A stretch of 38,972 bases of DNA. Source: Candidatus Planktophila sp. (GTDB taxonomy: Bacteria; Actinomycetota; Actinomycetes; Nanopelagicales; Nanopelagicaceae). The position numbers and the translations under genes are program-made. Under the pieces are notes generated by a model. It worked only from the letters and a program-made list of their open reading frames with translations, searched no databases and was not told where the DNA came from. Where the stretch lies: positions 1 through 38,972 of the forward strand of contig SHVG01000006.1 in the NCBI GenBank assembly GCA_009691145.1. The letters are read 5' to 3'. This document shows positions 1 through 38,972 of this stretch, piece after piece. Within the stretch, counting starts at the first letter, position 1. Each line of letters starts with the position of its first letter.

Positions 1-1
1 C

Positions 2-145
2 CTATATTCATCATCCCTGCTACTGGTTCGGGGCCTTACTCGTCGCACAGGTGCGCGTGGGATCTCAATTAACGCCACAAGTGCGTGGGATTTACGCGCG
101 GCATATGAAAGATGGCGGGCTAAGGAAAGTAGGCTGGCAATATGA
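2..145 (+). CDS. C-terminal end of an unidentified upstream protein (truncated by window start)
   Basis: Open frame from base 2 reads LYSSSLLLVRGLTRRTGARGISINATSAWDLRAAYERWRAKESRLAI*; its TGA overlaps the dinB ATG in an ATGA junction (142-145). No family recognised. Confidence 0.5.
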   Translation, partial: LYSSSLLLVRGLTRRTGARGISINATSAWDLRAAYERWRAKESRLAI

Positions 146-1317
146 GTTCGGCCTCGATTCTTCACGTTGATATGGATGCATTTTTTGCCTCCGTCGCCGA
201 GCGCGATAACCCTGAATTAAAAGGTAAAGCGGTAGTAATTGGAATGGGCGTGCGCGGAGTTGTATCGGCGGCAAATTACGAAGCACGCAAATTTGGAGTC
301 CATGCAGCGATGCCAGTGGGTAGGGCCAGGCGATTAGCACCGCACGCGATTTTCTTACCCGTGGATATGCCTCGCTACCAAGAGGTCTCATCGCATGTAA
401 TGGAGATCTTTGAAAGCTTTACGCCATGGGTCGAACCCATCTCACTCGATGAGGCCTTCTTAGATGTCAGTGGTGTCCAACGTTTACTTGGTTCACCGCG
501 CGAAATCGCAGCGGCAATCCGCGCAAAGGTAGAGGCACAAGAGGGCATTACATGTTCAGTTGGAATCGCCCCATCAAAGTTCATTGCAAAGCTTGCATCC
601 CAACACTGCAAACCAAATGGGATGTTAGAGATCACCGCCGATCGCATACTTACTTTTCTACATCCGCTACCGATTCAAGCAATGTGGGGGGTTGGGCCAA
701 AGACAGCCGAGACACTAGAGCGATTAGGGCTTCGCACGATTGAAGATATAGCTAACCTGCCACGTGCAACGTTGATCCGCGCATTGGGGCAGGCAAGTGG
801 AGCATCCTTATATGAGCTTGCCTGGGGGCGCGACTATCGTGATGTAACACCCCACGATGCCGAAAAGAGTATTAGCGCCGCTGAAACATTTGCTCAGGAT
901 TTAGATAACCCCGCCGAAATTCTGACCGAGTTTTTGCGATTAACCGAACGTGCATCGGCCAGACTGCGAGATAAGGATTTATTTGCTAAGACGGTTTCAA
1001 TCAAAGTGCGCTTTGCCGATTTTTCTACAATCAATAGATCTAAGACTCTTGTGCTACCGATAGATGGAACCCATGAGATCTACGAGGTTGCCAAGGGGCT
1101 GTACGAGGCGCTGCATATAGAGCGGGCGCGCCTGCGTTTAGTAGGGGTATCACTTGAGAATCTCAGTAGTGGCGCTCCCGAGCAGATGGTTTTGGGTGCG
1201 CGTGAGAGCGGTTGGCGTCAGGCCGATGGGGCGATAGACCGTGCCAGGGCACGCTTTGGCGCAGGTAGTGTGCGTCCGGCCCGCTTGATTAAACCGACTG
1301 ACCAGGTCGATGAATAA
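142..1317 (+). CDS. dinB: DNA polymerase IV (Y-family translesion polymerase)
   Basis: Y-family motifs: ILHVDMDAFFASVAERDNPELKGKAVVIG, SLDEAFLDVSG, SVGIAPSKFIAKLAS, GVGPKTAETLERLG. Confidence 0.96.
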   Translation: MSSASILHVDMDAFFASVAERDNPELKGKAVVIGMGVRGVVSAANYEARKFGVHAAMPVGRARRLAPHAIFLPVDMPRYQEVSSHVMEIFESFTPWVEPISLDEAFLDVSGVQRLLGSPREIAAAIRAKVEAQEGITCSVGIAPSKFIAKLASQHCKPNGMLEITADRILTFLHPLPIQAMWGVGPKTAETLERLGLRTIEDIANLPRATLIRALGQASGASLYELAWGRDYRDVTPHDAEKSISAAETFAQDLDNPAEILTEFLRLTERASARLRDKDLFAKTVSIKVRFADFSTINRSKTLVLPIDGTHEIYEVAKGLYEALHIERARLRLVGVSLENLSSGAPEQMVLGARESGWRQADGAIDRARARFGAGSVRPARLIKPTDQVDE

Positions 1318-1353
1318 GTAGCACAGTCGCGAAAAACCTTCTATTGTTGCCCC

Positions 1354-1698
1354 ATGTCCCTGTCCGATCATGAGAAGCGAATGCTCCAGGAGATGGAGGC
1401 CGCCCTTTTAACTGAGGATCCGCGCCTGTTTTCAGCACTCTCTGGAGATATCAAGCCTGTCCGCAACAGCCGCACTATTGTGGGGTTGGCTCTGATACTT
1501 CTTGGAATCGCAACACTCTTTGGCGGCCTTATCGCCAAGGTGACACCCCTTGGCCTACTCGGCTTCGTAATCGCCCTAGCTGGGGTAATCACCATCGTCT
1601 CATCGCTTAGCAGTAAGGGCGCTCGGAGTAAGGGCGCTCGCAAGGGCCGTGGCCTTGGTAATCGCTTAGAGCAGCGCTGGGATGAGCGCAATAAGTAA
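1354..1698 (+). CDS. DUF3040-type small membrane protein
   Basis: MSLSDHEKRMLQEMEAALLTEDPRL N-terminus typical of DUF3040, followed by two hydrophobic helices; located upstream of mraZ as in other Actinobacteria. Confidence 0.88.
   Translation: MSLSDHEKRMLQEMEAALLTEDPRLFSALSGDIKPVRNSRTIVGLALILLGIATLFGGLIAKVTPLGLLGFVIALAGVITIVSSLSSKGARSKGARKGRGLGNRLEQRWDERNK
1614..1641 (+). repeat. Short tandem repeat (agtaagggcgctcg x2) encoding SKGAR-SKGAR
   Basis: AGTAAGGGCGCTCGG AGTAAGGGCGCTCG read directly in the 3' part of the DUF3040-like ORF. Confidence 0.7.
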
Positions 1699-1726
1699 GT
1701 AATTTCTAGTTTTCTTCGCGATGCAC

Positions 1727-1750
1727 GGCCTCCATATGGGGGCCTTTTTT
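1727..1750 (+). terminator. Rho-independent terminator between the DUF3040 gene and mraZ
   Basis: GGCCTCC-ATAT-GGGGGCC stem (7 bp with one T:G wobble) followed by TTTTTT. Confidence 0.85.
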
Positions 1751-1763
1751 CATGCCCTGCAGG

Positions 1764-1840
1764 TGGGGGCAGGTGGGGGGGGAAGTGGGAATTCATGGGT
1801 AAAAGTGGTGTAAAAAGGAGGGAAATGGAGTAAAGTGGGG
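1764..1840 (+). promoter_or_regulatory. MraZ-binding box array upstream of mraZ
   Basis: TGGG at 1764, 1774, 1786, 1796 and 1836, with near matches TGGT at 1806 and TGGA at 1826. Spacing is about 10 nt, matching the roughly 10-nt-phased TGGGN repeats bound by MraZ. Confidence 0.8.
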
Positions 1841-1895
1841 AACTAAGCCGCAGGATCAGGCGGCGATGCGAACTCTGGGGAAGGGGCGCAAAGAG

Positions 1896-2327
1896 ATGTT
1901 TCTAGGCACCCACGAACCGCGCCTTGATGAAAAGGGCCGTCTTATTCTTCCTGCGAAATTTCGCGAAGAGTTGGCATCGGGTTTAGTTATTACTAAAGGA
2001 CAAGAGCGGTGCCTTTATGTCTTTCCATCTAATGAATTTGAAGTAATTACCCAGACGCTAAAACAAGCACCGGTCACTGCGAAATCAGCTCGTGATTACA
2101 GCCGTGTGATGTTTGCCGGTGCACATGATGAGATTCCTGATCGTCAAGGCCGTATAACAATTCCGCAAGGTCTTCGTACGTATGCAGGACTTGAAAAAGA
2201 TTGCGTTGTTATTGGCGCTAATACTCGCGTTGAAATTTGGGATGCAACTTCGTGGAATGAATATTTGGCAGATCGCGAAAAGAGTTTTGCCGATGTTTCA
2301 GAGGAGGTCTTTCCAGGGCTGTTCTAA
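1896..2327 (+). CDS. mraZ: Transcriptional regulator MraZ
   Basis: [26 protein letters not shown] plus second AbrB-like repeat [18 protein letters not shown]. Start placed at the conserved MFLG rather than the longer ORF start at 1866. Confidence 0.95.
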
Positions 2328-2331
2328 CCAA

Positions 2332-2433
2332 CTCTCATCTGTGGCCACCGCCGACCTTTCGAACGTAGCGGCGCCCCTTCCCCGGCGCCGTTACTAAATA
2401 GATCCGTCGGCCGGCGGTGACCAGAGATGAGAG
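2332..2433 (+). ncRNA. Structured cis-element between mraZ and rsmH, probably the actinobacterial mraW RNA motif
   Basis: Arms CTCTCATCTgTGGcCACCGCCGAC (2332-2355) and GTCGGCCGGCGGTGACCAGAGATGAGAG (2406-2433) are near-perfect inverted repeats. They enclose a smaller hairpin CGGCGCC...GGCGCCG (2369-2390). Confidence 0.65.
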
Positions 2434-2478
2434 CTGAGAACAAAAACCACGAGGACATTAATTGCAAATTAAGGGGGA

Positions 2479-3435
2479 GTGATGATTGATAGCAGTGCAC
2501 ATGTATCTGTAATGCGAGATCGATGCATTGACCTCTTGACCCCTGCGATCAATGCAACTGAAAATCCTGTAATAGTCGATGCAACTCTTGGTCTAGGTGG
2601 ACATACCGAAGCTCTACTTGAAAGGTTTCCACAACTGAGAGTTATAGGTATTGACCGTGATGCCGATGCACTACAGCGGGCAACGGTCAGATTAGCTCCA
2701 TTTGCAGATCGATTTTTTACCAAGCATGCAAGCTTTGATTCAATCGCCGATGTTGTTGCATCCTTCGGTTATAGCCAGATTACTGGTGCGCTATTTGATC
2801 TTGGTGTCTCATCGATGCAGTTAGATGAAAGCGAACGTGGCTTTTCATATTCACATGATGCTCCGCTAGATATGCGTATGGATCGCACACAATCTCTTAC
2901 CGCCGCCGAGATCGTTAACACCTACGAGCCAGGCCAGTTAGTACGCATTTTGCGCACCTATGGAGAGGAAAAGTTTGCTACTCGCGTCGTTGAATCTATT
3001 GTTAAGGCCCGAGCAGTTGCACCGCTTAACTCAACAACGCAGTTAGCAACAATCGTCAAAAACGCTATTCCAGCCGCCACACGGCGCACCGGTGGAAACC
3101 CTGCCAAACGTACCTTTCAAGCCCTTCGCATCGAAACCAACGATGAACTCGGTGCCATTACCAGAGCGCTTCCATCGGCGCTCAAGCTACTTAGTATCGG
3201 TGGACGTTTAGTAGTTATGTCATTTCAATCCCTTGAAGATCGCATTGTCAAAGATCTCTTTGTCGCATCAACGACATCGGGTACACCGCGCAATCTCCCC
3301 TTTGAACTTCCAGAGCTCGCCGCAAAGTTTTCACTGGTAATTCGTGGGAGTGAAACACCTGATGCTCAAGAGCTTGAAGAGAACTCACGCTCGGCATCGG
3401 TTCGCCTTCGCGCCATTGAAAGAGTGGCCGCATAA
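2479..3435 (+). CDS. rsmH: 16S rRNA (cytosine1402-N4)-methyltransferase
   Basis: HVSVMRDRCIDLL, DATLGLGGHTEALL, GIDRDADAL, LFDLGVSSMQLDESERGFSYSHDAPLDMRMD; correct dcw position. Confidence 0.97.
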   Translation: MMIDSSAHVSVMRDRCIDLLTPAINATENPVIVDATLGLGGHTEALLERFPQLRVIGIDRDADALQRATVRLAPFADRFFTKHASFDSIADVVASFGYSQITGALFDLGVSSMQLDESERGFSYSHDAPLDMRMDRTQSLTAAEIVNTYEPGQLVRILRTYGEEKFATRVVESIVKARAVAPLNSTTQLATIVKNAIPAATRRTGGNPAKRTFQALRIETNDELGAITRALPSALKLLSIGGRLVVMSFQSLEDRIVKDLFVASTTSGTPRNLPFELPELAAKFSLVIRGSETPDAQELEENSRSASVRLRAIERVAA

Positions 3436-3842
3436 TGGCAATGACAGTATTCGCTCCGGCGATAACACGTTCTCGGGAGTTAATTGCCCAGAAATCATCA
3501 GAGGTTGTTCTCAAATTAGTTCCTGATGTTTCACCTGGAGCGCAAGCCAACCGTAAATTCTTTGCAACCTTTGTTTCAGCAGTTGGAATAATGGGCTTGT
3601 TATTTTTACTTGTTTTAAATACCTTGCTGGCTCAAGATGCCTTTCAGCTCAAGCACCTTAAACTCCAAAGTAAATTAGTGAGCGATCAGCGCGAAGCAGT
3701 AAATCGCCAGATAGATAATCAATCCTCACCAGAGGCCCTTGCGCGCGCAGCCCTTGCTCTAGGAATGAAGCCATCAGAGACTTCAGTATTCTTAAACTTA
3801 GATAAGCTACCTGTGCAACCAGGAAGTTTAAGCAATGGGTAA
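3435..3842 (+). CDS. ftsL: FtsL-like septum formation protein
   Basis: Small bitopic protein with one TM helix between rsmH and ftsI. Start overlaps the rsmH stop (TAATG). Assigned by position and topology. Confidence 0.75.
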   Translation: MAMTVFAPAITRSRELIAQKSSEVVLKLVPDVSPGAQANRKFFATFVSAVGIMGLLFLLVLNTLLAQDAFQLKHLKLQSKLVSDQREAVNRQIDNQSSPEALARAALALGMKPSETSVFLNLDKLPVQPGSLSNG

Positions 3843-5634
3843 TTTTGCACTTGCGCATAATCGTATTAGGTTTTTAGTTCTTGTGATTGCAGTTGCAATG
3901 TTGTTATTTGGAGTTCGATTAGTACAGGTCCAAGCTGTTCAAGCCGGCGACTATCGCTTGCGCGCCGTCAATGAGATGGAAAATACACGCTCCCTGCCTG
4001 CCCCGCGCGGCGCGATTACAGATATGAATGGTGTTGCATTTGCCCGCAGCGTGGCGGCAACGAGCATCGTTGTCGACCAGACCCAGATTACAAATCCAGC
4101 ACGCGTTGCAAACTTCGTCGCACCAATTCTGGGATTAAGCGTTTCAGAGGTCGCTGCAAGTATTACCGGAACTCGTAAGTGGAAGATGGTCTATCAAAAT
4201 GCAAAGCCTGCAACCTGGCAAAAGCTCAGCGCTGCACTTGCAACATTTAACGCGCAGTTTCCAGGCATGAGCCCCGATCGCATTATTGGCTTTTTCCCAG
4301 AGCGCGGATATATCCGCGAGTATCCATCGGGCTCATTAATCGCATCTTTAGTCGGTTTTGTTAATCACGATGGCAAGGGCGCAACTGGCCTTGAGTCCAG
4401 CATGAACTCATCTATCGCCGGTGTCGATGGCAAGTACTCGTACGCCAATGGTCATGGTGCTGAGATTCCAGGCTCTCAATCTGAAATTATTCCAGCGCAA
4501 GCCGGGACAACAGTGCGCTTGACTATTGACCGTGATATTCAATGGGTTGCATCGAAGGCGATCTCTGACGTTGTCAAAGCATCACGCGCTATCAGCGGCA
4601 CGGTTATTGTTATGGATCCAAAGACCGGTGAGATTTTGGCTCATGCGACTGCGCCAACCTTTGATCCCAATAACACTTCAAAGGTTTCACTCATTGCAAT
4701 GCGCAATCCATCGGTTCAAGATGTCTATGAGCCAGGTTCGACTGGAAAAGTTATGACGATCGCTGCTGCCCTAGAAGAGAAGAAGATAACCCCTGAGACT
4801 GTCTTTACAATCCCATATGCACTCAAGCGGTCAACAAAGACTTTTCATGATCACGAAAAACACGCTACTCAGCGTCTGACATCTTCAGGAGTGTTAGCGG
4901 TTTCAAGTAACACCGGTACCATTCAAATTGGCGAACTCCTATCTCACGAGACGCTCTATAACTATCTTTCGAAGTTTGGAGTAGGTAGCAAAACCGGTTC
5001 GGGTCTGCCTGGTGAATCACGGGGCATATTGCTAAAGGTTGCAGACTGGTCTGGCACAACTGCACCTACAGTCGCATTCGGTCAGGGCTACTCGCTAACC
5101 GCTATGCAGGCAACGAGTATCTTCGCAACTATTGCAAATGATGGGGTGCGTGTTTCACCAACGGTTATCGCAGGCACAAGCGATGCAAGTGGAAACTTCA
5201 CTCGTGCACCAGGTCGCACAAGCGTGCGAGTTATTAGCGCAGAGACAGCACAAGCGATGCGTATCATGATGGAGAACGTTGTTTCAGCTTCAGGTACTGC
5301 GCCAACAGCGGCGATTGCAGGTTATCGTGTGGCAGGCAAGACTGGTACTGCCATGCGTATCGATGACACGTGCGGTTGCTATCGCGGATACACCGCTTCA
5401 TTTATTGGCTTTGCACCTGCCGATAAGCCCGCCTACGTCATCAGCGTGACGATTCAAGATCCTAAGGGTTTGCACTGGGGCGGCGCACTTGGCGGCCCTG
5501 TATTCAAAAAGGTTATGTCATTTGTTTTGCAGAGTCGTCACATCGCACCAACCGGAACCACGGTTATCCCTGTTGCGCTCAATGAAAAGGCGTTGTTGGC
5601 TCAGAAGGTGGCAGATGCAAAGACCACTAACTAA
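3835..5634 (+). CDS. ftsI: Peptidoglycan transpeptidase / penicillin-binding protein FtsI
   Basis: PBP dimerisation domain (LPAPRGAITDMNG), transpeptidase motifs YEPGSTGK (SxxK), SSN and AGKTGTA (KTG). Confidence 0.96.
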   Translation: MGNFALAHNRIRFLVLVIAVAMLLFGVRLVQVQAVQAGDYRLRAVNEMENTRSLPAPRGAITDMNGVAFARSVAATSIVVDQTQITNPARVANFVAPILGLSVSEVAASITGTRKWKMVYQNAKPATWQKLSAALATFNAQFPGMSPDRIIGFFPERGYIREYPSGSLIASLVGFVNHDGKGATGLESSMNSSIAGVDGKYSYANGHGAEIPGSQSEIIPAQAGTTVRLTIDRDIQWVASKAISDVVKASRAISGTVIVMDPKTGEILAHATAPTFDPNNTSKVSLIAMRNPSVQDVYEPGSTGKVMTIAAALEEKKITPETVFTIPYALKRSTKTFHDHEKHATQRLTSSGVLAVSSNTGTIQIGELLSHETLYNYLSKFGVGSKTGSGLPGESRGILLKVADWSGTTAPTVAFGQGYSLTAMQATSIFATIANDGVRVSPTVIAGTSDASGNFTRAPGRTSVRVISAETAQAMRIMMENVVSASGTAPTAAIAGYRVAGKTGTAMRIDDTCGCYRGYTASFIGFAPADKPAYVISVTIQDPKGLHWGGALGGPVFKKVMSFVLQSRHIAPTGTTVIPVALNEKALLAQKVADAKTTN

Positions 5635-7102
5635 TTCAAGTAAGCCCCTATCGGCAGTTTCATCAGTTATTGCTGCCCAGTGTGCTGATGCAACTGAGGG
5701 TGTTAACATCACTGGTATTTCTCAGTCCAGCAGTGATGTTATTTCAGGAGATCTCTTTATCGCACTACCAGGTGAAAAATTTCATGGTGCACAGTTTGCA
5801 TCCGATGCAATTGCCAGAGGCGCAGTCGCGGTCTTAACCGATTCGGCTGGGGCGGCGATGGTGACGGGAGTGCCTGTATTAGTGGCTGAAAACCCACGTC
5901 GAGCAGCCGGGGTTATTAGTGCATGGCTTTACGAAGAGCCAATGCGCGATCTTTATAGCATTGGCGTCACTGGCACAAATGGTAAAACAACGGTGACAAC
6001 TTTATTGCACCAGATTATGCAGGCTGCGGGTCGTGAGAGTGGACTCATCGGGACTGTAGAAACACGTATCGGCAGTGATGTGTTAACGAGCAAACGAACT
6101 ACACCGGAGAGCGCTGATTTACAGGCACTGTGTGCGGTTATGAGAGAGCGGCACATGCGCAACCTCATCATGGAGGTTTCCAGTCATGCAATTAGTTTGG
6201 AGCGAGTTCGTGGAAGTCACTTTGCAGTTGTTGGATTCACGAATCTATCTCAAGATCACTTAGATTTTCATAAGTCCATGGAAGAGTATTTTCAAGCTAA
6301 AGCCAGGTTATTCACCTTCGAATATGCTGATTTGGCAGTCATAAATATTGATGATGTTTATGGCGCTCGATTAGCTGTCCTGACTGAACTTCCAGTTCTC
6401 ACGCTTTCGCGCAACCACACTAAAGCCACTTGGCATTATTCATCCATTACAAGAGATTATGTTGGTGCTTCGGTTGCAATTCGCGGCAGCGGCGGCATTC
6501 TGATTGAGAGCAAAACAACTCTCCATGGCGGATTTAACTATGACAATCTCTTAATGGCCGTTGCAATTGCTGTTGAAAGTGGAGTTGATCCAATTGATAT
6601 TGCTGCCATCATGCCGAGATTAACTGGAGCCGCAGGTCGGCTGGAGGCAGTACATCTTGGACAGAGCTTTACTGCACTTGTCGATTATGCGCACTCACCC
6701 GATGCTGTCGCGCGGGTTTTAGAGACTGTACATGAGATTACGCAAGGAAATGTTATTGCCGTCTTAGGGTGTGGCGGGGACAGAGATACATCTAAGAGAT
6801 CCCTTATGGGAATCGCGCTACGCGATGGTGCCGATATTGCGATCTATACAAGTGATAATCCCCGAAGTGAAAAGCCAGAGGATATTCTGGTGCAAATGGT
6901 TTTAGATATAGATGTGCAGGCACCTAATGAGGTCATCACTGATCGTGCAGCGGCGATCAAAGCCGCAGTCAATCACGCCCAATCCGGCGATGTAGTCATA
7001 GTCCTGGGTAAAGGACATGAAAAAGGCCAAGAAATTGCAGGTGTAGTTCATAGCTTCGATGATCGTATAGAACTAGCCCGTGCGATTGAAGATAAGAAAT
7101 GA
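5615..7102 (+). CDS. murE: UDP-N-acetylmuramoyl-tripeptide synthetase MurE
   Basis: GVTGTNGKTTVTTLLHQI P-loop, DNPRSEKPEDI motif, Mur ligase C-domain. Start taken at ATG 5615 (MQRPLTNSSKPL), overlapping the end of ftsI; the 5489 start would overlap by about 146 nt. Confidence 0.94.
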   Translation: MQRPLTNSSKPLSAVSSVIAAQCADATEGVNITGISQSSSDVISGDLFIALPGEKFHGAQFASDAIARGAVAVLTDSAGAAMVTGVPVLVAENPRRAAGVISAWLYEEPMRDLYSIGVTGTNGKTTVTTLLHQIMQAAGRESGLIGTVETRIGSDVLTSKRTTPESADLQALCAVMRERHMRNLIMEVSSHAISLERVRGSHFAVVGFTNLSQDHLDFHKSMEEYFQAKARLFTFEYADLAVINIDDVYGARLAVLTELPVLTLSRNHTKATWHYSSITRDYVGASVAIRGSGGILIESKTTLHGGFNYDNLLMAVAIAVESGVDPIDIAAIMPRLTGAAGRLEAVHLGQSFTALVDYAHSPDAVARVLETVHEITQGNVIAVLGCGGDRDTSKRSLMGIALRDGADIAIYTSDNPRSEKPEDILVQMVLDIDVQAPNEVITDRAAAIKAAVNHAQSGDVVIVLGKGHEKGQEIAGVVHSFDDRIELARAIEDKK

Positions 7103-8475
7103 TCACTTTAACTGCTGGCGAGATCGCTTTACTCATTGGGGGAGAGCTTCACTGTGATCGAGATTTACTTATATCTAAAGCTCCAGTCTTTGATTCCCGT
7201 TTGGCTACACCCGGAACTTTCTTTTTAGCCTTACAAGGCAAAAACTCTGATGGCCACGAATTTGTTGCCGAGGCTTATCGTCTAGGCTCGATGTTTTCTT
7301 TAACCACACGCATTATTGATGGACCTTGTATTGTTGTTAAAGATGTAATTGAGGCGCTATCAATTCTTGCTACCTTCATTCGAACACGGTTGAATAAACT
7401 AACGGTGATTGCGATAACGGGTTCTCAAGGGAAAACTAGTTCAAAGGATTTAATGAATCATATGTTGAGTGCCGTTGGCCCAACTGTGGCTCCTACCGGT
7501 TCCTTTAATAATGATTTAGGTCTTCCAATTACACTTCTTGAATGTGATGAGCGAACTCGTTTTTGTATTTTGGAGATGGGCGCCCGCCATAAGGGTGATA
7601 TCGCGCGTTTATGTAATATCGCAAAACCAGATATAGGAGTGGTACTGACCGTCGGTACCGCGCACTTTAGTGAGTTTGGTTCACAACGTGCAATTGCTGA
7701 AACCAAAAGCGAACTTATTCAATCTCTAGGAAATGAGGGAGTTGCAATTCTAGGTACGTATGATGAATTCACTCCGGCAATGGCAGCCTTGCACAGAGGG
7801 AGTGTTTTAACATTTGGCGAAAAGGGCGATGTCGATGTACGAGCAGCGGATGTAGAAATTCGTGAAGGTAGACCTCATTTTGATCTTGTTACAAAGGCCG
7901 GGCGTGATGCAGTTGGAATGCGCTTAGTTGGAGCCCATCAAGTTTCTAATGCCCTTGGCGTTGCCGCGGTTGGAACCGCGCTTTCACTTCCGTTAGAACT
8001 CATTGCAAGTTCGCTTTCGACAGCTGAAATACATAGCAAATGGCGGATGGAGCTCAACGAGCTTGATGATCTACTAGTTATTAATGATTCGTACAACGCC
8101 AATCCCGCATCAATGGCTGCAGCTCTTAAGAGTCTGCTCTTCTTTGCACAAGAGCGTGGGGGTCAATCCTGGGCATTTCTAGGAAAAATGCATGAACTCG
8201 GCGAGTCAGGAGCATCGGCCAGTGCAGATATTGGCAGCCTTGCATCTGAGATCGGAATCGATCACTTAGTAGTTGTCAATGCACCTGAATATGGATCTGG
8301 AGCCGGCCCGATGCAGTTCCATCATGTTGCAACTATCGCCGATGCTGTGAGTTTCGTTAGTCATTTTGCACCAGGTGATGTTGTATTGGTTAAGGCATCG
8401 CGCGCAGAGGGTTTCGAAGTATTAGCCGAAGAGATTAAAAGCTGTTGGGTGAGTAGAAATGGAGTCGATCAATGA
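7099..8475 (+). CDS. murF: UDP-N-acetylmuramoyl-tripeptide--D-alanyl-D-alanine ligase MurF
   Basis: [19 protein letters not shown]-loop, [14 protein letters not shown]-like motif ([11 protein letters not shown]); ATGA overlap with murE. Confidence 0.95.
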
Positions 8476-9530
8476 GACAGATCTTAATTGCCGCCGCCGT
8501 TGCACTCCTCTTTTCATTATTTGGAACACGCGGCCTAATCAAAATTCTGGCAACACGCGGATATGGGCAGATTATTCGCGACGATGGCCCAAGTAGCCAC
8601 CATATAAAGCGTGGGACACCTACTATGGGTGGAATTATTCTCATCGCCGCCGCCCTTGTTGGATATTTAACTGCACATGCCTTAACCCAGAACTCATTAA
8701 CTATTTCGGCGGTATTAGTTCTAGGTCTAGTAATCGCCCTTGGGCTATTGGGTTTTATCGATGACTGGCTAAAGGTCTCCAGACAAAAATCATTAGGTCT
8801 AACTGGTAAACAAAAACTCCTTGGCCAAGCAACTGTCGCGGCTATATTCAGCATACTCGGAGTTAGGTTTGCCGATACTTCATCTTTGACACCGATTTCA
8901 TATTACTTATCAGGTGTTCGTGAAACTGGCCTCTATCTTGGACCGGTTATTGCAATTGCTTGGATAGTTCTCATGGTCATGTCTGCCAGTAATGGTGTCA
9001 ACCTCGCCGATGGCTTAGATGGTCTAGCCACTGGCGCGTCTGTCATGACATTTTTAGCTTTCATCTTGATCGGTGTGTGGGAGTTTGGCCAGGGTTGTGC
9101 AATTAGCGCGGGAGCGGGTTGTTATCAAGTTCGAGATCCACTAGATCTAGCGGTCCTAGCTGCCGCCTTTGCCGGTTCGTGTACTGGTTTTCTCTGGTGG
9201 AACGCTTCTCCTGCAAAGATATTTATGGGCGATACCGGCTCTCTTGCACTCGGCGGCGCCTTAGCTGGATTGGCGGCAACTCTGCGTGTGGAGCTTTTGC
9301 TCATTCCTCTCGGCGGATTATTTGTGATTATTACTATGTCAGTGGTTATACAAACTCTCTACTTCAAAATTAGTGGTGGAAAGCGTGTATTTAAGATGGC
9401 GCCGTTGCAACACCACTTCGAACTCTTAGGGTGGGGCGAAGTAACAATTGTGATTCGCTTCTGGATTATTGCCGGTCTATCAGTTGCCCTTGGCTTAGGC
9501 CTCTTCTATGCCCAGTGGGTAGTTAAGTAG
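8472..9530 (+). CDS. mraY: Phospho-N-acetylmuramoyl-pentapeptide-transferase
   Basis: [58 protein letters not shown]. Confidence 0.97.
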
Positions 9531-9535
9531 CCTCG

Positions 9536-10924
9536 ATGCCCCTTAACTTTGCAGGCCGGAGAGTACTTGTTGCAGGTGGTGGTGTCACTGGAACTTCGGT
9601 TGCACAGTTTCTTGCTTCTCAAGGTGCAATGGTCGTCATCGTCGATGAAAATCCCAATCTAAAAACTGATTTCACGGTTCTTGCCCCGCAATCAGTTGTG
9701 GTAAGAGATTATTCGGCAGTTGTTCTCTCTCCTGGCTGGAAAGAGAGCCACCCAATAGTTGCCGCTTGCATCGCTGCGGGTATAGAGATTTTGAATGAGA
9801 TAGATGTCGCCTGGAATATCGCTCAGGAGATAGCGCCATACCAAAAATGGTTAGCGTTAACTGGCACAAATGGAAAGACCACAACCGTTGAAATGGCCGC
9901 TGCCATGTTGCAACGCGCGGGATTAAAGGCCGTGGCATGTGGCAATGTTGGCGAGACCGTGATTGATGCAGTAACCCACAGAGATGCTTTCGACTATTTA
10001 ATCCTTGAGCTCTCATCCTTTCAACTTCACTGGATGAAGACGGCGCACTTTGTCAGCTCTGCGATTTTGAATATCACCGAAGATCACTTGGATTGGCATG
10101 GAGGATTTGATGCCTATTGTGATGCAAAGTTATCGCTTCTAGAGCGCTCAGATATGGCGATCCTCAACCGTGATGATAGTGAGATTATTAAGCGGGCAAA
10201 AAAGTGGGATGGTCGTAAGATATTTTTCTCACTCGATACACCCGCACCCGGTGAGCTCGGTGTCGTTGAAAACCTCTTGATAGATCGTGCCTTTGTCGGC
10301 GATCCCCAAGAGGCTCAGATGATCGCGCAATTGAGCGATATTCAACCGACACTGCCGCACAGTGTTTCTAACGCACTAGCTGCCGCGGGGCTAGCCCGCT
10401 CGATCGGTGTTTCATATACAGATATCCAGAGTGCCCTTATCGATTTTCATCCAGGTCGCCATCGCATCGAAACAATCTTGAGCGCCGGTGGAGTTTCATG
10501 GGTAGATGATTCAAAGGCGACAAACCCACATGCTGCAGCGGCCTCGATTCTCTCTCACTTGTCGGTTATTTGGGTCGCTGGCGGTTTAGCCAAAGGCGCC
10601 GACATGGACGGCCTCGTAGAGCGAGCTAAGGATCGGATCAAAGCGGTGATTTTAATCGGTTCAGATCGCGATTTAATTGAAGCGGCCTTCCTCAAATATG
10701 CACCTAATACTCCACGTATTAAAATCGACGCCGACCACGTCAAGGGTGGAGTATCTAATGCATTAATGGAGAGCGTTGTTACTGCCGCGCAGGGTTTTGC
10801 CACATCGGGGGATACAGTCTTAATGGCCCCGGCATGTGCATCGATGGATCAATTCATTTCATATGCAGATCGTGGAGATCGATTTGCCGCAGCGGTCAAA
10901 AAACTGGTAGAAGATGAAAACTAA
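9536..10924 (+). CDS. murD: UDP-N-acetylmuramoylalanine--D-glutamate ligase
   Basis: ALTGTNGKTTTVEMAAAML, ELSSFQLHW, NITEDHLDWHG, DDSKATNPHAA. Confidence 0.96.
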   Translation: MPLNFAGRRVLVAGGGVTGTSVAQFLASQGAMVVIVDENPNLKTDFTVLAPQSVVVRDYSAVVLSPGWKESHPIVAACIAAGIEILNEIDVAWNIAQEIAPYQKWLALTGTNGKTTTVEMAAAMLQRAGLKAVACGNVGETVIDAVTHRDAFDYLILELSSFQLHWMKTAHFVSSAILNITEDHLDWHGGFDAYCDAKLSLLERSDMAILNRDDSEIIKRAKKWDGRKIFFSLDTPAPGELGVVENLLIDRAFVGDPQEAQMIAQLSDIQPTLPHSVSNALAAAGLARSIGVSYTDIQSALIDFHPGRHRIETILSAGGVSWVDDSKATNPHAAAASILSHLSVIWVAGGLAKGADMDGLVERAKDRIKAVILIGSDRDLIEAAFLKYAPNTPRIKIDADHVKGGVSNALMESVVTAAQGFATSGDTVLMAPACASMDQFISYADRGDRFAAAVKKLVEDEN

Positions 10925-12080
10925 TACCCGCGCGAGTTTTTTCACTAAGCCCGTTAACTTGTACTACATGCTGCTGGTGAGCACTGTGAGCTTAAGCGTT
11001 CTAGGCGTGATTATGGTCTTTTCAGCTTCATCGATTCACTCCCTCGAATCCAAAGGGGCCACGTATGCAATAGTCCTGCGTCAAATGGCATTTCTGATTA
11101 TCTCAATACCGATGGCCTGGGTGTTATCACGGTTCTCACTGGCCCGCTGGAAAGTAATTGCCCGTTCGGGAGTTCTTGTCTCAATCCTGCTATTGGCCAT
11201 AGTACAAGTCATTGGTAAGAGCGTTAATGGAAACCGCAACTGGATTAGTTTTGGTTTCGTAGATGTACAACCCAGTGAGATAGCTAAGTTTTTAATGATC
11301 TTATGGGCCGGGTACATATTGGCCAAGCGCGAACGCATTGGCGCAGTACAAACCGATGTCATTACTTTGATCGCTCCTGCATTTGCGCTCTGCATACTCC
11401 TTGTCTTGCTAGGCAAAGATTTGGGTACCGCCTCGGTCTTGGCCTTTATTCTGGCCGGCCTCTTGTGGGTCTCAGGGGTTCGATTACGGGTCTTTGCAGC
11501 TCTGCTCACCGTGGGCTTTGCAGGTATCGCCGCCCTCATTGTCAGCGTGCCATATCGCATGCAGCGCTTTGCCGTCTTTCTTAATCCATTTGCCGAAGAC
11601 CAGTATAAAAACGTTGGCTGGCAACCAGCCCATAGTTTGTTAGGTCTAGCCAGCGGTGGATTATTCGGTGTTGGGCTGGGTGCAAGCCGTCAAAAGTGGG
11701 GCAACTTATCTCAAGCACATACTGATTTTATCTTGTCGGTAATTGGTGAAGAGTTAGGTTTATTTGGAACCCTATCGACTATTGCACTGCTGAGTGTTCT
11801 GTTGTTTTCAATCTTTAAGATAGCACTTCGCGCTAAAGATCCAATGGTGCGCTACGTCAGCTCTGGTATTGGATGCTGGATAGCTATCCAGACGATTCTA
11901 AATATTGGTTCGACTCTCAGTGTTATTCCAGTCGTGGGAGTTACATTGCCACTTGTCTCCTACGGTGGCTCGGCACTGATTGCCACATACATGGGTATTG
12001 GTTTTGTCATAGGCGCTGCACGACGTGATCCTGCGATCTTTGAAGAGTTAAAGAAGAGTGAGTACAAATGGCTACGATAG
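10914..12080 (+). CDS. ftsW: SEDS-family peptidoglycan polymerase FtsW
   Basis: Polytopic SEDS protein with VFSASS, QPSEIAKF, GKDLGTA, AHTDFILSVIGEELG and SYGGSALI motifs; dcw position. Confidence 0.96.
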   Translation: MKTNTRASFFTKPVNLYYMLLVSTVSLSVLGVIMVFSASSIHSLESKGATYAIVLRQMAFLIISIPMAWVLSRFSLARWKVIARSGVLVSILLLAIVQVIGKSVNGNRNWISFGFVDVQPSEIAKFLMILWAGYILAKRERIGAVQTDVITLIAPAFALCILLVLLGKDLGTASVLAFILAGLLWVSGVRLRVFAALLTVGFAGIAALIVSVPYRMQRFAVFLNPFAEDQYKNVGWQPAHSLLGLASGGLFGVGLGASRQKWGNLSQAHTDFILSVIGEELGLFGTLSTIALLSVLLFSIFKIALRAKDPMVRYVSSGIGCWIAIQTILNIGSTLSVIPVVGVTLPLVSYGGSALIATYMGIGFVIGAARRDPAIFEELKKSEYKWLR

Positions 12081-13147
12081 TTTTAGCTGGCGGTGGAACT
12101 GCCGGACACATCGAACCCGCGCTAGCAGTAGCGCGTGCATGGCGCCTTGCACATCCCGATGATGTCATCATATTTATCGGAACCACAGCAGGGCTTGAAA
12201 ATAAAATTGTTCCTAGCGCTGGATTTACATTGGCCCATATCCCAAAGGTTGCAGTTGCGCGTAGGCCATCACTGTCTTGGCTTGGCCTTCCAGCGCAATT
12301 ATTGGGGGCAGTACGTGCATCGCGAATTATTCTGCGCGATGCCGACCTCTTAATCGGCTTCGGAGGATACGTCAGCGCTCCCGCCTATTTAGCTGCCCGC
12401 ATCATTAGGGTTCCAACGCTCATTCATGAGGCAAATGCCAAGCCTGGCTGGGCAAATCGCTTAGGTGCATTAATGACAGCGTATGTAGCCGTTGCCAACC
12501 CCATCGACTCAAGAGAGTTCACGGAGGCACTTATCACTGGCCTGCCTCTGCGATCCGATGTCGCTGCGGCATATACCGCTTCGCGTAGCGATTTTAAAGG
12601 GGCGCGGATTGCAGCAAAGAAACGTCTGGGCTTTGATGAAAAGGCGCCCTTGATATTTATCATGGGTGGATCGCAAGGCTCGGTAGCGATTAATAAAGAG
12701 ATTGCAGGAGCGGTCCCAGCGCTCTTATCAAAGGGTCTATCAATTCTGCACTCGGTAGGACGGGCTAACGCATTGCCGAAGGCAGAGGGTGCCTATCATC
12801 CAGTTGCCTATGTCGATGCAATGGCCGATGCCTACTTAGCAAGTGATGTAATCATTGCCCGAAGTGGCGCAGTCACTTGCAGTGAATTCCGAGCCCTCGG
12901 GCGTTACGCTCTTTTTGTGCCACTGCCAATTGGAAATGGTGAGCAGTTCTTTAACGCTCGCACACTTGTCGCAGATCAGCGCGCAGAGATAATTGAACAG
13001 TCGCAGTTGAGTGCAGCCTATTTAACTACCCATATCGATGCACTATTACTTAAATCGGCGCAGGCCAGGATCGATGGATCTGATTTCGACCTCCATGCCG
13101 CCGATAAAATCGTCGCCCTTGGCGAGTTTGCGATCTCTGCGCGATGA
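12068..13147 (+). CDS. murG: UDP-GlcNAc:undecaprenyl-PP-MurNAc-pentapeptide transferase
   Basis: AGGGTAGHIEPALAVA, GFGGYVSAPAYLAA, HEANAKPGWANRLGA, MGGSQGSVAIN. Confidence 0.96.
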   Translation: MATIVLAGGGTAGHIEPALAVARAWRLAHPDDVIIFIGTTAGLENKIVPSAGFTLAHIPKVAVARRPSLSWLGLPAQLLGAVRASRIILRDADLLIGFGGYVSAPAYLAARIIRVPTLIHEANAKPGWANRLGALMTAYVAVANPIDSREFTEALITGLPLRSDVAAAYTASRSDFKGARIAAKKRLGFDEKAPLIFIMGGSQGSVAINKEIAGAVPALLSKGLSILHSVGRANALPKAEGAYHPVAYVDAMADAYLASDVIIARSGAVTCSEFRALGRYALFVPLPIGNGEQFFNARTLVADQRAEIIEQSQLSAAYLTTHIDALLLKSAQARIDGSDFDLHAADKIVALGEFAISAR

Positions 13148-14529
13148 GACCAACCTTGGAATCTCTTATCGGAAAGCGCGTGCACTTTATTGGTATCGGT
13201 GGGGCGGGTATGAGTGGATTAGCGCGGATCGCACTGTCTCACTCGATTAATGTCAGCGGCTCTGATGCTAAAGACTCATCGGTTGTTAAGGCATTGATCG
13301 CACTGGGTGCATCGATTGCAACGTCGCACTCGGCTGCCAATGTTGATGGAGCAGATCTTGTCGTGTATTCAACTGCTATTTCAGCAGGTAATCCCGAACT
13401 CACACGAGCACGTGAGCTTGGGATCAATGTCTTGACGCGCGCGGCCGCACTTTCAATTCTGATGTCAGAGTCAACGAGGATCGCAGTCGCAGGAACCCAC
13501 GGTAAGACAACGACATCATCGATGTTGGCAGTTGCGCTACAGGCCTGTGGCGCAGATCCCTCCTTTGCTATTGGAGGCACTATCACCGCCTCTGGCTCTA
13601 ACGCCCACCGTGGTACGGGTGAGATCTTTGTTGCAGAGGCCGATGAATCCGATGGCTCATTTATTGAATACCATCCATTTGCAGCTATCGTTACAAATGT
13701 CGAACACGATCACGTCGACTTTTTTGAAACACCCGCTGCAATGGAGGATGCATTTAAGGTCTTTGCAGCGACCATAAGTAGTGATGGTTTCTTAACGTAC
13801 TGCGCCGACGATGCAGGCGCGCTAGCCCTTGCCGCACACATGAAGCAGTTAACCTGCATCTCATATGGTGTGGGCGAAGGCAGCGATTTAACTCTGGATT
13901 CGATAGAGCTTCTAGCTATGGGCTCGCATGCACGCGCGATTTGGCATGGCAAGAGCATTGGTTTTATCGAGCTACAGGTGCCGGGTCATCACAACTTACT
14001 TAACGCCGCCGCTGTGCTTGCAACTGGATTACAACTTGGCTTTAACGCAGCGGATTTACTGCAAGGGCTAGCGGTTTTTCGCGGTACGGGCCGGCGCTTT
14101 GAGGTTAAAGGAACGGTGCACGGCATACGTGTCATCGATGATTATGGGCATCACCCCACAGAGATTGACGTGACGCTGCGAGCTGCCCGCAGATATGCAG
14201 GGGATGGTCGATTAATTGTGATCTTTCAGCCGCATCGTTATTCCCGTACGGCCGCCTTTGCACCGGGCTTTGCGCAATCTCTTTCACAGGCAGATCGAGC
14301 AATTGTTTTGGAGATTTATGCCGCGAGTGAAAAACCAATTCCAGGGGTTACTTCGCAGATGATTACCGATTTGATGAGCAATGGTGAATACACGCCTAAC
14401 TTTATTGAGGTCACAGATAGCGTCATCAAATCGGCCGAACCAGGCGATGTCATTATTACCTTAGGCGCAGGCGATGTAAGTTCATTAGCACCCATCATTG
14501 TCGATGGATTGATTCGACGTTTTGCCTAG
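13144..14529 (+). CDS. murC: UDP-N-acetylmuramate--L-alanine ligase
   Basis: HFIGIGGAGMSGLARI, VAGTHGKTTTSSML, EADESDGSFIEYHP, DDYGHHPTEI, FQPHRYSRT. Confidence 0.97.
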   Translation: MRPTLESLIGKRVHFIGIGGAGMSGLARIALSHSINVSGSDAKDSSVVKALIALGASIATSHSAANVDGADLVVYSTAISAGNPELTRARELGINVLTRAAALSILMSESTRIAVAGTHGKTTTSSMLAVALQACGADPSFAIGGTITASGSNAHRGTGEIFVAEADESDGSFIEYHPFAAIVTNVEHDHVDFFETPAAMEDAFKVFAATISSDGFLTYCADDAGALALAAHMKQLTCISYGVGEGSDLTLDSIELLAMGSHARAIWHGKSIGFIELQVPGHHNLLNAAAVLATGLQLGFNAADLLQGLAVFRGTGRRFEVKGTVHGIRVIDDYGHHPTEIDVTLRAARRYAGDGRLIVIFQPHRYSRTAAFAPGFAQSLSQADRAIVLEIYAASEKPIPGVTSQMITDLMSNGEYTPNFIEVTDSVIKSAEPGDVIITLGAGDVSSLAPIIVDGLIRRFA

Positions 14530-15171
14530 ATGAAAAAGCATCGATTATTTATTGCGCTAGCAGTTCTGATATTTGTTATTGCGGCATATATTTTGGGATG
14601 GTCGACATTCTTCACCGTTAGCTCCGTAGAGATTAAAGGCACCAACGCGCTTATGAGCTCAACGATTGTGCCTGGGCAGAAATTAGCCAGAGTAGAGCCG
14701 CGGACAGTTGCTGCTGAGTTTGAAAAATCGGCCTGGATAAAATCCGCCGACGTCTCTAGAAATTGGATTAGTGGAAAAGTTACAATCACTCTCACCGAAC
14801 GCAGCCCAGTAGCGATCTATAACGATCAGGCGATAGATGCCGACGGAGTCAGCTTTCCAGCTCCCACTGATTCAGTGGCAGACCTGCCACAGATCACCGC
14901 ACCTAGCATCGAATCGGCAGTGGCGGCCTCTGCATTCCTCATGGGACTACCTGCCGAGATTGCCGATATGGTGCAGTTGGTGAAGGTGCGAAGCGGGGAT
15001 GCATATCTCCTGCAGATCTATGATGGCAAGAAATCGATTGAGATTTTGTGGGGACAAGAGGGCGAAACTGCGCTAAAAGTAAAGGTGTATAAGGCTTTAA
15101 TCGCACAACCCGAGAACTCGGGAATACGTCATATAGATCTGACTGCCCCGCATGCACCTATCGTCAAATAA
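14530..15171 (+). CDS. ftsQ: Cell division protein FtsQ/DivIB (POTRA domain)
   Basis: Single N-terminal TM followed by POTRA-like VSSVEIKGTNAL...SADVSRNWISGKVTITLTERSPVAIY; between murC and ftsZ. Confidence 0.9.
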   Translation: MKKHRLFIALAVLIFVIAAYILGWSTFFTVSSVEIKGTNALMSSTIVPGQKLARVEPRTVAAEFEKSAWIKSADVSRNWISGKVTITLTERSPVAIYNDQAIDADGVSFPAPTDSVADLPQITAPSIESAVAASAFLMGLPAEIADMVQLVKVRSGDAYLLQIYDGKKSIEILWGQEGETALKVKVYKALIAQPENSGIRHIDLTAPHAPIVK

Positions 15172-15305
15172 TTAATTCGACACGTAGGAAAAATAATTCG
15201 AGTCGGTGTTTGCTTAACGAGCGTACGCACTTTACGTTCGCCTTATTGAAAAGCATTGAATTATAAGGCTCAAGTTGAGGTTTATAGTTCACAAGGAGGA
15301 GAAAC

Positions 15306-16439
15306 GTGGCTTCACCGCAGAATTATTTAGCAGTCATCAAGGTCGTAGGAATTGGTGGCGGTGGAGTAAATGCAATCAATCGCATGATCGATGTCGGACT
15401 CAAAGGCGTCGAGTTCATTGCAATCAATACCGATGCACAACATTTATTAATGAGTGATGCCGACGTAAAGTTAGATATTGGTCGCAGGACAACTCGTGGA
15501 CTTGGTGCAGGAATGGATCCTGAAAAGGGACGCGCCGCAGCACTCGATCACGTCGATGACATCGAAGAGATTTTGCGCGGAGCAGATATGGTCTTCGTAA
15601 CGGCAGGAGAAGGTGGCGGTACCGGAACAGGAGCTGCACCAATTGTTGCCAAGATTGCGCGCGATCTTGGCGCACTGACAATTGGTGTTGTTACACGTCC
15701 ATTCTCATTTGAAGCAAAGTTGCGTTCGGCCCAGGCCGATGTTGGAATCGAAGCGCTACGCGAAGAAGTTGATACGTTAATTGTTATTCCAAATGATCGA
15801 CTTCTTGCGATTTCAGATCGCACAATTACTTTGTCCGATGCTTTCAAAAGCGCAGATCAAGTACTGCTCTCAGGCGTTCAGGGCATCACTGAAATCATTA
15901 CGCAGCCAGGTTTAATTAATCTTGACTTCGCCGATGTCCAGGCAGTTATGTTGGGTGCAGGCTCTGCACTCATGGGCATTGGTTCAGCGCGTGGAGAAAA
16001 TCGTGCACTGCGTGCGGCCGAACTTGCAATCTCGTCGCCTCTACTTGAGGCATCAATCGATGGCGCGATGGGCGTGCTGCTCTCAATATCTGGTGGCTCT
16101 GATTTAGGTCTCTTTGAAGTTAACGAGGCGTGCGAGCTTGTGCAATCTGCAGTCCACCCCAATGCAAAGTTCATCTTCGGAACAACTATTGATGATGCAC
16201 TCGGTGACGAGGTGCGCATTACAGTCATAGCCGCTGGCTTTGAAGGTGGCGAGCCTAAGCGGGTCTCTACTCCTGTGATCGATCTATCGACATTAAATGG
16301 TCGCGCAAACCCCATTGCATCAAATGACCCTCTCTCTGTCGCTCTCGAACTCGATGATGATCCAACACCTCGCCGACGCGTTACATTTGAAGAGCTTGTC
16401 GCCGAGGATGAGATTGACGTCCCTGACTTCATGAAGTAA
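15306..16439 (+). CDS. ftsZ: Cell division protein FtsZ (GTG start)
   Basis: [28 protein letters not shown] tubulin signature, [12 protein letters not shown]-terminal DVPDFMK; SD-like AAGGAGGAGA upstream. Confidence 0.98.
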
Positions 16440-16445
16440 GGCCTT

Positions 16446-17108
16446 TTGCCAGCGATCTTTACCGATAGGCGCGCTGGCTCAAGCCTTGCGCCGTACGAGT
16501 CATTTAATTTAGCCATCCACGTTGGAGATGATCCAGTGGCTGTTGCACGCAACCGCGCATCGCTCTCACAGGCGGTGGGACAGGTTCAGTTCATGAATCA
16601 GATACACGGTGATGCCTTTGTCGTTGTAAATCAACTCAGTGATATCGATCCAACATGCGATGCCTTAATAACTACAACTGCAGGTTTAGGTCTTGCAGTT
16701 TTAGTTGCCGATTGCATTCCATTACTTCTATCCTCATCAACAGTTGTCGCCGCTGTGCATGTTGGTCGAAAAGGTTTGCTCAACTCCATCGCGCTCAAGG
16801 TTATCCACGAGATGCGGCGATTAGGCGCAACTGCAATTCACGCGCAGTTAGGCGCATCCATCTGTGGTCGATGTTATGAGGTTCCGGAGGCTATGGCCGA
16901 TGAAGTCGTGCGTACTCACCCTGTCGCCTTTGCACTTACTCGCGATGGCACACTTGCATTAGATTTACCCAAGGCGCTCATCGCCGATTTAGTTGGCCAG
17001 GCAGTTACCTACGAGGCATCGACTATCTGCACACTCGAAGACCAAGAGTATTTTTCATATCGCCGCCATAACATCACGGGGCGAAATGCTGGGGTAATCT
17101 GGCTATGA
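16446..17108 (+). CDS. pgeF: Purine nucleoside phosphorylase / laccase-domain protein (YfiH/PgeF family), TTG start
   Basis: FNLAIHVGDDPVAVARNRA, QIHGDAFVVV, DALITTTAGLGLAVLVADCIPLLL, AAVHVGRKGLLN, QLGASICGRCYEVPE. Confidence 0.9.
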   Translation: MPAIFTDRRAGSSLAPYESFNLAIHVGDDPVAVARNRASLSQAVGQVQFMNQIHGDAFVVVNQLSDIDPTCDALITTTAGLGLAVLVADCIPLLLSSSTVVAAVHVGRKGLLNSIALKVIHEMRRLGATAIHAQLGASICGRCYEVPEAMADEVVRTHPVAFALTRDGTLALDLPKALIADLVGQAVTYEASTICTLEDQEYFSYRRHNITGRNAGVIWL

Positions 17109-17767
17109 CACGTCGCGCCGAGATTGCCCAACACTTGCTCGATGTAGAGCAGCGAATCGCCGCGGCGGCTAAAAAAGCTGAGCGAGATCCTGCGGAAATT
17201 ACATTGATCGCAGTAACTAAGACATTTCCGATAAGTGATATCGAGATTCTCATTGAGCTCGGCGTTCATGACTTTGGTGAAAATCGCGATGGTGATGCCG
17301 CGCCAAAGGCGGCGGCCGTTGGCGGCAGGTGGCATTTTCAGGGCCAGATCCAGAGCAATAAATTAAAGTCGATCTGCTCGTGGGCACATGTCATTCACTC
17401 ACTCGATGAGCTGCGCCATTTTGATATTATCGAAAAATTCGCAACGCATCCACTGGACATCTTTCTTCAAGTCAATCTCGATGGATTAGCAAATCGAGGG
17501 GGAGCAGCGATCGAATCTCTCTATCCACTGGCGAGCATTATCGAGGCACATCCTGTTCATAAGTTGGCAGGGCTGATGGCAGTGGCACCTCTTGGTATCG
17601 ACCCAGAGATAGCCTTTGGCAATCTCCATCAAATCCAGAGAGGTTTTCTAGGCGACTTCCCAGCGGCCAAAAGCCTTTCGGCCGGTATGAGCCATGACTT
17701 TGAAATCGCGATTTCCCATGGTGCGACACATCTGAGAATAGGCAGCCAAATCATGGGCTCTAGGTAG
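17105..17767 (+). CDS. YggS/PLPBP-family pyridoxal phosphate homeostasis protein
   Basis: LIAVTKTFPISDIEILIELGVHDFGENR, WHFQGQIQSNK, MSHDFEIAISHGATHLRIGSQIMGSR. Confidence 0.94.
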   Translation: MTRRAEIAQHLLDVEQRIAAAAKKAERDPAEITLIAVTKTFPISDIEILIELGVHDFGENRDGDAAPKAAAVGGRWHFQGQIQSNKLKSICSWAHVIHSLDELRHFDIIEKFATHPLDIFLQVNLDGLANRGGAAIESLYPLASIIEAHPVHKLAGLMAVAPLGIDPEIAFGNLHQIQRGFLGDFPAAKSLSAGMSHDFEIAISHGATHLRIGSQIMGSR

Positions 17768-17776
17768 TCGGGCAGG

Positions 17777-17788
17777 TACCTTTTAGGT
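17777..17788 (+). promoter_or_regulatory. Candidate -10 element for leaderless sepF transcript
   Basis: TACCTT (17777-17782) followed by 6 nt then ATG at 17789. Confidence 0.4.
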
Positions 17789-18262
17789 ATGGCTAATGCA
17801 ATCAGGCGTGTCGCAAATTATTTAGGGCTGATGGATGACCCAGAGTTTGATACTGCAGTGAGTTCAAACGTTTCGGCCGTTCCAGCCTCGGGTGATGTGC
17901 GTATCAAGGCGCGCGGTGCTCGCACTGTCTCTTCCGTGGTTACATCTACTACTGAAGCTGCACCGCAGTTAGATCTTCCAGTCTTAGATCGCATCATCAC
18001 TTTGCACCCACGTTTTTACAACGAGGCACGCACAATCGGCGAGCACTTTCGCCAAGGAAATCCAGTCATCATTAACTTAACTGATATGGATGAGTCCGAG
18101 CATAAGCGTCTGGTTGATTTTGCCAGCGGACTTGCATTTGGTTTACACGGAACAATCGAACGTGTTACTAAGAAGGTATTTTTAATCTCTCCAGCTAATC
18201 TTCAAGTAAGCACTGAGGATAAGTCAGCTGCAGCGCAAGCAAGTTTCTTCAACCAGAGCTGA
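17789..18262 (+). CDS. sepF: Cell division protein SepF
   Basis: MANAIRRVANYLGLMDDPEFD N-terminus and PRFYNEARTIGEHFRQGNPVIINLTDMDESEHKRLVDFASGLAFGLHGTIERVTKKVFLISP. Confidence 0.96.
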   Translation: MANAIRRVANYLGLMDDPEFDTAVSSNVSAVPASGDVRIKARGARTVSSVVTSTTEAAPQLDLPVLDRIITLHPRFYNEARTIGEHFRQGNPVIINLTDMDESEHKRLVDFASGLAFGLHGTIERVTKKVFLISPANLQVSTEDKSAAAQASFFNQS

Positions 18263-18269
18263 TTTTTTA

Positions 18270-18551
18270 ATGCGGTTAGGGTCGATTCTTGCAGGTGTTC
18301 TCCAACTATTTTTATTTGCACTGTTGGGGCGTTTAATTCTTGATTACATCCGGATGTTCGCTCGCAACTGGAGACCCAGCGGGATCTCTCTCTATTTTGT
18401 CGAAGCCGTCTATGCCATCACCGATCAACCGATGCGCTTTGTCGGACGTTTTATCCCACCACTTCGCCTAGGCGCCGCCAGCTTAGATATGAGTTTTATA
18501 GTTCTCTTTTTTGGCGTGCAACTACTGATGCGCCTTGTTAGAGGGCTTTAG
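18270..18551 (+). CDS. YggT-family membrane protein
   Basis: Small two-TM protein: LILDYIRMFARNWRP...VYAITDQPMRFVGRFIPPLRLGAASLDMSFIVLFFGVQLL; position after sepF. Confidence 0.93.
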   Translation: MRLGSILAGVLQLFLFALLGRLILDYIRMFARNWRPSGISLYFVEAVYAITDQPMRFVGRFIPPLRLGAASLDMSFIVLFFGVQLLMRLVRGL

Positions 18552-21500
18552 CAAGTACAACTGCCAGACCAAACTCGCTCGCATTAGTAGTTAACGTTAG
18601 ATCGCGCACCATCGATAAGGCTAGGACCTCATCCTGAATATGTGTCATGTGGCCTTCAATCGCATCGGCAATTTCGGCCGTTGCATTCCACACCACGTTA
18701 ATGCGATCAGATATCTCAAAGCCATCACTCTTGCGACGCTCCTGGATAAAGCGAATTACTTCGCGGGCATGACCGGCCAAGATAAGTGTTGGTGTGAGCT
18801 CTAAATCAAGGGCCACGCTTTCGCCCTCGTGAGATGCAACCATCCAGCCGCTCTTTGGAACCTCGGTGATTACTAAATCTTCAAGAGCGATATCCCATGT
18901 ACCCACCATGGTTGTACCCGAGCTGCGCAGTGTCTTGACCAAAGCCATCGCATCGCTGGATGCAATGGCTTTGGCAATCTCTTGGACCGCCCCACCAAAC
19001 TTGGCACCCAGTGTTTTAAAGTTTGCCTTAATAGAGATATCTACTAAATCGCCATCGGCGCTAGCAATATCTTCGAGGGTAATGACGTTGAGCTCATCGG
19101 CGATCTGCTCGCGCATTTGAGGTGGCAGAGCCGCCCACCCACTTGCTGCGATAAGTGCACGTCCTAATGGTTGACGGATTTTGATTCCTGATTCAGCGCG
19201 CGATGCACGACCGAGCTCAACGATGCGACGAGTAAGTGCAACTTGTTGGCTTAACTCGGTATGTATCGCTGAAGTATTAGCCGTTGGGAAATCTGTTAAG
19301 TGCACCGATGCAACTACATCGGAATCCGTGGGGCGCACAAGCTCTTGCCATACCTGCTCAGTGATAAATGGAACCATCGGGGCCAATAATTGCGTGAGTG
19401 TGACTAAGCACTCGTGCAATGTGGCCATCGCGGCAACCTCACCATCCCAGAAACGGCGACGGGAGCGCCGCACATACCAGTTCGATAAATCATCGATAAA
19501 GCGGGCTAGTGCGCGACCTGCGATCTGTGAATCAAAGACAGTGAGTGCCTCGTCGACTTCGGTTATCAATGTGTTGAGTTCAGAGATGATCCAGCGATCC
19601 ATTAATGGACGCTCTGCCAGTGCTGGGCTCTGGCTTAACTCAAAATTCGATGCCTTGGCATAGAGTGCATGGAACGAGACAGTGTTCCAGTAAGTCAAAA
19701 GTGTTTTGCGGACAACTTCATTAATTACATCATGGCCAACGCGACGTGCGGCCCAAGGAGATCCGGCTGCCAACATGTACCAACGCACGGCATCGGCGCC
19801 ATGTTGATCCATAAGCGCCATCGGCTCTAAGACGTTTTCTAAATGCTTGCTCATCTTGCGACCATCCTTGTCCAAGATATGTCCTAGACACAGAACCGTT
19901 TTATATGAGGATTTATCAAAGACTAAAGTTCCGATAGTCATTAATGTATAGAACCACCCACGGGTTTGATCGATGGCTTCGCAGATAAAGTCGGCAGGGT
20001 ATGAGGATTTAAATCTCTCTACAGATCCGGCTGTATGTGGATAGCCCCACTGGGCAAAGGGCATTGCTCCAGAGTCATACCAACAGTCGATTACTTCAGG
20101 TACCCGAACCATGAGCGCTGAGCACTCGGCGCACGCAAAGGTAATGTCGTCAACAAATGGACGGTGTGGATCAAGGTTGGATAGCTCTTGTCCGGCTAAT
20201 GCGCCGAGCTCTTTGAGTGAATCAACACAGATCTCATGTTTGTTTTCACAGCGCCAAATTGGCAGTGGCGTACCCCAGTAGCGGTTACGGGAGAGCGCCC
20301 AGTCGATATTGTTATTGAGCCAGTCTCCGTAGCGCCCATCTTTAATTGTTTCTGGGTGCCAATCTGTCGCGGCATTCTCACGCAGTAGCGCATCTTTAAT
20401 CGAAGTTGTACGAACATACCAAGAGGGCTGCGCGTAATACATCAGCGCGGTGTGACAGCGCCAGCAATGTGGATATGAGTGCTCGTATTGCTGATGCTTG
20501 TATAAAGCGCCACTGGCCTTTAACTCTTTAACTAAAGTTTTATCGGCATCTTTAAAAAACATACCGCCAATAACGGGCAGATCGGGCAGGAAAGTTCCAT
20601 CGGGTGCGATGGGATTTACAACAGGCAGACCATAGGCCCGAGATACATCTAAGTCATCGCCGCCAAAGGCAGGGGATTGATGAACTAATCCAGTTCCATC
20701 TTCGGTGGTGACATAAGTTGCAAGCACAACATAATGAGCATCGGGAATCTCAACATAATCAAAGGGGCGCTTATATGTAGTGTGCTCTAAATCCTTACCG
20801 AGCGCTTTTTTGAGAATTTTCTTATCGCCCTTAACGCTTTCAATGAGTGCTTCGGCAACGATTAAAACCTCGCTCTTTTCATCGACCGTGGTCTCGACTA
20901 CCACGTAGTCGACATCGGGATGGACTGCGATGGCGGTATTAGAAACCAATGTCCATGGAGTTGTTGTCCACACAAGGAGAGATGCATTGATAGTGGCTAA
21001 ATCCCCGGATGTAACTGGGAATCGAACGTAGACTGATGGATCGCTAACGGTTTCATATCCCTGGGCTAGTTCGTGATCTGATAAACCTGTTCCACAGCGT
21101 GGGCAGTATGGTGCTACGCGATGATCTTGTACGAGTAAACCCTTTTTCCAAATCTCTTTAAGCGACCACCAAACGCTCTCAACATACTCTGGTGACATCG
21201 TCCAGTAGGCCTGATCGAAATCGACCCAAAAACCCATGCGATCGGTCATGTCGCTAAATGCACTGACATGTCGTTGAACAGATTCACGACACTTGTCGTT
21301 AAATGCTGCAACGCCAAATTTTTCAATGTCGCCCTTACCGTTGAAGCCCAACTCTTTTTCGACTGCAATCTCAACTGGTAATCCGTGACAGTCCCATCCA
21401 GCCTTACGTGTTACATGTCGGCCCTTCATTGTTTGAAAGCGCGGGAATACATCTTTAAAGACGCGTGCCTCAATATGGTGAGTGCCGGGCATTCCATTGG

Positions 21501-21651
21501 CTGTAGGTGGGCCCTCATAAAATGTCCAAGGCTCGGCGCCAGTACGAGCTGCTACGGTTTTGTGAAAGATGTCGTTATCACGCCAGAAATTCAAGATCGC
21601 ATGTTCGAGGGCGGGCAGATCAACTGCTGCAGAGATGGCGCGAAATACCAT
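18538..21651 (-). CDS. ileS: Isoleucyl-tRNA synthetase
   Basis: YEGPPTANGMPGTHHIEARVFKD (HIGH region), GWDCHGLPVE, CRHxxCW-like Zn sites, KMSKHLENV (KMSKS); 1037 aa. Confidence 0.97.
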   Translation of the reverse strand: MVFRAISAAVDLPALEHAILNFWRDNDIFHKTVAARTGAEPWTFYEGPPTANGMPGTHHIEARVFKDVFPRFQTMKGRHVTRKAGWDCHGLPVEIAVEKELGFNGKGDIEKFGVAAFNDKCRESVQRHVSAFSDMTDRMGFWVDFDQAYWTMSPEYVESVWWSLKEIWKKGLLVQDHRVAPYCPRCGTGLSDHELAQGYETVSDPSVYVRFPVTSGDLATINASLLVWTTTPWTLVSNTAIAVHPDVDYVVVETTVDEKSEVLIVAEALIESVKGDKKILKKALGKDLEHTTYKRPFDYVEIPDAHYVVLATYVTTEDGTGLVHQSPAFGGDDLDVSRAYGLPVVNPIAPDGTFLPDLPVIGGMFFKDADKTLVKELKASGALYKHQQYEHSYPHCWRCHTALMYYAQPSWYVRTTSIKDALLRENAATDWHPETIKDGRYGDWLNNNIDWALSRNRYWGTPLPIWRCENKHEICVDSLKELGALAGQELSNLDPHRPFVDDITFACAECSALMVRVPEVIDCWYDSGAMPFAQWGYPHTAGSVERFKSSYPADFICEAIDQTRGWFYTLMTIGTLVFDKSSYKTVLCLGHILDKDGRKMSKHLENVLEPMALMDQHGADAVRWYMLAAGSPWAARRVGHDVINEVVRKTLLTYWNTVSFHALYAKASNFELSQSPALAERPLMDRWIISELNTLITEVDEALTVFDSQIAGRALARFIDDLSNWYVRRSRRRFWDGEVAAMATLHECLVTLTQLLAPMVPFITEQVWQELVRPTDSDVVASVHLTDFPTANTSAIHTELSQQVALTRRIVELGRASRAESGIKIRQPLGRALIAASGWAALPPQMREQIADELNVITLEDIASADGDLVDISIKANFKTLGAKFGGAVQEIAKAIASSDAMALVKTLRSSGTTMVGTWDIALEDLVITEVPKSGWMVASHEGESVALDLELTPTLILAGHAREVIRFIQERRKSDGFEISDRINVVWNATAEIADAIEGHMTHIQDEVLALSMVRDLTLTTNASEFGLAVVLAKAL

Positions 21652-21654
21652 AAG

Positions 21655-21683
21655 AAAAAAACCTCCGAGAAAACCCTGGAGGG
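21655..21683 (-). terminator. Terminator / SD-sequestering hairpin of the ileS T-box leader
   Basis: Minus strand reads CCCTCC-AGGGTTTTCTC-GGAGG-TTTTTTT immediately before CTTATG (ileS start). Confidence 0.7.
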
Positions 21684-21825
21684 ACGATCTCTGCTATCGC
21701 AGATTTCGCGGTACCACCCACCTTGCGCACTACTGGCGCCACTTAATCTTCTAACCTGGCCGGTTCTAGATGAGTATTCACTCACTTCTTCCAGCGAGCT
21801 CGTGAGGTGATGGCCCCGTCAACGC
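21655..21825 (-). promoter_or_regulatory. T-box riboswitch, ileS leader (tRNA-Ile sensing)
   Basis: Canonical T-box core GGGTGGTACCGCG on the minus strand (21719-21707), candidate specifier ATC (21811-21809) beside a CTCAC...GTGAG stem (21806-21802 / 21785-21781), and a terminator-like hairpin upstream of ileS. Confidence 0.93.
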
Positions 21826-21911
21826 CCATATTGAGTTAGTTGGCTCAGTCTAGGCCATGAGCGCTATGAAAATCGCTCGTGGCGCAGTTGGTATAGGTGG
21901 GGCAATCGGCA

Positions 21912-21924
21912 TAAGGTACGCGTC
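21912..21924 (+). promoter_or_regulatory. Candidate promoter for leaderless DksA-like gene
   Basis: TTGGTA (21888-21893), 18-nt spacer, TAAGGT (21912-21917), then 7 nt to ATG 21925. Confidence 0.45.
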
Positions 21925-22683
21925 ATGCGCAAGAGGCCAGCCAAAAAAGCCGTTAAGAAGAAGGCTCCTGCCAAGAAGGCGGTAAAGAAGGTTGCGAAAA
22001 AGCCGACCGTTAAGAAGAAGGCTCCTGCAAAAAAGGCAGTGGTTAAAAAAGCTGTAGCAAAGAAGAGGGCCGTTAAGTCGATTCCCGTTAAAAAGGCGGG
22101 CAGTAAAGCATCGACGAGCAAGACAACTCTTACCGTTGATGAGAAAAGCCAGACGGTTTCAGTCTCCACGGTGAGCGCACCAATATTGGCCCCAGTGATT
22201 GAAGAGCGCCGATTAGTTATGCCACCTCCACCGCGCCCACTCAAGAGCGGCAAGAAGCTCGCACCGCTAAAACCAATTAAGAGCGCACCTACGCCGATTG
22301 TTGTCAGTGATTCTGAGACACCATGGACTCCAGTAGAGCTAAAAGTAATTCGCGCCGATATCGCTAAAGAGTTAGAGCGTCTGCGCCGCGAGCTCATAGT
22401 TGTTGAGCTCGAAATGGACTCACTGATTCAGGAGTCGGGTGAGGGCGCTGGAGATGATCAGGCCGATGCCGGCACTAAGACTTTCGAGCGCGAACATGAG
22501 ATGTCCCTGGTTATTAATGCGCGCGATATGGTTTTACAGACCGAGCGCGCACTCGATCGAATTGATTCAAAGCGATATGGCTCCTGTGAAGAGTGTGGCA
22601 ATGTTATTGGCAAGGCCCGCCTTCAAGTCTTTCCTCGCGCAACTCTCTGCATGCTCTGCAAGCAGAAGGAAGAACGGCGCTAG
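21925..22683 (+). CDS. TraR/DksA-type zinc-finger protein with histone H1-like Lys/Ala-rich N-terminal tail
   Basis: N-terminus RPAKKAVKKKAPAKKAVKKVAKKPTVKKKAPAKKAV; C-terminus ALDRIDSKRYGSCEECGNVIGKARLQVFPRATLCMLCKQKEE (C4 zinc finger). Located between ileS and lspA as in other Actinobacteria. Confidence 0.9.
   Translation: MRKRPAKKAVKKKAPAKKAVKKVAKKPTVKKKAPAKKAVVKKAVAKKRAVKSIPVKKAGSKASTSKTTLTVDEKSQTVSVSTVSAPILAPVIEERRLVMPPPPRPLKSGKKLAPLKPIKSAPTPIVVSDSETPWTPVELKVIRADIAKELERLRRELIVVELEMDSLIQESGEGAGDDQADAGTKTFEREHEMSLVINARDMVLQTERALDRIDSKRYGSCEECGNVIGKARLQVFPRATLCMLCKQKEERR
21950..22028 (+). repeat. 22-nt exact direct repeat inside the Lys-rich tail coding sequence
   Basis: CCGTTAAGAAGAAGGCTCCTGC occurs at 21950-21971 and 22007-22028. 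Confidence 0.85.
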
Positions 22684-22685
22684 CA

Positions 22686-23171
22686 GTGCAAAGGTGGCGC
22701 ACACTATTGAGTGTTGCCTGGTTTATCTGGATCCTCGATTTAGCAACTAAGGCCTGGGCAGTAAGCCAACTCGCGCACCGCGAACCAATAAAGATTCTCG
22801 GTACTTTCTTTCAACTCACCTTTGTTCGTAACCCTGGCGCCGCATTTTCATTTGCAACAAATGCCACACTTTTTCTATCGCTATTTGGAATCATCGTTCT
22901 CATCGCAATCACCTACTACGCACCGCAGATCACTTCTAAGGGATGGTCGGTCGTTTTAGGGCTAGTAATGGGCGGTATTTTAGGCAATCTGATGGATCGC
23001 ATCTTTCGCGAACCTGGCTTTCTGCGTGGACATGTGATCGACTGGATGCAGCTGCCACATTGGCCACTATTTAATATCGCCGACTCTGCAATAGTGTGCG
23101 CCGCTGTGCTCTCAATGGTTCTTACTGGAGGCAACATTTCTCCGATTACTCGAAAGGATGTTAGACCATGA
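22686..23171 (+). CDS. lspA: Lipoprotein signal peptidase II (GTG start)
   Basis: ILDLATKAWAV, FFQLTFVRNPGAAFSFA, GGILGNLMDRIFR, GHVIDWMQLPHWPLFNIADSAI. Start set at GTG 22686, not the longer ORF start 22593 that overlaps the DksA-like gene. Confidence 0.95.
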   Translation: MQRWRTLLSVAWFIWILDLATKAWAVSQLAHREPIKILGTFFQLTFVRNPGAAFSFATNATLFLSLFGIIVLIAITYYAPQITSKGWSVVLGLVMGGILGNLMDRIFREPGFLRGHVIDWMQLPHWPLFNIADSAIVCAAVLSMVLTGGNISPITRKDVRP

Positions 23172-24109
23172 GTAATCGAGAACTACGCACACTCGCAGTA
23201 CCTGAAGGTGTTGCTGGAGAGCGTATCGATAGCGCGCTCACGCGTGTATTGGGCCTGTCTCGCACGGCCGTAGTCAAACTTCTAGAGGATGGAGAGATCA
23301 CAACTTCCAACCGTGCAATGCTCAAATCCGAGCGCGTTAGCGCCGGACAGGTGATCCAAGTCCTTCTGCCAGCGCCTATTAATACGATTCCAATCCCACT
23401 TACTCCCATTGATGGATTAGAGATCGTTTATGAGGATCAAGATATTGTTGTAATCAATAAGCCCGTCGGTTGTGCGGCACATCCAAGTCCTGGTTGGACT
23501 GGACCAACAGTTGTCGGTGCCTTGAGTGCAGCCGGCTTCATAATCTCGACCAGCGGCGCCGCAGAGCGCCAAGGCATTGTGCATCGATTAGATGTTGGTA
23601 CAAGTGGATTAATGATCGTTGCAAAGGGCGACCGCGCATTTACCCTCCTTAAAGATGCCTTTCGAACCCGCAGCGTTGAAAAGATTTATCACGCTTTGAT
23701 TCAGGGACATATGGATCCAACTACCGGCACTATCGATGCACCCATCGATCGCCATCCTAAGGAGGATCACCGTTTTGCCGTTGTAGGCACGGGCAAGGAG
23801 TCCATTACGCATTACGAGGTCATCGAGTTTTATCGCGCCGTATCACTTGTAAAAGTCGAGCTAGAGACTGGACGCACTCACCAGATTCGCGTGCATTTCT
23901 CGGCCCTTAATCATCCTCTGGTGGGGGACATGACTTATGGCGCAGATCCAGTGCTAGCCAAGAGTCTAGAGATGTCGCGACCATGGCTGCACGCTAAAGA
24001 GCTGCGCTTTAACCACCCCATTACTGGCGCAGCCCTGAACTTTTCTGCTCCATATCCAGCCGATCTGCGCGCCTCGTTGGCGTTGCTATCTGATGCCGTC
24101 CTGCCGTAA
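23168..24109 (+). CDS. RluA/RluD-family 23S rRNA pseudouridine synthase
   Basis: N-terminal S4-like domain, then GIVHRLDVGTSGLMIVAK (catalytic Asp motif) and LETGRTHQIRVHFSALNHPLVGD. Confidence 0.95.
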   Translation: MSNRELRTLAVPEGVAGERIDSALTRVLGLSRTAVVKLLEDGEITTSNRAMLKSERVSAGQVIQVLLPAPINTIPIPLTPIDGLEIVYEDQDIVVINKPVGCAAHPSPGWTGPTVVGALSAAGFIISTSGAAERQGIVHRLDVGTSGLMIVAKGDRAFTLLKDAFRTRSVEKIYHALIQGHMDPTTGTIDAPIDRHPKEDHRFAVVGTGKESITHYEVIEFYRAVSLVKVELETGRTHQIRVHFSALNHPLVGDMTYGADPVLAKSLEMSRPWLHAKELRFNHPITGAALNFSAPYPADLRASLALLSDAVLP

Positions 24110-24129
24110 GTAATAGCCTTACATCAACT

Positions 24130-27100
24130 ATGTCATCCGATAACTTCGTTCATCTTCACGTTCACACCGAGTACTCGATGCTCGATGGTGCTGCGCGCGT
24201 TGGCGATTTAATGGCTGAAGTTGTAAGACAAGGTATGCCCGCTATTGCAATGACAGATCATGGAAATGTCTTTGGTGCATTTGATTTCTATAAGAGCGCA
24301 AAAAAAGCAGGCGTAAAACCAATCATCGGAATCGAAGCATATGTCGCACCTGAATCACGTCTTGAAAAAAAGCGGGTTAAGTGGGCCGATGGCGGCGAAG
24401 ATGATGTCTCTGGCGGCGGTGCTTATACGCACATGACGATCCTGGCCGAAAATAACGTGGGCCTCGGCAATTTATTTCGCCTCTCATCCCTTGCATCTCT
24501 TGAAGGTTATTACTACAAGCCACGTATGGATCGTGAACTTTTATCGAAGTACGCAGGCGGATTAATCGCAACCACTGGCTGTCCGGGTGGTGAGGTACAA
24601 ACACGTCTGCGTATGGGTGCCTACAAAGAGGCGCTTAAAGCGGCCAGTGATTATCGCGATATTTTCGGTGTAGGTAATTTTTATTTAGAGATTATGAATC
24701 ACGGAATCGACATTGAAGCCCGCGTAAAGGCCGATCTTCTAAAGCTTGGAAAAGAGTTAGCTCTACCTCTGCTTGCAACAAATGATCTGCACTACACATT
24801 GCAAGCAGATGCAGCCGCCCACGAGGCGCTGCTCTGTGTTCAATCAGGCTCTACATTGGCCGACCCTAAGCGTTTTAAATTTGATAACGATAGTTTCTAC
24901 GTAAAGAGCCCGGCCCAGATGCGCGAACTCTTTAAAGAGTTACCTGAAAGTTGCGACAACACCTTACTTATTGCCCAGCGCTGCAACGTCACTCTACGAG
25001 AGGGCGAAAACCTACTGCCACAGTTTGCGGTGCCAGCTGGCGAGACTGAGGATTCATGGCTTAAAAAAGAGGCTAAGCGGGGATTAATTGCACGCATGGG
25101 TTCGCGCATGACCCCCGAACACACAGAACGCCTTGCATATGAGCTTGGCGTGATGCAGACAATGGGCTTTCCCGGCTACTTCTTAGTCGTTGCAGATTTA
25201 GTTACACATGCAAAGAACGTTGGCATCCGTGTAGGGCCAGGTCGCGGTTCGGCCGCGGGTTCATTAGTTGCTTACGCTCTCGGCATTACCGGTCTTGATC
25301 CGCTTGCGCATGGATTGTTGTTCGAGCGATTCTTAAATCCAGAGCGTATCTCTATGCCCGATATCGATCTGGACTTCGACGAGCGCAGACGTGGCGAGAT
25401 GATCCGCTATGCAACAACAAAGTACGGTGAGGATCGCGTTGCTCAGATTATTACCTACGGAACAATTAAATCTAAGCAGGCTATTAAGGATGCAACACGG
25501 GTTTTAGGGTATCCATATGTAGTCGGTGAAAAACTTACTAAGGCGCTACCCCCATCTGTAATGGGCAAAGATATCTCACTGGGCGGAGTTTTTAATCCGA
25601 AGGATGATCGCTACGGAGAGGCAGGTGAGTTTCGCTCACTCTATGAATCAGATCCTGATTCAAGGCGTGTTGTGGATACTGCACGTGGGTTAGAGGGATT
25701 AAAACGGCAATGGGGTGTTCACGCCGCCGGTGTAATTCTTTCGCGCGAACCGCTGCTCGATGTAATCCCTATTCATCGTCGCGAGGCCGATGGCGCAATC
25801 ATTACTCAGTTCGATATGGGTGCATGCGAAGCTATCGGCCTTCTCAAGATGGATTTTCTAGGCCTTCGAAATCTCTCGGTATTAGATGATGCCTTGCTCA
25901 ACATTAAATCTAATCAGAGAATCGATGTTGTCTTAGAGGATCTAACACTCGATAATAAAAAGACATACGAGCTTTTATCGCGTGGAGATACATTGGGTGT
26001 TTTCCAGCTAGATGGTGGCCCCATGCGCGCACTGCTTCGGGCGATGTCTCCCGACTCATTTCAAGATATATCGGCGGTTATTGCGCTCTATCGCCCGGGA
26101 CCAATGGGTGAAAATGCGCACAATAACTATGCCGATCGTAAAAATGGACGCAAGCCCGTAGAGGCGATACATCCCGAACTCGTAGGTGCGCTCAAAGAGA
26201 TTCTTGGTGATACGTACGGCCTCATCGTGTATCAGGAGCAAGTAATGGCGATTGCACAAAAAGTTGCCGGCTTTTCACTAGGACGTGCAGATTTACTTCG
26301 CAAAGCCATGGGTAAGAAAGATAAGAAGATTCTGGATAAAGAGTACGTACCTTTTGAGGCTGGAATGAAGGCAAATGGTTACTCAACTGCGGCCATTAAA
26401 CGTTTGTGGGATGTCTTGATTCCCTTTTCAGATTATGCATTTAACCGCGCGCACTCTGCCGGTTATGGTGTTGTTTCGTATTGGACTGGATATTTAAAGG
26501 CTAACTACCCAACTGAGTACATGGCCGCACTATTGACTAGCGTTCGCGATGATAAAGATAAATCCGCGCTCTATTTAAGTGAGTGCCGCCGTATGGGAAT
26601 TAAAGTTCTCGAGCCAGATATCAATGAATCCGATGCTGAGTACACGCCTCGCGGAAACGATATTCGCTTTGGTCTAGCTGCCATCCGCAATGTCGGAGAG
26701 GGCGTAGTTGGATCGATTAAGGCCGCGCGCGAATCTAAGGGTCGCTTCACATCATTTGGCGATTTCTTGGCAAAGGTAGATGCGCAGGTCTGCAATAAAA
26801 AGACGATTGAATCTCTCATTAAAGCCGGCGCCTTTGGTTCGATGGGTGTGACGCGAAAAGGCTTGATGGCGATATATCTCGAGGCGATCGACTCGGTTAT
26901 TGAAGCTAAACGCGCCGAGGCGATAGGCCAGTTTGATTTATTTGGTGGAGAATCAATTAGTCATGTTGCATCCTTAGATTTAGAGATCCCGGAGGGTGAG
27001 TGGGATAAGGCGATGCTTCTTAGTTACGAGCGCGAAATGCTCGGGCTCTATGTCTCTGATCATCCACTTCTAGGTGTCGAGCACGTGCTTCGAGCAAATA

Positions 27101-27627
27101 CCGATATGACGATCAGCGAGCTCATCGATGATGGTGCTCAAAGCGAATCGATAGTCACTATCGGTGGATTAATAACCAGTGTCACCCGTAAGGTTTCTAG
27201 ACACGGTGCTTCATGGGCCGTTGTCACTGTCGAAGATCTTGAAGGATCACTCGAGGTTCTCTTCTTTTCAAATACATACAATCAATACGCGATGTCGCTG
27301 ACTGAAGATCGAATAGTGACGGTTCGGGGTCGAGTAGATCGACGTGACGATTCATTGCGCTTTACCGCCCTTGAAATGTCGATGCCCGATATCTCGATGG
27401 GGTCAACTGGTCCGCTAGTTATTTCGCTGCCGATGTCACAGTGCACGCCACCGATTGTTGATCGAATCAAGGAGATTTTGCGTTCACACCCTGGCAAACG
27501 CGAAGTTCATCTACAACTGCGCGATAATGGGGGCAGTACTTTTATGAAGATCGATGCTCTCATCACCGCATCACCTAGTTTGAGCGCAGATTTGAAATCA
27601 ATTCTGGGCCCTAACTGCCTGGTCTAG
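24130..27627 (+). CDS. dnaE: DNA polymerase III alpha subunit
   Basis: PHP domain FVHLHVHTEYSMLDGAARV, PGRGSAAGSLVAYALGIT, PDIDLDFDERRRGEMIRY, YRPGPMGENAHNNYADRKNGRK; 1165 aa. Confidence 0.97.
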   Translation: MSSDNFVHLHVHTEYSMLDGAARVGDLMAEVVRQGMPAIAMTDHGNVFGAFDFYKSAKKAGVKPIIGIEAYVAPESRLEKKRVKWADGGEDDVSGGGAYTHMTILAENNVGLGNLFRLSSLASLEGYYYKPRMDRELLSKYAGGLIATTGCPGGEVQTRLRMGAYKEALKAASDYRDIFGVGNFYLEIMNHGIDIEARVKADLLKLGKELALPLLATNDLHYTLQADAAAHEALLCVQSGSTLADPKRFKFDNDSFYVKSPAQMRELFKELPESCDNTLLIAQRCNVTLREGENLLPQFAVPAGETEDSWLKKEAKRGLIARMGSRMTPEHTERLAYELGVMQTMGFPGYFLVVADLVTHAKNVGIRVGPGRGSAAGSLVAYALGITGLDPLAHGLLFERFLNPERISMPDIDLDFDERRRGEMIRYATTKYGEDRVAQIITYGTIKSKQAIKDATRVLGYPYVVGEKLTKALPPSVMGKDISLGGVFNPKDDRYGEAGEFRSLYESDPDSRRVVDTARGLEGLKRQWGVHAAGVILSREPLLDVIPIHRREADGAIITQFDMGACEAIGLLKMDFLGLRNLSVLDDALLNIKSNQRIDVVLEDLTLDNKKTYELLSRGDTLGVFQLDGGPMRALLRAMSPDSFQDISAVIALYRPGPMGENAHNNYADRKNGRKPVEAIHPELVGALKEILGDTYGLIVYQEQVMAIAQKVAGFSLGRADLLRKAMGKKDKKILDKEYVPFEAGMKANGYSTAAIKRLWDVLIPFSDYAFNRAHSAGYGVVSYWTGYLKANYPTEYMAALLTSVRDDKDKSALYLSECRRMGIKVLEPDINESDAEYTPRGNDIRFGLAAIRNVGEGVVGSIKAARESKGRFTSFGDFLAKVDAQVCNKKTIESLIKAGAFGSMGVTRKGLMAIYLEAIDSVIEAKRAEAIGQFDLFGGESISHVASLDLEIPEGEWDKAMLLSYEREMLGLYVSDHPLLGVEHVLRANTDMTISELIDDGAQSESIVTIGGLITSVTRKVSRHGASWAVVTVEDLEGSLEVLFFSNTYNQYAMSLTEDRIVTVRGRVDRRDDSLRFTALEMSMPDISMGSTGPLVISLPMSQCTPPIVDRIKEILRSHPGKREVHLQLRDNGGSTFMKIDALITASPSLSADLKSILGPNCLV

Positions 27628-27669
27628 GCCCACGATTTAATCTCGCTCCAGACCTTACATATCGCCCGT

Positions 27670-27681
27670 TATAATTACAGA
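27670..27681 (+). promoter_or_regulatory. Candidate -10 element with consensus TATAAT, leaderless configuration
   Basis: TATAAT at 27670-27675, then 6 nt (TACAGA), then GTG at 27682. -35 is not obvious. Confidence 0.55.
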
Positions 27682-27816
27682 GTGATTCGAACTGTAGATC
27701 TTCGTGGACGGGCCCTGACTAAGGCGGCCTATCAGAGCCAACTTCCACCTGGTCAGGCTTGCCACACAGGTAATGCAACGTGTTTTCATAAACCAGTTGA
27801 AATTAATGCAGATTAA
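27682..27816 (+). pseudogene. HisD N-terminus fused in frame to HisI C-terminus (putative deletion scar)
   Basis: Translation: VIRTVDLRGRALTKAAYQSQLPPGQACHTGNATCFHKPVEINAD*. First half resembles actinobacterial HisD N-termini (xIDLRGxAL...LP); second half carries the HisI zinc motif G-x-ACHTG-xxx-CF. Below the supplied ORF track length cutoff. Confidence 0.65.
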
Positions 27817-27852
27817 ACAACGTCGAGCTTATTCTGAAGTTAGAAGGGTGAT

Positions 27853-28017
27853 GTGAAAAACTCCTTAGCGGTTCTCATCAGTGCCGTCGTTATTCTTGTG
27901 GTGATCTTCACCGCCGGCCGAAAGTTCCAATTGTCTTCACGCTATGAGCGCAGCCCCAAAACGCTCACTCCCTGGAACTCTCTGGATAGAGGTATCGATC
28001 CAAGTGATGAAGTTTGA
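27853..28017 (+). pseudogene. 54-aa single-TM mini-ORF, possibly an internally deleted Trp-operon-associated membrane protein (Trp_oprn_chp/TIGR02234-like)
   Basis: Translation: VKNSLAVLISAVVILVVIFTAGRKFQLSSRYERSPKTLTPWNSLDRGIDPSDEV*. One TM followed directly by an RYER...W-xx-LDRGxDP-type tail; GAAGGGTG SD-like sequence upstream. Confidence 0.5.
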
Positions 28018-28028
28018 GTGAGCAAGGG

Positions 28029-28040
28029 TAGGATGAACAA
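28029..28040 (+). promoter_or_regulatory. Candidate -10 element for leaderless MauE-like transcript
   Basis: TAGGAT (28029-28034), 6 nt (GAACAA), ATG 28041. Confidence 0.4.
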
Positions 28041-28538
28041 ATGAAAGCCTTGAATCTGAAGTATCAAGGGATTTTGACTTTAATTTCACGCCTTGTCGTC
28101 GGTGCAGTCCTGCTCATCGCCGGGGGATTAAAGGCCTTCGTTCCAGCCGAGGCGGCCAGTGCAGTTTCCGCTTATAAAATCCTGCCTACCCAGATCGCCC
28201 ACATTGTTGGCTACGCACTTCCATGGCTTGAGATCGCGATCGCTCTTCTCCTTATTATTGGTATCTCCATCCGCATGGCCGCCATTGTCGCCGGTGGCAT
28301 CATGATCCTGTTCATTGGCGCCATTGCCAGTGTCTGGGTGCGTGGCCTGCTGATTGACTGTGGATGCTTTGGCGGTGGTGGCGTTATTGATCTATCCAAG
28401 GCCGCGGCAGTTCACCGCACATATGCACTAGAAATCGCGCGCGATTGCGGATTGGCATTAATGTCGCTCTATCTATACTTTTTCCCTTACGGATTATTAT
28501 CAGTTGAAAAATCGGCGCTACCAAATGAGGAGATCTAA
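28041..28538 (+). CDS. MauE/DoxX-like membrane protein
   Basis: Four-TM protein with RLVVGAVLLIAGGLKAF and LLIDCGCFGGGG cysteine pair; adjacent to a DsbA-like gene. Confidence 0.85.
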   Translation: MKALNLKYQGILTLISRLVVGAVLLIAGGLKAFVPAEAASAVSAYKILPTQIAHIVGYALPWLEIAIALLLIIGISIRMAAIVAGGIMILFIGAIASVWVRGLLIDCGCFGGGGVIDLSKAAAVHRTYALEIARDCGLALMSLYLYFFPYGLLSVEKSALPNEEI

Positions 28539-29252
28539 ATGTCTAAGCAGGCAAAGGCAACTACCGGCGGAGATCACTTCACACGCTGGCTAGTCATTGG
28601 AATGGTTGCACTCGTCGTCGTTACCGGTGTCATTTTCTCCATTATGAGCTCGTCGACAAAAGCCAATGAATCATTTGCAGCTCTTAAAGGTTATAAGTTG
28701 GGCGATTCAGTTGCAGCCAGCGTTAATCCCGCTGCCGGCTTTGGCTTAACGTTGAATCCCGGTGCACCAGTAACAATCGATCTCTGGGAAGATCCACAGT
28801 GTCCAGTCTGTCGTACCTTTGAAACATCGATTGGTGCATACATCGACACCATGGTGCGTACGAAGAAAGCCACCGTTGTCTATCACCTTCTATCTTTCCT
28901 AGGACCAGAGTCCGTCCGTGCGGCAAATGCATTGATGTGCTCCGCCGATGAGGGCCACTACTTAGATTTTCATCAAGCGGTTTATATTGTTCAGCCAGCT
29001 TTGGAGAACTCCGGATTTTTCTCTAATGATAATTTAGTCAAGATTGGCGATCATATTGGGCTTAAATCTAAGACATTTACCGATTGCCTTACAAAGGGTT
29101 CAAAGCTTGAATTAGTAAAAGCCCATGCAGATTCAATGCCAACCTATAAAGTAAGCGGCACCCCGACTGTATTTATCAATGGCAAACTCTGGGAGCGCAC
29201 ATCAAATGGCTTTGATTTAAATGAGTTCCGTCTTGCTGTAGAGGCTGGCTAA
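28539..29252 (+). CDS. DsbA-family thioredoxin-like disulfide oxidoreductase, membrane anchored
   Basis: N-terminal TM, WEDPQCPVCRTFE (CxxC), YKVSGTPTVFINGKLW cis-Pro region. Confidence 0.93.
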   Translation: MSKQAKATTGGDHFTRWLVIGMVALVVVTGVIFSIMSSSTKANESFAALKGYKLGDSVAASVNPAAGFGLTLNPGAPVTIDLWEDPQCPVCRTFETSIGAYIDTMVRTKKATVVYHLLSFLGPESVRAANALMCSADEGHYLDFHQAVYIVQPALENSGFFSNDNLVKIGDHIGLKSKTFTDCLTKGSKLELVKAHADSMPTYKVSGTPTVFINGKLWERTSNGFDLNEFRLAVEAG

Positions 29253-29255
29253 CAC

Positions 29256-30074
29256 TTGTTACGTTCGATTCCATCGCCAACTTTGTCGGCGTTGGAAATC
29301 GGGCCGCTCACGATTCATATGTATGCCTTGTGCATCATCACAGGCATCGCCGTCGCCATTTGGCTTGGGGATAAACGCTTCAGAGCAGTTGCACCAAATG
29401 GAGCATCGGTAGTTTCAGAGGTTGCGATTACCGCGGTTCCATTTGGATTAATCGGTGGTCGGATTTATCACGTTATCTCATCACCCGATGCCTACTTTGG
29501 TAGCGGGGGAGATCCGCTAGATGCTTTGAAAATCTGGCAGGGCGGTCTGGGCATCTGGGGCGCTATCTCACTCGGAACAGTGGCTGCAGCCCTTCGCTAT
29601 CGCACTCTAGCCAAGCGAATCGATCTCCCAGGCTTTGCATACTTTATGGATGCCCTTGCACCAGGTGTTCTCTTTGCTCAGGCCATCGGTCGATTTGGAA
29701 ACTGGTTTAACATCGAACTCTTTGGTCGTCCACTCGATGCGCCATGGGCCTTATCAGTTCCATTACTCAGTCGCCCCAATGGATATACACAGTTCACAAC
29801 TTTTCACCCTACCTTCCTCTATGAGGCGATCTGGTCAACGGCTTTAGCCTTTCTATTAATCAGATTTGGTAAAAGATTTCATCCAGGTCAACTCTTTGCT
29901 CTCTATATCATTGGCTACTGCATCGGCCGTATCGGCATCGAATCGATTCGAATCGATGAAGCGCATCACATCTTCGGACAGCGCCTCAATGTCTTGGTCG
30001 GGATAGTGGTTGCTGTAGGCGCACTTATAGTCTTTCGCCGCCTCAATAAAGGCGGCCCCGAACTTCTCGGGTAG
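29256..30074 (+). CDS. lgt: Prolipoprotein diacylglyceryl transferase (TTG start)
   Basis: ITGIAVAIWLGDKR, GGRIYHVI, QGGLGIWGAISLG, AIGRFGNWFNIELFGRP, HPTFLYEAIW. Confidence 0.97.
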   Translation: MLRSIPSPTLSALEIGPLTIHMYALCIITGIAVAIWLGDKRFRAVAPNGASVVSEVAITAVPFGLIGGRIYHVISSPDAYFGSGGDPLDALKIWQGGLGIWGAISLGTVAAALRYRTLAKRIDLPGFAYFMDALAPGVLFAQAIGRFGNWFNIELFGRPLDAPWALSVPLLSRPNGYTQFTTFHPTFLYEAIWSTALAFLLIRFGKRFHPGQLFALYIIGYCIGRIGIESIRIDEAHHIFGQRLNVLVGIVVAVGALIVFRRLNKGGPELLG

Positions 30075-30084
30075 GCTACTTACT
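30072..30084 (+). promoter_or_regulatory. Candidate -10 element for leaderless VIT1-like transcript
   Basis: TAGGCT (30072-30077), 7 nt, ATG 30085. Confidence 0.4.
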
Positions 30085-30792
30085 ATGGCACTAGATGATG
30101 TATATGCGCGCAATCTTCACCACCGAAGCCATCGTGCTGGGTGGCTACGAGCAGCGGTCTTAGGTGCTAACGATGGCTTGGTTTCAATGGCATCGCTAAT
30201 GATTGGTGTTGTAGCCGCTGGCAAGAATGAATTTCTAGTCACTGCAGGACTTGCCGGAATCACGGCTGGTGCAATGTCAATGGCAGTTGGTGAATATGTT
30301 TCAGTGCGTTCGCAAAATGATATTGAAGAATCCGATCGCGCTCTCGAGGTGGAACATCTTGCAGCTGATCCTGAGGGAGAGCTCTTAGAGCTTCAAGATA
30401 TTTATATCAACCGTGGATTAACTCCAGAGCTTGCAATGCAAGTTGCTCTCGCGATGCATGCAAAAGATCCACTTGCAGCGCACTTACGCGATGAACTCGG
30501 TCAGCATTCCCACACTAAGGCCCGCCCAGTTCAGGCTGCACTCGCATCGGCGATCTCATTTACTGCAGGCGGCCTTATTCCATTTGTTGGAGCCTTTGCC
30601 CCAACAGTTGGAGCTAAGGCGTGGAGCATTGTTGGCTTCACGCTCGCAGGTCTTGTCCTGACAGGAGTTCTCGGCGCGCGCACAGCTGGGGCCAAGATCC
30701 CGAGCACGACGCTGCGTGTGATTCTTGGAGGCTGTCTAGGCATGCTCATCACCGCAGGAATCGGTCATATCGCTCAACTTGCCGGTATTTAA
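30085..30792 (+). CDS. VIT1/CCC1-family Fe2+/Mn2+ transporter
   Basis: GWLRAAVLGANDGLVSMASLMIGVVAAG, AGITAGAMSMAVGEYVSVRSQ, GGLIPFVGAF. Confidence 0.94.
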   Translation: MALDDVYARNLHHRSHRAGWLRAAVLGANDGLVSMASLMIGVVAAGKNEFLVTAGLAGITAGAMSMAVGEYVSVRSQNDIEESDRALEVEHLAADPEGELLELQDIYINRGLTPELAMQVALAMHAKDPLAAHLRDELGQHSHTKARPVQAALASAISFTAGGLIPFVGAFAPTVGAKAWSIVGFTLAGLVLTGVLGARTAGAKIPSTTLRVILGGCLGMLITAGIGHIAQLAGI

Positions 30793-30901
30793 ACTCTAGT
30801 CACACGGACTTTTCTTGCTACTCTTTGCACAGCTAAATACTTATTAGTACCAGGGCCAAGGTTGTCCCGTAAATAATTTCGACAATCGGAGCTCAACGGT
30901 C

Positions 30902-33900
30902 ATGGCTTTGCCTTCCAATTATCCACATGCACAGGGGCTCTACAACCCTGCCCAAGAACATGATGCATGCGGTGTTGCGATGGTGGCGACGTTAAATAGA
31001 GTAGCAACACATGAGATTGTTGTAAAAGCACTAACTGCGCTGCGCAATCTCGAACACCGTGGGGCATCAGGGGCCGAACCAGATAGCGGTGATGGTGCAG
31101 GTATATTAATTCGTATCCCCGATCAGTTTTTCCAAGCCGTTACAGCATTTGATTTACCCTCGGCAGGTTCGTATGCAACTGGTATTGGCTTTATCGAAAA
31201 AGGCGCCGATGTAAAAGATGAGATTGCGCGCATCGCTGCAGAAGAGGGTTTGAAGGTTATTGGATGGCGCGAGCTTCCAATAAATTCGACGACGCTTGGC
31301 AAAACTGCGCTCTCGGTGATGCCTGATTTCCAACAGGTATTTATTAGCGGAGTAAAGAATGAAAACGGTCTTGTCCTAGAGCGCATGGCTTTTTGTCTGC
31401 GCAAGCGTGTCGAGCATGCACTGCCACTGTACTTTCCATCGCTATCTGCCCAAACAATTGTCTATAAAGGAATGCTTACTACTGGTCAGCTTGAAGAGTT
31501 TTTTCCAGATCTAGGCGATGAACGTGTTGTTTCTCCCTTGGCGCTCGTGCACTCCCGTTTTTCTACTAATACTTTTCCATCATGGCCGCTGGCTCACCCA
31601 TATCGCTTCATTGCCCACAATGGTGAAATCAATACCGTTAAAGGTAACCGTAACTGGATGCGTGCACGTGAATCACTTCTTGAAAGCGATCTGATTCCAG
31701 GAGATTTGAAGCGCCTGTTCCCAATTGTGCAGATGTCGGGCAGTGATTCAGCATCCTTTGATGAAGTTCTTGAACTTCTCTATCTAGGTGGACGCTCATT
31801 GCCACATGCAGTCTTAATGATGATTCCTGAGGCCTGGGAAAATCACGCCTCGATGTCAGATCTTCGCCGTGATTTCTACGCCTTCCATGCCTCGCTCATG
31901 GAGCCTTGGGATGGGCCAGCATGTGTAACTTTTACCGACGGCCATCACGTTGGCGCAGTCTTAGATCGCAACGGTCTGCGTCCATCGCGCTTCTGGGTTA
32001 CTAAAGATGGTCTTGTTGTTTTGGCCTCTGAAGTCGGCGTCTTAGATATCGCCCCTGACACCATTATACGAAAGGGGCGTTTGCAGCCCGGAAAGATGTT
32101 CTTGGTCGATATCGAAGCGGGTCGAATTATTGAAGATGAAGAGATAAAGGATTCATTGGCAGGGGCTGCGCCATATGGTGATTGGCTGCACGCTGGAATG
32201 GTCAAGCTCAGCGAGCTTCCCGCCCGCGAACACATTGTCTATCCGCACTCATCAGTTGTCCGACGCCAGCGCGCATTTGGTTACACCGAGGAAGAGCTGC
32301 GCATTTTAGTTACTCCTATGGCACGCAGCGGCATGGAGGCGCTGGGTTCGATGGGTACTGATACACCCATCGCTGCGCTCTCAAATAAACCACGCTTACT
32401 CTTCGATTACTTTTCACAGCTCTTTGCCCAAGTTACTAATCCACCTCTAGATGCAATCCGCGAAGAGTTGGTAACAAGTTTAGGAACAGCGATGGGTCCC
32501 GAGCACAATCTTCTAGATCCAGGTCCAGCCTCCTGTCGCCATATATCGCTGGCATTTCCAGTTATCGATAACGACGAACTAGCAAAGATCATTCACGTGA
32601 ATGCCGATGGTGATTACCCAGGTTTGAGCGCTCATGTTGTTCGTGGACTTTTCTTTGTTGCAGATGGTGGAGATGCACTTCGTGCACGCCTAGATGAGAT
32701 TAGAGTCGAAGTCTCACAAGCGATCAAGGATGGTGCGCGCATTATCGTCCTATCTGATCGTGACGGGGATACCGAAGAGGCGCCCATTCCATCTCTGCTA
32801 TTAACATCTGCCGTACACCACCACTTGATCCGCGAAAAGACTCGCACAAAAGTCGGACTCGTCGTTGAAGCTGGAGATGTTCGCGAAGTTCATCACGTGG
32901 CACTTCTCATCGGCTATGGCGCCGCTGCAGTTAATCCCTACCTTGCGATGGAGAGTGCAGAAGATTTAGTTCTACAAGGTGTCATTACAGGAATCACACC
33001 TGAAAAAGCGGTGCGCAACTTAATTAAATCCCTCGGCAAGGGCGTCCTTAAAGTCATGTCCAAGATGGGTATCAGCACTATCGCCTCATATACAGGAGCC
33101 CAAGTCTTTGAAGCTATTGGTTTAAGCGCCGAAGTCGTTGATGAGTTTTTTGTCGGTACAACATCTCGCCTTGGCGGTGTTTCACTAGATGTCATTGCCC
33201 AAGAGACAATCGCACGCCACCACATTGCATATCCCCCTGGGGGAGAAGTGCCCGGCACCAAACGTCTGCCAATCGGGGGCGAATACCAGTGGCGACGCGA
33301 GGGCGAGCCACACCTGTTCGATCCAGAGACAGTTTTTGCGCTGCAACATTCAACGAGTACAAAACGCTATGACATCTTCAAGCGCTATACCAATCGCGTC
33401 AATGATCAGAGCGCACGGTTAATGACTCTGCGCGGTCTATTTGAATTTAAAGATCAAAGTCCAATCTCCATCGATGAAGTAGAGCCAGCCAGTGCCATTA
33501 TCGCTCGTTTTTCAACGGGTGCGATGTCGTATGGCTCTGTTTCACAGGAAGTGCATGAGACTCTTGCAATTGCCATGAACCGATTAGGTGGCAAATCAAA
33601 TACTGGTGAAGGTGGAGAAGATCCATTGCGCTATGTAGTTGAAGCAAATGGAGATTCAAAGCGCTCGGCTATTAAGCAGGTTGCATCGGGGCGTTTTGGA
33701 GTCACTAGCCAATACTTAGTCAACGCCGATGATATTCAAATCAAAATCGCACAGGGTGCAAAGCCTGGCGAGGGCGGACAGTTACCAGGCAACAAGGTTT
33801 ATCCATGGATTGCAAAGGTGCGTTACTCAACGCCAGGCGTTGGTCTTATTTCTCCGCCGCCACACCACGATATATATTCCATTGAAGATCTAGCACAGTT

Positions 33901-35413
33901 GATCCATGATTTAAAGAACGCCAATAAGAATGCACGCGTGCATGTAAAGCTTGTTGCCGAAGTCGGCGTCGGTACCGTTGCAGCTGGAGTCAGTAAGGCA
34001 CATGCCGATGTTGTTTTGATCTCAGGTCACGATGGTGGCACGGGTGCATCACCACTTACATCGCTCAAACATGCTGGCGCTCCATGGGAGCTTGGTTTAG
34101 CCGAGACTCAACAGACTTTGCTTCTTAATAATCTGCGCGATCGAATCGTTGTACAGACCGATGGACAGTTAAAGACTGGTCGTGACGTAGTAATTGCCGC
34201 ACTGCTGGGTGCAGAGGAGTTTGGTTTTGCAACTGCGCCACTGGTTGTTTCAGGCTGCGTCATGATGCGTGTATGTCATTTAGATACATGCCCAGTCGGT
34301 GTTGCAACACAGAATCCCGAGCTCCGTGCGCGCTTTACGGGTAAGCCAGAATTCGTTGAAACTTTCTTCGAATACATCGCCGAAGAAGTTCGAGAAATAC
34401 TAGCCAGCCTGGGCTTTAGAACATTACTTGAGGCCATTGGCCATGTTGAGTACCTAGAGGTTAGGCGCGCAGTAGATCACTGGAAGGCCAGTGGTTTAGA
34501 TCTTTCACTACTTCTTGTGCGCCCTCAAAGTTCGAGTCCGCTGCACAATACTACGCGCCAAAATCACGGTCTTGATGCCGCCCTTGATAATCAACTTATC
34601 GATTTGGCACAACCAGCGCTGAGAAAACAAGAGTTAGTGCGCATCGATCTGCCGGTGCGAAATGTCAATCGTACTGTTGGAACAATGTTAGGTGCCGAAA
34701 TTACTCGGGCATACGGAGCTGCTGGACTGCCCGATGGAACTATTGACGTTACTTTGCGTGGATCTGCCGGGCAATCGCTGGGAGCATTTATCCCTGCAGG
34801 TCTAACGCTTCGCTTATTTGGTGATTCAAATGACTATGTTGGTAAAGGTATTTCCGGAGGTCGGGTAATCCTTCGCCCAGACATTACATCGACATTCAAA
34901 TCTAATGAGAACGTCATCGCTGGAAATGTCATTGGCTACGGCGCAACATCTGGCGAAATCATGATTCGCGGAACCGTGGGGGAGCGCTTCTGCGTTCGTA
35001 ACTCCGGTGCAACTGCAATCGTTGAAGGAATCGGTGATCATGGTTGCGAATACATGACGGGTGGCACCGTTGTTGTGTTAGGAAAGATCGGACGCAACTT
35101 TGCTGCGGGAATGTCAGGCGGTCGTGCCTTTGTTTTAGATCTAGATCCTGCCAACGTCAACACCGACATGGTTGATGTCATTGCAGTACCGATAGATCAG
35201 CGTGATATTTTGAAATCGATTATTACTAACTTCGCAAGTCATACTGATTCGGTAGTGGCTGCACAATTACTTAATGATTGGGATGTTGCAATCAATCGCA
35301 TTTCGCTAGTTATGCCACGTGATTATGCACGAGTACTTGATGCGATGGCACGCGCTACACGTGAGGGTTTACCAGTGGACTCACTTGTTATGGAGGTGGC
35401 AGCTCTTGGCTGA
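30902..35413 (+). CDS. gltB: Glutamate synthase (NADPH) large subunit
   Basis: [13 protein letters not shown] (class II amidotransferase Cys), [76 protein letters not shown]-terminal GXGXG domain. Confidence 0.98.
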
Positions 35414-36860
35414 TCCAAAGGGATTTATTACAACACCGCGCGAAGTTCCAACACGTCGCCCGGTTGATGTGCGTATCCAAGATTGGCGCGAGGTATATGA
35501 GCCACAGAGTTTTGAGCATCTGCAAAAACAGGCAGGGCGCTGCATGGACTGTGGAATTCCTTTCTGTCACTTAGGATGCCCGCTCGGCAATCTCATCCCC
35601 GAGTGGAATGACTTGATATGGCGGGGGGACACACAGGAGGCAATTAACCTTTTACATGCAACCAATAACTTTCCTGAGTTCACCGGCCGTTTGTGTCCTG
35701 CACCATGTGAGACCGCATGCGTTCTCGCAATTAATCGTGACGCGGTAACAATTAAGCAGGTCGAACTGCGCACAATTGAAGAGGCATTTGCATCTGGCGA
35801 TGTAAAGCCACTCATACCAGATCGCTTAACTGGAAAGACAGTTGCCGTTATTGGTTCCGGTCCAGCTGGTTTAGCTGCTGCGCAACAGTTAACACGCGCA
35901 GGTCATACCGTGGCCGTCTACGAGCGGGCAGTCAAGATCGGTGGCTTACTTCGCTACGGAATCCCTGAGTTTAAAATGGAGAAACATATTCTCGATCGTC
36001 GATTAGAGCAGATGGAGAAAGAGGGAACACGTTTTCGCCCTGGTGTAGATGTCGGGGGAGAGCTCACTGGATCTGCCTTACGCAAGAAATACGATGCGAT
36101 CGTGTTAGCCGTTGGTGCAACTAAATGGCGCGATCTCAATATTCCAGGACGTGACCTAGTTGGTATCTACCAAGCTATGGAGTATCTACCGTGGGGAAAT
36201 GCCCAGGCCCTCGGTGAAGTAGAGACACCGATGATAAATGTTGTAGGAAAGCACGTTGTAATTTTAGGTGGTGGAGATACCGGCGCAGACTGTCTCGGAA
36301 CAGTGATACGTCAAGGCGCGGCAACTATTACTCAGTTAGAGATTTTGCCAAGACCAAATGATGAGCGTCCAGCATCTGCGCCTTGGCCGATGTATCCCAT
36401 GATTTATCGAGTATCTAGTGCGCATGAGGAGAAAGATAATCGAATCTTTTCAGTAAGCACGCAAGAGTTCTTGGGCGATGCAGATGGAAATCTGCGTGCT
36501 ATTAAAATCGTCGAAACAGAGTTTGTGAATGGAAAATTTGAAGCCATTGCAGACACCGAGCGAGAGATTCCAGCTGATTTTGTATTTCTAGCTATGGGCT
36601 TTACCGGAGCAGAGCAATCTCCACTACTCGATCAGTTACAAGTAAAGATAGATGATCGTGGCAATATTGTGCGTGATGACAACTTTGCAGCAAATGATGA
36701 TGGAGTATTTGTTGCAGGCGATGCCGGCCGAGGACAATCACTTATTGTCTGGGCTATTGCTGAGGGCCGAAGTGCTGCATCGGCAGTTGATAGATATCTA
36801 ACGGGAGATACTCAGCTTCCATTCCCGATTGAACCAACCACCCGCCAGTTGATGGTTTAA
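35406..36860 (+). CDS. gltD: Glutamate synthase small subunit (TTG start)
   Basis: [63 protein letters not shown]. Start set at TTG 35406 (LADPKGF), SD GGAGG upstream; the 35319 ORF start overlaps gltB too far. Confidence 0.95.
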
Positions 36861-36869
36861 GGTTGTTCC
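36858..36869 (+). promoter_or_regulatory. Candidate -10 element for leaderless pyk transcript
   Basis: TAAGGT (36858-36863), 6 nt (TGTTCC), ATG 36870. Confidence 0.4.
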
Positions 36870-38309
36870 ATGCGTAGAGCAAAAATTGTGTGCACGATGG
36901 GTCCATCAGTTGAGTCCCCGGAGAGAGTAAGAGAGCTCATCGATGCCGGAATGAATATGGCACGCCTGAACCTTTCACATGGTTCCTATGAAGAGCACCA
37001 GGTGCGCTTTGATCAAGTTCGCGCTGCGGCAAAGGCCGCTGGACGGCCAGTTGCAATCTTGGTTGATTTACAAGGCCCAAAGATTCGCCTTGCCAGATTC
37101 GTCGCAGGCCCACATGATTTAGCACGCGGAGATATCTTTACTATTACTACCGATGATGTTGAGGGAACAAAGGATCGTGTCGGCACGACGTATAAAGGCC
37201 TTCCTAGAGATTGCAAAGTCGGAGACCATATTTTGATCGATGATGGAAAAGTTACCGTTCAAGTGGTAAAGATTAAGGGAAATGATGTTGTCACTAAAGT
37301 TATCGAACCAGGCGCAGTAAGTAACAACAAAGGGATTAATTTACCGGGGGTTGCAGTTTCTGCACCTGCAATGTCTGCAAAAGATATCGAAGATCTGCGC
37401 TGGGGCCTGCGTGCCGGTGCCGATTTCATCGCACTCTCATTTGTTAGAAATGCCGCTGATATCAAAGATGTTCATATGATCATGGATGAGGTAGGCATAA
37501 GAATTCCAGTTATTGCAAAGATTGAAAAGCCACAGGCCGTTGTAAATATCGCCGAAATTGTTGATGCCTTTGATGGCATCATGGTTGCCCGCGGTGATTT
37601 AGGCGTTGAGCTGCCAATTGAAGATGTCCCGTTGGTGCAAAAACTCTGCGTCGAATTGGCACGCGATATGGCAAAGCCTGTCATCGTTGCAACACAGATG
37701 CTGGATTCGATGATTACTAACTCGCGCCCTACTCGCGCCGAAGCTACGGACTGTGCAAATGCAGTTATAGATGGCGCAGATGCATTGATGCTTTCAGGTG
37801 AAACAAGTGTTGGCGAATTTCCAATCGAAGCAGTACAGACAATGGCACGTATTATTCAAAAGACTGAAGAGGGCGGCCTCGATCGAATCCGTCCTATAAA
37901 GACCGCTCCTCGTACTAAGGGCGGTGCTATTACAAAAGCTGCAACTGAGGTTGGCGCAATAGTTGATGCTAAATATTTAGTTGCATTTACTCAAAGTGGC
38001 GACTCTGCCCGTCGAATGTCACGCCTGCGCTCACCGATTCCAATTCTTGCAATGACTCCAGAGGTCGGAACATTTAACCGTTTAGCCCTTTCATGGGGCG
38101 TTGAATCAATGTTGACTCCCGTCGTTGGTGCAACCGATGAGATGGTAAAGCTGGTCGACTCGGTACTTATCGAATCAGGACGTGCACAAATCGGCGATAA
38201 CGTGATGATTGTTGCGGGATCTCCTCCAGGAATTCCTGGCTCTACTAATGCGATGCGCGTTCACCGTGTAGGCGATGCCGTTGGTGGCGCCGCTCCCGCC
38301 TACCGCTAA
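36870..38309 (+). CDS. pyk: Pyruvate kinase
   Basis: RRAKIVCTMGPSVESPE, MNMARLNLSHGSYEEH, DLQGPKIR, PVIAKIEKPQAV, MVARGDLGVELP, VATQMLDSMI, RAEATDCANAVIDGADALMLSGETSVG. Confidence 0.98.
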   Translation: MRRAKIVCTMGPSVESPERVRELIDAGMNMARLNLSHGSYEEHQVRFDQVRAAAKAAGRPVAILVDLQGPKIRLARFVAGPHDLARGDIFTITTDDVEGTKDRVGTTYKGLPRDCKVGDHILIDDGKVTVQVVKIKGNDVVTKVIEPGAVSNNKGINLPGVAVSAPAMSAKDIEDLRWGLRAGADFIALSFVRNAADIKDVHMIMDEVGIRIPVIAKIEKPQAVVNIAEIVDAFDGIMVARGDLGVELPIEDVPLVQKLCVELARDMAKPVIVATQMLDSMITNSRPTRAEATDCANAVIDGADALMLSGETSVGEFPIEAVQTMARIIQKTEEGGLDRIRPIKTAPRTKGGAITKAATEVGAIVDAKYLVAFTQSGDSARRMSRLRSPIPILAMTPEVGTFNRLALSWGVESMLTPVVGATDEMVKLVDSVLIESGRAQIGDNVMIVAGSPPGIPGSTNAMRVHRVGDAVGGAAPAYR

Positions 38310-38323
38310 GATTTACCAGTAGC

Positions 38324-38396
38324 GCCTCGGTACTCCAACGGTAGAGAGGGCAGTCTCAAACACTGCATAGTGTCGGTTCGAATCCGACTCGGGGCA
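38324..38396 (+). tRNA. tRNA-Leu (anticodon CAA), short variable loop
   Basis: Acceptor GCCTCGG/TCGGGGC (two wobbles), anticodon arm GCAGT-CTCAAAC-ACTGC, T arm GTCGG-TTCGAAT-CCGAC, discriminator A at 38396, no encoded CCA. Variable region only ATAGT. Confidence 0.82.
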
Positions 38397-38433
38397 CGCT
38401 AGCAACATTTACATCCTGAAAGGATGACTTGTA

Positions 38434-38972
38434 GTGATTCGTATTCTCGTTGCCGAAGATGAGGCTCTCATCCGCATGGATCTCATCGAGATGTTGCAGG
38501 GCGCTGGCTATGAAGTTGTGGCCGAGGCGAGCAATGGTCAAGAGGCAGTTGAGTTAGCAAATCTTCACAAACCAGATCTTGCAATTTTGGATGTCAAGAT
38601 GCCTGTGATGGATGGAATAACGGCAGCTGAAAAGATAATTACTTTGGCACCGGTGTTAATGCTCACTGCATTTTCTCAAAAAGAGCTCATCGATCGCGCG
38701 CGCGATGCCGGTGTGATGGCATACGTTGTTAAACCATTTACCATCGGCGATTTAATTCCAGCCATTGAGATTGCAATTAGTAGGCATCTGCAAATGAGAT
38801 CGCTGGCCGATGAGGTAGCCGATTTACATGATCGCCTTGAGACCCGTAAGTTAATCGATCGCGCCAAAGGTATTTTGATGAAGGCGCTGAACCTCTCTGA
38901 GCCTCAGGCCTTTTCCTGGATTCAAAGGGCGGCCATGGATAGGCGCATGAGCATGAAGGCCGTTGCCCAGGC
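38434..38972 (+). CDS. ANTAR-domain response regulator (PdtaR-like), GTG start, truncated at window end
   Basis: VIRILVAEDEALIRMDLIEMLQGAGYEVVAEASNGQEAVE, LDVKMPVMDG, AYVVKPF receiver motifs; C-terminal DRLETRKLIDRAKGILMKALNLSEPQAFSWIQRAAMDRR is ANTAR. Shine-Dalgarno-like AAAGGA upstream. Confidence 0.95.
   Translation, partial: MIRILVAEDEALIRMDLIEMLQGAGYEVVAEASNGQEAVELANLHKPDLAILDVKMPVMDGITAAEKIITLAPVLMLTAFSQKELIDRARDAGVMAYVVKPFTIGDLIPAIEIAISRHLQMRSLADEVADLHDRLETRKLIDRAKGILMKALNLSEPQAFSWIQRAAMDRRMSMKAVAQ

Follow-up and report, generated by a model that had tools for sequence, protein, structure and literature searches.

Between dnaE and lgt in the window, the 38,972-nucleotide stretch of DNA analyzed here, a GTG-initiated reading frame of 44 codons (27682-27816) begins 54 bp after the dnaE stop codon and translates as VIRTVDLRGRALTKAAYQSQLPPGQACHTGNATCFHKPVEINAD, followed by a stop. 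Its beginning resembles HisD and its end HisI, which raises the question of whether so short a frame is a gene with a function of its own, an accident of sequence, or what is left of a histidine operon. Our analysis favors the last answer. We estimate a probability of about 0.93 that this frame is the scar left when a deletion removed about 5.3 kb and joined the start of hisD to the end of hisI in frame, and that the deletion is recent, having followed the loss of the neighboring trp genes and accompanied losses of hisE, hisG, serA, and serB. The features on which this assignment rests are collected in Table 1.

Table 1. Features of the hisD'::'hisI locus and of comparable fusions (window coordinates unless a locus is named)
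Feature	Location	Strand	Evidence or remark
dnaE, intact upstream flank	24130..27627	+	
TATAAT, predicted -10 box of the former his operon, leaderless-type promoter	27670..27675	+	Ends exactly 6 nt before the GTG
hisD'::'hisI mini-ORF (deletion scar), 44 codons, in frame	27682..27816	+	GTG start; stop is the former hisI stop
Retained hisD 5' end, 22 codons and about 1 base	27682..27748	+	Alignment of ten relatives
Deletion junction	27748..27749	.	Position uncertain by 1-2 bases; about 5.3 kb missing
Retained hisI 3' end with ACHTGNATCFH motif	27749..27816	+	Alignments to relatives; Pfam PRA-CH fragment
orf54, short relative of the C-terminal part of Trp_oprn_chp	27853..28017	+	PF09534 fragment match below cut-off; synteny
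mauE/doxX-like, dsbA-like, and lgt, close-packed downstream flank	28041..30074	+	Pfam for the first two; order and spacing
trpC'::'trpA fusion, 48 codons	L117:9824-9970 (G139)		
serA head::tail ORF, 40 codons	L245:5131-5253 (G000 contig 2)		Between ilvC and leuB

Identity of the two halves

A search of 100 relatives returns the two halves of the mini-ORF as separate matches. Residues 1-24 match the start of hisD and residues ~23-43 the end of hisI, with lowest per-genome E-values of 1.5e-6 and 4.2e-7, respectively, both from genome G044. In ungapped local alignments to G118, the closest relative in the comparison, the HisD half scores 95 and the HisI half 85, against maxima of 41 and 50 in 1000 shuffles of each half. 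The HisD part shares 86% amino acid identity with residues 1-22 of G118 HisD. The fusion point falls at about base 67 of the mini-ORF, with residues 1-22 belonging to HisD, residues 24-44 to HisI, and residue 23 created at the junction. These results bear out a preliminary description, made from the sequence alone, in which a GTG frame at this position and on this strand had been read as the N-terminus of HisD followed by a piece of HisI.

Neither enzyme survives in the joined product. The Pfam PRA-CH (HisI) match at residues 23-36 covers only positions 61-74 of the 74 profile positions, so that the complete domain (PF01502) is absent; its score of 16.6 bits lies below the cut-off of 27 bits, as expected from a fragment. 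The HisD catalytic core (PF00815, about 410 profile positions) is also absent, only 22 N-terminal residues being left. The peptide encoded by the mini-ORF is without enzymatic function.

The ancestral block and its deletion

In relatives of the same genus (Candidatus Planktophila, judged by the nearest named records), an intact hisDCBHAFI block stands directly behind dnaE, upstream of lgt, and the end of hisI lies ~5.4 kb past the hisD start region. In G118, whose genes were named from their translations and the block order, the arrangement is hisD-hisC-hisB-hisH-hisA-hisF-hisI, between dnaE and orf54. A collection scan with the DnaE C-terminus places hisD after dnaE in 80 of 80 named relatives, a set that may omit the window's own record. 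The preliminary description had given hisD as the first and hisI as the last gene of a block between dnaE and lgt in many Actinobacteria, and the relatives have this order.

The remnants in the window are the outer ends of the segment that is missing, in their original order and strand, at the place where relatives carry the intact arrangement. The deleted portion comprises hisD from codon 23, hisC, hisB, hisH, hisA, hisF, and all of hisI except the last ~20 codons. On G118 coordinates, it amounts to 5,310 bp, or exactly 1,770 codons, a multiple of three. Repeats at the junction were sought as a cause, and none was found; the arms share at most 1-2 bases, which indicates that recombination between still-visible repeats did not produce the join. 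This small freshwater-type actinobacterium lost the operon in what looks like one clean deletion, although several nested ones may have had the same result. Of the single in-frame deletion that had been proposed, the in-frame join holds.

Loss of the remaining histidine genes and of serine synthesis

No HisD, HisI, or HisG match was obtained in the window's genome (G000), PF00815 included, and none of its other contigs carries DNA resembling the his block. The assembly is a draft of 58 contigs with a completeness of 79%, so this absence alone is weak; it is strengthened by cuts at the second his locus. In G118, this locus consists of pnuC, hisE, and hisG, followed by a convergent serB. In G000, it runs from the last part of contig 7 (about 54366-54908) into the first bases of contig 41 (contig 41:1-128; L153 and L154). 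There, hisE has been deleted together with ~174 codons at the start of hisG and ~10 at the end of pnuC, and 108 open codons of hisG are left. These 108 codons were considered as a working regulatory domain, given a HisG_C match of 96.8 bits, but the catalytic part and the start are gone, and they are best described as a remnant.

Beside the hisG remnant, serB is reduced to an in-frame head::tail ORF of 64 amino acids, in which VIRDNLALLMAPTPVTEQFTGLILLSGVDREGITEALFSVLA is joined to RAPYLDSVLYLLGIPREAIEED; no intact SerB was found in G000. Full-length SerA is likewise missing from this genome. Between ilvC and leuB, serA persists as VAKPVVLIAEELSPATLDALGPDFDVINCDGANRAVVMVD, in which about 34 codons of the N-terminus run in frame into 6 of the C-terminus; its start overlaps the ilvC stop, and its stop overlaps the leuB start (TAATG). 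In G000, two loci of histidine synthesis and two genes of serine synthesis are thus cut.

The overlap between contigs 7 and 41 is exactly 149 bases long, as are those of two other contig pairs in the assembly, a value that looks like the assembler's word length. In joined coordinates, the stretch shared by contigs 7 and 41 occupies 5852-6000 and stops at the serB junction, which lies between 5987 and 6000. Cells with intact serB in the same sample would be likely to produce a branch in the assembly graph at this point, and such a branch hints at intact serB alleles there. Elsewhere in the genus comparison, SerB-like stretches are crossed by four stop codons in G120 (contig 1:49359-50582) and G016 (contig 27:7340-8566). 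Several other genomes have the ACT part and the phosphatase part of SerB in separate frames, which may represent a split gene rather than decay.

An older loss of trp genes

In most relatives, about 1.5 kb, read as trpE, separates hisI from orf54, and trpC-trpB-trpA precedes mauE/doxX. In four genomes (G000, G118, G139, and G057), orf54 instead stands directly behind hisI; trpA is absent from all four, and trpD is below the cut-off in each. G139 is about 99% complete, so its trp loss is real. In it, the start of trpE survives as a short, decayed piece, and trpC and trpA form an in-frame fusion (trpC'::'trpA) of 48 codons, MSALDSIIEGVREDLAAR joined to LLLNIKDEESALMQVSALAKELAAGVRQGR, with a stop codon that overlaps the mauE/doxX start as ATGA. 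The trp genes between hisI and lgt were lost separately from his, and earlier, and the same head-to-tail architecture arose in a second genome and a second pathway. With synthesis of all three amino acids affected, external histidine, serine, and tryptophan are most likely needed by the organism of the window.

The 54-residue orf54 usually stands behind trpE in relatives and here adjoins the his scar. It resembles only the C-terminal end of Trp_oprn_chp and is kept in the genus even where the surrounding trp genes are gone.

Age of the losses and alternative explanations

Over 230 remnant codons, dN/dS between G000 and G118 is 0.08. Nonsynonymous differences of the remnants and of the intact G118 sequences, respectively, number 62 and 57 to G139 and 62 and 58.5 to G057; the serA segment in this comparison includes two codons past the junction, such that decay is slightly overstated. 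The his remnants contain no stops and no frameshift and show almost no excess nonsynonymous change. Since dS between G000 and G118 is near 1, long neutral decay is excluded. Either the losses are recent on the G000 branch or the remnants are still constrained, and a recent origin is the simpler explanation.

These observations bear directly on gradual pseudogene decay, in which several deletions over a long time would have produced the locus. The same region offers a precedent, in that the trp genes of G139 went piecemeal and are in part decayed. The undamaged state of the his remnants and a missing length divisible by three speak against such a course at the his locus, and we consider it improbable.

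An assembly or library chimera would place the junction in the work of the assembler or of amplification, with an intact his operon in the true genome. The draft state of the assembly invites this explanation, but the 1-2 bases that the arms have in common are too few for a word-based assembler to bridge, and a chimera would have to account for cuts at four loci of two pathways, both his loci among them. Moreover, the his block turns up on no other contig, and the flanks on both sides of the scar are closest to the same relatives. A chimera is, accordingly, very unlikely.

Equally slim is the chance that the fusion peptide has been selected as a small protein with its own function. The open frame, the low dN/dS, and the retention of two cysteines and one histidine of the HisI end would agree with such a role. 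However, no match spanning the joined junction was found in the other 134 genomes of the genus, among them 20 that returned no match of any kind. The low dN/dS is accounted for by descent from genes that were functional until a recent deletion, and other remnants, of different sequence, show a like pattern. The peptide itself is probably functionless. Finally, a chance ORF that resembles HisD and HisI by accident can be dismissed, as short ORFs are common in the window but both halves score far above 1000 shuffles and sit exactly where relatives have these gene ends.

That the mini-ORF is a deletion scar is near certain. The comparisons by which the preliminary description had proposed to judge this claim, namely dN/dS and occurrence across strains, gave the low ratio between G000 and G118 and a fusion found, among the genus genomes searched, only in G000. 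The similarity of both halves is significant, no intact his block lies elsewhere in the genome, and relatives hold no conserved identical mini-ORF, all of which sustain its reading.

Promoter, translation, and reading frame

Leaderless actinobacterial genes carry a TANNNT motif whose first T lies about 12 bp ahead of the start codon (PMC3160421), and the TATAAT box and GTG start of the mini-ORF follow this pattern. TANNNT occurs at exactly the same spacing in 119 of 140 relative loci, a count that includes some genomes under two names. As predicted from the motif and its spacing, the hisD promoter is retained and now precedes the mini-ORF and a tight downstream run of orf54, mauE/doxX, dsbA-like, and lgt, with successive gaps of 36, 23, 0, and 3 bp. 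The retained promoter may still start a leaderless transcript at the GTG, from which the 44 codons would be translated as a leader cistron. If kept for anything, these codons might carry transcription and translation into orf54-mauE-dsbA-lgt. Any role they have is likely that of a translated leader.

Four of the five same-strand coding junctions are in frame (his, serB, serA, and trpC::trpA of G139), the exception being pnuC to hisG. At a probability of one third each, at least four of five in frame would arise by chance with a probability of 0.045. The his junction was chosen because it is in frame; without it, three of four are in frame, and the probability is 0.11. Given these values, selection for in-frame joining to preserve operon coupling is treated as a hypothesis, for which the counts are suggestive only. 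At serA and trpC::trpA, the stop overlaps the next start, so a kept frame keeps translational coupling. The need for in-frame joining at his and serB is less clear.

A tentative and rather doubtful account of how these genes are lost is that this streamlined lineage sheds pathways along one favored route, a gene or operon being removed whole in a single event and mainly in-frame head-to-tail joins persisting, as their mini-ORFs keep translation coupled through what remains of the operon. On this view, the old his promoter would drive the hisD'::'hisI frame as a translated leader, one of a class of short-lived fusion mini-ORFs.

Relation to known systems

Pathway loss in free-living streamlined bacteria is mostly inferred from absence, and here several junctions can be read in one genome. 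The interest of the locus lies in this set of fresh, mostly in-frame junctions, of which the his scar is one of several in G000. Together with the relatives, they provide two layers of loss, an older and partly erased one for trp and a fresh one for his and ser, from which size, frame, junction sequence, and relative age are readable. Whether operon coupling decides which deletions survive becomes a test that can be counted, and the predicted requirements for histidine, serine, and tryptophan would aid cultivation.

Reducing Actinomycetaceae lose both histidine and tryptophan synthesis, with accompanying evolution of PriA (eLife 2017, PMC5404923), and the present case is alike in being a reducing actinobacterium that loses both. 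That study follows the retained PriA, whereas here hisA/priA was deleted with the block and the junctions are readable; neither remnants nor pseudogenes nor a his operon scar came up in a search of its text. Within the group to which Candidatus Planktophila belongs, acI, gene loss is likewise linked to dependence on external nutrients (PMC5574706, PMC5301498). The auxotrophies of acI are mainly for vitamins, with lysine and homoserine in acI-C (PMC5574706), and for the first four complete acI genomes, synthesis of all 20 amino acids was predicted (PMC5301498); loss of histidine and serine synthesis is unmentioned in the texts of both papers. In the open-licence papers searched, in-frame operon scars comparable to these were not found. 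Reducing genomes lose genes by deletion and are left with fragments and pseudogenes. The remnants described here differ from these usual ones in that both ends of a gene or operon, its head and its tail, remain undecayed and, in four cases, joined in frame, and in that the his promoter is kept.
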